The notes under the pieces are model-generated. The model did not search any database. It was not told the DNA's origin and saw nothing but the letters and a program-made list of their open reading frames with translations. The position numbers and the translations under genes were made by a program. A stretch of 64,000 nt of DNA from Fontisphaera persica. Its GTDB lineage: Bacteria > Verrucomicrobiota > Verrucomicrobiia > Limisphaerales > Fontisphaeraceae. This document shows positions 1-64,000 of this stretch, piece by piece; positions within the stretch are counted from its first letter, which is position 1; every line of letters begins with the position of its first letter. Location of the stretch: assembly GCF_024832785.1 (NCBI RefSeq), contig NZ_CP116615.1, positions 1,798,001 to 1,862,000 on the forward strand. The letters are read 5' to 3'.

Positions 1-990
1 GCGCTTCTCGCCCAGTTTTCGGAGGCGTTGGATGCTGTAGAAGCGGTAGTAGATGTCGCGTTGCTTGCGGCTGGCCTTCTTGGGGTAGATGAGGTCGCGT
101 TCCTCAATGACCATCAGGAACAGGATGCGGTAGATGAGGCGCAGGAGCCATTGATAGAGCTGGGTGGGCTGAACCTGGCCTGCTTTGACGGCATCACGGA
201 AGGACTGGTTCTGAGGATGGCTGAGAAAACCGTTGGCCAGGGCGATGATGGATTTCTCAACGGCAGCGCTGAGGCCGTCACGGATGCGGGAGCCGGATTC
301 GAGGGAGTCCTGGTGGTAGCGCTCAATGATGCACTCAGCACCAGCGTCGTGCTTGAGCGGCATCCGGGAAACGTGGACGAGCCGGTAAAGGAGAGCGAAG
401 TCAGGGAACAGCTCTTCCTCCATCATGCGCTCCAAATCGAATTCGAGGTAGGAGAGCTTGATGAGGCGGCTGCTGTCACGCAGGAGGCGAAGCTGCTGGC
501 CGTTGGTGACGATGGCGTAGAGGTGCTCGGTGAGGTTCAGGTATTCCTGCACCAGAGCATGAGGCGACATGCGCGGGCCGCTGTCCTCGCGTTTTTTGTC
601 GAGGCTGTCCCGGTAGCCCATGATGTGGACTACAAACTGGTCGCGGGTGGGAACGCGATGGCTGAGGAAGTAGTTCTTGCCCAGGACCTCTTCGCCTTTG
701 CGGGCCAGTTCAACCTGATAGCCCAGCAGACCCAGGAGCGGCACGACCCAGAAGTTGCGGGTCTCAGTGGTAGCGGAGGTGCCTTCCTTGGTGGCGTCGA
801 GCTTACGACGGAAGATGCGCCAGAGGTCTTGGGCATCCGCCCAGGCACGGACAATCTCGTCCTTCACCTTGGCATCCGCAGGCAGCCCGAAGTCGGAGGG
901 CTTCTGGCCAATGACATCGGCTTGCTCGATTTTCTCGAGGATGTCAGCGGCAAGAATGCTGCCTTCGATGCGGATGGAGGGGAATTTCAT
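1..990 (-). CDS. Eco57I-type DNA methyltransferase, N-terminal part (runs off window)
   Basis: This is the last visible gene of a four-gene minus-strand operon and it is cut by the window edge after 330 codons. The frame begins ATG-AAA-TTC (residues MKFPSIR) and stays open to base 1. The visible part resembles the N-terminal region of large class I adenine-N6 methylases of the Eco57I/type IIG group, including the methylases found next to DISARM helicases; I recognise stretches such as MSPHALVQEYLNLTEHLY and the NGQQLRLLRDSSRL segment. The SAM-binding and NPPY catalytic motifs lie downstream of the window, so activity cannot be judged here. Its start overlaps the stop of the upstream nuclease gene by ATGA, which implies translational coupling. 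Expected role: host DNA modification, or a restriction component, in a phage-defence system. The family call is from memory of the N-terminal sequence and is moderately secure. Confidence 0.72.
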   Translation of the reverse strand, partial: MKFPSIRIEGSILAADILEKIEQADVIGQKPSDFGLPADAKVKDEIVRAWADAQDLWRIFRRKLDATKEGTSATTETRNFWVVPLLGLLGYQVELARKGEEVLGKNYFLSHRVPTRDQFVVHIMGYRDSLDKKREDSGPRMSPHALVQEYLNLTEHLYAIVTNGQQLRLLRDSSRLIKLSYLEFDLERMMEEELFPDFALLYRLVHVSRMPLKHDAGAECIIERYHQDSLESGSRIRDGLSAAVEKSIIALANGFLSHPQNQSFRDAVKAGQVQPTQLYQWLLRLIYRILFLMVIEERDLIYPKKASRKQRDIYYRFYSIQRLRKLGEKR

Positions 991-2087
991 TTCTTCCGGT
1001 CCGTGCTCTCGGGCAGTTGCAGTGGGGCGTCTTTGAACCGCGCCTTGAGACGGGCACGGGCTAGGAGGACAGCCTGATGGAGTTTGCGCTCAAGTTCCTT
1101 CTTGGGCAGAACCTCGGTCCAGTAGGAGGCAACCCGGATGCCACTCTTTTCGAGATCGAGAAGCTCAACCGTTTCGTGCTTTTTGCCCGCGCAGAGGATC
1201 AGTCCAATGGGGGCTTCCTCACCGGGCTTGCGTTCATATTTATCGAGCCAGCGGAGGTAGAGTTCCATCTGCCCCTTGTCGCCGGGCTTGAACTCATCCA
1301 GCTTCAGGTCCATGGCGACAAGCCGCTTCAGGTGGCGATGGTAAAACAGCAGGTCGAGGTAGAAATCCTCTGCGTCCACCGTGATGCGTTTCTGACGTTC
1401 AAGGAAAGCGAAGCCGACACCCAGTTCCAAGATGAAGGACTCCATCTCACGCAAAATGGCAGCCTCCAAGTCCTTCTCGGCGTAAGAGTCTTTCAAACCA
1501 AGGAAATCGAGCAGATAGGGGTCCCGAAACACGAGGTCTGGAGTGAGCTTGTCTTCCTCGCGGAGTTGTTTCAGTTCCATCGCGGCCAGCTTGGCGGGCT
1601 TGCGGGAGAGGGCGGTGCGCTCAAACAACATCCCGCCGATTTTCTTCTCCAGGGTGCGAGTGCTCCAACGCTCCAACCGGCACATCTCAGCGTAAAACTC
1701 GCGTTTGAGCGGGTCGTCCAGCCGGATGATGTGGAGAAAATGGGTCCAGCCCAATTGTGTCATCAGTGATGACACAATCTTAGGGTTGGGGAACGCCTCG
1801 GCAAACCGAACCATGCGAAACAGGTTCCGTCGTCCAAAGCCGCGACCAAACTCGACCTCGAGTTGCTTTGCCAATGTGGCCACGATTTGCTCGCCGTATT
1901 CAGCCCGCTTTTCCTTGAGGATGTCCTTGCGGATGCGCTGGCCAATTTGCCAGTGCAGCAGGGTCAGGCTGGCGTTGACGGTGTGCGCGACCTGCTGGCG
2001 GGCAGCGAGGATGAGTTCGCGCACATCAGCCAGAAGCGGCTTCGATGATCTGGCTAGCGTGGTGATTGTCTTGGCCATGCGATTCAC
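987..2087 (-). CDS. DUF1016/YhcG-type PD-(D/E)XK nuclease family protein
   Basis: A 366-residue protein of the YhcG (DUF1016) family. The N-terminal helical half (about 1-190) has the family pattern with LLHWQIGQRI and a GRGFGRRNLFRMVRF segment. The C-terminal half carries the nuclease-like core: E215, D245 in FYLDLLFYHR, and D260-L-K262 in AMDLK, matching the E...D...(D/E)XK order. Family members are often linked to restriction systems, and the fold predicts DNA cleavage, but substrate and activity are not shown by sequence. The start is a GTG whose bases overlap the preceding SNF2 stop (GTGA); an in-frame ATG at 2078 is the alternative. Its stop overlaps the methylase start. It takes the position where a canonical DISARM locus would have other partners, so it may be the extra nuclease of this variant system. 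Confidence 0.85.
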   Translation of the reverse strand: MNRMAKTITTLARSSKPLLADVRELILAARQQVAHTVNASLTLLHWQIGQRIRKDILKEKRAEYGEQIVATLAKQLEVEFGRGFGRRNLFRMVRFAEAFPNPKIVSSLMTQLGWTHFLHIIRLDDPLKREFYAEMCRLERWSTRTLEKKIGGMLFERTALSRKPAKLAAMELKQLREEDKLTPDLVFRDPYLLDFLGLKDSYAEKDLEAAILREMESFILELGVGFAFLERQKRITVDAEDFYLDLLFYHRHLKRLVAMDLKLDEFKPGDKGQMELYLRWLDKYERKPGEEAPIGLILCAGKKHETVELLDLEKSGIRVASYWTEVLPKKELERKLHQAVLLARARLKARFKDAPLQLPESTDRKK

Positions 2088-4933
2088 GATTTGGTGGTGT
2101 CCGGCAGCAGGATGTAGATGCCCATGACATCCATTGGCAGCACAGGATAAACGACTTGGAATTGCTTTTGGTCCATCAACTGGCTGAATCGCTCATGGGC
2201 TTCGACCAGGTGCTGAGATCGCTTTTCAGCCACGGCATCCAGCTCAGTTTGAAGACCAGCGACCAGCTTGAGTTCGTTGTCGAGGAAGCTGGCACGAGCC
2301 TCGGGGGTGAGATTCGAGGAAGGGCGGGCTGTGGCGAGCAGTGCTCCGGCCTGTTCCGAGTTGAGGAAATCCTTCTGACCAGGCGCACCACGGTAGCCCC
2401 AGATGAGCATTTCCTCGGCAACGATCTTGTTCCTGCCCTTCTTCTCCTCGATCACGTTGCGGCAGCGGAGCAGGAGAATGGTGGTCTTGATGGTGACTTC
2501 TTTGCAGCGAATGACCGCAGCCCGTGCAGCACCCCGGCCATTGTGCGAGATGCTGTTGGCCATCATCAACTGGCAAAGCTGCTCGACGAAGGGATGGTTG
2601 CGGCCCAGGTAGAGGTAGTTTTCCGGGGTGGGAGACTCGAAGCTGACCCGCACCATATCCTCCGCAGGGAGGATCGTCTTAAGCACGTAGGGCAGGTTGG
2701 CCGTGAACAGGCGGTAGCCCTTTTTGTCGCGGTCAATCTGGACGCCAAGCACATTGTTGAGTGAGGAGGTGACGAAGCTCTCGACGGCCTGGGGATTGCC
2801 AATCGCCTGATCCACTTCCTTGAGGTCAGCCTCGATTTCGTGGGCTTTGATGGCGTGCTGAGCAAAGATGCTGCGGGAGGCTTTCTCACGCTGTTCCGCT
2901 TCCGCGAGCTTTTGGCTGACGGAGAGCTTGGCCTTCTTGGCTTCGTCGAATTCCTCGAAGATGAACTCCGGCTGATCGTCACGTCCCTGAATCGAAATTT
3001 TGCGGTCAGGATTCAGCAGGAGGGCTTGGGCGATGGTGTCAATGATGCTCTTGCTGTCCTCGGGGAATGGAATGGTGATGCCAATGGAGCGGCGAATCTC
3101 ACGAATCTTGCGGAGAATCACGTCCAGTACCACGCCATCAATCGGGTTGTCCTTGCCGTAGAGGAGGCAGGCTTTGACTTCAGGGGCAGTCTGGCCAAAG
3201 CGATCCACCCGGCCTTCACGTTGTTCCAGGCGATTGGGATTCCAGGGCAGATCGTAGTGCAGGACGGCGGTGAAGTGCTTTTGCAGGTTAATGCCTTCGC
3301 TCAGGCAATCCGTGGCGACCAAAACCCGCTGCTGGGCTTTTTCCATGCCATCCACACGCTGCTTGCGGACTTCATCGGGATCTTCACTGGTGACCACCTG
3401 AAGATCGAGCTTGGGGTATTTGGCCTTAAGCAGAGGCGCAAGCTGGGCCCCTACGTATTTTGCGGTGGCGATGTAGCGGCAGAAGATGACGGGATTGAAC
3501 TTCTGCTTGAGGAGATCATCCACCACCTGGAATGCCGCCAAGAGCTTTTGATCGTCCTTGGGGTTTCCGAGGGCCTTGAGCTGGGTGGCGAACTGGCGCA
3601 ACTGACTGAGCTGATGCTGTGACCATTCCCGCTTCTGCATCACCTGCATGGGCGTGAAGTCGGACTCGAAACCGGGTTCGGTGTCGTGAACGGGATTCTC
3701 CAGTTCGCCGTTTTCGGAGGAGGTTTCATCAGCCGGCGACAGCCCACTCAACCGATTCTCCAACATTTCCACGCCGGCATCAGGGCTCGACATCACCCCA
3801 CGCAACAGGCCAAGCGCCGTCCAATACTGCACCCGCTTTTGGCCAAGGCGGGGATTTTCTCCAGAGATCAGCTTGCGGGCAAAGTTCAGAATCTCGTTGA
3901 AAAAGGCGGCATACTTGGGCGTGAGATCGTAGCCGAATTCCTTGGGGTCGCGTTTGGGGAAAGGCGTGTCCTCGCCCAGCCATTTCTCGACATCACCCCG
4001 TTTGCGCTGAACGAAATGTCTGGCCAGGTCACGGCGCTGGGCTTGTGAGGAGTTGGGAAGGTCCAGCAGCTCAAATTCAGGTTTCAGCAGACCGAGCAGC
4101 GAATGGAATTCCTCCGGCTTGCCGCTGTGGGGTGTGGCCGTGAGCATGACCAAATGCTGTCCCGGCTTTTGCGAGAGACGATGCAGCAGATGATGGCGTA
4201 GTTGCTGGCTGGTGGAGGCACCGGAAGGCTTGGCGCAGGAATGGGCTTCGTCCACGACCACCATCTCCGGGCACTGCTGCAAGAACACATCACGGCGGCT
4301 CTCGCTCTTGATGTAGTCAATCGAGATGATCTGGTGGGGGTAGTAGTCGTAAACGCTGACATCACCCTGAATCTCCCGGTCCAGTCGCGCCTGGGTATTG
4401 GAGCGGATGATGACGGCATCCAGGTCGAGCTTGTCCTTGATTTCGTCCTGCCACTGCTCGCAGAGGTGAGGGAGGCAGACAACGGCAAAGCGCTTGATGC
4501 GTCGGCGCTCCAGCAGTTCACGGAGAATCAGCAGGGCCTCAATGGTCTTGCCCACGCCCACATCATCCGCAACCAGCAGACGAACATTCTCCTGCCGCAG
4601 CGCCATGATGAGCGGCACCATTTGGTAGGAGCGTGGCCGGAACGAGAGCTTGGCCAGGGAACGGAATGGGCCAGCGCCATTCCTGAAGGAGAGCCGGGCC
4701 GCGTCATGGAGAAGGCGAGCCGTGCTGACGTCGCCCAGGTCATCGCGTGAGGGGTATGGGAACTGGGCAAGCTTCGGCTGATCCTTGCCGAAATTGAGAG
4801 GCAGGTAGATGCCAGCCACTTCTTCTTCAGAGCCGCCCAGGGGTTTCACCACCAGCAGGTCAGGATCATCTGAGGGCAGGACCACCCAATCGCGATTGCG
4901 CAAGCTGACCAGTGTGCCGGGTGTGAATGCCAT
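2084..4933 (-). CDS. SNF2-family helicase, DrmD-like (DISARM-type)
   Basis: A 949-residue superfamily 2 ATPase of the SNF2/RapA-HepA type. A short N-terminal beta-rich region (about 1-60) contains the WVVLPSDDPDLLVVKPLGG stretch. Helicase motifs follow in order: motif I DDVGVGKT (123-130), motif II DEAH (228-231), motif III LTATPH, motif V region SEGINLQ and motif VI REGRVDRFGQ. The C-terminal third is largely helical and charged. The N-terminal signature and size match DrmD, the SNF2 protein of class 1 DISARM phage defence. The gene abuts the large upstream helicase with no gap and overlaps the downstream DUF1016 gene by GTGA, so the three are almost certainly one transcript. A housekeeping RapA role is less likely because of this context. 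Predicted role: ATP-driven translocation on double-stranded DNA during recognition or processing of invading DNA. Confidence 0.85.
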   Translation of the reverse strand: MAFTPGTLVSLRNRDWVVLPSDDPDLLVVKPLGGSEEEVAGIYLPLNFGKDQPKLAQFPYPSRDDLGDVSTARLLHDAARLSFRNGAGPFRSLAKLSFRPRSYQMVPLIMALRQENVRLLVADDVGVGKTIEALLILRELLERRRIKRFAVVCLPHLCEQWQDEIKDKLDLDAVIIRSNTQARLDREIQGDVSVYDYYPHQIISIDYIKSESRRDVFLQQCPEMVVVDEAHSCAKPSGASTSQQLRHHLLHRLSQKPGQHLVMLTATPHSGKPEEFHSLLGLLKPEFELLDLPNSSQAQRRDLARHFVQRKRGDVEKWLGEDTPFPKRDPKEFGYDLTPKYAAFFNEILNFARKLISGENPRLGQKRVQYWTALGLLRGVMSSPDAGVEMLENRLSGLSPADETSSENGELENPVHDTEPGFESDFTPMQVMQKREWSQHQLSQLRQFATQLKALGNPKDDQKLLAAFQVVDDLLKQKFNPVIFCRYIATAKYVGAQLAPLLKAKYPKLDLQVVTSEDPDEVRKQRVDGMEKAQQRVLVATDCLSEGINLQKHFTAVLHYDLPWNPNRLEQREGRVDRFGQTAPEVKACLLYGKDNPIDGVVLDVILRKIREIRRSIGITIPFPEDSKSIIDTIAQALLLNPDRKISIQGRDDQPEFIFEEFDEAKKAKLSVSQKLAEAEQREKASRSIFAQHAIKAHEIEADLKEVDQAIGNPQAVESFVTSSLNNVLGVQIDRDKKGYRLFTANLPYVLKTILPAEDMVRVSFESPTPENYLYLGRNHPFVEQLCQLMMANSISHNGRGAARAAVIRCKEVTIKTTILLLRCRNVIEEKKGRNKIVAEEMLIWGYRGAPGQKDFLNSEQAGALLATARPSSNLTPEARASFLDNELKLVAGLQTELDAVAEKRSQHLVEAHERFSQLMDQKQFQVVYPVLPMDVMGIYILLPDTTKS

Positions 4934-7900
4934 TTATTTGACCTTCTTGAAAATATCGGGGCGTGAGGCAATCCGCTCCGCGAGGTTGTCCTTGTAGTGG
5001 TAAACGAAGACTTCGTGGCCGAGGTTGAGGATGCTCTGGCGCTTCTGCTCGTCATCGGCCTTCACCACTGGATCATCATGGGGAGTGCCGTCGCAGAAAA
5101 CCCAGACGTTGTGGTGGTAGTAGAAATCGGGCTGAACATAAAGGCCCTCGACGCATTTCTGGGCAGCGTCAGGCAAGCGAAGTCCGTGATCGTGCAGATA
5201 GTCCAGGAATTTGCGCTCTGTGACGGAATTGGGGTCGAGGTGATGCAGCAGGGTCTGGTAGTGGTCTTCGTAGTTCTTGAAACTCGGATTGGTGAGCAAT
5301 TCGACTTCGCAGGCCTTGAGCTTCTGGAGGGCATCCTGGATCAAGTGCCGGTCAATAATCTTGTGATCGCGCTGGTTGTAGTAGCTAAGGAGGTCGTCGT
5401 AGGAGGCAGGTCCTTTGTAGTCCACTTCATCGAAACGGCAGACTTTGATGGCTTCCTCGATCACCTTGCGGAAGATGGTCGGGTCTTCCACAAACTGGCT
5501 CAGGATGCCCAGACTGCCTTCAGCGGCTTCGAAAAGTAGAATGTTGGGATGCTCGGGATCGCCCATGGAAACGACCCCCAGCTCGTTAGATTCGATCTGG
5601 AAGACGTTTTCGATGGCCCGCTTCAAGGCGTATTGCAGGGTGATGACGCCTTCCGGTGCCAGGGCCAGCGTTTTGATCGGCTCGATGTAGAGGGCGTCAG
5701 CCGTGTTCGTGGTGAACAGTTTCACCCGCCTGACGGTCTCGGAGCTTTCTGCATCACCCACCTGAGCGTCACGTTTCCACTCGCCAGAAATCAGCCCCAT
5801 TGGAAATCCGTCAGCAGGACGGGAGCGCCAACGACGATTCACATAAACCAAACGGGCAGCCGGCACATGGCGCACATTCAGGAACTTCTCCTGGTCATTC
5901 TTGACGAGGCATTTTCTGACCCGATCAAGGTTGCCGGGATCAACCGCGAAATACGTGTCGATCAGGAAACCTCTGGAGACGCGCTCTTCTTCCTCGCAGG
6001 AGATGCGGTCTCGCTTCTCCGCCCTGGTCTCGGACATCTCGATCAAATCCAGCAGGTGTTCCTTGTTGGCGTTGTCGTGCAGGCTGGCTCCGGAGAACGG
6101 GCAAATCTCAAGGTCCTTCTGGTCGCCGGTCAGGAAGTATCCCGCCTGCTTGCTCACCTTCGCCTCCTGCAAATTGCTCTCGGCATCCTGCACCACGAGC
6201 TGGCGGATTTCGTATTTCTGGCCGTTGTAGTAAATGATGTTCTGGGGGCCAAACTCCCGCAGGGCAATGGCTCTGGGACGGGAGATGTATTCGCCACCCG
6301 TATCATCGGTTTGGACGAAGGTGCGCAATGGCAGTCGGGTGAAGTTGTAGCCAGGCAGGAAGGCTTCCGACGCCAGGTAGCGGTAGGGGTAAAACTCCGT
6401 GAGCTGGCGAGATTTCTCGGACAGGGTATTCCGCAGCAAATCCAACTGGCGTGTGGCCTGATCCTGATTGCGCTTCTCCCGGCGATACTCCTGGCTGCCG
6501 AGGGTGTATTTGCCACTTTCAATCGCAGCCGTGGCCTTCGTCAGGGTGGCCCGGGCAGCACGGTAGTGGCGACGCCAGCGCTCCAAGGATTCATCCAAGT
6601 GCGCCACCACATGATTCAGGTGCTGCTCAATCCATTGATCGGAATACCAATGGCTGTGGTTGACCGACAGCTCTCCGTGGAAATCATGGACAGCCCGTTT
6701 GAAGGTGTTCTTGACGTTCTGGAAGGTCACGTCTGAAACCGCGAGGGCGTTCTTGACGGTTTGCGTGAGCGGCAGGTCCTCCTTGGATTCATCAATCAGG
6801 TCACGAATGGATTCATCCAATTCCTTGAGCCCCACCTCGGAAAGAAACAGGGCGTTGAGATGTGAACTGAGCAACTCCTGATTGCAGAGGTCGAGCCGGG
6901 GAGCCACCACCGCGCCAGCCACCAGACTCGGCTGATGCTTGAAATAGTGGCGGTCATGGCTGGAATACGAGGAGCAATATGTGAAGACCAGTGCCGCTTG
7001 CCCACTGCGGCCAGCACGTCCACCACGTTGGGCATAGTTGGCCGGATTCGGAGGGGCATTGCGCATGTGGACCACGCTCAGGTTCCGGATGTCGATGCCC
7101 AACTCCATGGTGGGCGAACAGAACAAGGAGCTGATCTTGCCATCCCTGAAATCGTCTTCGCGTTGAATGCGGACATCCGTGGTCAATTGGCCGGTGTGAT
7201 CCTCGCCGCGCAGCCGCTTCGATTGCGAGAAGTCGCGGAGGTAGATGCCTTGGAAGAACAGGTTCGGTTTGCGCTGTTGCTCTTTGTAGGACCGTTGCTT
7301 CACCACATCGGGCTTCACCGTGGTCTTGTCGCCGGCCCTCCAGATGATCTTGTCCAACCGAATCTGGTAGATCCGCACTTCCTTTTTCGCCTCACTCTTG
7401 GCGGTTCTAGATTTGAGAAAATCCGCTGCCTCTAGTTTTTCGAGCAAAGCCGTGATGAACTCCCGGTAGTTCTCGCCCTTCAGGTTCAGCGCTGGGTTGG
7501 TCTTCCTGGCATAGTCCCGGAGGTATTTCCCGAGGGTGCTGGCTGGCCCCATGCTCTTGGTGAAGACCTTGGTGAACCTGGCCAGCGTGTCGAGGCGCAG
7601 GAAATAGGGATCGTGCAGTTCTTCGCCTTCGTCCAACTTCCAGGGTGCCTTGAGCCGTTCCCGAATCTCCTTTTCGGCTTCCTTGAGCTTGGTCTGCGTG
7701 AGGTAGTTCTCGCTGTAGATGGCGTATTCCAGACGGAAGAAATCCAAGACGTTGCCCAGCAGTTCAGCGCGGGCAGCGGGAGCGAGTTCGTTGAGCAGGG
7801 GCACGTTCTTCCATGCCTCGTTTGTTTCAGCCACTTCTTGCAGGTCGGCGTATTCGATTCGCAAGAGGGCACACTGCTCAAGATTGGGAAGCACCAGCCG

Positions 7901-10036
7901 CCAGCCCCGCCGCAAATCGTAGAGGGCACGATAAACGAGGTAGCGTTGCAGGGCCTCTTCGTATTGGCGTCGAACTGTGGGGAATTCAGGCTCCTTCTCG
8001 CGGTTGGCGTATTCCGTGAAGGGCAGGTTCAGGGCTTTGAAAATCGCCTCACCCAGATTGGCATAGGTGAGGGTCTTGTTGGGCGATTGTTCCAGGGCCT
8101 TGCAGACACCAGCACGGAGATGAATGACCTGCAGGAAGTCGTTGAAGTGGCCAGCCTGGAGAGCGGCATCCTGGCGATTGTCCGTAAAGCTGAGGAGTTT
8201 TTGATCTCGAACCGGGAAGCCATGCGCCTCGAGTTGGGTGAGGATGGAGAAGGCCGTGATGGTGGTTGATGTGCTGCGGCCTTCGTAGCCGAGTTGCGTG
8301 AGCTTGGTGCCTTCCTTGGTCTTGGTGTCGAAAAACGTGCCGCAGGTGGGATCGAACAGCAGCGGCGCGGGCATGAACCAAGCCTCGAACTTCAGGGGAT
8401 CGGTCTCGGAGTAGTTGCCCAGTTCATCGAAATAGATCTTCGATGGCAGCCAGCGACGGTATTCTTTGCGTGGTTCCAGTGCGCCATGCTTCGTCTCGCG
8501 CACCCAGCCTTCCGGCAGCATTTCGAGGTCTTCGTCTGGATTCCACACGTCCTCGCCAACGATCAAATATCCATCTGCCGCCTCCTCGTCGTCTTCGGTA
8601 GTGGAGCGAAATTCTCGTGGTTCAAGCTTCCGGGTGGCTGGATTCTTGCACACGCAGATGTAGGCATGACCAGAGCCCCGGCTGAAGACGTTGGGGAAGA
8701 TCGGTTTCTTGTTGGCCTCGTCGGCTTGGTAAACGGCTGGCTCCAGTGTGATCTTGCGGTGCTCGTCCTGATCCAGCGTGGTGTAAACGGCTCCGGTCTG
8801 CGAAAAGAATTGGTGCAGCTTGAAGGGCAGGAAGGTGTAGCGCTTGTCGGCCAGTTGTTCGTTGACACGGGTGATCCAGGCCAGCAGTGCCTTGAGGTGC
8901 TGTTCACATCTCTCCACGCTGAGACCCGAATCCTCCACCAGTTGGCCAACGATCTCCGAGAAGCGCAGTGGCCGATTCCGCACCAGCCTCCCCTCTTTCT
9001 CAGCCAGGGCCACTTTGCTTTCGAGCCAGGTGGCAGTGGGGTGGTTCTTGAGCACCTCCTGTCCCGCGCTTTGATCAATGCCAGCGTTGATGGCGGCGAC
9101 CAGTTTGGCTTGAGGGGGAACTTGTCCGTCGAAGTTGAACGACCTGACGAGAGTTTCGCCAACGACTTGTTCAGTGGTGAACGGCTTCGCAAACAGCTTC
9201 GAGGCCACGGCTGCCACAGCCTGCTTCTGCTGCTCCATGGTGCCGGCTGAGACCATCGTGGCGGAGGTGCCGATGCAGGTGACCTGGCCCTGGCACTTGG
9301 ATTTGATCCGGCGAATGAGCATGGCCACATCCGCACCCTGCCGACCTCGATACGTGTGCAGTTCGTCGAAGACCAGGAATCGAAGGTGGCCGTAAATGGA
9401 GTTGCGAATGGAGCGCTCCCTGATCCTCGTCAGGATCAGTTCGAGCATCATGTAGTTCGTGAGCAGGATGTCGGGTGGCTCGTCACGGATCTTCACCCGC
9501 TGCTCCTCCTTTTCCTGCCCGGTGTATTGCCCATAGCTGATCGGGAACTTCTGGCCAGTGCTCTCCTCGTAGTTCGCCTTGAATTTCTCGAACTCCTCGA
9601 ACTGGGAGTTGATCAAAGCGTTCATGGGATAAACCACCACAGCCCTGATGCCCTTCGGCTCGGGATTCTTGAGGAGGTGCTGGAAGATGCTGCCGATGTA
9701 GGTGAGCGATTTGCCAGAGCCGGTGCCTGAGGTGACGACGAAATCCTTGCAGGCGCACCCCAGCCGGATGGCCTCAACCTGGTGCCGGTAGATCTTAAAG
9801 CCCTTGAAGATGTCGGTGAACTCGGGACACAGCTTCTCCTGCTTCACCACGTCACCAATTCCCCCAAAGATTTCAAACGCGGGGTTGAACTGGATCAGCG
9901 GCTCGGGCCAAAGCCTCCCTCTATCGAGTTCGGTTTCCACCGCGTCCCGGATGGCGGTGTCCTTGATGTTGATGAAACTGCGGATGTATGACTTGTAGTC
10001 GGCGACGATCTGAGAATGGATTTGGAAGATGTCCAT
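4934..10036 (-). CDS. Giant DEAD-like helicase with DUF1998/MZB region and C-terminal Vsr-like nuclease fold
   Basis: A 1700-residue superfamily 2 helicase. Motif I is TSGTGSGKS (102-110), motif Ia VYPMNAL, motif II DELH (224-227), motif III SAT (258-260), motif V SPTMELGID (974-982) and motif VI QRGGRAGR (1003-1010). The insert with SFTDNRQDAALQAGHFNDFL (616-635) is typical of DUF1998 helicases. Residues about 1460-1550, ending in the LFEAAEGSLGIL element, fit the DUF1998/MZB region. The last 70 residues (1631-1700) read as a Vsr/DUF559-like PD-(D/E)XK fold: D1637 in QPDFYY, then VFCDGTPH with D1649 and H1653. DISARM splits helicase (DrmA) and DUF1998 protein (DrmB) into two genes, whereas Druantia DruE combines them; this protein could be either a DrmA-DrmB-like fusion or a DruE relative. 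A GAGGA ribosome site lies 7 bases before the ATG. First gene of the operon. Confidence 0.85.
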   Translation of the reverse strand: MDIFQIHSQIVADYKSYIRSFINIKDTAIRDAVETELDRGRLWPEPLIQFNPAFEIFGGIGDVVKQEKLCPEFTDIFKGFKIYRHQVEAIRLGCACKDFVVTSGTGSGKSLTYIGSIFQHLLKNPEPKGIRAVVVYPMNALINSQFEEFEKFKANYEESTGQKFPISYGQYTGQEKEEQRVKIRDEPPDILLTNYMMLELILTRIRERSIRNSIYGHLRFLVFDELHTYRGRQGADVAMLIRRIKSKCQGQVTCIGTSATMVSAGTMEQQKQAVAAVASKLFAKPFTTEQVVGETLVRSFNFDGQVPPQAKLVAAINAGIDQSAGQEVLKNHPTATWLESKVALAEKEGRLVRNRPLRFSEIVGQLVEDSGLSVERCEQHLKALLAWITRVNEQLADKRYTFLPFKLHQFFSQTGAVYTTLDQDEHRKITLEPAVYQADEANKKPIFPNVFSRGSGHAYICVCKNPATRKLEPREFRSTTEDDEEAADGYLIVGEDVWNPDEDLEMLPEGWVRETKHGALEPRKEYRRWLPSKIYFDELGNYSETDPLKFEAWFMPAPLLFDPTCGTFFDTKTKEGTKLTQLGYEGRSTSTTITAFSILTQLEAHGFPVRDQKLLSFTDNRQDAALQAGHFNDFLQVIHLRAGVCKALEQSPNKTLTYANLGEAIFKALNLPFTEYANREKEPEFPTVRRQYEEALQRYLVYRALYDLRRGWRLVLPNLEQCALLRIEYADLQEVAETNEAWKNVPLLNELAPAARAELLGNVLDFFRLEYAIYSENYLTQTKLKEAEKEIRERLKAPWKLDEGEELHDPYFLRLDTLARFTKVFTKSMGPASTLGKYLRDYARKTNPALNLKGENYREFITALLEKLEAADFLKSRTAKSEAKKEVRIYQIRLDKIIWRAGDKTTVKPDVVKQRSYKEQQRKPNLFFQGIYLRDFSQSKRLRGEDHTGQLTTDVRIQREDDFRDGKISSLFCSPTMELGIDIRNLSVVHMRNAPPNPANYAQRGGRAGRSGQAALVFTYCSSYSSHDRHYFKHQPSLVAGAVVAPRLDLCNQELLSSHLNALFLSEVGLKELDESIRDLIDESKEDLPLTQTVKNALAVSDVTFQNVKNTFKRAVHDFHGELSVNHSHWYSDQWIEQHLNHVVAHLDESLERWRRHYRAARATLTKATAAIESGKYTLGSQEYRREKRNQDQATRQLDLLRNTLSEKSRQLTEFYPYRYLASEAFLPGYNFTRLPLRTFVQTDDTGGEYISRPRAIALREFGPQNIIYYNGQKYEIRQLVVQDAESNLQEAKVSKQAGYFLTGDQKDLEICPFSGASLHDNANKEHLLDLIEMSETRAEKRDRISCEEEERVSRGFLIDTYFAVDPGNLDRVRKCLVKNDQEKFLNVRHVPAARLVYVNRRWRSRPADGFPMGLISGEWKRDAQVGDAESSETVRRVKLFTTNTADALYIEPIKTLALAPEGVITLQYALKRAIENVFQIESNELGVVSMGDPEHPNILLFEAAEGSLGILSQFVEDPTIFRKVIEEAIKVCRFDEVDYKGPASYDDLLSYYNQRDHKIIDRHLIQDALQKLKACEVELLTNPSFKNYEDHYQTLLHHLDPNSVTERKFLDYLHDHGLRLPDAAQKCVEGLYVQPDFYYHHNVWVFCDGTPHDDPVVKADDEQKRQSILNLGHEVFVYHYKDNLAERIASRPDIFKKVK

Positions 10037-10566
10037 GTGGCCGTCCTCAGTTCATGAATCCCTCCGCGAAAGCCTCCAGAAGAGGGTGGTCAAGACGCGG
10101 AGCCGCCTCCCCGACGAGATTCTCTCGCGGAGCCGCATCCGATCATCTTGATGGTCTGACTTTTCGCTCATGGCCGACTACATTTCATCCTCTTCTGGTC
10201 CATCCGGTTGTACACAGGCTGCCTTGACCGATGGAGTCGCGCTAGTTTTTACCAAATCGGCGCGAAAATGAATACAAAAACCTGTTCAGATTGTTCAGCC
10301 CGATGGTTTTGTGGCGGATGAACCACAGGACGCCCTTCCATTGACCATCACGACATCCGGCATAAACATGGCCAACCAGCTCGCGGCTTCGATCTCGTCC
10401 TCCCTGGAACCGCCTCAAAATTCCACCCTCAGCCGGCTCAATTCCACCAGTCGGCCTTGACCAAACAGGGCGAGCACGTCTTCGCGGTCACGCTCCACAA
10501 CCATCGCGGATAGATTTTTCACGGGGAGGATTCTGGCACACCCACTTGGACAAAAACGCTCCTACC

Positions 10567-10599
10567 CCTCTTCCAATTTGAGGCCGGTTTTGGAAGAGG
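10567..10599. repeat. Inverted repeat, 10-bp arms
   Basis: CCTCTTCCAA (10567-10576) and TTGGAAGAGG (10590-10599) are perfect inverted arms around a 13-base spacer. No T-run follows on either strand, so a terminator is unlikely. It could be an operator or a cruciform; no function is shown. Confidence 0.6.
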
Positions 10600-10667
10600 C
10601 GGGGTCAGGGAAAATCGTCCAGCCAGGCCATCTTCTGGGGATTCCATGCTCTTCGCCTGCCCGATTT

Positions 10668-10699
10668 TTGTCAGAACAATGCATACAGTCTTCTGACAA
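10668..10699. repeat. Inverted repeat, 9-bp arms, upstream of the glycosylase
   Basis: TTGTCAGAA (10668-10676) and TTCTGACAA (10691-10699) are perfect inverted arms with a 14-base spacer, ending 62 bases before the glycosylase start. Position and symmetry fit an operator for a dimeric regulator of the DNA-repair gene, but the sequence matches no operator I know. Confidence 0.6.
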
Positions 10700-10761
10700 T
10701 AGCCTCACGAAGTGCAGCCCGATCTTCCATTTCAGCTCATCTTCCGGCAGAATCCACCCGC

Positions 10762-11367
10762 TTGAAGAACGGCACACAACATCTGGCCAGCGCTGATCCC
10801 GTGATGGCCAGATTGATTGAACGCATCGGCCCCATTCAATTGAGGGCCAGGCGAGTTCCGGTTTTTCAGTCGTTGGTTCAGGCCATCATCTACCAGCAGT
10901 TGAGCGGAAAAGCAGCCGACACCATCCTGAAGCGATTCCTGGGGCTGTTTGGCGATGGCAGCTTCCCAAGTCCGGCGCAGGTCTTGTCCATCACCCCCGA
11001 ACAAATGCGCACTGCTGGCCTCTCCAAACCCAAAGCCAAATATGTGAGGGGAGTGGCGGAGAAAGCTGTGGACGGTGGGCTGCCTTCCCTGGCTGATTGT
11101 GACGACCTGACCGACGCCGAGATCGTTGCGAAGCTGACGGAGTTGAATGGGGTCGGGAGATGGACCGTGGAGATGTTTCTGATCTTCAACCTGGCCAGAC
11201 CGGATGTGCTGCCAGTTCATGACCTTGGAGTTCGCAGAGGATTTCAGATCGCATACGGCAAAAAGAAGATGCCAGAGCCCGAGCAGTTGGAGAAGTTCGG
11301 GCTGAGGTGGAAGCCGTACCGAACCCTGGCAGCCCGGTATTTGTGGCGGGCTGTGGATGGGGAGTGA
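10762..11367 (+). CDS. AlkA-like DNA-3-methyladenine glycosylase (HhH-GPD family)
   Basis: A 201-residue base-excision enzyme that removes alkylated bases such as 3-methyladenine from DNA. The HhH-GPD core is clear: QAIIYQQLS near residues 51-59, the helix-hairpin-helix LNGVGRWTVEMFL (about 138-150) and the catalytic Asp in VHDLGVRRG about 20 residues later. It is a short AlkA type without the long N-terminal domain of E. coli AlkA. The start taken is a TTG, because the region after it (HLASADPVMARLIERIG) already fits the family; GTG 10801 and ATG 10804 would shorten it by 13-14 residues. It sits between the defence operon and the truncated tRNA, so it may travel with the island. An inverted repeat upstream hints at regulation. 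Confidence 0.88.
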   Translation: MKNGTQHLASADPVMARLIERIGPIQLRARRVPVFQSLVQAIIYQQLSGKAADTILKRFLGLFGDGSFPSPAQVLSITPEQMRTAGLSKPKAKYVRGVAEKAVDGGLPSLADCDDLTDAEIVAKLTELNGVGRWTVEMFLIFNLARPDVLPVHDLGVRRGFQIAYGKKKMPEPEQLEKFGLRWKPYRTLAARYLWRAVDGE

Positions 11368-11536
11368 GGACGGATTTCTGCAATGGTTCTTTCTATACTC
11401 CTTTCTATACTACCGGACCAAAATTGAGTCTCCTTGCGTCCTGATGAGTTCTCCAATAAGTGTTCCAAGTCATTAACTATAAGGAGTTAGGGCGATTGAG
11501 TCCACATGACGGGAAATGGGGGAAATCGCCTGTTTT

Positions 11537-11577
11537 CGATTATGAGTCGCCTGCTCTAACCCCTGAGCTATGGGCCC
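11537..11577 (-). pseudogene. Truncated tRNA gene with CAU anticodon (5' half only)
   Basis: Read on the minus strand from 11577, the sequence has a full tRNA 5' half: acceptor arm GGGCCCA, TA, D-stem GCTC/GAGC with loop AGGGGTTA, then A, anticodon stem GGCGA, loop CTCATAA and the first three bases TCG of the 3' anticodon stem. Identity to a tRNA stops there; no T-arm or 3' acceptor strand follows in the next 170 bases. The anticodon CAU means Met or Ile2. The break in the 3' side of the anticodon arm is a usual place for tyrosine-recombinase crossover, so this is best read as a remnant at the junction between the chromosome (right) and the defence island (left). No integrase is in view. Confidence 0.72.
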
Positions 11578-11635
11578 ATGTCATGAGGCCCAGCTTAAGC
11601 GAAGTCCCCTCACAATCAAGCATGGAAGCACCAGC

Positions 11636-11776
11636 ATGAGTAAATTCGTCCTGATGCCCCCCAAGGCAAAACCGGTTCCGGCCAGACACCGGCGAATAAC
11701 GACCAAGCACCCCCTGGACCTCTCCCGTAAAGTCCGACTCAGCAAAATCCGCTCGACAACACGCTACGGGCTTTGA
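11636..11776 (+). CDS. Small basic protein, 46 residues, unknown
   Basis: An open frame of 46 codons starting ATG with GGAAG seven bases before it as a possible ribosome site. The product is rich in Lys and Arg (MSKFVLMPPKAKPVPARHRR at the start) and has no membrane segment or recognisable domain. Its stop TGA overlaps the TTG that can start the downstream hydrogenase protease gene, which suggests coupling if both are real. It could equally be a chance frame; nothing else supports it. Confidence 0.35.
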   Translation: MSKFVLMPPKAKPVPARHRRITTKHPLDLSRKVRLSKIRSTTRYGL

Positions 11777-12288
11777 AGCATCAGGCCGTGGACACGGAAA
11801 AACCGATTCTGCTCTTGGGGCTGGGCAATGATATTTTAAGTGACGATGCGGTGGGGTTGATGGTTGCCCGGGAATTACAGAGCCGCTTCGCCGGCCATCC
11901 CCTTATTGAAGTCCAGGCCGTATGTGAAATGGGCTTGGGCCTGTTGGACTACATAGCCGGTCACCAAGCTTTGCTGGTGGTGGATTCCGTGCAAACCGGC
12001 AAGATTCCGCCTGGCCAAATTCATGAGGTGGGCGAAAAAGACCTTCCTTCCCTGCCGGGCATGTCCCCGCACTTTTTGGGGGTGGGCGAAATTTTGACCT
12101 TGGGCCGCCGCATGGACTACCTGATGCCGGAGGTGGTGGCCATTTTCGCCGTCGAGGTGGCCGATGCCTCCACCATTAAAGAGCAGCTTACAGCGCCGGT
12201 GGCGGCTGCTTTGCCACGAGTGGTGGAACGCGCCGCGGCCTGGCTGACCCACCAGGCATTGCAATACCAGAATCGCCGCGCTCAGTGA
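11773..12288 (+). CDS. Hydrogenase maturation protease (HyaD/HybD family)
   Basis: A protein of about 171 residues of the family that cleaves the C-terminal tail from the large subunit of [NiFe] hydrogenase after nickel is loaded. The three metal-contact regions are visible: the acidic residues in GLGNDILSDDAVG near the N-terminus, Asp in LLVVDSVQTG and His in MSPHFLGVGE. The start may be TTG 11773, overlapping the small upstream frame, or GTG 11788 (MDTEKPILLLG), which fits the family's usual N-terminus better. No hydrogenase structural gene occurs in the window, so its substrate must be encoded elsewhere. It converges on the lipoate ligase gene, with the two 3' ends overlapping by 7 bases. 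Confidence 0.87.
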   Translation: MKHQAVDTEKPILLLGLGNDILSDDAVGLMVARELQSRFAGHPLIEVQAVCEMGLGLLDYIAGHQALLVVDSVQTGKIPPGQIHEVGEKDLPSLPGMSPHFLGVGEILTLGRRMDYLMPEVVAIFAVEVADASTIKEQLTAPVAAALPRVVERAAAWLTHQALQYQNRRAQ

Positions 12289-13061
12289 CGGAAATTCCAC
12301 TCCGGCGAGGTGTATTTCTCCAGAAACGGGGCTAATTCTTCATCCTGGCAGGTCACCGGGAAACTTGCGGCCTGCCAGGCTTCGCGCAAGGTGGCCTTCA
12401 CCGCTTCGCTACTCAAACCTAAATTGGTCACAAAATCCACATGCCGACGCCCGGCGCGATAATCAGGCACACGGGAAGGAAACCGCAGATAACGCTCCAT
12501 GAGTGCAATGGAGGCCTCCAGCAAAAACACGCCATGAAACAACAAGACCTGGCGGTACCGCCGCTGGGCGTTGCCGGAGCATTTTCTGCCGTCCACCGCC
12601 AAATCGGTGATGCCTTTGACCTGTACCGGGCGTCCCAACAGTTGGGTTAGCACCTCTGCATGACGCTGCATGATGAACTGGTTGGCCCCGGTGATGGTGG
12701 CCAAAGGGCCCTCTGTGGGCACCCGTAAAACGAGGGAGTAATTGAGGCAGCCCGGCATCTGTAGCACCGTACCGCCACCGCTGACCCGCCGCAGAATGGG
12801 CACCCCATCCGCAGCACAAGCCTCGACGTTGACCTCTTCATGAACCCGATTGCCATATCCCACCACCACAAAAAGGTCACGAGGACTCCAAAAACTTATG
12901 TATTCCGGCCCGCCCTGTTCACATTGGCGCACCAGCCACTCATCAAACGCGAGACATAACTCCGGCCTCGGCCACGCCCTATCCAAAGCAATGCGCCGCG
13001 GCAAAGGTGTCGGCTCGCGCAGACTCGTCCAGACATCCACCACCATGGCTTGTCCGCTCAC
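12282..13061 (-). CDS. lplA: Lipoate-protein ligase A family protein
   Basis: A 259-residue protein of the biotin/lipoate transferase fold that attaches lipoate (or octanoate) to carrier proteins such as the E2 subunits of 2-oxoacid dehydrogenases and GcvH. The family motif RRVSGGGTV is present near residues 91-99, followed by the lysine-containing loop DGRKCSGNAQRR (about 157-168) that binds the lipoyl-AMP intermediate. The separate C-terminal LplA domain is short or missing, so it could be an octanoyl-transferase-type relative (LipM/LipL). It starts with GTG inside a GTGA overlap with the PAS gene and is therefore the last gene of the nuoBCDE-PAS-lplA transcription unit, an unusual neighbourhood. 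Confidence 0.85.
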   Translation of the reverse strand: MSGQAMVVDVWTSLREPTPLPRRIALDRAWPRPELCLAFDEWLVRQCEQGGPEYISFWSPRDLFVVVGYGNRVHEEVNVEACAADGVPILRRVSGGGTVLQMPGCLNYSLVLRVPTEGPLATITGANQFIMQRHAEVLTQLLGRPVQVKGITDLAVDGRKCSGNAQRRYRQVLLFHGVFLLEASIALMERYLRFPSRVPDYRAGRRHVDFVTNLGLSSEAVKATLREAWQAASFPVTCQDEELAPFLEKYTSPEWNFRH

Positions 13062-13657
13062 GCCAAAATCTCAATCTCCGCCTCCAGTGCTTTTTCGCAG
13101 GCGGAACAAATACCATGAGTAATAGGAGGAGGGGTGGCGCAGTTGAACAATTGCATCTGCAGAACCGCCTGCTCCGGTTCCTGCCACTCCCCTGCGGTGG
13201 GATTATTCACACGCTTGCACCAACTGCACATGGTAATAAGCCGCCCGCTGCCACCATCCGAGGCCGCCAGCAATTCCAGGGCAGGGCGGACTTCCTCGCG
13301 CAAAATCCAATTACGGAATTGCAGACGCCCTTCTCCCAAAGGATGAATCTCCATCCGCATGAAACGGCGTTTTTCGGGGGAATCGCACCGATAATGCAAC
13401 TTGATGACGCGCGCCAGAGTGCGCACTCGTTGAACGATGATTTGGTAAAAGTGCCGGGTGGTCGCCTCTGTAATAAAATCCCACAGGGGCCGACCCAAAA
13501 TGGCCTCGCGGGTCAGGTGGGTAGCCTTGTTGTCACGCGCAAACTGCAGCCACGCGTCGTTCACCCAGGACAGGGAGTCATCGGCTTCGATTTGATGGAC
13601 AAACATGTCTTTGACTACAACGGCGCCGCCGCCTATGGCCAGCAACTCTAAGACCAT
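13058..13657 (-). CDS. PAS-like sensory domain protein with Cys-rich tail
   Basis: A 199-residue soluble protein. The N-terminal 120 residues look like a PAS-type domain (VNDAWLQFARDN, then GRPLWDFI, then RCDSPEKRRFMRMEI). The C-terminal part holds CSWCKRV and, after about 40 residues, GICSACEKA, a Cys-x2-Cys pair pattern seen after PAS domains in some kinases, here without any kinase or output domain. It could bind a metal or cofactor; the ligand is unknown. The start may be 13657 or the internal ATG at 13606 (MFVHQIEADD). It lies 12 bases after nuoE and overlaps lplA, so it may sense a redox or respiratory signal connected to complex I; that is inference from position only. Confidence 0.7.
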   Translation of the reverse strand: MVLELLAIGGGAVVVKDMFVHQIEADDSLSWVNDAWLQFARDNKATHLTREAILGRPLWDFITEATTRHFYQIIVQRVRTLARVIKLHYRCDSPEKRRFMRMEIHPLGEGRLQFRNWILREEVRPALELLAASDGGSGRLITMCSWCKRVNNPTAGEWQEPEQAVLQMQLFNCATPPPITHGICSACEKALEAEIEILA

Positions 13658-13669
13658 GCCGTCCTTGCA

Positions 13670-14161
13670 TTAACCTTGGCGCAAGGAGGCCAGGATTTGG
13701 TCCGCTTTTTCGGTCGTGACGCCCTCGTAAAAATCGTCATTCACCATCATGGCCGGCGCCGTGCCACAACTGGCCAGGCACTCGACAAACTCAATGGAAA
13801 AACGCCCATCCGGGGTGGTTTGCAAACCGTGTGTATGCGGGTCCAAGCCCAGCTTTTCGCAAAGATGCCGGTAGAGTTCGTGCGAGCCGCCAAGAGCGCA
13901 GCTCAAAGTGCGGCAGACTTTGAAGACATAGCGCCCAGCAGGTTGCTGGCGAAACATGGGATAAAAAGTCACCAGCTCAAAAATGGCAATGGGTTCCAGC
14001 CCCAGTTTGGCAGCAATCCATTCCAGCGCCGGGCGGGAGATGTAACCATCCCGCTCCTGGAAAGCATGTAAAAGCATCAAGGCCGCGCTGCGCGGCTGCG
14101 GATAGCGCGCAATGATGCCATCCAGATTCCGTTCAAATTCAGGTTCCACCTTGAAGCTCAT
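13670..14161 (-). CDS. nuoE: NADH-quinone oxidoreductase subunit E (24 kDa, [2Fe-2S])
   Basis: A 163-residue thioredoxin-fold [2Fe-2S] protein of the complex I NADH-dehydrogenase module, which passes electrons from the FMN subunit NuoF. The four cluster cysteines are seen as CRTLSC and, about 40 residues later, CLASC. LVTFYPMFRQQPAG is the usual family stretch. It starts 9 bases after nuoD. Its normal partner nuoF is not downstream; a PAS protein gene follows instead. The same family serves formate dehydrogenases and bidirectional hydrogenases, but the preceding nuoBCD makes complex I the likely assignment. Confidence 0.92.
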   Translation of the reverse strand: MSFKVEPEFERNLDGIIARYPQPRSAALMLLHAFQERDGYISRPALEWIAAKLGLEPIAIFELVTFYPMFRQQPAGRYVFKVCRTLSCALGGSHELYRHLCEKLGLDPHTHGLQTTPDGRFSIEFVECLASCGTAPAMMVNDDFYEGVTTEKADQILASLRQG

Positions 14162-14170
14162 GCGCTTTCC

Positions 14171-15457
14171 TCAACGGTCACACTCGCCCATCACAAAGTC
14201 AATCGAGCCGAGAATGGCCACCACATCGCTAATCATATTCCCCGGCAGCAGCTTGGGGAGGATGCTCAGGTTGACAAACGAAGGCGAGCGAATCTTCAGG
14301 CGGTAAGGTGTGCCGCCGCCGCGGCTGTGAATATAAAAGCCCAGCTCGCCCTTCGGGTTCTCCGCGCCAAAATAAACCTCGCCCGGCGGCGCGTTGACCC
14401 CCTGCGTCACCAGCATGAATTGGTGAATCAATTCCTCCATGCTGGTCAGCACTTTGTGTTTGGGGGGAAGCACAATTTTGCCGTCCGGCACGTTGATGGG
14501 CTCGCCGGATGGATTGTCCGGGCCTCCGGGCAAACGATCCAGACATTGGCGGATGATACGCACGCTCTGCCGCATTTCCTCCATGCGCACCAGATAGCGG
14601 TCATAGCAGTCACCCACACTGCCCACGGGCACGTCAAACTCCAATTCCCCGTAGCAAAGGTACGGATGGGCCTTCCGCAAATCGTGCTCGATGCCACTGC
14701 CCCGCAGATTGGGGCCGCTCAAGGCATAACTGATGGCATCCTCGCGGGAAATAATGCCGATGTCCCGCGTGCGTTCGACCCAAATACGGTTCCGCGTCAG
14801 GAGTTGGTCCACCTCGTCAATCTCCACCAGCACTTCGTCACAGAACTTGCGGCATTGCTCCACCCACCCCGGCGGCAAATCCCGCGACAGCCCGCCGATG
14901 CGCGTATAACTGGTGGTGAAACGCGCCCCCGTAAGCCACTCGCAAAGATTGTAAATTTTTTCGCGCTCCGTGAAGGTGTGCAAAAACACCGTCATGGCCC
15001 CGCAATCCATGGCGTAGCAGCCAATCCCCAACAAATGCGAGGAAATGCGCGCCAGTTCGCAGCAGATGACGCGAATATACTGGCAGCGGGGCGGCAGGGA
15101 GCGGTCAATGCCCAGCAATTTCTCCACCGCCAGGGCATACGCCACATTGTTGGCCAGGGGCGCCAAATAATCCAGACGGTCGGTGTAGGGAATGAACTGG
15201 GTGTAGGTCATGTTTTCGGCGATTTTTTCATCGCCGCGATGCAAATAACCAATGTCTGGCGTGGCTTTGACGATCACTTCGCCGTCCAGTTCCAACAGCA
15301 GCCGCAACACCCCGTGGGTGGAGGGATGAGACGGCCCCATGTTCAAAAGCAACTTGTCTCCCTGCAACTCTCCCAGTTCATCTGGCCCCACCTGCTGCAA
15401 AGCTTGCTGCGCCCGGCTGGCCGGTTCTCGGAAAGCAATGTCCTGGACTTCACCCAT
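14171..15457 (-). CDS. nuoD: NADH-quinone oxidoreductase subunit D (49 kDa)
   Basis: A 428-residue core subunit of complex I that forms part of the quinone-binding site and is homologous to the large subunit of [NiFe] hydrogenases. The N-terminal LLLNMGPSHPSTHGVLRLLLEL segment and the C-terminal LPKLLPGNMISDVVAILGSIDFVMGECDR end are typical and full length. NuoD lacks the nickel-ligand CxxC pairs of hydrogenases and none are seen here, so this is not the substrate of the nearby hydrogenase protease. It begins 3 bases after nuoC, in the order B-C-D-E of a normal nuo operon. Confidence 0.96.
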   Translation of the reverse strand: MGEVQDIAFREPASRAQQALQQVGPDELGELQGDKLLLNMGPSHPSTHGVLRLLLELDGEVIVKATPDIGYLHRGDEKIAENMTYTQFIPYTDRLDYLAPLANNVAYALAVEKLLGIDRSLPPRCQYIRVICCELARISSHLLGIGCYAMDCGAMTVFLHTFTEREKIYNLCEWLTGARFTTSYTRIGGLSRDLPPGWVEQCRKFCDEVLVEIDEVDQLLTRNRIWVERTRDIGIISREDAISYALSGPNLRGSGIEHDLRKAHPYLCYGELEFDVPVGSVGDCYDRYLVRMEEMRQSVRIIRQCLDRLPGGPDNPSGEPINVPDGKIVLPPKHKVLTSMEELIHQFMLVTQGVNAPPGEVYFGAENPKGELGFYIHSRGGGTPYRLKIRSPSFVNLSILPKLLPGNMISDVVAILGSIDFVMGECDR

Positions 15458-15460
15458 GAT

Positions 15461-16045
15461 TCAAGACTCCACATCTCGGACCCGCGGCTCGCGGCTGATG
15501 GCGTCTGGCGCGCCAGGGCTGGTCACAAAGGGGCCGCCTTCCAAAGGGGCGGGTTCGGTGAAGGCCACCTCCGGCAGAGCCGTGGGCTTGCCTGCCAGCG
15601 GAAAATCTTTCCGCAAGGGATGATAAGGATATCCTTCCCACATGATGATGCGGCGCAAATCAGGATGCCCCGCAAAACGGATGCCCATCATGTCGTATAT
15701 CTCGCGCTCGTGCCAGTCGGCGGTCCCCCAGAGATGACTGACGGTGGGCAGCTCGGATTTTTCCTCGGACACGGAGGTTTTTAACCGTAAATGGCAGTGG
15801 TGCTTCAGCCCGTAAAGCTCATAAACCACCGTCCAGCGCGGGTCTTCGCCGTAGTTGTCCACGCTGGAAATGTCCAGGAGATAATCAAATCCCAGCTCAT
15901 CCCGGGCAAAACGGCAAACTTCCGCAATTTGACCGGCGTCATGGACCACCAGCGTGATTTCGCCACGAAATTCGAGCGGCTCCCCCAAGACGCCGGGGAA
16001 TCGCTCGCGGCAACGCCGCACCAGCTCAGCCAGTTGTTCATTCAT
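15461..16045 (-). CDS. nuoC: NADH-quinone oxidoreductase subunit C (30 kDa)
   Basis: A 194-residue peripheral-arm subunit of complex I that contacts NuoD and NuoB. The signature region [20 protein letters not shown] followed by [14 protein letters not shown] is present near residues 135-170. It is a separate protein rather than the NuoCD fusion seen in enterobacteria. The start ATG overlaps the nuoB stop (ATGA). The C-terminal tail after the signature is 20-odd residues, Pro-rich and not conserved in the family. Confidence 0.95.
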
Positions 16046-16551
16046 GCGGCTTGGGGACGGAAGATGGGTTCCTTGGCCACTTTATTCTGCAGCCGAATCA
16101 GGGCGTCCAACAAAGCTTCCGGCCGCGGGGGGCAGCCCGCCACGTAAACATCCACCGGGATGATATGGTCCACCCCCTGCAAGACGGCATAGCTGCGATA
16201 CATGCCGCCAGTGGAGGCGCAGGCGCCCATGGCAATGACCCATTTGGGATCGGGCATCTGCTCATAAATACGCTTCACCACCAGCGCCATCTTATAGGTC
16301 ACCGTGCCGGCCACAATCATGACATCGGACTGGCGTGGCGAAAAGCGCATGACCTCGGCGCCAAAGCGGGAAATATCAAAGCGACTGGCCCCCGTGGCCA
16401 TCAGTTCAATCGCGCAGCAGGCCAGCCCCATCGGCATGGGCCAGAGGCTGTTTTTGCGGCACCAATTCAACGCCGCTTCGAGGCGGGTGTGAATTACGCC
16501 GCCTTCGATTTTGGAGTTGTAGCCGAATTCTGTGGTGTTGCCCATGCTCAT
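16042..16551 (-). CDS. nuoB: NADH-quinone oxidoreductase subunit B (PSST, N2 cluster)
   Basis: A 169-residue subunit that carries the terminal [4Fe-4S] cluster N2, which reduces quinone. The four ligands are visible: the tandem pair C45-C46 in [10 protein letters not shown]111 in GACAST and C140 in AGCPPRP. It is the first gene of the minus-strand operon; no nuoA precedes it in the 260 bases to the next gene, although nuoA normally lies directly upstream. A second ATG two codons in is an equal start choice. The remaining complex I genes (A, F-N) are not in the window. Confidence 0.96.
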
Positions 16552-16728
16552 GCGATTGAACCAGTGCGGGGCGAATTCAGGGGCGCCTGCCGCGAGGAAA
16601 ACCTAACCGCCACCCACGGCAGGCGCAAGCGCATTTTGACCATCTAGTCATCCCAAACGGCTTGGGAGCACGAAAAACGACTCCGCCGCGTTCGTGGAGG
16701 AAGCTCTGGTGCCAGAAGCGCTTCGTTA

Positions 16729-16816
16729 GAGTGACGGCTGACCCAGCAAGCAACCATGCCACCAAGGGTTCCCACGGAGACTGGATGCGTGCTGGACAGG
16801 ACAAAAGCCGTCACTC
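16729..16816. repeat. Long imperfect inverted repeat in an intergenic region
   Basis: GAGTGACGGCT (16729-16739) is matched by its exact inverse AGCCGTCACTC (16806-16816), 66 bases apart. Inside these arms CCAGCA (16743-16748) pairs with TGCTGG (16792-16797). The right arm covers the stop codon of the minus-strand metallo-hydrolase gene, so the structure could form in its transcript's 3' end, but there is no T-run. Otherwise the 259 bases between nuoB and the next gene hold nothing I recognise. Confidence 0.5.
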
Positions 16817-17776
16817 CCACGGGCGCAAGCGCACTTCGATGCCCAAATCGCGGCCCACCTGCGCTTTGAATGCGGCAGGATTGGCTTGGTTGTAATGGTA
16901 GGGATATACCACCTTCGGGCGGATGGCCCGCACAAACTGAGCGGCCTCCGGCGGTCCCATGTTGTACCGGCCATCACAACAAACGAAAGCCACGTCAATG
17001 TTAGTTATCCGGCTTCGGTCAATGCTGGCGCTGGTGTCACCGCTAATATAAAGGCGTGTGCCTCCTAAAGTCACAATGTATCCATTTCCTGCACCCAACG
17101 GGTGACGATCATTAGTGGCAGGGACGGCCTCGACATGCACGCCCATCTGTTCGGTGCTCTGTCCATTCAACAAACGCACCGAGCGATTGGTCAAGGGGCT
17201 GGCAGCGGAAACCAATAAAGCATAAACACTTGAGGACACCACCAGAACGGTTTGGGCGTTGGTCAGGGTATTGAGCGCGTTCAGGTTGTAGTGGTCATTA
17301 TGTTCATGGGTGACGAAAATTAAGTTGGCACGGGGATACCCCTGGCTCACGTAGGTGGTGGCGGTAGGGTCCACATAAATGGCCAGATTATTCCACCACA
17401 AAAGAAAAGTCGCGTGATTGAAATGGCGCATGATGGCGTCGCCCTGTGCGGTGGGGATATGATCGCCCGTCAGGGCGTTCGTGGCGGCCTGCAACGCCCG
17501 ATAAAAGCGCTGGGGCACATACGGGCTGGCCGTATCCACATGTTGAACCAGGCCAGTGCTGGCGGCTGTGGCAAGGCCGCGCCAGTCCACCAGGTTGGTG
17601 GACCATTGCAACTGATAACGCTGGCCATTGGCCGCCTGCAATTCCAACTGCAATTCAGCTTCGGCGTTCCACCGCGGGCGGGCAAACTGGGGAGACTGGG
17701 CGGGCAGAAAGCCGGCCGCGCAAAGCATCAAGGCCAACCAGTTCGCGCCAAGGGAGGCAAGGCATGGGCGGTACAT
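16811..17776 (-). CDS. Secreted MBL-fold metallo-hydrolase
   Basis: A 321-residue exported protein. The chosen ATG gives a signal peptide (MYRPCLASLGANWLALMLCA then AGFLPAQS); a longer frame upstream adds an unlikely basic extension. Residues about 35-90 hold the YQLQWSTNLVDW module common in secreted verrucomicrobial proteins. The catalytic part (about 105-321) is a metallo-beta-lactamase fold of the UlaG/YycJ-like kind: THEHNDHYN is the HxHxDH metal motif, YISGDTS supplies the Asp, and YPYHYNQ near the C-terminus the last His. Substrate unknown; a lactonase or phosphodiesterase is possible. Its C-terminal stop lies within an inverted repeat. Confidence 0.82.
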   Translation of the reverse strand: MYRPCLASLGANWLALMLCAAGFLPAQSPQFARPRWNAEAELQLELQAANGQRYQLQWSTNLVDWRGLATAASTGLVQHVDTASPYVPQRFYRALQAATNALTGDHIPTAQGDAIMRHFNHATFLLWWNNLAIYVDPTATTYVSQGYPRANLIFVTHEHNDHYNLNALNTLTNAQTVLVVSSSVYALLVSAASPLTNRSVRLLNGQSTEQMGVHVEAVPATNDRHPLGAGNGYIVTLGGTRLYISGDTSASIDRSRITNIDVAFVCCDGRYNMGPPEAAQFVRAIRPKVVYPYHYNQANPAAFKAQVGRDLGIEVRLRPWE

Positions 17777-17892
17777 AGGGCTATGGCTATTAGGACGCCT
17801 TGAGTAAACCAAAATTGAGGCTTTTTGTAAATGCGATTTGCGCCTCCTTGAAGAAAAGACTGCCCAAGACAGTCCAATCATGGTAAGATTTC

Positions 17893-18531
17893 ATGCGTAA
17901 ATTTATGAAACCCATGTCTTTACCACGCAAAAGTGCCCTAACCCTGGCAATCACCCTGGCCTGCCTGATGATGTCCGGCCTTAAAATGCACGCAGCCGGC
18001 GATTGGGTTACCCTCTTCAACGGCAAGGACCTGACCGGCTGGAAAGTGCCGGCCAGCAACGTCTTCTGGAAGGTGGTGGAAGGGGTGTTGGTGGGCGAAA
18101 ATGACGAAACCCTCAAAGGCAGCATGTTGTACACCGAGAAAAGTTATCAGGATTTTATTTTTGAAGCAGACGTCCGCTGGGAAGGCGACATTGACTCGGG
18201 GTACATGGTACGGAAGCCGGAGTTGCAGATGCAAATCGGCATTTCCAGTTCACTTAAACGGGACATGACCTGCAGCTTTTATACAGGCGGCGCAGAGCGG
18301 TATCCCGTGGCCGGCCAGGCCAAGGATGTGGACAAATACCTAAAGCCCGGCCAATGGAACAACATCCGGCTGCAGGCCAAGGGCAACACCTTCACCGTAT
18401 GGCTCAACGGCCACCAAGTCACCGAATACACCAATGAGAAATATGCCGGTGCCGCTCCCATCGGCCTGCAAATCCATCCCAAAGTGAAAATGAAGGTGGA
18501 GTTCCGGAATATCCGCATCAAAGAGTTGTAA
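17893..18531 (+). CDS. Secreted DUF1080 (3-keto-disaccharide hydrolase-like) protein
   Basis: A 212-residue exported protein of the DUF1080 family, a concanavalin-like beta sandwich that in characterised members acts on 3-keto-glycosides. The start region has three closely spaced Met codons (17893, 17905, 17914) before a signal peptide (LTLAITLACLMMSGLKMHAA). The mature part begins DWVTLFNGKDLTGWKV, the family hallmark, and continues with FEADVRW, GQWNNIRLQAKGNTFTVWLNG and a final KVEFRNIRIKEL. It is a single-domain, standalone version. It is transcribed divergently from the metallo-hydrolase gene. The family is strongly enriched in Verrucomicrobia and Planctomycetes, which supports the host assignment. 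Confidence 0.9.
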   Translation: MRKFMKPMSLPRKSALTLAITLACLMMSGLKMHAAGDWVTLFNGKDLTGWKVPASNVFWKVVEGVLVGENDETLKGSMLYTEKSYQDFIFEADVRWEGDIDSGYMVRKPELQMQIGISSSLKRDMTCSFYTGGAERYPVAGQAKDVDKYLKPGQWNNIRLQAKGNTFTVWLNGHQVTEYTNEKYAGAAPIGLQIHPKVKMKVEFRNIRIKEL

Positions 18532-18560
18532 TTGGGCGGCCAGCCCGCAATTTTTGCCCG

Positions 18561-19346
18561 TCAGGGTTGTTTTCCGCCCCCTGTACCGGAGGGGGCATCT
18601 CCCCAGCCCAGCGGCGGGCGGATTTTTCGTGCCTCCGGACGCCGCCAAAAATCGCGGACTTTGTTCAACGTTTCGCCAAAATCCAAGTCCAACAAGCGCT
18701 CCCTGACCGGGCCTGGGGCCAACTGCTGGCGCGGCACCCACAGTGTCATGGCGCCGGAATTGGCGGGCGGCATGTGCCCTTCAAACTCCAGTCGCAGGCC
18801 ATTGGTTTTGACGATGCCCACCGAGGGGATGTCCAGAAAGGCCAGCGGAAGCAATGGCGCCTGACCAGGGCAATAAATCCACCCCCCGCGCAGCTCCAAT
18901 GGCCATGGGTCTCTGCCCACCTTTAGGGACAAACTGGCGGAGGCGTTGGTATATTCCTGTACCAAGCTTTCCCCGGCAATTTGCACGCCTAGGACGGCGT
19001 CTTCGCTCATGCCGTCCAATGGCCCTTCACCGAGGCGGGTTACCAAAACCCGCTGGGTGTAGCGGACTCCCCGATATTCCCATTCGGTCTGCAGGATGGG
19101 AAGGTTGTCGAGAAGAAAACGCCGCGCGGGAAGCGCCGGTGGCAAGCCAAAGTCAAAACGCACCGCAACGCCCGTAGTGGCATGACCGCCGGAAAAAGCG
19201 CCGGTGGGACATTCCACCACACCGTTGGAAAACACCTGTACCAGGGCAGAGAAGGCCGGAGCGGAGGAACTGGCGGCAATCGTCTTCATCCCCGCTGAGG
19301 CCAGTGCCAGCAGCCCTACTAAAAGTTTGGTCAAAGGACTCCTCAT
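18561..19346 (-). CDS. Secreted protein of unknown function
   Basis: A protein of about 261 residues that I do not recognise. It begins MRSPLTKLLVGLLALASAG, a signal peptide, and the mature part looks beta-rich (FSNGVVECPTGAF, VAVRFDFGLP, WEYRGVRYTQRVLVTRL), ending in a Gly/Pro-rich tail. The start at 19346 is favoured because its ATG overlaps the stop of the upstream phosphatase gene (ATGA). No catalytic motif is evident. It is the third gene of a ksgA-phosphatase-secreted protein unit. Confidence 0.6.
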   Translation of the reverse strand: MRSPLTKLLVGLLALASAGMKTIAASSSAPAFSALVQVFSNGVVECPTGAFSGGHATTGVAVRFDFGLPPALPARRFLLDNLPILQTEWEYRGVRYTQRVLVTRLGEGPLDGMSEDAVLGVQIAGESLVQEYTNASASLSLKVGRDPWPLELRGGWIYCPGQAPLLPLAFLDIPSVGIVKTNGLRLEFEGHMPPANSGAMTLWVPRQQLAPGPVRERLLDLDFGETLNKVRDFWRRPEARKIRPPLGWGDAPSGTGGGKQP

Positions 19347-20041
19347 GTGGGTTGCCGGTTGTGGCAATGCTGCAGAAAGCGCGCAACGGCTTTGCGTTGA
19401 GCCCGGGTCAAACGCACACCAGGCCGCCGGGCCCGCAACCAGGCTTCCGCCTCCGCCACGTTGGCGCAGCGGCCTTGTTGCACCAGGTAGGCGGCCAATA
19501 TGGCGGCGGCGCGTCCATGCCCCAAGGCACAGTGAACATAAACATGCTGCCGTTGGCAGTGGTCGCGAATGAATTGGAGGGCACGTTCAAAATCACGATG
19601 CCGGGGAGGGGTCATGTCCAAGATGGGCAGCCGCAGGTATTCCCCCTGTTCGCGCATGAACTCCGGTTCAGCGTACTCGGCCGTGAGATCGAGCACCGCC
19701 AACGGCTCCAAGTGCGCGATGCGACGCCGTTCATCCCAGCACAGGCGGCGTCCCCAATACAGGCCCGGTTCCACCTCGGCAAAGGCCGGTTCACGCGAGA
19801 AAAAGCGCCAGGCCAGCAATACGGCGTAGTTGTAGAGGAAGTACGGCCAGAAGAGCACCCAAGAGAAAAAGGGCAGCCGCCCATCGCTGCCTTTCTGGAA
19901 AATATGCGGCTGCCGGGCATAAAAAGCGTAGGTCAGTGCCATGCCCGTAGCCACGCCATTAAAAGCGAGCAACAGGAGCAGCAAGGGAATGGCCGCCTCG
20001 AGCGAATCGGGTGTGATTTCGTTGAATTGAAGATTAAACAT
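19343..20041 (-). CDS. Membrane-anchored dual-specificity phosphatase-like protein
   Basis: A 232-residue protein with two N-terminal hydrophobic segments (about 15-40 and 58-80), then a cytoplasm- or periplasm-facing dual-specificity phosphatase domain. The active-site loop HCALGHGRAA matches HCx5R; the upstream VLDLTAEYAEPEF and ILDMTPP segments fit the family, with an Asp before the loop as general-acid candidate. Similar proteins exist next to diacylglycerol kinase or sphingosine-type lipid genes, so a lipid phosphate substrate is possible; protein substrates cannot be excluded. It overlaps ksgA upstream by 8 bases and the secreted-protein gene downstream by 4, so the unit is translationally tight. 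Confidence 0.8.
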   Translation of the reverse strand: MFNLQFNEITPDSLEAAIPLLLLLLAFNGVATGMALTYAFYARQPHIFQKGSDGRLPFFSWVLFWPYFLYNYAVLLAWRFFSREPAFAEVEPGLYWGRRLCWDERRRIAHLEPLAVLDLTAEYAEPEFMREQGEYLRLPILDMTPPRHRDFERALQFIRDHCQRQHVYVHCALGHGRAAAILAAYLVQQGRCANVAEAEAWLRARRPGVRLTRAQRKAVARFLQHCHNRQPT

Positions 20042-20867
20042 GAGCCACTCCCAACAAGCGCGTCAACCCCACCCATTGTTCCAGCGACAACTCTTCCCCC
20101 CGCACGGTGGGAAGCAGCCCCAGAGCCGCCAGTGCCGCGTCCACTTCGTCTTCCGGCCGGATGGCCTTGAGCAGTTTGCGCAGCATTTTGCGCCGCTGGG
20201 AAAAGCCTTGTTTAACCAACCGGACAAAAGCCTGACGATAACATTCCTCCAGTAGAGGGGTGGAACGCCGCACCAGGGTGATACATGCAGAATCCACCTC
20301 CGGCACCGGGAAAAAACACGCGGCCGGAATCTTAAACCAATCCTGCGCCTCGTAATCCAGTTGTATCAAAAGGGTAAGCACGCCGTAATCAGGGCTGCCC
20401 GGGCGCGCCAGCAAACGTTGCGCCACTTCCCATTGCAAAGTCACCGTCATCAGGCGCGGCCCCCGCGGATTCAGGGCCAGCTCCACCAAGATGGGCGAGG
20501 CCACTGAGTATGGCAAATTGGAAACCAGTTTCCACGGCCGCCAGTCGCGCGGTTCGGTGCGCAGGTATTCGAGGGCGTCCGCCAGCACCAGAGTCAGGTT
20601 GGGGCAGCCCCCCAACCGCTGGCGCAGCACCTCAAACAACCGGCGGTCCACTTCAATCGCCAGAACTTTCAGAGGGCGGCGCACCAAGTAGTCGGTCAGC
20701 GCCCCCAGCCCGGGGCCAATCTCCAACACCTGGTCGCCCGGCTCCAACTGCGCTGCCACCACAATGCGCGTCAGTTGATTGCCATCGTGCAAAAAATTTT
20801 GTCCCAAGGAGCGGGTCAAGCGAATCCCCTCCCGGTCCAGCAACTGCCGCATTTCGCTTAAAGTCAC
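20034..20867 (-). CDS. rsmA: 16S rRNA dimethyladenosine transferase
   Basis: A 277-residue methyltransferase (RsmA/KsgA) that dimethylates two adjacent adenines near the 3' end of 16S rRNA during small-subunit assembly. SLGQNFLHD near residues 20-28, the SAM-binding VLEIGPGLGALT (about 48-59), the acidic VLADALEYL and the catalytic NLPYSVASP motif are present, with the C-terminal helical domain containing GFSQRRKMLRKLL. The start is GTG 20867; an in-frame ATG at 20852 would remove five residues. It is the first gene of an operon with a phosphatase and a secreted protein, a coupling without an obvious functional reason. Confidence 0.95.
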   Translation of the reverse strand: MTLSEMRQLLDREGIRLTRSLGQNFLHDGNQLTRIVVAAQLEPGDQVLEIGPGLGALTDYLVRRPLKVLAIEVDRRLFEVLRQRLGGCPNLTLVLADALEYLRTEPRDWRPWKLVSNLPYSVASPILVELALNPRGPRLMTVTLQWEVAQRLLARPGSPDYGVLTLLIQLDYEAQDWFKIPAACFFPVPEVDSACITLVRRSTPLLEECYRQAFVRLVKQGFSQRRKMLRKLLKAIRPEDEVDAALAALGLLPTVRGEELSLEQWVGLTRLLGVAHV

Positions 20868-21223
20868 TTTTTCAGCATTTTTTTACCGTACTGCCATTGC
20901 GCGGACACATTTTAGTGCGATATTGAGGCGTAATGCGAAGCCAAAAACCCAGTCTGCAACCGCTGCCCGGTTCAGTTGCCGAATCGGCGGCCCGGCGTTT
21001 TTTCCAGATGCGCCGCGCCCCCCGCAACGGGATGGAACTGGTGGCGGGGTTTTCCGGGCATCGCGCGCCCTTTTTGTTTTTAACGTGGCTGCGCGTGTCC
21101 CGGCAGCATAAAAAGGCCGTGGAATAACCGGCCGGCCACCCCATCGGGCCTTCGCCGCGTCATGGGAGGCTATTGTATTATTTAGGCTTTTGCCCGGCCC
21201 TGCCGGGCATTATGCTTTTGGGC
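20868..21223. other. Intergenic region with a possible small transcript
   Basis: About 355 bases between ksgA and the next plus-strand gene. On the plus strand TTGCGC (20897-20902) and GATATT (20919-20924), 16 bases apart, resemble a weak promoter. GGGC (21056-21059), a 7-base loop and GCCC (21067-21070) followed by TTTTTGTTTTT (21071-21081) resemble a short intrinsic terminator. A 64-codon open frame (20933-21127) begins just after this promoter but has no ribosome site or recognised domain and runs through the terminator. A small RNA is possible; evidence is weak. Confidence 0.25.
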
Positions 21224-21727
21224 ATGAAGCATTACCTGCAATGGGTTGTTTTACTGGCCTGGCTGGGGGCCGCAGGTCACGTGGACGCAGCCTCCGGCAA
21301 ATTGCTCAAGGTGCTGCCCCATTACCTGGATTTGAAAGGCCGGCATTCGCTCAGCCCCAGTTTATATGACCGTGACGCCTACCAGGCTTATTTGCGGGAG
21401 AAGCCGGAGGAACGTTCCGGCCTGCGGTTTGACATCCAATACCGCGTGGCCAATGCCAGCCAGCCCCGGGTGCGGGTGGAATTGCGGGCCATGAAGGGCG
21501 GCCAGCCCCAGACCAAAGTGTTGGAAATGGAGGTCAAGAAAACCACCTTCCTGGGGCGATGGGCCTCCGTGGCGGTCCGCGGCGAGGATTACAAAAATCT
21601 GGGGGAAATATCCGCGTGGCGCGTGACCTTGTGGGACGGCAACCAACTACTCGGAGAACGCAAATCATTTCTATGGCCGCCAGATTCCCCCGTCCCCGCC
21701 CCGGTTGCGCCTGCCGCCAAACCATAA
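21224..21727 (+). CDS. Exported protein of unknown function, in the lipid-transport operon
   Basis: A 167-residue protein starting MKHYLQWVVLLAWLGAAGHV with a signal peptide probably cut after the VDAA segment; an upstream in-frame start would put unlikely residues ahead of it. The mature protein is short and beta-rich (LRFDIQYRVANASQPRVRVELR, and later RWASVAVRGEDY) with a Pro/Ala tail. I do not recognise the family. It is 61 bases upstream of the MlaE-like permease and on the same strand, so it may act in the same envelope pathway; that is inference. Confidence 0.65.
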   Translation: MKHYLQWVVLLAWLGAAGHVDAASGKLLKVLPHYLDLKGRHSLSPSLYDRDAYQAYLREKPEERSGLRFDIQYRVANASQPRVRVELRAMKGGQPQTKVLEMEVKKTTFLGRWASVAVRGEDYKNLGEISAWRVTLWDGNQLLGERKSFLWPPDSPVPAPVAPAAKP

Positions 21728-21788
21728 GCCCGGCGATGGCCCCGCGGTGGCAGCCACCAGGCTGTGTCGCTGCAGATGCCAAGGGATT

Positions 21789-22616
21789 ATGAGAATTTTT
21801 GCTTCAGCCAGCGAGGGGAACCATGCAAGTTTGGCGGGGGCCATTGGGCATCGGTTGTGCCAAGCCATGGGCACTGTCCGCGGTTTGCTGGCCTTTGGGT
21901 TGATTACCTTGGGCGTATTGGTCACCAAAAGCGCCGTCGCCCGGCCGTTGATGCGCCCGCTGATGCGCCGCCACCTCTATCGCGCCGGCGTGCGGCTTCT
22001 GCCCATGGCCCTGTTCTTGGCGATGGCCTTGGGCTTTGTGGTTATCGGCCAGAGTGTGGTCTTGTTGAGCCGGGTGGGCGCGCAAGACTTCGCCGGCACC
22101 ATCATGGTCAGTGTGGTCGTGCGCGAGCTGGGGCCCTTGGCGGCCGCCTTGTTGATTCTCTTGCGGGTTGGCACGGCCACGGTCATCGAATTGGGTACCG
22201 CCCGCGCACTGGGGGAGGTGGAGGTGCTGGAATCCCTGAGCATTGATCCCATTCATTACCTGGTGGCGCCGCGCATGGCTGGCATGATTCTGGGCGCGTT
22301 CACCTTGAGCATCTACTTGATTGTCGCCGCCCTGGCCTGCGGTTATGTCTTCGCCTTTCTCCAGGACGTGCCGCTGACTCCCTCAGATTACCTCGCGCAA
22401 TTGGCGGGTGCCTTGCAAGCCCTGGATTTTGTGCTGGTAGGCATCAAAGCCCTGCTTTTTGGGGTGCTCATTGCGGTCACCACTTGTTACCAAGGGCTGG
22501 CACGCCCTTTAAGCCTCGAAGATGTTTCCCAGGCCACCGTCCGGGCCACCGTACATGGATTGTTGGGCATCGTGGCGCTGGACGTCCTGTTCATGGTGGT
22601 CTTTCTGGCCAGTTGA
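21789..22616 (+). CDS. MlaE-family ABC transporter permease
   Basis: A 275-residue integral membrane protein of the MlaE/YrbE family, the permease of an ABC system that moves phospholipids between membranes together with MCE-domain proteins. Several hydrophobic segments are seen from about 50 on, with the family stretch VVVRELGPLAAALLILLRVGTA and the conserved coupling region GTARALGEVEVLESLSIDPI that contacts the ATPase. The start ATG at 21789 has AAGGGA just upstream; a longer frame from 21705 would add Cys/Arg-rich residues that do not fit. It is followed by the MlaF-like and MCE genes. Confidence 0.9.
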   Translation: MRIFASASEGNHASLAGAIGHRLCQAMGTVRGLLAFGLITLGVLVTKSAVARPLMRPLMRRHLYRAGVRLLPMALFLAMALGFVVIGQSVVLLSRVGAQDFAGTIMVSVVVRELGPLAAALLILLRVGTATVIELGTARALGEVEVLESLSIDPIHYLVAPRMAGMILGAFTLSIYLIVAALACGYVFAFLQDVPLTPSDYLAQLAGALQALDFVLVGIKALLFGVLIAVTTCYQGLARPLSLEDVSQATVRATVHGLLGIVALDVLFMVVFLAS

Positions 22617-22625
22617 TGCAAGGTT

Positions 22626-23405
22626 ATGCCCGCCCAGACCCTATCGCCCACCCCTGCGCTTTGCGAATTGCGCGAGGTGGACGTCGCCGCGCCGCGCGCC
22701 CCCGCCGTGGCGCTGTTGCAGGAAGTGAATTGGCGCATCCACCCGGGCGACCGCTGGCTGCTCTTCAGCCCATCCGGGGCCGGCAAATCCGCCCTCCTTC
22801 TCACTGCGGCTGGCATTCAACGTCCCCTGCGCGGGGAAGTTTGTTTAATGAGCTGCGCCCTGGGGAATTTGCGGGAGCAGGAACTGTTGCCGTTCCGCAG
22901 GCAGGTGGGGCTGGTCTTTGAAGGTGGCGGCCGTCTATTTCCAGACTTGACCGTCGCGCAAAACGTCGCCCTGCCCCTGGTGTATCATCAATCACGCTCC
23001 TGGCCTGAGGCTGTGCAGGAAATCCAACCACTCTTGGAATGGTTGGAACTGAGCTCCCAGGCGGAAAACACTCCCGTGCTCCTGCCGCGGCCATGGCTGC
23101 CACGAGCGGGCCTGGCGCGCGCGCTGGCCCTGCGCCCCCGGCTGCTGCTGCTGGATCATCCCTGGCGGGGAGCCGATGCGCGGGAACGTCAATGGTGGCA
23201 AACGAAATTGGCCGAACTGCCCCAATACTCTCCCGGCGTGGAAGCGCTGGTGTTGGCGGCTGATGAAGCAGAGCCGTGGCTGGGGCATTTTACGCAACTG
23301 GCTGCAGTTCACCAACGGCATCTGGTGACTTTTGCGAGCGGTGAAGAGTGCCGCGCCTGGCTGGCCGCGCATCATTTGCTCGCCTCGCATCCGGAAAGCG
23401 GGTAA
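22626..23405 (+). CDS. MlaF-like ABC ATPase with degenerate catalytic motifs
   Basis: A 259-residue ABC-type ATP-binding protein located where MlaF belongs. Walker A is intact (SPSGAGKS, 48-55). The Q-loop Gln is replaced (GLVFEGG instead of VFQ). The LSGGQ signature is not recognisable: the helix that normally follows it is present (AGLARALALRPR) but preceded by LLPRPWLPR. Walker B ends LLLLDHPW, with His178 at the place of the catalytic Glu, and the switch His is missing (LVLAADEAE). Such a protein should bind nucleotide but hydrolyse it poorly, if at all. Either it is a structural or regulatory subunit, or a second ATPase elsewhere supplies activity. Frame is intact, so this is divergence, not decay. 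Confidence 0.85.
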   Translation: MPAQTLSPTPALCELREVDVAAPRAPAVALLQEVNWRIHPGDRWLLFSPSGAGKSALLLTAAGIQRPLRGEVCLMSCALGNLREQELLPFRRQVGLVFEGGGRLFPDLTVAQNVALPLVYHQSRSWPEAVQEIQPLLEWLELSSQAENTPVLLPRPWLPRAGLARALALRPRLLLLDHPWRGADARERQWWQTKLAELPQYSPGVEALVLAADEAEPWLGHFTQLAAVHQRHLVTFASGEECRAWLAAHHLLASHPESG

Positions 23406-23426
23406 ATCACCCTTGAGCATCGTGTT

Positions 23427-24821
23427 ATGCCCTTGCAGGACTTGACACCACAACTGCGCACGCGCCTGAGCCGCCTGGAAAGCGTGGTGGGCTGGTTTGT
23501 GCTGCTGGCCGCTATGCTGCTGGTGGCGGGGTTTGTCTATTACGTTGTGCATACCGCCCAGCGCAAAGGCTGGTTTCAGGAAAAAGTGCTCTTTTCCACC
23601 TTTGTAAACACCGCCACGGGGCTGAAACCCGGGGACCCGGTGCGTCTGATGGGCTTTCCCATCGGCGAGGTCACCCGTGTGGTGCCCAATGATCCCAATT
23701 TCCAGTACGGCAATATTACCATTTTCTTTGTGGTGCGCCGGGATGCCAATCACTACTGCGGCTATTTGTGGAGTGACTCCCGTGCCAAGGTTGTTCCCAC
23801 TGATTTTTTAGGAAATCGCGGATTGGAAATCACCAAGGGTCAGACGGGCATTCCCCTGTTGCGCCTGGCCAATCCGGCAGACCCGCGCAGCCCCATTGCT
23901 GGACGCCTGGACGTGGCGGCGGTGAAAAAATTTACCGCCAAAGTGGCCGCATCCCTGGGCACCACCAATGCCCCCTCCACGGAAGAAAAGGAGATTCACG
24001 CTTTCATCCAAAAAGTTTCCGCCAGCCCCTGGGAGTACAGTGCCAAGGGCTACGTGGAATCGCCGGAGGAAATGGCGGCGCTGGTGGTGCAGGCCATCCA
24101 TCGGGAACAACCCAACCGCTTTTACGTGCCTTATGACAAAGACAAAGACATATTTATTGAGCCGGAGGAATCGCCTGCCTTGACGGAGCGCCTGGAGCGC
24201 ATCATCACCCAGGCAGAGCGCGCCCTGCCCAGTTTCCTGACCTTGACCAATCAGTTGGCCCAGGCCTTGGACAACGCCGTGCGTGCCACCGCCGAGCTGG
24301 GCTCGCTCCTCACCAACACCCGCCCCGCCGTCACCCATGCCGGCGAACTGACGGCGGAGCTGCAGCAGGCGGTGCGCGATTTGCGCCCCATGTTCACCAA
24401 TCTGGCGCGCATCTCAGAAACGCTGGCCCAACCCCAGGGCAGCCTGGGTGAGTGGCTCCTGCCTACCAACATACACCGCGAGCTGTTGACGGTCCTGCGC
24501 TCCGCCAGCACGACCTTGGATACAGCCAATACGGCCATTGGCAACACCGACACCAATCTGGAGGCCTTGATTGATCATGTGAATCTTACCCTGGAAAACC
24601 TGGCCCTGATGACCAGCAACTTGAACCGTCAGGTCGAGGCCAATACCAACATCCTAAGCGACATCTCCGATCTCATTCGCAACACGGACCAATTCATCCA
24701 AGGGTTGCGCCGCCACTGGCTGCTGCGTTCTGCTTTTCGCACCAATCGCCCGCCGGCCCGTCCCCAGGCCCCTGCCACGCCCACGCCGCCGGCCGCCCTC
24801 CCGCCGCGCCTCAAACCCTGA
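23427..24821 (+). CDS. MCE-domain (MlaD-like) lipid-binding protein
   Basis: A 464-residue protein with one N-terminal membrane anchor (about 22-45) and an MCE domain right after it (FSTFVNTATGLKPGDPVRLMGFPIGEV), which in the Mla system forms a ring that carries phospholipid across the periplasm. A long region follows with several Thr/Asn-rich heptad-like stretches (LTNQLAQALDNAVRATAELG; LTLENLALMTSNLNRQVEAN) suggesting an extended helical needle, as in larger MCE proteins such as PqiB or LetB. The C-terminus is Pro-rich. It completes the permease-ATPase-MCE set and lies 22 bases after the ATPase gene. No MlaC-type soluble carrier gene is next to it. Confidence 0.9.
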   Translation: MPLQDLTPQLRTRLSRLESVVGWFVLLAAMLLVAGFVYYVVHTAQRKGWFQEKVLFSTFVNTATGLKPGDPVRLMGFPIGEVTRVVPNDPNFQYGNITIFFVVRRDANHYCGYLWSDSRAKVVPTDFLGNRGLEITKGQTGIPLLRLANPADPRSPIAGRLDVAAVKKFTAKVAASLGTTNAPSTEEKEIHAFIQKVSASPWEYSAKGYVESPEEMAALVVQAIHREQPNRFYVPYDKDKDIFIEPEESPALTERLERIITQAERALPSFLTLTNQLAQALDNAVRATAELGSLLTNTRPAVTHAGELTAELQQAVRDLRPMFTNLARISETLAQPQGSLGEWLLPTNIHRELLTVLRSASTTLDTANTAIGNTDTNLEALIDHVNLTLENLALMTSNLNRQVEANTNILSDISDLIRNTDQFIQGLRRHWLLRSAFRTNRPPARPQAPATPTPPAALPPRLKP

Positions 24822-24835
24822 CCATCCCCACCGAG

Positions 24836-25684
24836 TCATCGTTGGCAAACCGGGCAGTAAAAAGTGCTGCGCCCACCTTGCTCCATGCGGCGAATGCGGG
24901 CGCCACAACGCCGACAAGGCTGGCCGTGGCGGTCATAAACCCGGAGCCGCTCATGGTAATACCCCGAGGCAGCGCGTTGCACGCCGAAGTAAAACAATTT
25001 TTCACCCCGCTCCCGCCCCGCAAAGTCCAGCGGAATGGTGCTGCCCCAACCAATGGCCTCGCGCAAGACTGCCCGTAAACAGCGCCACAATTTCTGGCAT
25101 TCCTTTCCGCTCAAGCGGCCGGCCGCTTTGCGGGGGGAAATACCGGCGCGCCAGAGTGCTTCGCTGGCATAAATGTTGCCCACCCCTGCCACCACTTGTT
25201 GATCCATCAAGCGCACCTTGATGGCCTGCCGGCTGCCGGCCAGTTTTTGCTGCAAAACTCGAGCCGTAAACTGGCTCTCCAGCGGCTCCGGCCCCAGCCG
25301 CGCCAAAGGGGTGGAGTCAAGGCTTAAACGTCCGAAACGCCGCGGGTCCTCATAAACCAGCCGCGCGTGGTCAAGGAGCATGCACACTACTGCGTGGTCG
25401 GGCAGCCCGGCTTGCCGGCCGGTCAGGTACATGCGGCCCGTCATCCCCAAGTGGCCCACCAAAAGCACCGGATTGCCGCCCGGCGAGCGCAGTGAAAAAA
25501 GGAGATATTTCCCCCGACGCTCGACCTGCTCAAAACGCGCTCCCCGCAAAAGCCGGTCAAATTCAACCAAGCCGTGGGGACGGATGACTTTGGCCTGAAA
25601 AACTTGAACCTGCCGGATGACCCGGCCCGGCAATAACGAGGCCAGATGCCGTTTCAGGACTTCAACTTCGGGCAGTTCAGGCAT
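24836..25684 (-). CDS. mutM: Formamidopyrimidine-DNA glycosylase
   Basis: A 282-residue bifunctional glycosylase/AP lyase that removes 8-oxoguanine and formamidopyrimidines from DNA. The N-terminus MPELPEVEVLKRHL gives the catalytic Pro2 and Glu3. The H2TH segment LMDQQVVAGVGNIYASEALW follows, and the C-terminal zinc finger has CRRCGARI and CPVCQR. All catalytic parts are intact and the length is normal. It converges on the lipid-transport operon with a 14-base gap and is separated from pyrH upstream by 132 bases containing a GGAGG/CCTCC hairpin (25729-25742) without a T-run. Confidence 0.96.
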   Translation of the reverse strand: MPELPEVEVLKRHLASLLPGRVIRQVQVFQAKVIRPHGLVEFDRLLRGARFEQVERRGKYLLFSLRSPGGNPVLLVGHLGMTGRMYLTGRQAGLPDHAVVCMLLDHARLVYEDPRRFGRLSLDSTPLARLGPEPLESQFTARVLQQKLAGSRQAIKVRLMDQQVVAGVGNIYASEALWRAGISPRKAAGRLSGKECQKLWRCLRAVLREAIGWGSTIPLDFAGRERGEKLFYFGVQRAASGYYHERLRVYDRHGQPCRRCGARIRRMEQGGRSTFYCPVCQR

Positions 25685-25816
25685 GAAGCCGATATGGACA
25701 TGGGCGCCTTGGCTGGCGAAGCCGACGGGGAGGCGAACCTCCAGGTGGGTGTTTCAGTGCGTACCCTGTTTTCGCTGCCAATCCTTGCAGCATGAGACTC
25801 CACTTGGCAACCGTCC

Positions 25817-26587
<771 letters not shown>

Positions 26588-26762
26588 TCAACGGTTATGC
26601 CACCTGCTCCGCCACCGGAGCCGCTGCCGGGCGGCATACAAGGAAAAAGACCCATCCCCACAAAAACTGCCGCAATAAACCATACCCTAATCTTGATTAT
26701 TGAGGGCGGCCACGCGCTGTTTCAGGCTTTCAGCCCGGCGCTTTTTAACGTTTAATGAGTCC

Positions 26763-29700
26763 ATGAGCCGCGCCTCATGGATTGCTGCAATCAAAAAGGC
26801 GCCCGTCCCCGAACGGGCCAGGCAGTATTACCACGCGCTGTCGCAAACCAGCGCGCGCGCGCTGTTGGAGCAAGCCCGTCCGGAAGCCCAGCGCGTTTTA
26901 TGCGCCCTCTTTAGCGGCTCCCAGGCGCTCAGCGAATGGCTGCAAGCCCATCCCGAATCCCTGGCCGATTTGTTGGATGTGGAAGCGCTTTCGCATCCGC
27001 GTCCCGTGTCAGGGTTGCGACAGGAAGTGCAAGCCTGGCTGACCGGGGCCCTGGCAAATCAGGATTACGCGGGCGCGTTGCGCCAGTTGCGGCAGTTCAA
27101 ACAGCGCCAGATGTTGCGGATTGCCACGCGGGACCTGGCCGGGCTGGCGCCAGCCACCAGTATCATTCGCGAACTATCCGACGTGGCCGATGTTTGCCTC
27201 TCCACGGTGGGCAGGGTGGTTTATGAGCAAATGAGCCGCCGCTACGGCGAGCCGTGGCATGTGAACCCGCAGGGGCAATGGGAGCGTACCCCGTGGTGTG
27301 TCCTGGGGCTGGGCAAACTGGGGGGGCAGGAACTGAATTACAGTTCGGATGTGGACGTCATCTTCGTCTATGCCATTGAGGGCATGGTATCCAAAACCCC
27401 GCCTCGCCATGCCCAGACCAGCCCGCAGTCCCTTTCCAATCACCAGTTTTTCTGCCGCATGGCGGAAGCCTTTGTCACTGAAGTTGGCCGCGCCACTTCG
27501 GAAGGCCAGCTTTATCGCATTGATTTGCGGCTGCGCCCGGAAGGTAAAGCCGGCCCGCTGGCGCGGTCCCTGGAAAGTTATGAAAATTACTACGCCCAAT
27601 GGGGGCAAACCTGGGAGCGCATGATGCTCATCAAAGCGCGGCCCGTGGCCGGTGATGCCGCGCTGGCGCACGAGTTTGCGGAGATGATTCAATCCTTCCG
27701 CTACCCGCGCATGTTGAGCGAGCGGGTCATCGCCGACGTCGCCGCCATGAAGGCGCGGACAGAAGCCGAAGTCGTGCGCAGTGGCGAGTTGGAACGCAAT
27801 GTGAAGCTGGGCCGTGGCGGCATTCGGGAAATCGAGTTTATCGCCCAGGTGACCCAGCTTTTGCATGCGGGGCGCAATCCCTTCCTCCAAATTCCACAGA
27901 CCCTCCCTGCCCTGCAGGCGATGGTGAAATATGGCCTGCTGGCGGCGGAAGACGCCCAAGCCCTCACGGAGGCTTATGTTTTTCTGCGCAACGTAGAACA
28001 TCGCCTCCAAATGGAAAACAACCGCCAAACCCACACCGTGCCGGAAGACCCCGCTGCGCAAAAACGGCTGGCCGCCCTCATGGGCTTTTCTTCCTGGACA
28101 GCTTTTGAAAAACAATGGCGCGCCCACAAAGACCGTGTGCGGGCTGCTTACGAGAGCCGTTTCCAAACACCGCCCCCCAAGCCCGCCGGGCCGTGGCTGC
28201 CGCCACGCATCGAAGGGCACGAGGAAATTTGGCTCAAACTGCTTGCTGAGTGCAGTTTTCGGGACCCGCCCGCGGCCTTGAAATGGATGTCTGAATTCCT
28301 CCATGGCCCCGGCTTCGGCCATTTATCCGCGCAATCGGAAACCTCCGCCCGTGAGCTGGCGGGACGGCTGTTGACCTGGTGTCCCCGCAAAGACGAACAA
28401 GGACGCATCACCAACCTTGGCCCGCGGACCTTGTCAGACCCAGACCGCGTCTTGGCCCGCCTGGATGCGTTCATTGCCGCTTACGGTTCACGCGCCATGT
28501 TGTATGAGGCCTGGACGCGGCAACCCTCGCTTTTCGAGATGCTGGTGCTCCTGTTTGACCGTTCGGAATTCCTGGCGGAAAGCGCCATTCGGACGCCCGA
28601 CCTGGTGGATGACCTGGTGGCCAGCGGCCAACTGCGCCGCAGTAAAACCGCCGAGCAAACCCTGGCGGATTTGCGGCACGGCCTGGGCGATGCAGACCAG
28701 GCCCAATGGCTGCGCCGGTATTTCGCCACGGAGTTTATGCGCATCGGCTTGCGGGAAATTATTGGCCTGGCGGACCCTGAACAAAACCTGGCCGAACTCT
28801 CCGCCCTGGCGGACGCCTGCCTGCAATACGCCGTCGAGGTGGTGATGCGCCGGCATCGCCTCAAAAAACCGCCCTTCGCCATCATTGGCCTGGGCAAACT
28901 AGGCGGCGCCGAGCTGGCCTATGGCAGCGATTTGGACCTCTTGTTTGTCACTGCCAAAGGCGCCCGCCAGTTGCACCGTCTATCTCCCCTGGCCGCTGAA
29001 ATCATGGCCCTGCTCTCGGAAAAAACCGCTGATGGCAGCGTTTTCCACACCGATGCGCGGCTGCGGCCTGATGGCGAAAAAGGGCTGCTGGTCAACACCC
29101 TTGATGCCTACGAAACCTATTACCGTCAACGCGCCCAGCTCTGGGAAATCCAAGCCCTCAGCCGGGCGCGATTTATCGCCGGAGATGGGGCGGTGGGACA
29201 GGATTTTGTGGCGCTGGCGCAGCGGCTGACCAATTTTGCCCGTCCCGACTTGCCGCTGGCCGCCTATCAGCCGGGTTGGCGGCAGGAAATTGTGCGCATG
29301 CGCTGGCGCATTGAAAAAGAGCGCACCCCCGCCGGCAAAGAAGCGCTGGCCATCAAAACCGGCGCCGGCGGCCTCATGGACGCTGAATTCATTGCACAGA
29401 CCCTTTGTCTGGCGCATGGCCTTTACGCCCCCAACACGCTAAATGCCTTGCAGCAACTCCAAGCCCTCAAGGCCCTGCCGCAGCCCGCGGCCAACACTCT
29501 CCTGGAGAATTTCCGGCAGCTCCGCCGCGTGGAAATCATCCTCCGCCGATGGAGCTATGAAGGGGAGTCCGAGCTGCCCGTGGACCCCGCTCCTTTTTAT
29601 CGCGTCTCCGTCCGTTGCGGGTTTGCCACCCCCGCGGCCTTTCGCGAAGCGGTCAGCCAATGGCGCAAGGCCATTCGGCAGGTCTATCAACAGCTCTTCG

Positions 29701-29768
29701 CCCAGGAACTGGCGGCCCTAAATCCGGTTTTGCCCAAATCTGCACTCCATGAACGACAACGTGATTAA
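26763..29768 (+). CDS. glnE: Glutamine synthetase adenylyltransferase/adenylyl-removing enzyme
   Basis: A protein of about 1001 residues with the double nucleotidyltransferase layout of GlnE, which adenylylates glutamine synthetase when nitrogen is plentiful and removes AMP when it is scarce. Both catalytic GSxDxD sites are intact: GLGKLGGQELNYSSDVDVIFVY in the N-terminal (removing) half and GLGKLGGAELAYGSDLDLLFV in the C-terminal (adding) half, each followed by a helical domain. The ATG at 26763 is chosen over an upstream TTG that would add 21 odd residues. Neither glutamine synthetase nor PII is in the window, but an NtrB/NtrC-like pair and ptsN follow within 10 kb. Its 3' end overlaps the RluA gene by 20 bases. 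Confidence 0.95.
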   Translation: MSRASWIAAIKKAPVPERARQYYHALSQTSARALLEQARPEAQRVLCALFSGSQALSEWLQAHPESLADLLDVEALSHPRPVSGLRQEVQAWLTGALANQDYAGALRQLRQFKQRQMLRIATRDLAGLAPATSIIRELSDVADVCLSTVGRVVYEQMSRRYGEPWHVNPQGQWERTPWCVLGLGKLGGQELNYSSDVDVIFVYAIEGMVSKTPPRHAQTSPQSLSNHQFFCRMAEAFVTEVGRATSEGQLYRIDLRLRPEGKAGPLARSLESYENYYAQWGQTWERMMLIKARPVAGDAALAHEFAEMIQSFRYPRMLSERVIADVAAMKARTEAEVVRSGELERNVKLGRGGIREIEFIAQVTQLLHAGRNPFLQIPQTLPALQAMVKYGLLAAEDAQALTEAYVFLRNVEHRLQMENNRQTHTVPEDPAAQKRLAALMGFSSWTAFEKQWRAHKDRVRAAYESRFQTPPPKPAGPWLPPRIEGHEEIWLKLLAECSFRDPPAALKWMSEFLHGPGFGHLSAQSETSARELAGRLLTWCPRKDEQGRITNLGPRTLSDPDRVLARLDAFIAAYGSRAMLYEAWTRQPSLFEMLVLLFDRSEFLAESAIRTPDLVDDLVASGQLRRSKTAEQTLADLRHGLGDADQAQWLRRYFATEFMRIGLREIIGLADPEQNLAELSALADACLQYAVEVVMRRHRLKKPPFAIIGLGKLGGAELAYGSDLDLLFVTAKGARQLHRLSPLAAEIMALLSEKTADGSVFHTDARLRPDGEKGLLVNTLDAYETYYRQRAQLWEIQALSRARFIAGDGAVGQDFVALAQRLTNFARPDLPLAAYQPGWRQEIVRMRWRIEKERTPAGKEALAIKTGAGGLMDAEFIAQTLCLAHGLYAPNTLNALQQLQALKALPQPAANTLLENFRQLRRVEIILRRWSYEGESELPVDPAPFYRVSVRCGFATPAAFREAVSQWRKAIRQVYQQLFAQELAALNPVLPKSALHERQRD

Positions 29769-30594
29769 ACTCTCCTCGCGCCCCACGCGGGAATTTTGGG
29801 AAATCCCAATACTCTACGAGGATGCACACCTGCTGGCCTTGTCCAAACCGGCCCGGTTGCTTACGTCGCCGGACCGCTACGACCCTACCCGGCCCAATCT
29901 GATGCGCCTGTTGCACGAAGGCATTCGCGACAACAAACCGTGGGCCAGAGAACGTGGTCTGACGTATTTGATGAATGCCCACCGCCTGGACTTTGAGACC
30001 ACCGGCATTCTGCTGCTGGCCAAAAGCAAACCCGTCCTCACCGCGTTAGCCACCCTGTTTGGTTCAGAAAAACCGCTTAAAGTTTATGTGGCATTGGTCC
30101 AAGGCACGCCCCCGGAACCGGCCTGGCAGGTGGATGCGCCCATCGCCATGCACCCCGTCAAAACCGGTTATTGGCGCGTGGACCGCCAAAACGGCAAACG
30201 CGCCCTCACGCGCTTTCAAGTACGGGAAACCTTTCGTGGCTACACCCTCCTGGAGTGCCGTCCTCTGACCGGCCGCACCCACCAGATTCGGGTCCATCTC
30301 CGCTATTGCCATTTGCCCATCTGCGGAGACGCGCTTTATGGAGGACAACCCTTGTTGCTTTCCTCGCTCAAGCCCAATTACCGCCTTAAACGCGGCCAAG
30401 TGGAACGGCCCTTAATCCAAACCGTGGCCTTGCATGCCGAAAAGTTATCCCTGCCCCATCCCGTCAGTGGCCAAATGCTGGAAATTGCAGCCGAATGGCC
30501 CAAGGACTTGCGGGTCGCAGTCAAGTACCTCCGCCAATTTGCCCCTGCCGGCGGTCCTCCAGCCTCCACCGCCTCCTTTGTGCCTGAGGCTTAA
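29749..30594 (+). CDS. RluA-family RNA pseudouridine synthase
   Basis: A 281-residue pseudouridine synthase. The catalytic motif HRLDFETTGILLLAKS supplies the Asp that attacks the uridine, and LLECRPLTGRTHQIRVHL is the second family motif. There is no N-terminal S4 RNA-binding domain, so it is closer to the short RluA type that modifies rRNA or tRNA stem-loops; the exact target cannot be read from the sequence. It begins 20 bases inside glnE in another frame, which makes co-expression likely, and its 3' end overlaps that of the convergent response regulator by 4 bases. Confidence 0.9.
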   Translation: MNDNVIKLSSRPTREFWEIPILYEDAHLLALSKPARLLTSPDRYDPTRPNLMRLLHEGIRDNKPWARERGLTYLMNAHRLDFETTGILLLAKSKPVLTALATLFGSEKPLKVYVALVQGTPPEPAWQVDAPIAMHPVKTGYWRVDRQNGKRALTRFQVRETFRGYTLLECRPLTGRTHQIRVHLRYCHLPICGDALYGGQPLLLSSLKPNYRLKRGQVERPLIQTVALHAEKLSLPHPVSGQMLEIAAEWPKDLRVAVKYLRQFAPAGGPPASTASFVPEA

Positions 30595-31022
30595 TGGACG
30601 TACTCGTGCCCCAGCCTGGGGGTGACGAATTTGGGATTGGTCAGCCGCGCCACCCGCTGGGAGGGGGTTTCGGCAAGCAGCCGCTCAATGGTGCTTAAGA
30701 GCACCGGCAAATCCAGCGGTTTTTCCATGAGTGCATCCGCCCCATAACCGGTGGCCCGGCCCTGCTGGTTGGGTTTGGCAGTGATGATGATTACTGGCAC
30801 CAGCGGGTACAGCTTCTCCATTTTCTCGAACAAGTCCCAGCCGTTTTTACCGGGCATGGTGATGTCGAGCAACACCAGGTCCGGAGCCTCGTGCCGCAAT
30901 ATTTCCATCGCTTGGCGGGCATCGGCCGCGAGCAGCGGCTCGTAGTTTTCCATGGCCAGCACCTGGGCCAAAGATTCCCGCACGGCTGCGTCATCATCCA
31001 CCACCAGAATACGCTTGCTCAT
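30591..31022 (-). CDS. Single-domain response regulator (CheY-like)
   Basis: A 143-residue receiver protein. The acid pocket is D10-D11 in ILVVDDDAAV, the phospho-acceptor is D53 in LVLLDITMPGKNGWD, and the conserved Lys lies in MEKPLDLP near residue 100. No output domain follows, only a short tail, so it must act by protein contact or relay phosphate. The ATG at 31022 starts the usual MSKRILVVDD; a longer frame adds 13 residues. It is not next to a cognate kinase on its own strand, although an NtrB-like kinase lies about 700 bases away on the other strand. Confidence 0.9.
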   Translation of the reverse strand: MSKRILVVDDDAAVRESLAQVLAMENYEPLLAADARQAMEILRHEAPDLVLLDITMPGKNGWDLFEKMEKLYPLVPVIIITAKPNQQGRATGYGADALMEKPLDLPVLLSTIERLLAETPSQRVARLTNPKFVTPRLGHEYVH

Positions 31023-31082
31023 ATTTGTCTGTTGCCCCGGCGAGGGGGGCATTCCTGGCAAGTCTGGCGGCGAGCGGGGCGC

Positions 31083-31463
31083 TTATTGGTTGTAGCGGCG
31101 CAACTGGGGGGTGCTGGCCGGATTGACAATTACTTTGTTGGCCAGCGGCTCTTTGACTCCGGTCCGCCGCTGGTCGTCGCTGTAATATATCCGCACCCGC
31201 TGCCCTTCGCGCAAACTGGAGACCGGGATCCGTTTCTCCGCGTCACGAAACTGCGTTTTGCGGTTCCATTGGACGCGAAAGATTTTTTTTTCCGGCCCCC
31301 GGTCCACCACCAATATCTGGCGCCGGTCATCCACCCGCTGCAATCTGCCCCAGACTTCCTTGTCTTGGTAGTATTCCCGTGCTGGCAAATTGGTGGCGCC
31401 CAGCCCCACCCAGAGGAGGACGGCCCAACCCAAATGTTTTCCTAAGTAATGACTTGCATGCAT
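31083..31463 (-). CDS. Exported small protein of unknown function
   Basis: A 126-residue protein with a signal peptide (LGWAVLLWVGLGATNLPA) followed by an OB-like or SH3-like beta-rich region (WGRLQRVDDRRQILVVDRGP, FRVQWNRKTQF, REGQRVRIYYSDD) that resembles DUF5666-type domains. No catalytic residues stand out. It lies 60 bases upstream of the response regulator gene on the same strand. The 250 bases upstream include a very AT-rich stretch (31561-31580) that probably holds promoters for this gene or the divergent kinase gene. Confidence 0.6.
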   Translation of the reverse strand: MHASHYLGKHLGWAVLLWVGLGATNLPAREYYQDKEVWGRLQRVDDRRQILVVDRGPEKKIFRVQWNRKTQFRDAEKRIPVSSLREGQRVRIYYSDDQRRTGVKEPLANKVIVNPASTPQLRRYNQ

Positions 31464-31714
31464 AGGTCAAGGAGTTGCGCTGCCTACTGTATCGCAAGAC
31501 GCCACAACTTGCCAGCCTCTTTAGCGACAGCCAATGGCGTGCCAAACCCTTGTTTCGGCCACAATTATTATAATATATTGCTGCGCAATTACTTAAAAAA
31601 GATGCGCCCGGCGCCCTTGCCATGCTGGGACACCGCCAAGGCTGGTTTTTTGACCGGCATGGTAAATGATTGGCCAAACGGCAAGTGTCACGATAAACTG
31701 CTGTTTCGCTGTCT

Positions 31715-33085
31715 GTGGCAGGCATCAAAATAAATTGGTCCTGGCGTTTGGGCGGTTTCATTGCCGGCATTACCGCCATGGTAGTGCTCATCGCTTGGGG
31801 CGCCCTGAGCGCCTGGCGCATGATTGGCACCATGGAGGAGCGCTTTGCCACGGTGGGCCAGCAGAGCTTCTATTTTGCGGAACGTCTCCAGCAAACGCTC
31901 ATGCGGCTCAACAACCTGATGCTCCGCTACCTCACCCGCCAGCAACCGGAAGACTGGCAGGAATTCGAGCAAAATCATCTTTTCCTGCAAACTTGGATGT
32001 ATTCCAAACGCCACGAACTGCTCTCCACCAATGAACGTCGCATCCAGACCGATTTGGAGCAGGTGTATGCCGAATACCTGGCGGCGGCGCGCCGCGTGCA
32101 TCAATTGATGCAGGCAGGACGCTCTGACGGTCCTGAACTGGCGGACGCCACCCGCCATTTCGAAGCCCAGTCCCAGCGCATGGCCGCCAAAGCCTCCGAG
32201 TTGGCCAACGCCCACCGCCAAGCCCAGCAGGCGCTGCTGGGCGAGTTGAACACCACTCTTTCCAAGCTGCATATCATGGTCATTGGCGCGCTCCTGATGC
32301 TCGTAACCGCGGGTTATTTTTTAAGCCGTGCAGTTTATAAAGACTTGATTGCCCCCCTGCGCCAGGAATTGGTCCACAGCCGCAATTTGCTGGAACGCCA
32401 GCAAAAGCTGGCCTCACTGGGCGTCCTGGCCGCCGGGGTGGCGCATGAAATCCGCAACCCGCTCACCGCCATCAAGGCCCGCCTTTTCACCTTGCGCAAA
32501 GGTTTGAAGCCCGGTTCCCGTGAGCTGGCCGACACGGACGTTATTGACCAGGAAATCAACCGCCTGGAGCGCATCGTCAAGGATTTCCTGTTGTTTGCCC
32601 GGCCCTCGGACCCCGTTTTGGAACGAGTGCCCGCGCAAGTGCCGCTGGAGGAAATCGCGCGCCTGATGCGCCCGCAGCTTGAAAAGCATGGCGTCCGTCT
32701 GGAGGTGGAAAACGCCCCGGATATGTACGTCCGCGTGGACCTGCAGCAGATGAAACAGGTGTTGATGAATCTGGTTCAAAACGCCGCCGAAGCCGCCCCC
32801 GGCGGCCGCATCCTGCTGCGCGCCCGCCGTTTGCAGGCTCCGCTCAATGGAAAATTGGAGTCGGCGGTCAGTCTGGAAGTCGAGGACAACGGCCCGGGCA
32901 TCCCTGAAGAAGTGCAGAAGCATCTGTTTGATCCCTTTTATTCCACCAAAGAAGGCGGCACAGGGCTGGGATTGTCCATAGCTGCCCGGCTCATTGAAAA
33001 ACATGGCGGGGTGTTAAGTTACGAAACCCGCTCGCAGCAGGGCACAACCTTCAAAATCATTTTACCAGAGCACAAAGGCGCATGA
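31715..33085 (+). CDS. NtrB-like sensor histidine kinase
   Basis: A 456-residue membrane sensor kinase. TM1 is about residues 14-34 and TM2 about 185-205; between them lies a 150-residue extracytoplasmic, mainly helical region without a recognisable ligand fold. The dimerisation/phospho-acceptor segment is GVAHEIRNPLTAIKARL with H244, and the ATP-binding domain has the N-box (LMNLVQNAAEAA), G1 (DNGPGIP), F box and G2 (GGTGLGLSIAARLIEKHGG). It starts with GTG and overlaps the downstream NtrC-family regulator by ATGA, so the two form one signalling pair. The signal is unknown; nitrogen status is one possibility given glnE and ptsN nearby. Confidence 0.92.
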   Translation: MAGIKINWSWRLGGFIAGITAMVVLIAWGALSAWRMIGTMEERFATVGQQSFYFAERLQQTLMRLNNLMLRYLTRQQPEDWQEFEQNHLFLQTWMYSKRHELLSTNERRIQTDLEQVYAEYLAAARRVHQLMQAGRSDGPELADATRHFEAQSQRMAAKASELANAHRQAQQALLGELNTTLSKLHIMVIGALLMLVTAGYFLSRAVYKDLIAPLRQELVHSRNLLERQQKLASLGVLAAGVAHEIRNPLTAIKARLFTLRKGLKPGSRELADTDVIDQEINRLERIVKDFLLFARPSDPVLERVPAQVPLEEIARLMRPQLEKHGVRLEVENAPDMYVRVDLQQMKQVLMNLVQNAAEAAPGGRILLRARRLQAPLNGKLESAVSLEVEDNGPGIPEEVQKHLFDPFYSTKEGGTGLGLSIAARLIEKHGGVLSYETRSQQGTTFKIILPEHKGA

Positions 33086-34503
33086 AACCACCACGGGTGT
33101 TGTTGATTGAGGACGACGCCGGTCTGGCCACCGGCCTGCAGTCTGTATTGGGAGACGAAGGCTATGAGGTGGCTTGGGAAATGAGGGGCGATGCGGGGCT
33201 TGAGCGCGCCCGGACCGGACATTTTGATACGGTCATCACCGATTTGCGCCTGCCCGGCATGGGCGGATTGGAGCTGGTGCGGCGGCTGCACGAATTTAAT
33301 CCCCGGCTCCCCATTATTCTGATGACAGCCCACGGCACCGCGGAAACCGCCATTGAAGCCACCAAAGGCGGGGCCTTTGATTACCTGCTCAAACCTTTTG
33401 AAATGCCGGAGCTGCTGGCCCTAACCGCCCGGGCGGTCTCCAGTGCGCGGCTGGTGAGCGAACCGGTGGCGCTGGGGCCAGAGGCGCCCCCTGACCGTTT
33501 GGCCTTGATTGGCCGCAGCCGCGCCATGCACGAAATCTACAAGGAAATCGGCCGCGTCGCCGCCAAGCCGGTCAGTGTCCTTATTCGCGGCGAAACCGGG
33601 ACGGGCAAGGAATTGATTGCCCGCGCCATCTACCAGTACAGCGACCGGGCCAAAGGTCCCTTCATTGCCATCAATTGCGCCGCAATCCCGGAAACCCTGC
33701 TGGAAAGCGAATTGTTTGGACATGAGCGCGGCGCGTTCACCGGTGCCGAAGCCCGGCGCATCGGCCGCTTTGAGCAAGCCAACGGTGGCACTATTTTTCT
33801 GGATGAAATCGGCGACATGAGCCCCGGCACCCAGGTTAAATTGCTGCGGGTACTCCAGGAAAAAGCCATTCAGCGCCTCGGCGGACGCGAAACCATTCCA
33901 GTGGATGTGCGCGTCATTGCCGCCACCAACCGGGACCTGGAGGCCGCCATGCGGGAGCGGTTGTTTCGCGAGGATTTATTTTACCGGCTCAGTGTGGTGG
34001 TGATTTCGCTGCCGCCCTTGCGCGAACGCCGTGAGGACATCCCGGTCCTGGTGGGATATTTCCTCCGCCGCCTGGGGCCGGAACTGGGCTGCCCGGAACC
34101 TCTGATTCAACCGGAAGCCCTGGACTTTCTGCAAAACCAGCCCTGGCCGGGCAATGTACGCGAATTGGAGAATGTTGTGCGCAAAGCCCTGCTTCTGGCC
34201 TCCGGCTACCCCATCAGCCTGGACCATGTCCGCGCCGTGACCGTGGGCCGCCCCGCCGGCGACAACAATACCCAATCCCTCCGCGAATTGGCGCTGGAGC
34301 TGCTCACGGCCGCCCAGCGAGGCGAGTTGGAGGATGCTTACGAGAAGTTGATTACCACCGCGGAAAAGGAGTTGCTCGGGCAGGCGATCAAACTAGCCCA
34401 GGGAAATCAAGCCAAAGCCGCCCGCTGGTTGGGCATTTCCCGTCTCACCCTGCGCGAAAAACTCACGCAGTTTGGCCTCCATCCCAGCCAGGAAACCAGT
34501 TAG
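33082..34503 (+). CDS. NtrC-family sigma54-dependent response regulator
   Basis: A 473-residue activator with three domains: receiver (1-120, phospho-acceptor D54 in [10 protein letters not shown]), AAA+ sigma54-interaction domain (about 142-380) with Walker A GETGTGKE (170-177), the sigma54-contacting GAFTGA loop (217-222), Walker B in [10 protein letters not shown] and the arginine-finger region, and a C-terminal Fis-type helix-turn-helix ([20 protein letters not shown]). All key motifs are intact, so it should activate sigma54 promoters when phosphorylated by the coupled kinase. I did not find a -24/-12 promoter (TGGC-N-GC type) in the nearby intergenic regions, so the targets are probably elsewhere. 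Confidence 0.94.
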
Positions 34504-34605
34504 GGGAAAGCCGATGCTCCCTGCCTTGAATAAAATGCCTTGCCCCCCCACCCCTGCCCTGCGCCACCATTCCTTAGGCCGGTTCAGGTTTTTCCGCCAG
34601 GCCCC

Positions 34606-36372
34606 TTAAATTTGCTCCAACGTCTCAATTCCCAGCACCTCCAGCCCCTGCTTGAGCACCCGGGCCGTCAAATCGCAAAGTTTTAAACGGGAGGCCCGCA
34701 CCGCCGGCTCGCTCTTGAGCACGGGGCATTGCTCGAAGAAACGGGCAAACAGTCCCGCCAGCTCGTACAAATAATTGCACAGGTAATTGGGCCGATATTC
34801 TTCCGCCGCGATGCGCAACACCAGGCCAAAGTTCAATAAATGCCGTCCCAAAGCCCTTTCTTCGGCCGTGGTCACCTGCACAGGGGCCTCGGTTTCCAGA
34901 CTCACCCCCTGCTCCACGCCTTTGCGGAAAATGCTGCGAATCCGCGCATAGGCATAGAGCAAATACACCGCGGAGTTGCCTTGCAACGAAAGCATTTTCT
35001 CCCAACTGAACACATAATCGCTCTGGCGGTTGGGCAGCAAATCGGCGTATTTAACCGCGCCAATGCCCACCACCCGCGCGATGCGGCGCCGCTCTTCTTC
35101 CGGCAGTTCAGGGTTCTTCTGGTTCACCACCGCCAGGGCGCGCTCCTCAGCCTCGTCCAAAAGTTCACTCAAGCGGATGGTCTCGCCGCTGCGGGTTTTG
35201 AAGGGCTTGCCATCCTCCCCCAGAATCGAACCAAACCACACATGGGCCAGCCGCAAATGGGCGGCGGCCTCGGGCTGCCAGCGGGCAAACACGGCAAACA
35301 CCTGCCGGAAGTGCAATTGCTGGCGGCCATCGGTGACATAGATGATTTCATCCGGCCGCCAGGTGCGCCATCGGTAGTCCAGGGTGGCCAGGTCCGTCGT
35401 GGCGTAGTTGGCCGCGCCGTCGCTCTTGAGGATGAGGCAGGGATTGGGCACCCATTGGCCGTCGCGTTGAATTAGGAAAGGGTCTTCTTTGGGGGGGCAT
35501 TGGCCGTCGGAAAACACACAAACCGCGCCATCGCTTTCCCGGGCAATCCCCCGCCGCAACAAATCCTGCACCACCTGTTTCAGAAAGGGATTATAATAAC
35601 TCTCGCCCAAGGTGTAATCAAAGCGCACGCCCAGCCGCTGGTAAATGGCGTCAAATTCGGCCCGCGAAAGCTCAATCATCTTCTGCCAGATGGTCAGGTT
35701 TTCCGGGTCCCCCTGCTGCAACTTCACCAGCTCCTGTTTCGCGGCCTCCAATTGTGCAGGATCGGCCTCGCAAGCCGCATTGACCTCCTTGTACAAACGC
35801 TCCAGGTCATCAATGGTGGCCCGCGCCCGCGCGTCGGGAGTCAGGCGCTGTTTCCAACCCAACAAGAGCTTGCCAAATTGCGTGCCCCAATCGCCCAGGT
35901 GATTGTCCGTAATTACCCGATGCCCCAACAAACGTAATATCCGGGCCAGACTGTCTCCCAGAATGGTGGAGCGAATGTGCCCCACGTGCATGGGCTTGGC
36001 CACATTGGGGGAACTGAAATCCACCACCACCGTGCGAGGACACTCGGCGGAGGTAAAAAACAACGCCCCCGTTTGCGCGGCCTGCTCCAATTCCCGCGCC
36101 ATGGCTTCAGGACGCAGGCGAAAATTGAGAAACCCGGCGCCAGCCAGCTCCACCGCCTCACACCATTCGCTCACCGCCAGTTGCGCCTTCACTTGCTCGG
36201 CCAGCGGCCGGGGCGGACGTTGAAACTGTTTGGCCAGCCCCATTAAGTTGCATTGGTAATCGCCAAATTTGGGGTCCGCGCAGGGACGCACCTGCAAGGT
36301 GCCCAGCGCGGCTTCCGGCAGCACGGTTTGCACCGCGGCGTGCAGTTGTTTTTCGAGGGTCAAATACAGCAT
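34606..36372 (-). CDS. argS: Arginyl-tRNA synthetase
   Basis: A 588-residue class I synthetase that charges tRNA-Arg. The HIGH-type motif is in FSSPNVAKPMHVGHIRSTILG, preceded by the N-terminal tRNA-binding domain; the KMSK region is degenerate (KPFKTRSGETI), as is usual for ArgS, and the C-terminal anticodon-binding helical domain ends VLGIETLEQI. The start at 36372 (MLYLTLEKQLHAAVQ) is chosen because a longer open frame upstream runs across ptsN in another frame and reads as nonsense. It lies 82 bases downstream of ptsN. Confidence 0.96.
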   Translation of the reverse strand: MLYLTLEKQLHAAVQTVLPEAALGTLQVRPCADPKFGDYQCNLMGLAKQFQRPPRPLAEQVKAQLAVSEWCEAVELAGAGFLNFRLRPEAMARELEQAAQTGALFFTSAECPRTVVVDFSSPNVAKPMHVGHIRSTILGDSLARILRLLGHRVITDNHLGDWGTQFGKLLLGWKQRLTPDARARATIDDLERLYKEVNAACEADPAQLEAAKQELVKLQQGDPENLTIWQKMIELSRAEFDAIYQRLGVRFDYTLGESYYNPFLKQVVQDLLRRGIARESDGAVCVFSDGQCPPKEDPFLIQRDGQWVPNPCLILKSDGAANYATTDLATLDYRWRTWRPDEIIYVTDGRQQLHFRQVFAVFARWQPEAAAHLRLAHVWFGSILGEDGKPFKTRSGETIRLSELLDEAEERALAVVNQKNPELPEEERRRIARVVGIGAVKYADLLPNRQSDYVFSWEKMLSLQGNSAVYLLYAYARIRSIFRKGVEQGVSLETEAPVQVTTAEERALGRHLLNFGLVLRIAAEEYRPNYLCNYLYELAGLFARFFEQCPVLKSEPAVRASRLKLCDLTARVLKQGLEVLGIETLEQI

Positions 36373-36454
36373 AACAGGGTGGGTTGAGAAAACCGCGGCA
36401 ACGGCCAGTCCGGCAGCCGGGGGCATCGCCGCCCTAGCGCGCGCCGGACCGCGC

Positions 36455-36919
36455 TTATTTGCGGCTTTGCTCCTTGATGATGCGCAGCATCGCCTCCGCG
36501 TCCGGCGCTTCCACCAGCGCGTTGCGAAATTCCTGCACGTGCAACAGCTTGGCAATGTTGGCCAGGGTGTGCAGGTGTTTCTGGAACTGTCCCTGCGGCA
36601 CCAGAAACAACATGACCAGATGCACCGGGCGGTTGTCCAGCGCATCAAAATCCACTCCTTTACGGGAGCGGCCCAAAGCCCCCACCACCTCAAAAAGCAA
36701 ATCGGTGGAGGCATGAGGAATGCCAATGCCAAAACCGATGCCGGTGCTCATCGAGTTTTCCCGCTTGCGCACCGCCGCAATGATGGCCGCCCGGTCCTTG
36801 GCCTGGATTTTGCCGGTGGCTATGAGCACATCCACCAGCTCGTCAATGGCCTCCCAGCGGTTGGTGGCCTTGAGGTCTGGCACGATTTGCTCGACACCCA
36901 GGATGTCGCCTAATTGCAT
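36455..36919 (-). CDS. ptsN: PTS IIA-Ntr-type protein
   Basis: A 154-residue EIIA of the mannitol/fructose/Ntr fold. The phosphorylated His is H69 in IGIPHAST, and the second conserved His is in KHLHTLANIA. There is no sugar-specific IIB or IIC partner nearby, so it is a regulatory EIIA-Ntr type, which in Proteobacteria links nitrogen, carbon and potassium homeostasis through protein contacts. Located 10 kb from glnE and 2 kb from the NtrC-like regulator. It is divergent from the tRNA nucleotidyltransferase gene with 143 bases between the starts. Confidence 0.87.
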   Translation of the reverse strand: MQLGDILGVEQIVPDLKATNRWEAIDELVDVLIATGKIQAKDRAAIIAAVRKRENSMSTGIGFGIGIPHASTDLLFEVVGALGRSRKGVDFDALDNRPVHLVMLFLVPQGQFQKHLHTLANIAKLLHVQEFRNALVEAPDAEAMLRIIKEQSRK

Positions 36920-37062
36920 ATATGCTCAATCTAAGCTTGACGATTTCGCCGCAAGCCACGGGCAATTTCAAGGATTTGTTTTGAAAAAAATCAGTCCCCG
37001 CCCGCCAGAATTGAGTTGGTGCATTGAACCTTTGCTCCCCATAATATGCGCCCGGCAACAAC

Positions 37063-38439
37063 ATGGCTTCAGACCTGGCCTCCATTGCGCTGGAAATTGC
37101 GCGGCGGTTGCAGACCCGCGGCCATGCCGCCTATTGGGTCGGCGGATGCGTGCGAGATTTGCAACTGGGCCGCCAGCCCCAAGACTACGACCTTGCCACC
37201 AGCGCACGCCCGGAGGAGGTGGAGGCGCTTTTCCCGCGCTGTCTGCCCGTCGGACGCCAGTTCGGGGTCATGGTGGTCATCGAAGAAGGGCATCCCTTCC
37301 AAGTGGCCACTTTCCGCACCGAAAACCACTACACCGATGGCCGCCATCCCGCACAGGTGGCCTTCGCCTCCGCTCAGGAAGATGCCCGCCGCCGCGATTT
37401 CACCATCAATGGCCTGTTCTACGACCCCGTCAAAGGCGAGTTGCTCGACTGGGTGGGAGGCATGGAGGATTTGCGCCTTCGCCGGGTGCGCGCCATCGGC
37501 CCGCCGGAAGAGCGGTTTGCCGAGGACCATCTGCGCCTGCTGCGCGCCGCCCGTTTTGCCGCGCAACTGGACTTCGACATGGAGCCGGCCACGCTGCAGG
37601 CCGTCCGCCATCTCGCGCCTGCCATCCGCAAAGTCAGCGCCGAACGTGTGCGGGACGAACTCAAGAAACTTTTTCATCCCGGCTGCGCGGCGCGGGGGCT
37701 GGCATGGCTGGAACGCTGTCAGTTATTGGGCGAAGTTTTGCCCGAAGTGGCCGCCCTGGCCGGTTGCCAGCAAGACCCCCTCTACCATCCAGAAGGCGAT
37801 GTTTTGGAGCATGTCCGGCGCATGTTGCGCGCCCTTCCCGCCGATGCGAATCCGCTCCTTCCCTGGGCGGTGTTATTGCATGACATCGGCAAGCCGCCCT
37901 GCCAGGAAGAGGATGCCGCCGGGCGCCGCCATTTCCACCACCATGAACGCGTGGGCGCCGACATGACCGATGCGCTCTGCCGGCGCCTGCGGTTTGCCAA
38001 CGAAGAACGAGAAATCCTGGTGGAATGTGTGCGATCCCACATGAAATACCACCAGGCACGCCAGATGCGCCGCAGCACCCTCCGGCGGTTGCTGCTGCGT
38101 CCGTCAGCATCATTGGAACTGGAACTGCACCGCCTGGACTGCACCACCACCGGCCGCGATTTAGCCAACTACGAATTCCTGCAAGCCGCGCGCCAGCAGC
38201 TTGAAGCCCAGCCTGCCCTGGCCCGCCCCCTGTTAACCGGCAAAGATTTACTGGCCCTGGGCATGTCCCCCGGCCCAGCCATGGGGCGGCTGTTGCGCGA
38301 AGTCCGCGACAAGCAGTTGCACGACGAGTTGAACAATTACGAAGAGGCCATGAACTGGGTACGCCAACGGCTGCAGGAAGGCGGTGCTTCCGGGCCGAAT
38401 CCCGCCGGCGCCAACTCAAAGAAATGCCCGGAATCCTAA
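37063..38439 (+). CDS. CCA-adding-type tRNA nucleotidyltransferase / poly(A) polymerase with HD domain
   Basis: A 458-residue class II nucleotidyltransferase. The catalytic signature is VGGCVRDLQLGRQPQDYDLAT (about 26-46) with DYD as metal ligands, then RRRDFTINGL and the ERFAEDHLRLLRAARFAAQL neck helix. A metal-dependent HD domain follows (LLHDIGKPP, later HHHERVGADM). CCA-adding enzymes and bacterial poly(A) polymerases cannot be told apart from these motifs alone. The tRNA genes seen in this window encode CCA, which would make the role repair or turnover. The C-terminus is a short low-complexity tail. Confidence 0.9.
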   Translation: MASDLASIALEIARRLQTRGHAAYWVGGCVRDLQLGRQPQDYDLATSARPEEVEALFPRCLPVGRQFGVMVVIEEGHPFQVATFRTENHYTDGRHPAQVAFASAQEDARRRDFTINGLFYDPVKGELLDWVGGMEDLRLRRVRAIGPPEERFAEDHLRLLRAARFAAQLDFDMEPATLQAVRHLAPAIRKVSAERVRDELKKLFHPGCAARGLAWLERCQLLGEVLPEVAALAGCQQDPLYHPEGDVLEHVRRMLRALPADANPLLPWAVLLHDIGKPPCQEEDAAGRRHFHHHERVGADMTDALCRRLRFANEEREILVECVRSHMKYHQARQMRRSTLRRLLLRPSASLELELHRLDCTTTGRDLANYEFLQAARQQLEAQPALARPLLTGKDLLALGMSPGPAMGRLLREVRDKQLHDELNNYEEAMNWVRQRLQEGGASGPNPAGANSKKCPES

Positions 38440-38521
38440 GGATTCGGCTTGGCAGAGCGCGCCCCTGCCTTTAAGATAAGGGCATGAGCACCACGGTTGA
38501 ACACCCTGAACAGAGACCCCT

Positions 38522-39712
38522 ATGAGTACCCAGCTTTGTCTCATGAGCGGGGAAATCATGCCGAATGTCATCGGCGTGCTGCACGCCCGCAGTGAAGCCG
38601 TGCTGCCCGTGGTCACCCGCCAAACGGTCAACCAAATCGAATGTTTTGAACGCGCCTTGCGCGCAGCCGGCTCCCCGGCGCGTTTCTTGCCGGAAGTCGC
38701 GGTCCTGCCCTATGACGTGGCCGACTGTTTTCGCACGCTGCGCAGAGTCATTGCCGAGCACCCCCAAATTTGCATCAACTGGACCGGCGGCACAAAAATC
38801 ATGAGCTATGCCGCCCGGCGCCTTGCCGAGGAAATGCAACTTCATGCTCTCTATGTCAACACCGCCTCTCGGGAGATCTTGTTTGAAGACCTGGGATCGC
38901 AAAACCGCTACACCGATTTGATTGACTCCGCCCGTCTGAATCTCAATGTGCTGGTTTATCTGTCCGCCGGCGGCCATCGGGTGGAAGGGGCGGATACGCT
39001 GGCCAGTTTTCGCCAGCGTTGCACGCCGGACCCAGCGCTGGTGCGCGCCGCCACCTTCATTCTCGATACCAATTCGCTGGAGCGCACGGACCTTTACCGA
39101 CTGGCCGAAGCCGAAAACCAGTCCTACCGTCCCCGCGCGCTCGATGGCAACTTTCTGCATGCGCTCATCCAGGCCCGCTTGATTCAACCTGCGGCCAACT
39201 CCCGGGAATATTTCCTCTCGCCAGAAACCCTGCTACATCCCTTTTATTTGCAATCCCCCCAAAAGCAAAATGCCGCCTTCCTGCGCGGCACTTTCATCGA
39301 GGTGTTTCTCTGGGACCAAATCAAATCCCGCAGCGCGGTGGACGATGTGGCCTGGCATGTGGTGCTCAATCCCGGCGAAACCGGGCGCATCGTGGAGCTG
39401 GACCTCATGATGGCCTCGGATGGACGCTTTCTCGTGCTGGAATGCAAGAGCAGCGTGGAATTAAATGAGCTGGGCGACTTGATTGAGGAACAATACGCCC
39501 GCACCCGCCAAATCGGTCGCCTGTTTGGACAATGGGTGCTTTATGTCCATCGGCATCGTGACGAATTCAACCGCCCCGGCGCAGCGGACATCATTCGCAG
39601 CCAGGAACAAAAGGCCCGCCACTACGGCGGCTGCCTGATGTGGCAGGATGATTTGCCGGAACTACCCATCAAGGTTTCCGAAATGCTGGTCAGTGGTGTC
39701 GCCGCCCCGTAA
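38522..39712 (+). CDS. CARF-domain PD-(D/E)XK nuclease, Card1/Can2-like (DUF1887)
   Basis: A 396-residue protein with the two-domain layout of Card1/Can2. The N-terminal half (1 to about 150) is a CARF-type sensor with NWTGGTKIMSYAA (86-98), the loop that contacts cyclic tetra-adenylate in the family. A short linking helical region follows, then a PD-(D/E)XK nuclease: E260 in FLRGTFIEVF, D294 in ELDLMM and E307-x-K309 in LECKSS. In type III CRISPR immunity Cas10 makes the cyclic oligoadenylate that turns such nucleases on. Here no cas10, cas6, other cas gene or repeat array is in the window. Either a CRISPR locus lies elsewhere in the genome, or another signal activates it. Neighbours are housekeeping genes. 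Confidence 0.85.
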   Translation: MSTQLCLMSGEIMPNVIGVLHARSEAVLPVVTRQTVNQIECFERALRAAGSPARFLPEVAVLPYDVADCFRTLRRVIAEHPQICINWTGGTKIMSYAARRLAEEMQLHALYVNTASREILFEDLGSQNRYTDLIDSARLNLNVLVYLSAGGHRVEGADTLASFRQRCTPDPALVRAATFILDTNSLERTDLYRLAEAENQSYRPRALDGNFLHALIQARLIQPAANSREYFLSPETLLHPFYLQSPQKQNAAFLRGTFIEVFLWDQIKSRSAVDDVAWHVVLNPGETGRIVELDLMMASDGRFLVLECKSSVELNELGDLIEEQYARTRQIGRLFGQWVLYVHRHRDEFNRPGAADIIRSQEQKARHYGGCLMWQDDLPELPIKVSEMLVSGVAAP

Positions 39713-39794
39713 TCCCCGGGGTGCCCGCCGTGGCATCTCCAGGCCCGCCCCAACCGGCGTGAAACCGCCGCCGATTTTTCCGCAGCACTCTCGC

Positions 39795-39823
39795 TTGACG
39801 CCGGGCAACAAGGCCGATACAAG
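39795..39823 (+). promoter_or_regulatory. Predicted sigma70 promoter of the liv operon
   Basis: TTGACG (39795-39800) and TACAAG (39818-39823) are separated by 17 bases, 57 bases before the livK start. The spacing is ideal and the hexamers are near consensus. No start site is shown experimentally. Confidence 0.6.
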
Positions 39824-39879
39824 AAGCGGTGATGGATTAGGTTATTTTGCCTTGTCCAATTCATCAATAAATAATACTT

Positions 39880-41049
39880 ATGAACATGATTAGCCGCTTG
39901 CTGGCCTCCGCGCTCTGTGGCCTCGGCCTGGCCGCCCTCTCTCTGAATCCTCTGGCTGCCGCTCCAGGGGATAATGTTATAAAAATCGGGGCCCTCTTTT
40001 CCGTCACCGGGCCTGCTGCTTTTCTAGGGGCGCCCGAAGCCAAAACTGCCCAAATGGTGGCCGACAAAATCAATGCAGCCGGCGGGGTGGACGGTCGCAA
40101 AATCCAGCTCCTCATTAAAGACACCGCCGGCAGCCCGGAGAAGGCGGTGGCCCTGGCACGGCAGCTTATTGAGGAAGAGCGCGTGCTGGCCATCATCGGG
40201 CCCTCCACCAGCGGCGAAACCATGCAAATCAAAAACCTGTGCGAGGAAAACCAGACGCTGCTCATCTCCTGCGCAGCCGCCGAGGTCATTGTGAATCCCG
40301 TGGCCAAATATGTTTTCAAAACCGCCCAAAACGATAGCGCAGCCATTGCGTGGATTTACCGGCACATGAAGGAAAAAAACATCAGCCGCATCGCCATCCT
40401 GACCGGCAACGATGGCTTCGGGGTGGCAGGCAAAAAGCAGTTGGAAGATGCCGCCAAGGCCGCCGGCCTGCAAATCGTGGCCAATGAAGTCTATGACCGG
40501 CAGGCCACGGATTTGACGGACATCCTGACCAAGGTCAAGAGCGCCTCCGGCGTGCAAGCGGTGGTGAACTGGAGCATTGTGCCGGCGCAATCCATTGTGG
40601 CAAAAAACATGCGGCAAATCGGGCTGAATGTGCCGCTCTATCAAAGCCACGGTTTTGGCAACCGCAAATACGTGGAACAAGCCGGAGTGGCCGCCGAGGG
40701 CATTCTCTTCCCGGCCAGCCGGTTGCTGGTGGCGCATGAGCTTCCGGATTCCCACCCGCAAAAAGCTGTGTTAACGGCGTATCTCAAGGAATATGAGGCC
40801 CAGTTCAAAGAAGAGGCCAGCGCGTTTGGGGGGTATGCTCATGACGCCTTGTTGATTGTGGTGGAAGGCGTGCGCCAGGCCAAAAGCACGGAGCCGGCCA
40901 AAGTCCGCGACGCCATTGAAAAATTGAAAAACTTTGTGGGCGTGACCGGCACGTTCAGCTTTTCGCCCAAAGACCATGGCGGGCTGGGGCTGGACGCCTT
41001 CGAGATGCTGACGGTCAAGGACGGCAAGTTTACGATTTACAAACCCTAA
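39880..41049 (+). CDS. livK: Branched-chain amino acid ABC transporter substrate-binding protein
   Basis: A 389-residue type I periplasmic binding protein of the Leu/Ile/Val family. A signal peptide (about 1-27, LLASALCGLGLAALSLNPLA) precedes KIGALFSVTGPAAFLGAPEA, the usual ligand-pocket opening, then IIGPSTSGETMQIK and the second lobe with LTGNDGFGVAGKKQLEDAA. It is the first gene of a complete K-H-M-G-F set. With a PaaK-like ligase at the end of the operon, the natural ligand may be an aromatic or amide compound rather than leucine; Liv-type systems of this kind often serve such substrates. Confidence 0.9.
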   Translation: MNMISRLLASALCGLGLAALSLNPLAAAPGDNVIKIGALFSVTGPAAFLGAPEAKTAQMVADKINAAGGVDGRKIQLLIKDTAGSPEKAVALARQLIEEERVLAIIGPSTSGETMQIKNLCEENQTLLISCAAAEVIVNPVAKYVFKTAQNDSAAIAWIYRHMKEKNISRIAILTGNDGFGVAGKKQLEDAAKAAGLQIVANEVYDRQATDLTDILTKVKSASGVQAVVNWSIVPAQSIVAKNMRQIGLNVPLYQSHGFGNRKYVEQAGVAAEGILFPASRLLVAHELPDSHPQKAVLTAYLKEYEAQFKEEASAFGGYAHDALLIVVEGVRQAKSTEPAKVRDAIEKLKNFVGVTGTFSFSPKDHGGLGLDAFEMLTVKDGKFTIYKP

Positions 41050-41075
41050 GGGGAGCAGGCCATACTTGACGCGGC

Positions 41076-41969
41076 ATGGACGCAGATAATCTGGCGCTCC
41101 AATACCTGCTCTCCGGGATTACCAAGGGCAGCATTTACGCCGTGGTGGCAATTGGGTTTAACCTGATTTACAGCGCCACTGGCGTCCTCAATTTTGCCCA
41201 GGGTGAATTTGTGATGTTGGGCGGCATGATAGCCGTCACGCTGGCCGCCTTTGTCCCCCTGCCGGTGGCGGTCACCGGCGCCGTGCTGGCTGTCACACTG
41301 CTGGGATGCGGGTTGGAGCTGGCTTTTTTCCGACGCCTGCGCCGGCACTCCGTGCTGCATTTGATTATTATCACCATCGGTCTTTCCATCGTCATCCAGG
41401 AGGCCGCCCTGCATATCTGGGATGAAAAAGTGCGTTCGCTGCCCTATTTCACGGGCAATGAAGCCTCCTCCGTCCGCTGGTGGGGCGCCTCCATTTCCCC
41501 CCAGGTTTTCTGGGTGCTCGGCACGGTGGGCATTGCCGTCCTGGTGCTGCACTTGTTTTTACGCCAAACCTTGACCGGCCAGGCAATGCGGGCCTGCTCA
41601 GCGCAACCAGAGGCCGCCATGCTGGCAGGCATCAATCTGCAAAACATGCGCACGCTGGCGTTTGGTTTGAGCGCCGGATTGGGGGCCTTGGCAGGGTGCG
41701 TGATCTCCCCGATCACCATGACCCACTACGAAATGGGCGCGCCGCTGGCCATCAAAGGGTTTGCGTCCGCGGTGCTGGGCGGTTTGGGCAATCCCACCGC
41801 CGCGCTGGCAGGCGGCTTGATGGTGGGCATTCTGGAAGCCGCCAGCGTCAGTGTGTTACCGGCGGCCTACAATGATGTGGCCGCCTTTGCGGTCTTGCTG
41901 TTGGTGCTGTTTTTCCGGCCCCACGGCATCTGGGGCAAACCGGCGGGACAAGGGGTGCGGGAGCATTAA
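41076..41969 (+). CDS. livH: Branched-chain amino acid ABC transporter permease LivH
   Basis: A 297-residue permease with about eight hydrophobic segments. Family stretches include GITKGSIYAVVAIGFNLIYSATGVLNFAQGEFVMLG at the start, described here only in part, and the coupling region AMRACSAQPEAAMLAGINLQNMRTLAF. Its stop is followed directly by the livM start (TAA then ATG sharing no bases), showing tight operon structure. Confidence 0.93.
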   Translation: MDADNLALQYLLSGITKGSIYAVVAIGFNLIYSATGVLNFAQGEFVMLGGMIAVTLAAFVPLPVAVTGAVLAVTLLGCGLELAFFRRLRRHSVLHLIIITIGLSIVIQEAALHIWDEKVRSLPYFTGNEASSVRWWGASISPQVFWVLGTVGIAVLVLHLFLRQTLTGQAMRACSAQPEAAMLAGINLQNMRTLAFGLSAGLGALAGCVISPITMTHYEMGAPLAIKGFASAVLGGLGNPTAALAGGLMVGILEAASVSVLPAAYNDVAAFAVLLLVLFFRPHGIWGKPAGQGVREH

Positions 41970-43061
41970 ATGAGCGCGCTGAAAAAAATCCTGCCTTATC
42001 TGGGCCTGATTGCCGCGCTGATTGCACTGCAGGTGATTCTGAAACTGGCCGGGCGCGAATTCTGGCTGACCCAGCTTACCATGGCGCTCTATTGCACGGT
42101 CGTGGTTCTGGGACTTTGTCTGCTGATGGGATTTGCGGGCCAGGTGTCCCTGGGCCACGCCGCCTTTTTTGCCATGGGCGGTTATACCACCGCCTGGTTC
42201 ACCACCCATAACTTTGCCGCCAGCAAAGATGCGCTGCTGGTGAGTCTCATGCAGAATTTAGGCATGTTGCAGGAACGCACTGACCTTTACAATAATCCCA
42301 TCCTCACCGGCCAGCCTTGGGCAGGATGCGGTTTGGCCTTGCTGATAACCCTGGCCATATCCCTCATCATTGGCTACCCGGCCTTGCGTTTGCACGGTCA
42401 TTACCTGGCCATGGCAACGCTGGGTTTTGGGCTGATTGTGAGCAAAATCATCATTGGCAGCTCGACCCTCGGCGCTTCGGACGGCCTCACCAATGTGCCC
42501 GCCTGGTCTTTGCCCTTGGGCTTGACCTTGGGCAGACGTCCGGAGCTGCGGGTGCAAAATTTTTACGTGGCGTCCGGGCTGTTGGTGCTCACCCTGCTGC
42601 TGCTGCGCAACTGGGTTTATTCCCGTGTAGGGCGGGCTTTGCAGGCAATTCATGACCGGGAAACGGCGGCCAATGCCGCGGGCATTGATACGGCGCGCTA
42701 CAAACTCAAGGCCTTCGTTGCCAGTGCGATGCTGGCGGCGCTGGCAGGAGTTTTTTACACCCATTACACAGGTGGCATCAGCCCCTCCAAGGCGGGAGCC
42801 TTGGAATCCGTGCGTTACGTGGCGCTGGCGGCGGCGGGCGGCATGTCCAGCTTGTGGGGGGTCACCACGGTCAGCACCGCCCTGAATTTCTGCTCCTTCC
42901 GAGGCTGGTTTGGCAGCCTGGACCATGCCATCTTCGGTATGGTCCTTATCGTCATCGTTTCCCTGGCGCCGGAAGGGCCGCTGCGTCCCATAAGCGAGGG
43001 TCTGGCGCGCACGTGGCGCAAACTCGCCCGCCGAAAGGAGGCCACCGATGCCCCTGCTTGA
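41970..43061 (+). CDS. livM: Branched-chain amino acid ABC transporter permease LivM
   Basis: A 363-residue permease and the second membrane subunit of the Liv importer. GFAGQVSLGHAAFFAMGGYTTA near residues 50-71 and the coupling segment RALQAIHDRETAANAAGIDTARYKLKAF, here cited in part, are typical. A 40-residue insert after GGYTTAWF (FAASKDALLVSLMQNLGMLQ and following) looks like an extra loop. The 3' end overlaps livG by 14 bases. Confidence 0.92.
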   Translation: MSALKKILPYLGLIAALIALQVILKLAGREFWLTQLTMALYCTVVVLGLCLLMGFAGQVSLGHAAFFAMGGYTTAWFTTHNFAASKDALLVSLMQNLGMLQERTDLYNNPILTGQPWAGCGLALLITLAISLIIGYPALRLHGHYLAMATLGFGLIVSKIIIGSSTLGASDGLTNVPAWSLPLGLTLGRRPELRVQNFYVASGLLVLTLLLLRNWVYSRVGRALQAIHDRETAANAAGIDTARYKLKAFVASAMLAALAGVFYTHYTGGISPSKAGALESVRYVALAAAGGMSSLWGVTTVSTALNFCSFRGWFGSLDHAIFGMVLIVIVSLAPEGPLRPISEGLARTWRKLARRKEATDAPA

Positions 43062-43827
43062 GACCCGCTCCCTGCGGCGCGCCTTTGGCGGCCTGGTCGC
43101 CGTGAATGCAGTTTCCTTGAAGGTGGAACGCGGTCTAATCAAGGGCCTTATCGGGCCCAACGGCGCTGGCAAAACCACCTTCTTCAATTTGATTTCTGGA
43201 TTGCTAAAGCCAGACGCCGGGCAGGTGTTTTTTGACGGACACGACATCACCGGCTGGCCGCCTTATCGCATTGCCCGCCTGGGCGTAGCGCGCACTTTTC
43301 AGAATCCCAGTCTGTTTCCCCGGCTGAACGTGCTGGAAAATGTGATGGTGGGCTGCCATGCCCATACGCATCACGATTTTCTGAGCTGCGCCCTGCGATG
43401 GCCCGGCATGCGCCGCGAGGAGCGGGCCATCCGTGAGCAGGCCATGGAGCAGCTTCGCTGGCTGGGTTTGGAATCCTGGGCCACTCGCCCAGCCCATGCC
43501 CTGGCTTTTGGCCAGCGGCGCATGGTGGAACTGGCCCGTGCCCTGGCCGCGCGCCCCTCTCTTTTGCTGCTGGACGAACCGGCCAGTGGCCTGAATCCGG
43601 CGGAAAAAAACGCGCTCGCGGACACCATCCGTCAAATCCGGGAGCGGGGGGTAACCATCCTGCTGGTGGAACACGACATTCCCCTGGTCATGAACCTGGC
43701 GGATGAACTAATGGTTTTGCACTTTGGGGCCACCATTGCCGAAGGTCCGCCTTCGGTCATCCGCCGCGACCCCAAGGTTATTGGCGTCTATCTGGGGCAG
43801 GAAGCTGAGCATGCTCTTGCAAGTTAA
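43048..43827 (+). CDS. livG: Branched-chain amino acid ABC transporter ATPase LivG
   Basis: A 259-residue ATPase. Walker A is GPNGAGKTT (36-44), the Q-loop is in VARTFQNPSLFP, the signature reads LAFGQRRMVELARAL, a common LivG variant, and Walker B is LLLLDEPASGLNP with the catalytic Glu; the switch His is in LLVEHDIPLV. All catalytic parts are intact, unlike the MlaF-like ATPase earlier in the window. It overlaps both neighbours (livM by 14 bases, livF by 17). Confidence 0.94.
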   Translation: MPLLETRSLRRAFGGLVAVNAVSLKVERGLIKGLIGPNGAGKTTFFNLISGLLKPDAGQVFFDGHDITGWPPYRIARLGVARTFQNPSLFPRLNVLENVMVGCHAHTHHDFLSCALRWPGMRREERAIREQAMEQLRWLGLESWATRPAHALAFGQRRMVELARALAARPSLLLLDEPASGLNPAEKNALADTIRQIRERGVTILLVEHDIPLVMNLADELMVLHFGATIAEGPPSVIRRDPKVIGVYLGQEAEHALAS

Positions 43828-44530
43828 AAACCTGCGCTGCGGCCACGGCAGCCTCGAAGTCATCCACGGCGTGAGTTTGCACGTCTGCGCCGGAGAAATT
43901 GTTGGCCTGCTCGGCGCCAATGGCGCCGGCAAAACCTCCCTGCTGCGCGCCCTGGCCGGCCTGCTGCCGATTTGGGACGGTGAGGTGCGGGTGGATGGGC
44001 GCTCCCTCCGCGGCCAGCCGGCCTGGCGCGGGGTCAGCAACGGCGTTGTGATGGTGCCCGAGGGCAAAATGATTTTCGCCGACATGACCGTGCAGGAAAA
44101 CCTCCTCCTGGGCGGTTACCACAACCCTGACCGGCGTTTGCAACTTGAAATTGTGCTGGAACGATTCCCGCGCCTGCGCGAGCGCCTGCGCCAGGTGGCC
44201 GGCACCCTTTCCGGCGGCGAGCAACAAATGTTGGCCATTGGCCGCGCCCTGATGGCGCGTCCCCGTTTGCTGCTCCTGGACGAGCCTTCCATGGGATTGG
44301 CGCCCTTGATGGTGCGCGAAGTTTTTCAGGAAATTGTCAAACTGCGCGAAGCCGGGTTGACCGTGCTGCTGGTCGAACAAAATGCCCGGGCCACCTTGGA
44401 GGTGACGGACCGCGCTTATGTGATGGAAAATGGAGAAATCCTGCTGGAGGGCCGAGCCGGCGACCTGGCCCATCATCCGGAAGTGCAACGCGCCTACCTC
44501 GGCAAAGGCCGCGAAGACACCACGCCATGA
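43811..44530 (+). CDS. livF: Branched-chain amino acid ABC transporter ATPase LivF
   Basis: A 239-residue ATPase partner of LivG. Walker A GANGAGKTS, signature LSGGEQQMLAIGRAL, Walker B LLLLDEPSMGLAP and switch His replaced by Gln in LLVEQNARA, which is the normal LivF feature. The start ATG at 43811 gives MLLQVKNLRCGHG; a longer frame overlaps livG further and does not fit. The stop overlaps the ligase start by ATGA. Confidence 0.94.
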   Translation: MLLQVKNLRCGHGSLEVIHGVSLHVCAGEIVGLLGANGAGKTSLLRALAGLLPIWDGEVRVDGRSLRGQPAWRGVSNGVVMVPEGKMIFADMTVQENLLLGGYHNPDRRLQLEIVLERFPRLRERLRQVAGTLSGGEQQMLAIGRALMARPRLLLLDEPSMGLAPLMVREVFQEIVKLREAGLTVLLVEQNARATLEVTDRAYVMENGEILLEGRAGDLAHHPEVQRAYLGKGREDTTP

Positions 44531-45714
44531 AACCTTTTGAACCACGTTACGAAACCATGCCCCGCCCCGAGCTGGAGCAGCTCCAGCTCGAACGCCTGCA
44601 AGCCCTGCTGGCACGCCTTCGCCGCAATGTGCGCCGCTACCGTGAAAAACTGGGCGAAGCACGCGTGCCGGAGCTGGCCGCGCTGGCGCGCCTCCCCTTC
44701 ACCACTCCCGAAGAGCTGGCCGACAGTTTTCCCTATGGCATGTTTGCCTTTCCCCTGCGGGAAGTCATTCGTCTCCACACCACCGTGGGACCAGGCGGAC
44801 GCCCCGTGGTCATTGGGCACACGCACGGCGACTTGCAACAATGGGGCCGCCTGGTGGCCCGCCAACTGGCTGCCTGCGGGGTGACGGCCAATGATGTCGT
44901 GCAAATCGCCCTCGGCAGCGGCCTGTTTACCCATGCCTCCGGCTACGTGCTGGGCGCGGAAATGCTGGGTGCCTCCGTCATTGCCGAAGACCCGGCCCAT
45001 ACGGACTACCAGGTGGCCATGCTGCAAAACTACCGTCCCACCGTTCTCATCACCACGCCCACCCACGCCCTGGACCTGATTCAACGACTGGACCGCAACC
45101 GCACTGACGCGCAGAGCCTGCATCTGCGCGCCGTGTTGCTTTCCCGTCCTGTGCCGCCGCCCTTGCGCGAGCAAATCGCCGCTGGTCTTTTTGCCGTGGC
45201 CCATTGTAATTTTGGCCTGGGAGAAATCCTGGACCCCGGCCTGTGTGTGGAATGCGATGCCGGGCATTTTCATGTGCATGAAGACCAATTCCTGGTGGAA
45301 GTCTGCGACGGTGAGCTGGTGGTGACCACGCTGTGCCGCGAAGCTCTGCCGCTTTTGCGCTACCGCACCCGTGTGGCCGCCCGCCTGCGCCATGAGCGCT
45401 GCTCCTGTGGACGCACCGGGGTCATTTTGGAACCCGGGGAACGACTGGATGGGCGCCTTTCAGTCAACGAGGAACCCCTTTACGAAAACCAGATTGCCGA
45501 GGTGCTGGGCCACACGCGCCTGGCCGGTCATCCTTTCACCTTGGAAATCACTGCCGGTCGCATCATCGTCAAAGTGGCTCTGACAGCGGACTTGTTTGCC
45601 GATACCATCTGGTTCCTCCAAAAACTGCAATACGAGGTGGAAGCCGAATTTGCCGCACGGCTGGGCATTCCCACCGAAGTGCGTTTTACTCATCCCCCAC
45701 GGCCAGCCGGGTGA
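44527..45714 (+). CDS. Phenylacetate-CoA ligase (PaaK)-family protein with altered P-loop
   Basis: A 395-residue adenylate-forming enzyme of the PaaK type and last gene of the liv operon, overlapping livF by ATGA. Matching parts include the N-terminal LERLQALLARLRRNVRRYRE, LEILDPGLCVEC after NFG, VTTLCREALPLLRYRTR and the C-terminal CSCGRTG region. The ATP-binding loop, normally SSGTTGKP, reads TTVGPGGRP (85-93), losing the Ser/Thr residues that hold the phosphates. It is also somewhat shorter than usual PaaK. The enzyme may therefore use a different mechanism, be slow, or have a non-catalytic role. The Liv context suggests an imported aromatic acid as substrate, which is inference. Confidence 0.8.
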   Translation: MKPFEPRYETMPRPELEQLQLERLQALLARLRRNVRRYREKLGEARVPELAALARLPFTTPEELADSFPYGMFAFPLREVIRLHTTVGPGGRPVVIGHTHGDLQQWGRLVARQLAACGVTANDVVQIALGSGLFTHASGYVLGAEMLGASVIAEDPAHTDYQVAMLQNYRPTVLITTPTHALDLIQRLDRNRTDAQSLHLRAVLLSRPVPPPLREQIAAGLFAVAHCNFGLGEILDPGLCVECDAGHFHVHEDQFLVEVCDGELVVTTLCREALPLLRYRTRVAARLRHERCSCGRTGVILEPGERLDGRLSVNEEPLYENQIAEVLGHTRLAGHPFTLEITAGRIIVKVALTADLFADTIWFLQKLQYEVEAEFAARLGIPTEVRFTHPPRPAG

Positions 45715-45736
45715 GGCTCAGACCGCGCGTCAAAGC

Positions 45737-46111
45737 CTATCTGCCCGCCTGCTGGCGGACCACCTTGGCGGCGCGGGAATAACCACCCAAATTAAACACC
45801 TTTTGATAACCCAACTGACGAAGCTTCCGGGCCGCTATGCCACTACGTCCTCCGCTTAAGCAATGCAGCAGCAGGGGCTGGTTTTTGTCGGGGGCCACCT
45901 TCCCAATGCGCTCTTCCAATTCGTGCAAGGGCACGTTGACTGCCCCGGGCAGGTGATCCCGGCGAAATTCCTCCGGCGTGCGCACGTCAATCACTTGGGC
46001 GCCTTTCTTGAGATGCTCCAGTGCGGTCCGCACACTCACCAGTCCCAAGCTTTTCCACACCATCAAGGCCACCACCGCCGCCACCACCACCACGATTGTT
46101 TGCCAGTCCAT
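45737..46111 (-). CDS. Membrane-anchored rhodanese-domain protein
   Basis: A 124-residue protein with one N-terminal membrane helix (MDWQTIVVVVAAVVALMVW) and a single rhodanese domain. The motif VIDVRTPEEFRRDHLPGAVNVP and the active-site loop HCLSGGRS with the reactive Cys are intact. Rhodanese proteins of this type transfer sulfane sulfur or sense redox state. The start at 46111 is chosen because it puts the membrane helix at the N-terminus; a longer frame overlaps the OYE gene. It converges on the PaaK-like gene with a 22-base gap. Confidence 0.87.
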   Translation of the reverse strand: MDWQTIVVVVAAVVALMVWKSLGLVSVRTALEHLKKGAQVIDVRTPEEFRRDHLPGAVNVPLHELEERIGKVAPDKNQPLLLHCLSGGRSGIAARKLRQLGYQKVFNLGGYSRAAKVVRQQAGR

Positions 46112-46151
46112 GCCACTATCGTAATGGCCGTGACGATAAAGCGCAAGCCGC

Positions 46152-48818
46152 TCAGCCGGCGGTGGAGCCGGGCTGGGCCTGGTCTTTGCGGTGCAACCAG
46201 GCATCTAATTCCATTGCGGCTTTCATCCCCTCTGCCACCGCCTGCACCACGGTGGTGCCGCCATTCACGGCATCTCCTGCTGCGAACACCCCCGGCCGCG
46301 AGGTTTGCAAGCTGCCAGGTTGGGTCCAGATAAGCCCTTGCTCGGTAAATCGCAGTTCTGCCAGGGCTTGACGCAAACCACTGTCCAATTTCTGTCCAAA
46401 AGCCTCCACCACCCAATTGCCCGGCAGGATGTGCTCAGTGCCCGGAATGGGCAGGGGCGTGCGACGCCCTGAAGCATCTTGGGGCCCCAGGCGCGTGCGG
46501 ACGACTTTGACCCCACAAACCCGCCCTTGGTCATCAGATATATATTCCAGCGGCAGAGTCAGGGAGAGTATCGCCACTCCACAATGAATGGCGTGTTCAC
46601 GCTCCTGCGGCCACGCGGGCATCTCCTGCAGCGACCGCCGATAAATGACCAGCACGTCATCCGCTCCGGCTTTCAGCGCTGACACTGCGGCGTCCATGGC
46701 CGTGTTGCCGCCCCCCAAGACCAGCACCGTGCCGCTCACGCGTCCCCCTTGTTTAAGGCGCGCTAAGAACTCCAAGGCCCCTTCTACCCCCGACTTGGGA
46801 CGAGGCCCTTTTAACCCGGGGGCGGATTGTCCCAGTCCCGGCGCCAAAATGATGCCGTGGTAACCCTGGCCCAGCCAAAAATCCAGAGGATGCTCCGCAT
46901 CCAGGCGTCCCTGCTGGCGCTCAATGGCCCCTGCGCACGAGGTCAGTACCGCCTCAATTTCCTGGCGAATGGTTTCACTGGGCAAACGCTCGGGGGGCAG
47001 CACGGTCTGCAAGGCGCCGCCGGGCGCAGGTTCCTTATCTAGGAGAGTGACCCGATGCCCCAAACCTGCCAGACGCACGGCCGCCGCAATCCCCGCCGGC
47101 CCCCCGCCCACCACCAAGACTTTGAAACCGGTGGCGGCGGGCAAAGGACGAGCCTCTGCCGCCCATCCCTCCTCGAGCGCCTTGCGGCTAACCCAACGTT
47201 GCAAATGTTGGATGGGTACGGTTTCGGTGTAATGCTGGTTGATGCACCGGCTTTCACACAAAACTTCCGCCGGACACACATAACCACAAACCGCCGCCAG
47301 GATATTAGCTTCGCGCAACACCTCATACGCCTCGCGGAACTGCCGCCGGGCAATCAGTCCGACAAACCGCGGAATGTTGACTCTGGCCGGGCAGCCGGAA
47401 AGGCAGGTGGGGGCACTGCATTGGCGGCAGGTCTCCGCCATTTGCAAAATCGTGTCCAGCGCCTCCATGCGCCCTGCCTTATAGATTGGCTCGTAGATTT
47501 CCGCATCCCGCGGCACACACCCCGTGCGGCCCCCATCCCGCATGATTTGAGTGCAGGCTGAACAGGCCACGCAAACTTTCTCCGGGTTCAACCGGCCGTG
47601 GTCGGCCAGCTCCCGGACGGCATTGGGATAGGCAAATGCCAGGCGCCCCATCCCGGCCAGCGCCACCCAGCCCTTGCGGACGTTGGCCGCCGCCAGATGC
47701 GGAAAAAACTGGCGCAACCACGAATACCCCCCGCCAATCATGGGCAATTCAGGCAGGTGCCGTTGCATCTCCGCCACAATCTGGACAAAACGCGCCACCC
47801 CGCGCAGCGGCGACTCCGGCGACAGGGGCGCCCCCATGACTGGCAAATCAAAGGGGCGGTTGACATGCGGGTTGTGATAAGGGTTGCCCACCGTGATGTT
47901 CAGCACGGGGGCTTGTTGCTCATGGAAAAACTGCGCCAATGCTTTCGGCTCCGCCAGGTCAGGTTGCTGGGGATTCTCCCGATTCATGCCAAAACCATAA
48001 GGATGGGCCATGGCATCAAAAGCGTTCATCCGCGAAGTCACCAGCAGCCCCGGCACAGCGGCACGGATTTTGCATACCACCTCCCGTAAAAACCGGCTCC
48101 GGTTTTCCAAAGACTCTCCCCCATACCGGCTGTTTTCACGCGTGAACGAGGCCAACAGCTCAGAGACCAAGTACCGGTGACAAGCCTTGATGTCCACCGC
48201 ATCAAAACCGGCCTGGCGGGCCAGCCGGGCAGCCTCCACGTAGGCCTCCTGCAAGCGGTCCAACTCGTCATCCGATATCAAGGGATAATCTGCTGGCAGT
48301 TGGTGTGCCGGGTCCAGATACTTGGAATGGTGCGCAATGATGGGCTGCGGCTTGCGTCCCGGCCGGCTGTATCGCCCCGAATGCGTAAGCTGCAAAACCA
48401 GCATGGGACGATGCTGCGGCCCCATCGTTTCCGCGGCCGTCCGTCGTGTCATGTCCACCAGCCGCGCAAAGGCATCCACCGTGCCCGCATGCAACCAGAG
48501 CTGGCGCGGATTGGCCCGCCCTTCCCGCACCACCGCCGTGGCCTCAAACCACAACAGCCCTGCCCCGCCACCGGCAAAACGGCGGTAACGGCGGAAGGTC
48601 AGTTCATCGGGCGCCCCTTCCGGGGTGCCGTCGCAACCCTCCATGGGAAGCACCACAAACCGGTTGGGTAAAGTGAGGGCGCCCACTCGCAAAGGCATGA
48701 ACAACGGGGACAAATCCTCGCTCAATTCCAAGATGTGCGCCAGCCCCAGCGCCGCAATGCGCGCCCGCAGTTCGTCCAGTGAATGATAATGAAAAATCTC
48801 GTGTTCAACGGCTTGCAT
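46152..48818 (-). CDS. Fused Old-Yellow-Enzyme-type oxidoreductase and GltD-like Fe-S flavoprotein
   Basis: A protein of about 888 residues with three parts. Residues 1 to about 375 are an OYE-type FMN TIM barrel (LRVGALTLPNRFVVLPMEG, then DAVDIKACHRYLVSELLAS). Next is an Fe-S segment with CVACSACTQ and a later Cys, then a GltD/DPD-like N-terminal [4Fe-4S] unit (CRQCSAPTCLSGCP and CGYVCPAEVLCESRC). The C-terminal part has an FAD Rossmann motif (VVGGGPAGIAAAVRLAGLGH) and an NAD(P) motif (VLGGGNTAMDAAVSALKAGA). The order resembles 2,4-dienoyl-CoA reductase with the extra GltD Fe-S unit inserted, so it likely passes electrons from NAD(P)H through FAD and Fe-S to FMN. Substrate unknown. ATG 48941 would extend it by 41 unconserved residues. 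Confidence 0.85.
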   Translation of the reverse strand: MQAVEHEIFHYHSLDELRARIAALGLAHILELSEDLSPLFMPLRVGALTLPNRFVVLPMEGCDGTPEGAPDELTFRRYRRFAGGGAGLLWFEATAVVREGRANPRQLWLHAGTVDAFARLVDMTRRTAAETMGPQHRPMLVLQLTHSGRYSRPGRKPQPIIAHHSKYLDPAHQLPADYPLISDDELDRLQEAYVEAARLARQAGFDAVDIKACHRYLVSELLASFTRENSRYGGESLENRSRFLREVVCKIRAAVPGLLVTSRMNAFDAMAHPYGFGMNRENPQQPDLAEPKALAQFFHEQQAPVLNITVGNPYHNPHVNRPFDLPVMGAPLSPESPLRGVARFVQIVAEMQRHLPELPMIGGGYSWLRQFFPHLAAANVRKGWVALAGMGRLAFAYPNAVRELADHGRLNPEKVCVACSACTQIMRDGGRTGCVPRDAEIYEPIYKAGRMEALDTILQMAETCRQCSAPTCLSGCPARVNIPRFVGLIARRQFREAYEVLREANILAAVCGYVCPAEVLCESRCINQHYTETVPIQHLQRWVSRKALEEGWAAEARPLPAATGFKVLVVGGGPAGIAAAVRLAGLGHRVTLLDKEPAPGGALQTVLPPERLPSETIRQEIEAVLTSCAGAIERQQGRLDAEHPLDFWLGQGYHGIILAPGLGQSAPGLKGPRPKSGVEGALEFLARLKQGGRVSGTVLVLGGGNTAMDAAVSALKAGADDVLVIYRRSLQEMPAWPQEREHAIHCGVAILSLTLPLEYISDDQGRVCGVKVVRTRLGPQDASGRRTPLPIPGTEHILPGNWVVEAFGQKLDSGLRQALAELRFTEQGLIWTQPGSLQTSRPGVFAAGDAVNGGTTVVQAVAEGMKAAMELDAWLHRKDQAQPGSTAG

Positions 48819-49009
48819 GTCTGGGGAAGCAGTACACCAACGCGCCCGCCGAAACTCAAATCTTTTCGCTGCTGACGGGCCGGGCCAGCAGGCCAATAAG
48901 TTCTGAGCATGCCGCCGCTGGGAACTGTTCGCCGTGTTCATGCCATAAATGAGTCATCGAAATGTGACAGCGGCGTGACCGCCCGCAAAAAAATTTGCGA
49001 AAGAAGAAG

Positions 49010-49039
49010 TTGAAATCCAGCGGCGCTCTGGCTTAAATT
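49010..49039 (+). promoter_or_regulatory. Predicted promoter of tRNA-Pro
   Basis: TTGAAA (49010-49015) and TAAATT (49034-49039) with an 18-base spacer, 39 bases before the tRNA 5' end. The same -10 hexamer TAAATT occurs in the DAHP synthase promoter nearby. Confidence 0.5.
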
Positions 49040-49078
49040 GCCCTCGCGTTTGGCTTTCGCACGGAAGCCGGAACGTGT

Positions 49079-49155
49079 CGGGGCGTAGCGTAGCTTGGTA
49101 GCGCGTCTGAATGGGGTTCAGAAGGTCGTGCGTTCAAATCGCACCGCCCCGACCA
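49079..49155 (+). tRNA. tRNA-Pro (anticodon GGG)
   Basis: A complete 77-base cloverleaf with encoded CCA. Acceptor CGGGGCG pairs with CGCCCCG, D-stem GCGT/GCGC, anticodon stem TCTGA/TCAGA with loop ATGGGGT giving anticodon GGG, and T-arm GTGCG-TTCAAAT-CGCAC. The first base C is usual for bacterial tRNA-Pro of this kind. Confidence 0.96.
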
Positions 49156-49311
49156 TTAATTTTGCTTTACCCTTTCTCATTTTCCCTCAACCCGCTCATC
49201 CCCACCAATGATGGGGTCTGCCGGATGGAAACAAGGATTCCTGCACATGGGAATGCTTGAGGCGGCGGACTGCGACTGCCGGGAGAATTCGCAAGTTAGC
49301 CAAGAAAAGAA

Positions 49312-49386
49312 TGGTGCCAGAGGAGGGAATTGAACCCCCGACCAAGGGCTTATGAGTCCCCTGCTCTACCCCTGAGCTACTCTGGC
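49312..49386 (-). tRNA. tRNA with CAU anticodon (Met)
   Basis: A complete 75-base cloverleaf on the minus strand with encoded CCA. Acceptor GCCAGAG pairs with CTCTGGC, D-stem GCTC/GAGC with loop AGGGGTA, anticodon loop CTCATAA (anticodon CAU), T-arm GGGGG-TTCAATT-CCCTC. The last pair of the anticodon stem is an A-G mismatch. Elongator Met and the Ile2 type (C34 modified by TilS) cannot be told apart from this alone. Its acceptor arm differs from that of the truncated CAU tRNA at 11.5 kb, so that fragment comes from a different tRNA gene. Confidence 0.93.
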
Positions 49387-49408
49387 ACTCGTGCCTTGCA
49401 GCGCCAGA

Positions 49409-49437
49409 AATTTCCACAAAGCCACGCCGCTTGTCAA
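49409..49437 (-). promoter_or_regulatory. Predicted promoter of tRNA-Met
   Basis: On the minus strand TTGACA (49437-49432) and GAAATT (49414-49409) are 17 bases apart, 23 bases before the tRNA 5' end. The -35 is consensus. Confidence 0.6.
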
Positions 49438-49615
49438 ACGGGAATCGCATCGGGAAATGGAAAGGCGGGGTAAATTGTGACCCTTGTAGAGGGGGAGCCA
49501 AGTTTAGATGATGACGTTGAGAGAGGTTGAGGGGGCGCCAGTGGAGCGGCACTCCGGCCAGCGCCAGGGCCATGGCGTGGAGGATTTGCAGGGGATTCCG
49601 GGCGTAATTTTTTAT

Positions 49616-49643
49616 TTGACGCCCTTGGCCGAGTCATTAAATT
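49616..49643 (+). promoter_or_regulatory. Predicted promoter of the DAHP synthase leader
   Basis: TTGACG (49616-49621) and TAAATT (49638-49643) with a 16-base spacer. The expected start point is near 49650, at or next to the GTG of the leader peptide, so the leader may be translated from a leaderless message. Confidence 0.6.
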
Positions 49644-49650
49644 AGCCCGC

Positions 49651-49722
49651 GTGAACGTGAGCAGCTTTCGATTTAATGGCGCGTGGTACGGGTGGTATGG
49701 CCACCCGCAGGCCTGCGTTTGA
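49651..49722 (+). CDS. Aromatic-rich leader peptide of the DAHP synthase attenuator
   Basis: A 23-codon frame starting GTG and ending TGA. The peptide reads MNVSSFRFNGAWYGWYGHPQ followed by ACV: six of 23 residues are aromatic, with Phe6, Phe8 and two Trp-Tyr pairs (12-13 and 15-16). All three aromatic amino acids made by the pathway that DAHP synthase opens are therefore sampled. The Trp/Tyr codons (49684-49698) lie 14-28 bases before the antiterminator arm, the right distance for a stalled ribosome to leave that arm free. Its stop codon is inside the arm. GTG 49657 is a second possible start. No upstream ribosome site is visible; the promoter position suggests leaderless translation. Confidence 0.75.
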   Translation: MNVSSFRFNGAWYGWYGHPQACV

Positions 49723-49760
49723 GCTGCCGACGTTTCCAGAGTCAGTTTTTCAACCGCAGG
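49712..49760 (+). promoter_or_regulatory. Antiterminator of the DAHP synthase attenuator
   Basis: CCTGCGTTTGA (49712-49722, including the leader stop) can pair with TCAACCGCAGG (49750-49760) at 10 of 11 positions. Because 49752-49760 is also the 5' arm of the terminator, the two structures exclude each other. An earlier hairpin GGGTGG/CCACCC (49690-49706) covers the second Trp-Tyr codons and could act as a pause structure. Confidence 0.75.
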
Positions 49761-49785
49761 AATGCCTCCTGCGGTTTGTTTTTTT
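49752..49785 (+). terminator. Intrinsic terminator in the DAHP synthase leader
   Basis: AACCGCAGGA (49752-49761), loop ATGCC, and TCCTGCGGTT (49767-49776) form a perfect 10-bp stem, followed by TGTTTTTTT to 49785. It lies between promoter and gene, 24 bases before the DAHP synthase ATG, so it must be conditional. Confidence 0.9.
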
Positions 49786-49808
49786 AAGCAGCAAGTTCCA
49801 GAAATATT

Positions 49809-50825
49809 ATGATTATTGTTCTTAAGCCCAACATCACCCGGCGACAGGAAAACGCAGTCCTCAAAGAAATCCAGAAGCTCGGGTACGAACCCCATGTCAT
49901 GCGCGGGGTGGCGCGGACGGTCATCGGGGCCATCGGCGACGAGCGCACCCATGCCTCGCTGGAAACGCTCACCGCCTGGCCGCAGGTCGAGAGCGTCATG
50001 CCCGTGCAAAAGCGATATAAACTCGTCAGCCGGGAGGCGCACCCATCCAGTTCCACCGTCAAGGTCAGTTCCAATGTCATCCTTGGGGCGCGCAAGTTTC
50101 ACGTGATGGCGGGGCCTTGTTCCGTGGAAAGTGAAAAGCAATTGATGGCCACCGCCAAGGTGGTCAAGCAAGCCGGCGCAACCGTGCTGCGGGGAGGGGC
50201 CTTCAAGCCCCGCACCAGTCCTTACGAATTCCAAGGCCTTGGGGAAAAAGGACTTAAGCTGCTGGCCAAGGCCAGGCAGGAAACCGGCCTCCCCATTGTC
50301 ACCGAGCTGCTCAGCGAGCAGCATGTGGATTTGGTGGCGGAATACGCCGATATTTTACAAATCGGCACACGGAATGCCCAAAACTTCCAACTGCTCATTG
50401 CTGCTGCCCGCACCGGCAAACCGGTGCTGCTCAAACGCGGCTTGTCCATGCGCATCGAGGAGTGGCTGCTGGCGGGCGAGTACATTCTGGCCAACGAAAA
50501 TCCCAACCTAATCTTCTGTGAGCGCGGCATTCGCACTTTTGAAACCTACACCCGCAACACGCTGGACCTCTCCACCATTCCCATCATTAAAAACGAGTCG
50601 CATTGCCCCATTGTCATTGATCCCAGCCAGGGGTGCGGACGAGCGGATTTGGTGATGAGCTTGTGTAAAGGGGCCGTGGCCATGGGAGCTGATGGTTTGC
50701 TGCTCGAAGTGCACCCCAATCCCGCAGAGGCTTGGAGTGACGGGGCGCAGCAGTTGACGTTTGACCACTTCACCCGGCTGATGCGTGAAATCAAGCCCTT
50801 CCTTGCCGCCGCAGGCCGCGACTAA
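49809..50825 (+). CDS. aroF: 3-deoxy-7-phosphoheptulonate (DAHP) synthase, type I-beta with N-terminal regulatory domain
   Basis: A 338-residue enzyme that condenses phosphoenolpyruvate and erythrose 4-phosphate, the first step of the shikimate pathway. Residues 1 to about 70 are a ferredoxin-like domain (MIIVLKPNITRRQENAVLK) as in the Thermotoga-type enzyme, where it serves feedback control by Tyr or Phe. The catalytic barrel has MAGPCSVES, RGGAFKPRTSPYEFQG, LQIGTRNAQNF, LLKRG and PIVIDPSQGCGR motifs with the PEP- and metal-binding residues. It is preceded by an aromatic attenuator, so both transcription and enzyme activity are likely controlled by end products. No other shikimate gene is adjacent; trpB lies about 6 kb downstream. 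Confidence 0.95.
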   Translation: MIIVLKPNITRRQENAVLKEIQKLGYEPHVMRGVARTVIGAIGDERTHASLETLTAWPQVESVMPVQKRYKLVSREAHPSSSTVKVSSNVILGARKFHVMAGPCSVESEKQLMATAKVVKQAGATVLRGGAFKPRTSPYEFQGLGEKGLKLLAKARQETGLPIVTELLSEQHVDLVAEYADILQIGTRNAQNFQLLIAAARTGKPVLLKRGLSMRIEEWLLAGEYILANENPNLIFCERGIRTFETYTRNTLDLSTIPIIKNESHCPIVIDPSQGCGRADLVMSLCKGAVAMGADGLLLEVHPNPAEAWSDGAQQLTFDHFTRLMREIKPFLAAAGRD

Positions 50826-50852
50826 GCGAGATGCTGCGACTAAGAGAGGGGC

Positions 50853-51455
50853 TTAACGCTCGCCCCGGGGGGCTGGCTTGCCGCCCTGAGGAGGAGGCGG
50901 AGGTGCAGGGGGAGGTCCCGCCGGCGGTTTGCCTCCGGGAGGCTGGGGTGGAGCACCCCACGGTGGCGGGCCGGATGGATGTTTTTGGCCATCAGGCGGC
51001 GCCCCGGGTCCACCCGGTCCCGGCGGCTTTCCCCGATCCTCCTTGTCCCCGCCCCAACGGCGGCCTTGCTCCCAACGCGGCGGCCGAGGCTTGATGAGTT
51101 CTTCAAATTTCTTTTGCTGCTCAGGTTCAAGCACCGCCAGGATGTTTTCTTTAAGCAGGTATAATTCCTCCTGGAGGGGTTCTTTGAGCATTTCCCATAG
51201 GAAATCCGTGCGTTGCCGGCTGGTGCGAACGGCGGCGGCAATTTTTTCAGACTGCTGGGGTGTCAAGGCCAGCTCCTTTTTCATCACCTCCAGAAAATCT
51301 GGCCGATGAATGAACCAAGGGCTTGGGGCGTTGGTCTGATTGCGGGCAGCGGGCAGGCTGGGCAGGGAACGTGCTTTCCACACCACCACCCCGCCCGTCA
51401 AAACCCCGGCCACAAAGATGACCGCTGCGGCTAAAATGACCTTCCAGGTTTTCAC
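50853..51455 (-). CDS. Spy/CpxP-like periplasmic protein with Pro/Gly-rich tail
   Basis: A 200-residue protein with an N-terminal membrane anchor or signal (about 5-27, VILAAAVIFVAGVLTGGVVVW). Residues 50-120 form the helical hairpin of the CpxP/Spy/heavy-metal-resistance type (LALTPQQSEKIAAAVRTSRQ, VLEPEQQKKFEELI). From about 122 it becomes a Pro/Gly-rich disordered tail. It starts with GTG in a GTGA overlap with the anti-sigma gene, as third gene of an ECF sigma cassette. In this arrangement the periplasmic protein probably senses envelope stress or metal; that role is inference from related cassettes. Confidence 0.75.
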   Translation of the reverse strand: MKTWKVILAAAVIFVAGVLTGGVVVWKARSLPSLPAARNQTNAPSPWFIHRPDFLEVMKKELALTPQQSEKIAAAVRTSRQRTDFLWEMLKEPLQEELYLLKENILAVLEPEQQKKFEELIKPRPPRWEQGRRWGGDKEDRGKPPGPGGPGAPPDGQKHPSGPPPWGAPPQPPGGKPPAGPPPAPPPPPQGGKPAPRGER

Positions 51456-51754
51456 CGGCTGTCGCCAATCTCGTTCAGCCCGGCGTACACAAGGCTCTCA
51501 AAATCATCCGCATACGTGCCCGACATGGGCTTGGAGGGAGGAGTGAGCGCCCACAATCCGGCCAGCAGAGTGACCAGCAGGCTGGAAACGGCCGCCCGCC
51601 ACAACCATTGGGACCACAAGGCCAGCGGCTCGACCTGCGGCCTTTGTTTCAGGCGAGCCAGCACACGTTGCTCAAAGGCATACGGCACCTGGTCACCCGG
51701 CGGATGGCTGCGGGCGGCGGCGAGCAGTTTCTTTTCCAGTGCCTCGTACTTCAT
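51452..51754 (-). CDS. Putative anti-sigma factor, single membrane segment
   Basis: A 100-residue protein with a cytoplasmic N-terminal part (YEALEKKLLAAARS, then YAFEQRVLARLKQRP), one membrane helix (about 48-68) and a short outside tail. There is no zinc-type HxxxCxxC anti-sigma motif. The assignment rests on position: it directly follows the ECF sigma gene and overlaps the Spy-like gene. Such short membrane proteins are common in these cassettes. Confidence 0.6.
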   Translation of the reverse strand: MKYEALEKKLLAAARSHPPGDQVPYAFEQRVLARLKQRPQVEPLALWSQWLWRAAVSSLLVTLLAGLWALTPPSKPMSGTYADDFESLVYAGLNEIGDSR

Positions 51755-51816
51755 AAGCCTGCCAAACTTTCAGACGGCAAGCCCCGGACAAAAGTTACAG
51801 GGCATTTTTAGCGTGC

Positions 51817-52392
51817 TCAATAATATTTGTCACGCGCCATTCTTTCCAGAACTTTCCGCATCTCCCGGCGCGCCCGGAAAGCCCGGACTTTAACCAAAGA
51901 GACGGACCATCCGGTCAATTGGGCGATTTCCTTGACGGGCCGCTCTTCGATTTCCAACAGGGTAATAATCAACCGAGCCGCCGGGGAAAGTTGTTCCAAC
52001 ACTTTGTCTATCAACTCTTTAGCCGCTTGCGCCCCACTGTCAGCGCCGGCCGGGTCCTGGTTGAACCGCTCAAGCCAGTCCTCCTGGTCCTCCGTGATTT
52101 CCGTGAGGGCCACTTCGCGGTTGCGTTGATGTTCACGCAGAAAATCGTAGCAAACGCGGACGGTCAACCGCATCAACCAATGCTCGAAAGGCGCCTCTCC
52201 GCGAAAGCTGGACAATTTTTGATACGCCCGCAGCCAAACCTCCTGGGCAATGTCTTCCACCTCACTTTCTTTGCGGGCGTAGCGGCGGGCGGTGGCGAAG
52301 ACGCGCGGGCTGTAGCGGGCCACCAAAGGCGCGAAACTGTCGGTGTCTCCCTTCAACACCGCGGCAATGAGTTCCGCGTCGCTCCGTTCCAT
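51817..52392 (-). CDS. RNA polymerase ECF sigma factor
   Basis: A 191-residue sigma70-family factor with region 2 (FAPLVARYSPRVFATARRYA, EDIAQEVWLRAYQKLSSFRG) and region 4 (LSPAARLIITLLEIEERPVK, then IAQLTGWSVSLVKVRAFRAR) separated by an acidic linker. The start ATG at 52392 fits the family start MERSDAELI; a longer frame adds 17 residues. It heads a three-gene cassette with an anti-sigma candidate and a Spy-like protein. Confidence 0.92.
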   Translation of the reverse strand: MERSDAELIAAVLKGDTDSFAPLVARYSPRVFATARRYARKESEVEDIAQEVWLRAYQKLSSFRGEAPFEHWLMRLTVRVCYDFLREHQRNREVALTEITEDQEDWLERFNQDPAGADSGAQAAKELIDKVLEQLSPAARLIITLLEIEERPVKEIAQLTGWSVSLVKVRAFRARREMRKVLERMARDKYY

Positions 52393-52475
52393 GCCCAGAT
52401 AATGTGCGGTGATGAAGGTAAAGCAATTAGGACCTAAAAGCAATCATGGCCCCGCAGGCGTGTACGAAGAAGGGG

Positions 52476-55037
52476 CTAGCGCGACAAGCGCACCCGATAA
52501 AACCGGCAGGGCAGCCTTGAACTTTCCGGGTCTGATATTTCAACCCAACCCCCAAGAGCGTTGGTTGCGGTTAATTCCTGCCAGGTTTGAAGGTCGCTGG
52601 ACCCTTCCAATACCACTTCCGTTCCCGCCACCGCACTCAACTTGAGACTGAGCCCCCCTTCCGATTTGAGCCGGGCCTCCATCAGGGCGGGCGCACCGAT
52701 AACGTATGCGCCAGCCGGGGCGGACCACGGTGAGACCCCTGAGCGGTTTCGGGCACGCACGCGATAATAAACACGGGTGTTTGGCAGGGGCGCTTCGTCC
52801 AGAAATTCCAGCATATCCGCCTCCGCGCTGCCAATGGTCTGCCACTGTCGGCGGTCAGTGGAGCGTTGCACCTCAAACTCCTCCTCGTTGTCCGCGTCAT
52901 CCTGCCAGCGAAGGGTGACTGCTCCAGGCACCAGCCGCAGAGCCTCCAAAGCCGCCGGCGCAGCCGGTATGCCTCCCACCGGATAAACCGCCCCCATGGG
53001 CGCACCGTCGCGGCCGGCCGCGAGCAAAGGTGAGTTGGTGGCCAGGCGGTAATTATGGCGGGCAGCATTCACAAAAAGTGGGTCTTGGGATACATTGCCT
53101 GCGCCCGGCCAGTTGGTGTTTTGGAAATCGGAATACTCCGCCTCCAAACTTGAGCCGTTGAGCAACGACACTGCGGCGACCTGAAGATTCCAAAAGATAT
53201 TGTTCCAGGAACTGGTAATGGCCCCGCCGCCGGTGGGCGCATTGGTATTGGCTTTGTTATAATTGCGGATGCCATAATCCGCCGCAGCCACGGTCGTTTG
53301 ATAAACGGCCGCCAGCGAGCTGTCTTTGACCGAAATGCCACTCTCGACGTTGTAAATCACGCAATTGCTGACAGTCACCTCCACATACGCCCCCATGCTG
53401 ACCCCTTTGTCCACAAAATCGTGCAGGAGGCAATCGGCCACCAACACTCCCCGCGAAGGTTCCGTGGGCGAGTACTCGCCCAAATCCAGGGCGTCCGTAT
53501 TGTAAATGGTGCCTCGCCGCACCGTTGTGCGCCGGATTTGCGAACCGGGCCGCGCACCGTCGAAATCAATGCCGTCGCCGCTGTAATCCAGATACTCCAA
53601 CAAACAATCCTCAAGGGTGACATGACTCAGGCGGAGCAGCAATTCGTGATAGCGGGCAATGTGGCAGCGGCGCAGGACGATGGTCACCTCCTTGGGCGTA
53701 CCCACGGTTTGAATAATGGGCGGACTGGAACCATGGTAGTCATGCAGGAAACAATCTTCCAACAACCCCTGCGCCCCATCCCGCAAATCCACGTAACCAC
53801 CTAGCATATCAAGATGTTGCAGATGCAAACTGGTATTGGTGCCGGCCAGCGCAATGCCCCCCCAGTTGGTATTGCTGCCATCGGCTGGCAACCACAGAAT
53901 AGGCTGGTCCTCCGTGCCATTCGCCCGCAACACAACGTTGGTGCCACGCAGCACCACATTGGCCTCGGCCAGCACCACCACCCCGGGTTCAAGGGTTAAA
54001 GACCCATTGGGGGGGATTACCACCCCATTGGTCAATCGCACAACACTTCCCGCACGCCAAATCGTATTGGAAGCCAAAGTTCCTCCCGTCAATGTTTCCG
54101 CCGTCCGCAAAATAACCAGACGATTGGTTTCTCCCAAGATGTGGCCTGTCCCGTCGGTGACCTGCACCGACAGGCGGTTAACCACCGGTGACAAGGGCAC
54201 GGAAACCTGCCACATTTCAGGGACGGACGGCCCGGCGAATTCCTCCCCTTGAATCACCACCCAACGGGCCCCGGGAAGCTGTTGTTGCCCCCTGACCGTC
54301 AGCCCGCGTGTGCCCACGATGCTGAAAAAGGCCCCATGCACTTCGCTGCTGGAGGGCGGGTCCAGCCGTAATTCAGCAATGATGTGCATGTCCGAGCTGC
54401 CAAGGCTTTGATTGACCGCAATAATGGCCAGCACGTGCTCTCCCGGCGCCAGGCGGTCGCCCACCGGCCCCACCGTAAAAGTCTCAGCCGGGTTGGTAGG
54501 GGGATTGCAACAGGACGCCTCATGGCTGCGGCCTCCCGTGGTGGCGGTATGCAAGACGGCCGTACCCGCTGCATTGGTCAAATTGGCGCGGGCGATTTCC
54601 ACCCCATCCAAATAGGCGACAAACCCATCGTCATAATCCACCACCAAACGCAATATGGCCGCCGGGTCCAGGGGCTCGGTCACCTGAAAAGTGCGCCGCA
54701 AATAGAGCGTGGAACAAATGTTGGCCACGTTGACGGTGGTGTTTTCTCCCGCAATACCGGCATCGCCAAAGCCAAAACCTCCCCTGGCGACTGTCCAAGT
54801 GGCATCAAGCTGGCTATCCCCCAACGTCGTCCAGTTGGCTTGAGGCGCATTAGTGCCCAAACGGTAGTGCCATGCATCATCGTGTGCGACCAGTACCCGC
54901 GAGGCCGGCGTCGGCAAACCCCACTGAACCGAAAACAAACCGTTGGAAACTTGCGCGGGCAAAACACCGGCCATAATCCACATCCCAACAAGTAACCACG
55001 CCCAGCCGGAGCAAGCCTCTGCATTTCTGCGTTGCAT
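52476..55037 (-). CDS. Large secreted beta-helix protein with fibronectin-type and C-terminal modules
   Basis: A protein of about 853 residues. A signal peptide (WAWLLVGMWIMAGVLPAQ) is followed by a beta-sandwich domain (about 50-225) containing LRLVVDYDDGFVAYLDGVEI, a lectin- or CBM-like pattern. Residues about 320-690 show repeated short hydrophobic strands typical of a right-handed parallel beta-helix (for example LEDCLLEYLDYSGDGIDFDG, VSNCVIYNVESGISVKDSS). Then comes a fibronectin III-like part (RWQDDADNEEEFEVQRSTDR) and a final module with GSSDLQTWQELTA, the verrucomicrobial secreted-protein type. No pectate-lyase catalytic residues are certain. It probably acts outside the cell on polysaccharide or as a surface structure. 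Confidence 0.75.
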   Translation of the reverse strand: MQRRNAEACSGWAWLLVGMWIMAGVLPAQVSNGLFSVQWGLPTPASRVLVAHDDAWHYRLGTNAPQANWTTLGDSQLDATWTVARGGFGFGDAGIAGENTTVNVANICSTLYLRRTFQVTEPLDPAAILRLVVDYDDGFVAYLDGVEIARANLTNAAGTAVLHTATTGGRSHEASCCNPPTNPAETFTVGPVGDRLAPGEHVLAIIAVNQSLGSSDMHIIAELRLDPPSSSEVHGAFFSIVGTRGLTVRGQQQLPGARWVVIQGEEFAGPSVPEMWQVSVPLSPVVNRLSVQVTDGTGHILGETNRLVILRTAETLTGGTLASNTIWRAGSVVRLTNGVVIPPNGSLTLEPGVVVLAEANVVLRGTNVVLRANGTEDQPILWLPADGSNTNWGGIALAGTNTSLHLQHLDMLGGYVDLRDGAQGLLEDCFLHDYHGSSPPIIQTVGTPKEVTIVLRRCHIARYHELLLRLSHVTLEDCLLEYLDYSGDGIDFDGARPGSQIRRTTVRRGTIYNTDALDLGEYSPTEPSRGVLVADCLLHDFVDKGVSMGAYVEVTVSNCVIYNVESGISVKDSSLAAVYQTTVAAADYGIRNYNKANTNAPTGGGAITSSWNNIFWNLQVAAVSLLNGSSLEAEYSDFQNTNWPGAGNVSQDPLFVNAARHNYRLATNSPLLAAGRDGAPMGAVYPVGGIPAAPAALEALRLVPGAVTLRWQDDADNEEEFEVQRSTDRRQWQTIGSAEADMLEFLDEAPLPNTRVYYRVRARNRSGVSPWSAPAGAYVIGAPALMEARLKSEGGLSLKLSAVAGTEVVLEGSSDLQTWQELTATNALGGWVEISDPESSRLPCRFYRVRLSR

Positions 55038-55101
55038 ACTTGTCATACTATCGTCGCAAATGGCCAGCATGGCAATCGCCAAAGACCAGCACATGGGACC
55101 A

Positions 55102-55232
55102 GCGGGTAACGCCCGCGTTCAAACGCGGTTGGGGGGACTGTCCCCCGCCAGTCCCTGCGTCGGGTGTGACACTTGCGCTGTGTTACAAGTCACTTCAATG
55201 TGCTCCCTTGCACAAGCCTCTCAGGCTTGCGC
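55102..55232. repeat. Cluster of perfect hairpins between divergent genes
   Basis: Five or more short inverted repeats lie in a row: GCGGG/CCCGC (55102-55116), CCGCGTT/AACGCGG (55113-55128), GGGGGA/TCCCCC (55132-55146) with the competing GGGACTG/CAGTCCC (55134-55155), CTTG/CAAG (55172-55189) and CAAGCCT/AGGCTTG (55213-55229). Overlapping arms allow alternative folds. No T-run follows. The region separates the beta-helix gene from the divergent MFS gene; function unknown. Confidence 0.65.
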
Positions 55233-55263
55233 TTTGGACGGTCTGGCCTAAACTTTCACTTTA

Positions 55264-56586
55264 ATGGAACGTCATTCCTGGCATCGCCGGAACACCCCGG
55301 GGATGGGGATCATTTTTTTAACGGTCTTCATGGACCTGGTGGGATTCGGCATTGTACTGCCATTGTTGCCCATTTATGGGCAAAAATTGCAGGCCAGCGA
55401 GGTCATGATCGGGGTGATCATGGCCAGTTATTCGCTGATGCAGTTTCTATTCGTCCCCGTATGGGGACGGCTGTCGGATCGTATTGGCCGCCGCCCCGTG
55501 CTGCTGGGAAGCACCGCCTGCGCCGCTTTGTCTTATGCCGCCTTTGGCGTAGCCTCCACTCTGCAGGGGCCGGCCGCCATTGCGCTGCTCCTCGGCTCCC
55601 GCGTCATTGCCGGGATTTGTGGCGCGAACATCGCCGTCGCCCAGGCCTATATTGCTGACATCACCCCTCCCAACGAACGCTCCCGCCGTATGGGGCTGAT
55701 TGGCATGGCGTTTGGCTTGGGCTTCATTTTTGGACCGGCTTTGGGCGCTGTAAGTTTGAAACTTTTTGGCCATGCCGGGCCGGGATGGCTGGCGGCGGCA
55801 CTGTGTTTGTCCAATTTTCTCTTTGCTTTTTTCATGTTGCCGGAAAGCCGCCATGCGCCGGATGCAGTGACGCCGCGTCCCCGATGGGAACAATGGCGGC
55901 ATACCATGAAACATCCGCAAATCGGTCTGCTGGTGCTGGTGTTCTTTTTCGCGACCTTCTGTTTCACCTGCTATGAGACCACGCTGGGGCTGCTGGTCAG
56001 CCGTAATTTTCGGCTCGACCCGGCCACTGCCCGGGATGCCGAAGTGGTCAGCATTCTATTTGCCTTTGGCGGCGTGATTGGGGCCGTGGTACAGGGCGGT
56101 CTAATTGGCCGGCTGGTGCGCCGTTTTGGGGAATCGCGGATTATCGCCATCAGTCTGTTCATTGTGGGTTTCAGCCTGCTGCCACTGCCCTTCATCCGAG
56201 GTCATACCGAATTGAGTTTTCGCGCGTTGTTTGCGCCAGGAGGAAGTGATTGGTGGCTGTTGCTGGCTGCCATTGGCGCGCTATCCATTGGCGCCAGCTT
56301 GACCAGACCCCCTTTGTTTGGGCTGATTTCGGCCATGACCGATGCCCACGAGCAAGGCGCCACGCTGGGGGTGGCCCAAAGTATGGGCAGCCTTGCCCGC
56401 ATTGCCGGTCCGGTTTTTGCGGGGGTTTATTACGCATTGCACCCTGCCCTGCCCTACCTGGTGGGTGCTGGGCTTTCCCTGCTCACCGGCCTGGTGACCT
56501 GGTGGCTGCTGTGCCGCCGCCTGCCCCGCCCCTCCGCTGCCTCCGCCGCCGTGGCGGTGGCCCCACCCGGCACACCAACCGCCTGA
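55264..56586 (+). CDS. Major facilitator superfamily transporter, TetA-like
   Basis: A 440-residue membrane protein with 12 predicted helices. The first half has the DHA1-type motifs [18 protein letters not shown] in helix 1, the loop 2-3 motif [14 protein letters not shown] and the helix 5 motif [12 protein letters not shown]. This places it with tetracycline/multidrug-type proton antiporters, but the substrate cannot be inferred. It has a short Pro/Ala-rich C-terminal tail. The gene stands alone between divergent beta-helix and trpB genes on the same strand, 64 bases before trpB. Confidence 0.88.
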
Positions 56587-56650
56587 GGCGCATTCGTCCG
56601 CCCCCAGAATTGCATTTTCCATCATCACCCCTTTGCCCTACATTAATCCC

Positions 56651-57859
56651 ATGAACAATAACGCCTCAGTGGCGGTCGGCGCACCCGACATCGAAGGGCA
56701 CTTTGGCCCCTATGGCGGACGATTTGTGCCGGAGACCTTGATGCACCCGTTGCGGGAGCTGGAAGAGGAATACTTCCGTGCCCAACAGGACCCGGCATTT
56801 CAAGACGAACTCCAGTATTACCTGCGGGAATTTTGCGGCCGTCCGACGCCTCTCTACCATGCGGAACGTCTCACCCGCGAGCTGGGCGGCGCCAAAATCT
56901 ACCTGAAACGCGAGGATTTGCTGCACACCGGAGCGCACAAAATCAATAATGCGCTTGGCCAGGTGCTGCTGGCCCGCCGCATGGGCAAACGCCGGGTCAT
57001 CGCTGAAACCGGCGCCGGCCAGCACGGCGTCGCCACTGCCACCGTCGCCGCCATGTTCGGGCTGGAATGTGTGGTGTACATGGGCGAAACCGATTGCGAG
57101 CGCCAGAAACTCAACGTGTTCCGCATGAAAATGCTGGGCGCCCAGGTGGTGCCGGTGACCGCCGGACAGCGCACCCTCAAAGAAGCCATCAACGAAGCCA
57201 TGCGCGACTGGGTCACCAATGTCCGGCACACCCATTACATTCTGGGCACTGCTTACGGGGCACACCCGTACCCCGTCATGGTGCGTAACTTTCAGCGCGT
57301 CATCGGCGATGAAGCCCGCCGCCAAATCTTGGAAAAAGAAGAACGACTGCCCGATTTGCTGATTGCATGTGTCGGCGGCGGCTCCAATGCCATCGGCTTG
57401 TTTTATCCGTTTCTGGCTGACGCCTCCGTGCGCATGCTGGGTGTGGAAGCCGGCGGCGAGGGCATCCAGCCCGGCAAACATGCCGCTCGTTTCCAGGGAG
57501 GCTCCCTGGGCGTCCTCCAGGGCACCCGCTCCTATGTCTTGCAGGACGAATACGGCCAAATCGAACTCACCCATAGCGTTTCGGCAGGGTTGGACTACGC
57601 CGCCGTGGGGCCTGAACATGCCTGGCTCCGGGACCAGGGCCGCGTGGAATACACTTACGCTACCGACACAGAGGCACTCGACGCCTTCCTGCGCCTGGCG
57701 CGGCTGGAGGGCATCATACCGGCGCTGGAAAGCGCGCATGCCATTGCCGCCGCCATCCAGCGTGCCCCCACCCTGGACAAGGACAAAATCATCCTCATCA
57801 ACCTTTCAGGCCGGGGCGATAAAGACGTGGCGCAGGCTGCCGAAAAAATCGCCTTGTAA
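56651..57859 (+). CDS. trpB: Tryptophan synthase beta chain
   Basis: A 402-residue PLP enzyme that joins indole and serine to give tryptophan. The PLP lysine is in [13 protein letters not shown], the glycine-rich phosphate loop is GGGSNAIG, and [14 protein letters not shown] and [20 protein letters not shown], cited in part, are typical of TrpB1. The start ATG at 56651 gives [13 protein letters not shown]; a TTG 18 bases earlier is less likely. trpA does not follow; the next gene is tRNA-Phe, so the trp genes are not clustered as in enterobacteria. No attenuator is seen in front of it. Confidence 0.96.
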
Positions 57860-57983
57860 TACCGGAAAACGCCTTGGGCCCTAGACGAAAAGAAACTTCA
57901 CGCAAGACAGCGAATTTTCCTGCTTGCAATAGGCTCGCTCGTCATGCACTTTGATGCCCGCGCTGACGCGCACCCTCGGCGGT

Positions 57984-58059
<76 letters not shown>

Positions 58060-58214
58060 AAATCACAACATCCCCGGTAGTTACACGCATTTTCTGCATA
58101 TCCAAGCCCCCCTTTCCCACCCCACCTGCGAGCCCATTGCGCCTTGGCCATGCTAACAAGCCTTTGAAAGCCGGGGATTTCCTGATGATTAATTACCGCT
58201 CGTTTTCCTTGCCT

Positions 58215-59072
58215 TTAGTGGCTGGCGTAAAGGCGGACAAAGTTTTCAATCAGGGCCGCCGCCTGCGGTGCCACGCGCTTGCCAGTTTCCAAAACCTCGT
58301 GGTGGGAAAGCGGCTCTTTGTTGCGGCCGGCAGCCAAATTGGTAATACAGGCCAGGGCAGCCACTTTCAGGCCACATTGCCGGGCCACAATGGTTTCCGG
58401 CACGGTGCTCATGCCTACCGCATCGGCGCCCAGCAGGCCAAAGGCGCGTATTTCCGCCGGCGTCTCGAAGCTGGGGCCGCTCACCGCCAGGAATACGCCG
58501 TGGTGCAGCCGGATTTGAGCCTGGTCCGCAGCTTCCTGCAGCAGACGGCGCAATGAGCGGTTGTAGGCATCGGTCATGTCAATGAACCGGCGCCGCCCCG
58601 GAGCCACCGCACCGCGCAACGGATTCTCACCCATGAAATTGATGTGGTCTGTGACACACATAAAATCACCGGGACGATAACTGCTGTTAATGCCGCCGGC
58701 GGCATTGGTCAGCAGGATGGATTTAATGCCCAACTCCGCAAGCACGCGGATGGGAAAGGTGATGTCGCCCATCGTTTTCCCTTCATAATAATGGGAGCGC
58801 CCGCCCAGCAACACCACGGGGATTTTTTCAACGCTGCCCAGCACAAATTTGCCCAAATGCCCCGGCACATCTGGCATGGCAAAGCCCGGCAGTGAGGCAT
58901 AGGGAATCTCCAGGACCACCGTGCAACTGGCCAAAAGATGTTGAAAGCCGCTGCCCAACTGGATGGCCAGGGTGGGCCGTAATTTGGAGCGGCGGAGAAT
59001 GCTCGCCGCCACTTCCGCAGCGGCAGTGGGCGTGGCCCGGCTTTTGAAACTGACTGGCACTTCGCGGTTCAT
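58215..59072 (-). CDS. Purine nucleoside phosphorylase
   Basis: A 285-residue trimeric-type (PNP/MTAP family) phosphorylase that splits purine nucleosides with phosphate to base and ribose 1-phosphate. Seen are IQLGSGFQH, the phosphate-binding GGRSHYYEG, the substrate loop NAAGGINSSY and the C-terminal SGPSFETPAEIRAFGLLGAD followed by GMSTVPETIVAR and TNLAAG. The ATG at 59072 gives MNREVPVSFKSR; an upstream in-frame start adds 12 unsupported residues. It is divergent from the ThiF-type gene. Confidence 0.93.
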   Translation of the reverse strand: MNREVPVSFKSRATPTAAAEVAASILRRSKLRPTLAIQLGSGFQHLLASCTVVLEIPYASLPGFAMPDVPGHLGKFVLGSVEKIPVVLLGGRSHYYEGKTMGDITFPIRVLAELGIKSILLTNAAGGINSSYRPGDFMCVTDHINFMGENPLRGAVAPGRRRFIDMTDAYNRSLRRLLQEAADQAQIRLHHGVFLAVSGPSFETPAEIRAFGLLGADAVGMSTVPETIVARQCGLKVAALACITNLAAGRNKEPLSHHEVLETGKRVAPQAAALIENFVRLYASH

Positions 59073-59138
59073 GGTGTGTGTCGAGTGTCCACTTGCAAAT
59101 GCGGCCATCTGACGTAAGGTTTCCCCGTCCTTACGACG

Positions 59139-60278
59139 ATGGACTTAACCACAGAGCAAATGCGCCGTTACGCGCGCCATCTCATATTGCCTGAGGTGGG
59201 ACTGGAAGGCCAAAAAAAAATCCGCGCCGCCCGCGTATTAATCCTGGGAGCGGGCGGGTTGGGGTCGCCGGTGGCCATTTACCTGGCCGCCGCAGGGGTG
59301 GGCACGCTGGGGCTGGTGGATTTCGACGTGGTGGACGTGAGCAACCTGCACCGCCAACCCCTGCACGGCACGCCTGATGCCGGCCGTCCGAAGGTGGACT
59401 CAGCCCGGGAAACGCTGCACTGGCTGAATCCCGAGGTGAAGGTCATCTCGCATCCCGTGCGGTTGCAGGCGGCCAATGCCCGGGAGATTATTTCCGCTTA
59501 CGACCTGGTGGTGGACTGCACGGATAATTTTCCTGCCCGTTATCTGACCAATGATGCCTGCGTGATGTTGCGCAAGCCCAACGTGTACGGCGCGATTTTT
59601 CGTTTTGAAGGGCAGGCCAGCGTATTTGCCCCGCATTTAGGGGGACCTTGCTACCGCTGTCTGTATCCGGAGCCCCCGCCGCCCGAGGCCGCGCCGAGTT
59701 GTGCCGAAGCCGGTGTCATCGGGGTGCTGCCTGGCTTGGTGGGCTGTCTCCAAGCCATTGAGGCGCTCAAATTGATTCTCGGCGGCGGTGAAAGCCTGCT
59801 GGGTCGTTTGCTGGTGGTGGACGCCTGGCACATGCATTTTAAGGAAATCAAGGTGCGGCGGGACCCGCGCTGCCCGGTATGCAGCGCGACGCCCACCATC
59901 ACCCAACTTATGGACCCTCAACCTGTCTGTAACACGGCCGCCCTCCAGGGAGCGGCGGCGGATGAAATTACGGTGCACGAGCTGAAGCAAATTCTCGATC
60001 ATCCCCGCGAGGGCGTGGTGGTGCTGGATGTGCGCGAGCCGGACGAATACCAGATTGCGCGCATCCCCGGCACCGTGCTGCTGCCCCTGAGCCAGTTGCC
60101 GAAGCGGGTGCAGGAATTGGATCCGGAAAAAACCTACTATTTGCATTGCAAGGGCGGGATGCGCTCCATGAAGGCCCTGCAATTTCTCAGGCAACAAGGC
60201 TTCCGGCACTTGAAAAGCGTCAAAGGCGGCATCGCGGCATGGTCCGAACAAATTGACCCCAAGGTGCCCAAGTATTGA
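59139..60278 (+). CDS. moeB: MoeB/ThiF-type adenylyltransferase fused to a rhodanese domain
   Basis: A 379-residue E1-like enzyme. The N-terminal 260 residues adenylylate the C-terminal glycine of a sulfur-carrier protein: VLILGAGGLGSPVAIYLAAAG is the ATP site, NLHRQPLHG and DCTDNFPARYLTNDACV follow, with zinc Cys pairs CYRC and CPVC. The C-terminal 115 residues form a rhodanese domain with active-site HCKGGMRS that donates sulfur. The fusion serves molybdopterin, thiamine, tRNA thiolation or cysteine synthesis; which carrier it uses (MoaD, ThiS or CysO) cannot be told here. Confidence 0.93.
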   Translation: MDLTTEQMRRYARHLILPEVGLEGQKKIRAARVLILGAGGLGSPVAIYLAAAGVGTLGLVDFDVVDVSNLHRQPLHGTPDAGRPKVDSARETLHWLNPEVKVISHPVRLQAANAREIISAYDLVVDCTDNFPARYLTNDACVMLRKPNVYGAIFRFEGQASVFAPHLGGPCYRCLYPEPPPPEAAPSCAEAGVIGVLPGLVGCLQAIEALKLILGGGESLLGRLLVVDAWHMHFKEIKVRRDPRCPVCSATPTITQLMDPQPVCNTAALQGAAADEITVHELKQILDHPREGVVVLDVREPDEYQIARIPGTVLLPLSQLPKRVQELDPEKTYYLHCKGGMRSMKALQFLRQQGFRHLKSVKGGIAAWSEQIDPKVPKY

Positions 60279-60302
60279 GCCGGGCCAGCAGGGGCTGGGG
60301 CA

Positions 60303-61505
60303 TCAGGATTTTTTATAAAGCGGGCTGTGCGGAAAAGGGTGAATGCAATCTTTGATGGTGCGCCCCAGCACCTCGATTTGAGCCAGGTCTGCTGTGCCTA
60401 CCCCGGCCTTTTCTGCCAATAACAAGTGGTTTTCACATTGGAAGAAGGGGACGGTGCCACGCTCAGCCCGCGGATTGGGGTACCCCATGACGGCCATGCC
60501 CACGGCATCCGTGGCCACGGGGTCCAGCCCCATGATCATCAAGCCCGGCTCGGTATAGCCCACGTCGCCGCACCACCAGCCCTCACCTTTGGTCATGGTG
60601 GTAATGCCATCAATGATGGCAAAATCAATGGGGCGCGCCGCGCATACATCCGCAATGATATGCGGCACCCGGTAACCGGGTTCACGCGGATAATCGAGAT
60701 AGCCTTTCTTGAGGCCGGGAAGCTGGATTTTGGCCGCGCGGGCTGGGTCCTCCGCCACGCCCGGGCCATGCAGTATTCCGCGTCCTGCCGTGGCATCCTC
60801 GTTGCCCGCCTGATCGCCGTACAGGCTGTTGGGAGTGATGCCAAAGAGGTTCTTCAGGCTCAACGTGACCCCGGTGGTCACATGATCTTTCAATTTCGTC
60901 AACGAAATGAAGACATCGGTGTCCGCATACGCATGATTCAACTGAAATGACGAAAACATGTAACCGCCGCTGGCGACTTTCAAGGTGGCGTAATCGCGTC
61001 CGACGCCCCGGTTGCGGGTGTTTTCATATTCAACGGCCCCCAGCGCGGAAAGCGCCTGCACGTCCCAATCCAGAAACTGGAGCGTTTGCTCCAGGCGGGC
61101 GCGGCTGGTGGTGGATTCCACCAGTCGCACACGCCGCGCGCCTTCGCCGAACAACACCGCCATGAGGGCCGCAACGGTCTGGAAATGGGTCATGTAACTG
61201 AAACCGGGATGACGATTGAACGCAGGCCGGTTGCCCGTGCCGGTCAGATTGAGTTTAATGGTGACCGTTTTGCCTTTAACCAGGCGCCCAATCCCCCCCA
61301 ACAAATCAAAGCCCCGGCGGTAAACTTCTTTCAGCACCTGCAAGTCGTACCCCTTGCAATTGAGCAAAGCCACTTTGGCTGCACGCCGGCTGGTGGAAGG
61401 AGCGCCCCCCCACACCCCACAGGACAAAGCCCCTGCCATAACGGCAGTAAGGCCCAAAAAACGGCGCCGCCGGACGCACAACGTTTTGCGGCAGTTGATG
61501 GTCAT
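60303..61505 (-). CDS. DUF362-domain exported protein
   Basis: A 400-residue protein with a twin-arginine-like leader (VRRRRFLGLTAVMAG) and then a DUF362 domain (about 45-390): VTIKLNLTG, DTDVFISLTKLKDHVTTGVTLSLKN and the acidic DFAIIDGITTM segment, partly cited. DUF362 proteins occur with or without ferredoxin domains; this one has none. Function is not established. It is common in Verrucomicrobia and Planctomycetes, which supports the host assignment. It converges on the moeB-like gene and is followed upstream by 166 bases before icd. Confidence 0.85.
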   Translation of the reverse strand: MTINCRKTLCVRRRRFLGLTAVMAGALSCGVWGGAPSTSRRAAKVALLNCKGYDLQVLKEVYRRGFDLLGGIGRLVKGKTVTIKLNLTGTGNRPAFNRHPGFSYMTHFQTVAALMAVLFGEGARRVRLVESTTSRARLEQTLQFLDWDVQALSALGAVEYENTRNRGVGRDYATLKVASGGYMFSSFQLNHAYADTDVFISLTKLKDHVTTGVTLSLKNLFGITPNSLYGDQAGNEDATAGRGILHGPGVAEDPARAAKIQLPGLKKGYLDYPREPGYRVPHIIADVCAARPIDFAIIDGITTMTKGEGWWCGDVGYTEPGLMIMGLDPVATDAVGMAVMGYPNPRAERGTVPFFQCENHLLLAEKAGVGTADLAQIEVLGRTIKDCIHPFPHSPLYKKS

Positions 61506-61671
61506 GCCGCAAAATTAGGCACTCCCCGCCAAAATGCAAACAGGCAAATGCCTGCGGCTCAGGTCAAAGCCACACCGTTAGGACGTTTGGGTAAGCCTCC
61601 CCCCAACACGTCACCACTGGCCGCGGACAGGCAACCTTAACTTTGACCGTGGGAAACAGTCCCCAGGGGGT

Positions 61672-63036
61672 TCAAGCCATGTGGGCGATGATGTTATCGC
61701 CAAACTCCGAGCATTTAACTTGCGTGGCGCCGTCCATCAGACGGGCAAAATCATAGGTGACCCGCTTGCTGCTGATGGCGCCATTCAATCCCTTGATAAT
61801 CAAATCGGCCGCCTCATTCCAACCCAGATGCCGGAACATCATCTCCCCGGACAAAATCACTGAGCCGGGATTCACCATGTCTTTGCCCGCGTACTTCGGG
61901 GCAGTGCCATGCGTGGCCTCGAAGATGGCATGGCCGGTCACGTAATTGATATTGCCGCCAGGCGCGATGCCAATGCCGCCCACCTGGGCCGCCAGGGCAT
62001 CACTGAGGTAATCGCCATTGAGATTCAGCGTGGCAATCACATCAAAGTCCTCCGGCCGGGTGAGCACCTGCTGCAGGGTGATGTCCGCAATGGCATCCTT
62101 AATCAGGATTTTGCCGCCCGCCAGGGCCTCTTTTTGCTCTTGATTGGCAGCCGTTTCGCCGGCGGCTTTTTTCGTACGTTCCCACTGGCTCCACGTGTAC
62201 ACGCGGTCCCCATAGCAACGCTCTGCCAGCGCGTAACCCCAGTCGCGAAACGCCCCTTCGGTGAATTTCATGATGTTGCCCTTGTGGACCAACGTCACAC
62301 TGCGCCGCTTCTGGCGCAGGGCATATTCAATGGCCGCGCGCACCAGCCGCTCCGTGCCCAGGCGCGACACCGGCTTGAAGCCCACGCCCACACACACTTG
62401 CGTGTCCTCCGCCGTGGGAGTACCGCCGGCGGTTTTCAGGTATTGTTCCGCGCGAGCAGGCGTGCCAAAGCGGATTTTGGCAAAGTCCTTGGGGAATTCA
62501 CGGGCCAGAAAATCGAGCACCTTTTGCGCCTCGGGGGTGCCGCCGGCATACTCGATGCCGGCATAAATGTCCTCCGTGTTTTCCCGGAAAATAACCATGT
62601 CCACTTTTTCCGGGTGCTTCACGGGGGACGGCACGCCGGTGAAGTATTGGACAGGCCGCAGGCAAACATAGAGGTCCAGCAACTGGCGCAAGGCCACGTT
62701 CAACGAGCGAATGCCTCCGCCCACGGGCGTGGTCAAGGGCCCCTTGATGCCCACCAGAAATTCCTTGAACGCCTCCACCGTATCATCCGGCAGCCAATTA
62801 TTGAAGCGTTTGAAGGCTTCCTCGCCCGCAAACACCTCAAACCACGCAATACGCCGCTGACCGCGATAAGCCCGGGCCACCGCCGCATCAAACACGCGCT
62901 GGCTGGCCGCCCAGATATCCGGGCCGGTGCCATCACCGCGGATGAAAGGAATGATGGGCTGGTCCGGCACTGACAATACGCCGTTGTGGATGGAGATTTT
63001 GCCGCCGGGAGGCGGAGTCACGTCTTTGTACGCCAT
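61672..63036 (-). CDS. icd: Isocitrate dehydrogenase (NADP-type)
   Basis: A 454-residue enzyme of the TCA cycle that oxidises isocitrate to 2-oxoglutarate. [12 protein letters not shown], the substrate Ser region [34 protein letters not shown] and the metal-binding [20 protein letters not shown] are intact, and the nucleotide site [11 protein letters not shown] reads as NADP type. The Ser in RSLNVALRQ is the residue phosphorylated by AceK in enteric bacteria; no aceK gene is nearby. The protein is longer than E. coli Icd by about 38 residues because of an insert near [20 protein letters not shown]. Confidence 0.95.
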
Positions 63037-63074
63037 AAATGATTCAATAAAGCTTTGCTAATGAACCGTGAGGC

Positions 63075-64000
63075 TCAAGCCAAGGCAATGCTTTTTTGTG
63101 GCATGGCTTGCGGGGCCGCCGTCTGGGAGGACAAAACGGCGCGCACCTGGGCCACGGCGCGTTGCGGGGTAAGTCCGTATTTTTCGCGCAAATAATCCAC
63201 AGTGCTGGCATGTTCGATGAATTGATCCGGCCAGCCGATGCGGACCACCGGCGTGCTGATGCGCCGGTCAGCCAGCAACTCCAGCACGGCGGAGCCATAC
63301 CCGCCCATCAATACATGGTCCTCAAAAGTGACCACCACATCGGCGGCACGCGCGAAATATTCCGTGACGCCCGCGTCCAGGGGCTTGGTGAAACGCGGGT
63401 TGATCAACGCATAATCATAGCCTTCGGCCGCCAGCATTTCCGCAGTTTTACGGGCCATGGACTGCATGTTTCCCAGGCCAAATAAAGCCACCTTCCGCCC
63501 ACCGTTATTGGCAAAGTGCTCCACCACTTCGGCTTTGCCAATTTCCAACATCTGCGGCTGGTCCTTGATGGGCACCCCCTCCGCCGTGCCGCGGGGATAG
63601 CGGATGAAACAGGGGTGTTTCTGGTGGGTGGCGGTGAACATCATGTCCACCAGCTCATCCTCATCCTTGGGAGCCATGGCGATGACATTGGGCAGGCACC
63701 GCAGGTAGGCAATATCAAACAAGCCATGATGGGTGGGGCCGTCGTTGCAGGACAAACCGGCGCGGTCCATGCAGAAAATTACCGGCAAGTCCTGCAAACA
63801 CACGTCGTGATGAATGCAGTCAAAGGCCCGCTGGAGGAAGGTGGAATAGATGGCCACCACCGGGCGGAATCCCATGGTGGCCATGCCGGCGGCAAAAATG
63901 ACCGCGTGCTCCTCGGCAATGCCGACATCGTAGTAACGATCGGGCATGGCCTTCTCCAGGAATTTCAATCCCGTGCCGCTGGGCATGGCCGCCGTGATGC
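63075..64000 (-). CDS. dxs: 1-deoxy-D-xylulose-5-phosphate synthase, C-terminal part (runs off window)
   Basis: The last 308 codons of Dxs, the thiamine-diphosphate enzyme opening the MEP isoprenoid pathway. The visible part begins ITAAMPSGTGL, then DVGIAEEHAVIFAAGMA (with the catalytic Glu of the pyrimidine domain), AIYSTFLQRAFDCIHHDV and DRAGLSCNDGPTHHGLFDIA, and a complete transketolase C-terminal domain. The ThDP-binding N-terminal domain lies beyond the window. It ends 38 bases before the icd start, on the same strand and upstream in transcription order icd is downstream. Confidence 0.94.
   Translation of the reverse strand, partial: ITAAMPSGTGLKFLEKAMPDRYYDVGIAEEHAVIFAAGMATMGFRPVVAIYSTFLQRAFDCIHHDVCLQDLPVIFCMDRAGLSCNDGPTHHGLFDIAYLRCLPNVIAMAPKDEDELVDMMFTATHQKHPCFIRYPRGTAEGVPIKDQPQMLEIGKAEVVEHFANNGGRKVALFGLGNMQSMARKTAEMLAAEGYDYALINPRFTKPLDAGVTEYFARAADVVVTFEDHVLMGGYGSAVLELLADRRISTPVVRIGWPDQFIEHASTVDYLREKYGLTPQRAVAQVRAVLSSQTAAPQAMPQKSIALA

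Follow-up and report, generated by a model that had tools for sequence, protein, structure and literature searches.

A lone Can2/Card1-type CARF nuclease gene of Fontisphaera persica that probably acts in trans with a distant type III-B CRISPR system

The gene at 38522-39712 of the analysed stretch of DNA (hereafter the window: 64 kb, positions 1798001-1862000 of a genome that is a single contig of 4,726,914 bases) most probably encodes a Can2/Card1-type ancillary nuclease which acts in trans with a III-B system located ∼122 kb away, and we put the probability of this reading at roughly 0.87. What the analysis shows directly are the motifs, the pocket residues and the predicted fold of the protein, together with a complete III-B locus whose Cas10 carries GGDD. 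Of the two readings offered in the initial annotation of this DNA, the one in which the nuclease answers in trans to a type III system located elsewhere is supported by the complete III-B locus, with its GGDD-bearing Cas10 at this distance.

The nuclease and its predicted signal pocket

The gene (38522..39712, + strand, ATG start) encodes a protein of 396 aa, and its naming as a Can2/Card1-type CARF nuclease is based on profile, PDB and fold matches. The CARF sensor domain covers about residues 1-132 (38522..38917, + strand; PF23400 at residues 5-131) and includes the CARF loop NWTGGTK at residues 86-92 (38777-38797, + strand), and the PD-(D/E)XK nuclease domain covers residues 248-344 (39263..39553, + strand; PF09002 at residues 248-344) with E260, E292-x-D294 and E307-x-K309. 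The loop and the residues E260, D294, E307 and K309 had been described as intact, and we confirmed all of them in the 396-aa protein, in which the catalytic residues of the PD-(D/E)XK domain are kept. In the Pfam scan of the protein, CARF_Card1 (PF23400) scored 27.7 bits with a cut-off of 24.6, and Card1_endonuc (PF09002) was borderline by profile, with 26.0 bits in the protein scan, where the cut-off is 26.4, and 28.2 bits, above the cut-off, in the genome scan. The top PADLOC model was CARF4--CARF_PDDEXK (2.9e-25), no NCBIfam model exceeded its own cut-off for this protein, and a phmmer search of PDB sequences gave Can2 as the best match (7.3e-12), followed by Card1 (0.0029). Taken as a protein, it is a further, ordinary-looking representative of the known Can2/Card1-type nucleases. 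Its immediate flanks look like housekeeping genes on both sides, as named from their sequences: upstream, the gene of a CCA-adding enzyme ends 83 bases away, and an operon for the transport of branched-chain amino acids or urea begins 168 bases downstream.

An AlphaFold2 model of the protein, for which the input alignment had 20 rows drawn from window and locus proteins, had a mean pLDDT of 90.0 and a pTM of 0.87. Upon re-ranking of Foldseek's own matches, to which the following Z ranking is confined, the model matched VC1899 (PDB 1xmx; Z 29.9, 347 aligned residues, 4.1 Å), Can2 (PDB 7bdv; Z 29.8, 329 aligned, 4.6 Å), Cdn1 with cA4 (Z 28.1, 350 aligned, 4.9 Å) and Card1 with cA4 (Z 26.6, 319 aligned, 3.5 Å), and all four matches span the whole chain. 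Since VC1899 and Can2 are tied, the fold alone has no power to split Can2 from the orphan VC1899, and it is the pocket residues and the genome that do so.

Zhu and colleagues (PMC7969007) describe four residues contacting cA4 that are common to Can1 and Can2, namely S19, T42, K99 and Y118 in Can2 numbering. By the account given there, the orphan VC1899 has D9, D34, R96 and V115 at these places, and cA4 does not activate it. In the phmmer alignment, S9, T32, K92 and Y111 in the CARF domain of the 396-aa protein align to the four Can2 contacts, so that 4 of 4 predicted cA4 contacts are kept, and the pocket is that of Can2, unlike that of VC1899. By analogy, the protein would be activated by cA4, the ring size being taken from Can2.

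A residue table of 29 rows was compiled for the phylum, which excludes L044 and L047 as fragments as well as matches without a locus; the open reading frames taken for L041 and L043 are not the CARF gene, and L049, L051, L052 and L054 have no nuclease motif. The exact S, T, K, Y pocket occurs in 10 of the 29 rows, the 396-aa protein among them, and 7 further rows have S at the second place. G is found at the first place in 6 rows, three of which (L035, L045 and L048) are nuclease proteins near Cas10; two rows, the full-length L050 and L053, have N, S, K, R, and the genomes of their genus have no Cas10 match; in the remaining 4 of the 29 rows the comparison has no meaning. S, S/T, K, Y is also retained by L026, L028 and L040, whose genomes, all drafts of 150-300 contigs, have no Cas10 match. 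Pocket residues do not separate cleanly by Cas10 presence, and the three pockets kept without a Cas10 match mean that an intact pocket alone is no proof of a type III partner.

The proteins L050 (genome G317) and L053 (G194) are Card1-like with an altered pocket and come from the same genus, and their genomes have no Cas10 or RAMP match; the sequence of L053 is about equally close to VC1899 and to Can2. The third genome of this genus, G211, has two CARF_Card1 matches, and L055 from this third genome has the pocket G, S, K, Y.

The III-B locus and the window

A complete type III-B locus lies on the same contig as the CARF nuclease gene, at ∼1.6985-1.7142 Mb, and consists of cas2, cas1, a repeat array, a Card1-like gene, a CARF-HEPN gene of the TIGR02710/Csm6 type, cmr1, cmr6, cmr5, cmr4, cmr3 and cmr2. 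The initial annotation had proposed a genome search for cas10 and for other cyclic-oligonucleotide synthases; the former returned this cmr2 with GGDD inside the III-B locus, and the SMODS model search for cyclases returned none, i.e. no CBASS-type (SMODS-type CD-NTase) cyclase in the genome. Cas10/Cmr2 of the locus is a protein of 972 aa with the motifs AGGDD and LHDP and reaches 212.9 bits with TIGR02577, whose cut-off is 79.4. Csm1_B (PF18211) has no match, which fits a III-B Cas10. The gene cmr3 is under the NCBIfam cut-off (47.0 versus 100.4), yet passes that of Pfam, and cmr5 has no NCBIfam match, yet also passes the Pfam cut-off. At least 35 repeat copies were found at 1.7008-1.7035 Mb within the locus, and allowing up to two mismatches the repeat has 36 forward and 130 reverse matches genome-wide.

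The distance to the CARF nuclease gene is ∼122 kb when measured from the start of cmr2 and 124,441 bases when measured from the palm match of Cas10, and the gene is neither in nor beside the III-B locus. Its earlier description as lying outside any CRISPR locus is therefore true of the window, but not the whole picture, as the III-B locus stands elsewhere on the same contig. According to the same annotation, a complete type III locus in the genome would make the protein an ordinary ancillary nuclease that is merely encoded at a distance; such a locus is present, and by that measure the lone gene is of this ordinary kind.

The statement that 64 kb contain no cas gene or repeat array agrees with our searches. 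The genome's CRISPR repeat had 0 matches within the window at up to three mismatches, and a tandem-repeat scan of the window gave one 33-bp row. In scans of 59 window open reading frames, no cas gene was among the PADLOC matches listed (25 of 159 matching families), and no cas family was among the NCBIfam matches listed (25 of 760). When ten proteins of the III-B locus were searched against the window by tblastn, no match was below E 0.014, and the match at that value lies within the CARF nuclease gene; the known Card1-like paralogue (blastp identity 22%) was not listed either, so the search rules out close relatives only. The absence of cas genes and arrays from the window is thus well supported, though not exhaustively so. 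Among the open reading frames around the CARF nuclease gene, no cyclase-like neighbour was seen by eye.

A cluster of defence-type genes lies in the window at 990-10036 on the - strand, ∼28 kb from the CARF nuclease gene. It includes a DUF1016/YhcG nuclease (PADLOC PDC-S02, 1.1e-127), an SNF2 helicase that matches DpdE from end to end (3.4e-180) and a protein of 1700 aa that is matched in part by Druantia DruE (1.4e-85). Elsewhere in the genome, further CRISPR arrays near 0.438, 0.824 and 3.546 Mb are among the matches listed: the copies near 0.438 and 0.824 Mb differ from the III-B repeat at two bases, and near 3.546 Mb there are one exact repeat copy and one with one mismatch among the matches listed. 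Immediately next to the 0.438-Mb array, at a site apart from the III-B locus, lies the gene of a Cas_NE0113-family protein (PF09623, 102.9 bits; L059:2493-3788, ∼0.4365-0.4378 Mb).

Two CARF effectors are encoded within the III-B locus itself, the Card1-like and the CARF-HEPN protein. The Card1-like gene lies at ∼1.7038-1.7051 Mb (L056:5834-7057), and the active site of its product reads S-x-K, versus E-x-K in the lone 396-aa protein. S-x-K is found in 4 of the 29 rows of the residue table (L034, L038, L039 and L040), and L038, L039 and L040 cluster with the Card1-like protein of the III-B locus with support 0.993 in a midpoint-rooted tree of 23 rows chosen from the phylum set. This S-x-K group may form a subfamily of Card1 whose active site is altered.

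Relatives and co-occurrence with Cas10 in the phylum

With the 396-aa protein as query, 8 of 387 genomes from the phylum had matches, one of them being the genome of the lone gene itself. The closest relative in this sample is found in G020 (L013, L025), at 45-47% identity and 46% over the best stretch, in three pieces lying in different frames, as would result from decay of the gene or from faulty assembly. In the above tree, these pieces and the 396-aa protein are sisters with support 1.0. The G020 homologue is located within a III-B locus, where two Cmr1-like genes immediately precede it and a CARF-adenosine-deaminase-like (CARF-ADA-like) gene follows, and the locus also has cmr2-, cmr3-, cmr4- and cmr6-like genes (all by eye), a Cas10 palm match and four RAMP matches. 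The CARF-deaminase-like gene that follows is apparently split between frames too. As judged by eye in the fetched stretches, 5 of the 6 remaining genomes have a Cmr1-like or CARF-deaminase-like gene nearby, and in the sixth, G151, there is a PIN-domain-like neighbour only. G295, the only genome listed from the same order, has no copy of the CARF nuclease gene, and its CCA gene is in another neighbourhood, so that as an empty-site comparison it is uninformative about insertion.

In the same 387 genomes, CARF_Card1 was matched in 34 and the Cas10 palm in 63, with both in 28; this is a strong co-occurrence, with a Fisher p of 1.4e-19 that is too small because shared ancestry is ignored. The palm model has matches in E. 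coli too, and therefore catches some other cyclases. When only palm matches of at least ∼44 bits were counted, a cut picked after the list was seen, the proportions were 28/34 and 23/353. Six of the 34 genomes with CARF_Card1 have no Cas10 match (G151, G194, G211, G213, G259 and G317), and 0 of these 6 have a RAMP match; for G151, G213 and G259, the absence of Cas10 is weak because they are drafts of 150-300 contigs. By position, 22 of the 40 CARF_Card1 matches are within 13 kb of a Cas10 match, one is the lone gene, with its Cas10 match 124 kb off on the same contig, and 17 have no Cas10 match on their own contig, 10 of them in genomes with a Cas10 match elsewhere.

A model for the lone gene, and known systems

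In the model we favour, the III-B (Cmr) complex would meet a matching phage or plasmid RNA, upon which its Cas10 subunit would make cyclic oligoadenylate. This messenger, most likely cA4, would diffuse to a dimer of the 396-aa protein and bind between its CARF domains, and binding would expose the PD-(D/E)XK site, leading to non-specific nucleic acid cutting by which the infected cell would be slowed or killed. Here we infer cA4 as the ligand as well as dimerisation, cutting and action in trans. Several points count against this reading: the gene is outside the III-B operon, the Z scores of Can2 and of the cA4-unresponsive VC1899 are tied, PF09002 is just below its cut-off in the protein scan, and the III-B locus has two CARF effectors already. 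Regarding the last, such sharing of effectors has been suggested in a survey of type III systems for loci without effectors (PMC11229360); as this locus has its own, the lone nuclease would be an additional effector.

Quite unlikely, in our estimate, is a true orphan like VC1899, i.e. a protein that has drifted out of type III signalling and whose nuclease responds either to some other messenger or to no cyclic oligoadenylate. Precedents for it exist, since VC1899 is an orphan without cA4 regulation (PMC7969007), and in the sources cited each CARF family has genes unlinked to CRISPR-Cas (PMC4012209) and CARF-gene homologues abound outside CRISPR-Cas systems (PMC12669027). The housekeeping-looking neighbours of the gene, the structural match to VC1899, which is as good as that to Can2, and the single genus (G194, G211, G317) with CARF_Card1 matches and no Cas10 or RAMP match would also suit an orphan. 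However, its pocket of S, T, K, Y is neither the set of residues found in VC1899 nor the N, S, K, R of L050 and L053, and its own genome has a complete III-B locus.

The other reading in the initial annotation, that the nuclease is wired to another cyclic-nucleotide signal, is very improbable, and so is a role in e.g. CBASS or in sensing a phage or host nucleotide: only the distance from the cas genes speaks for it, and against it stand the kept cA4 contacts, the position of the closest relative in a III-B locus, and the lack of a SMODS-type CD-NTase in the genome and of a cyclase-like gene by eye among the surrounding open reading frames. Hardly to be expected at all is a decaying leftover without function; the three-frame state of the nearest relative (G020) indicates that the lineage may lose the gene, but the frame here is open over its full length with all tested motifs kept, and its GC of 0.587 and GC3 of 0.698 are close to those of six nearby genes (0.578-0.642 and 0.692-0.755). 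Labour might be divided, with the S-x-K copy of the III-B locus as a weak or altered enzyme and the distant lone copy as the fully armed nuclease under the same Cas10, possibly with another ring size or signal, which we consider unlikely.

If it does act in trans with the III-B system, the lone gene exemplifies a type III effector encoded far from the presumed source of its signal, a situation suggested by the survey (PMC11229360). Nothing about it points to a new messenger or a new signalling pathway. For 'orphan' CARF nucleases in general, a simple check is to ask whether the cA4 contacts are kept and whether there is a Cas10 anywhere in the genome.

In comparisons with known systems, VC1899 (PDB 1xmx), in the literature searched the nearest described orphan of the Can2/Card1 family, has the same fold and is also outside a CRISPR locus, but it lacks the cA4 contacts and is, as described, not activated by cA4 (PMC7969007), whereas the 396-aa protein keeps these contacts in a genome that has Cas10. 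The G020 homologue differs from the lone gene in being inside a III-B locus and split over three frames. Card1 (PDB 6wxw, 6xl1) has the same domain order and an aligned ExK motif, with Z 26.6 over 319 residues, though the sequence match is weak (phmmer E 0.0029). Can2 of Sulfobacillus thermosulfidooxidans (PDB 7bdv; PMC7969007) shares the CARF and PD-ExK domains and the four cA4 contacts, and its E276/D278 (PMC7969007) would correspond to E292/D294 of the E-x-D motif here, equated by motif; the differences are that 40 of 129 aligned CARF residues are identical, and that here a lone gene stands ∼122 kb from the type III locus.
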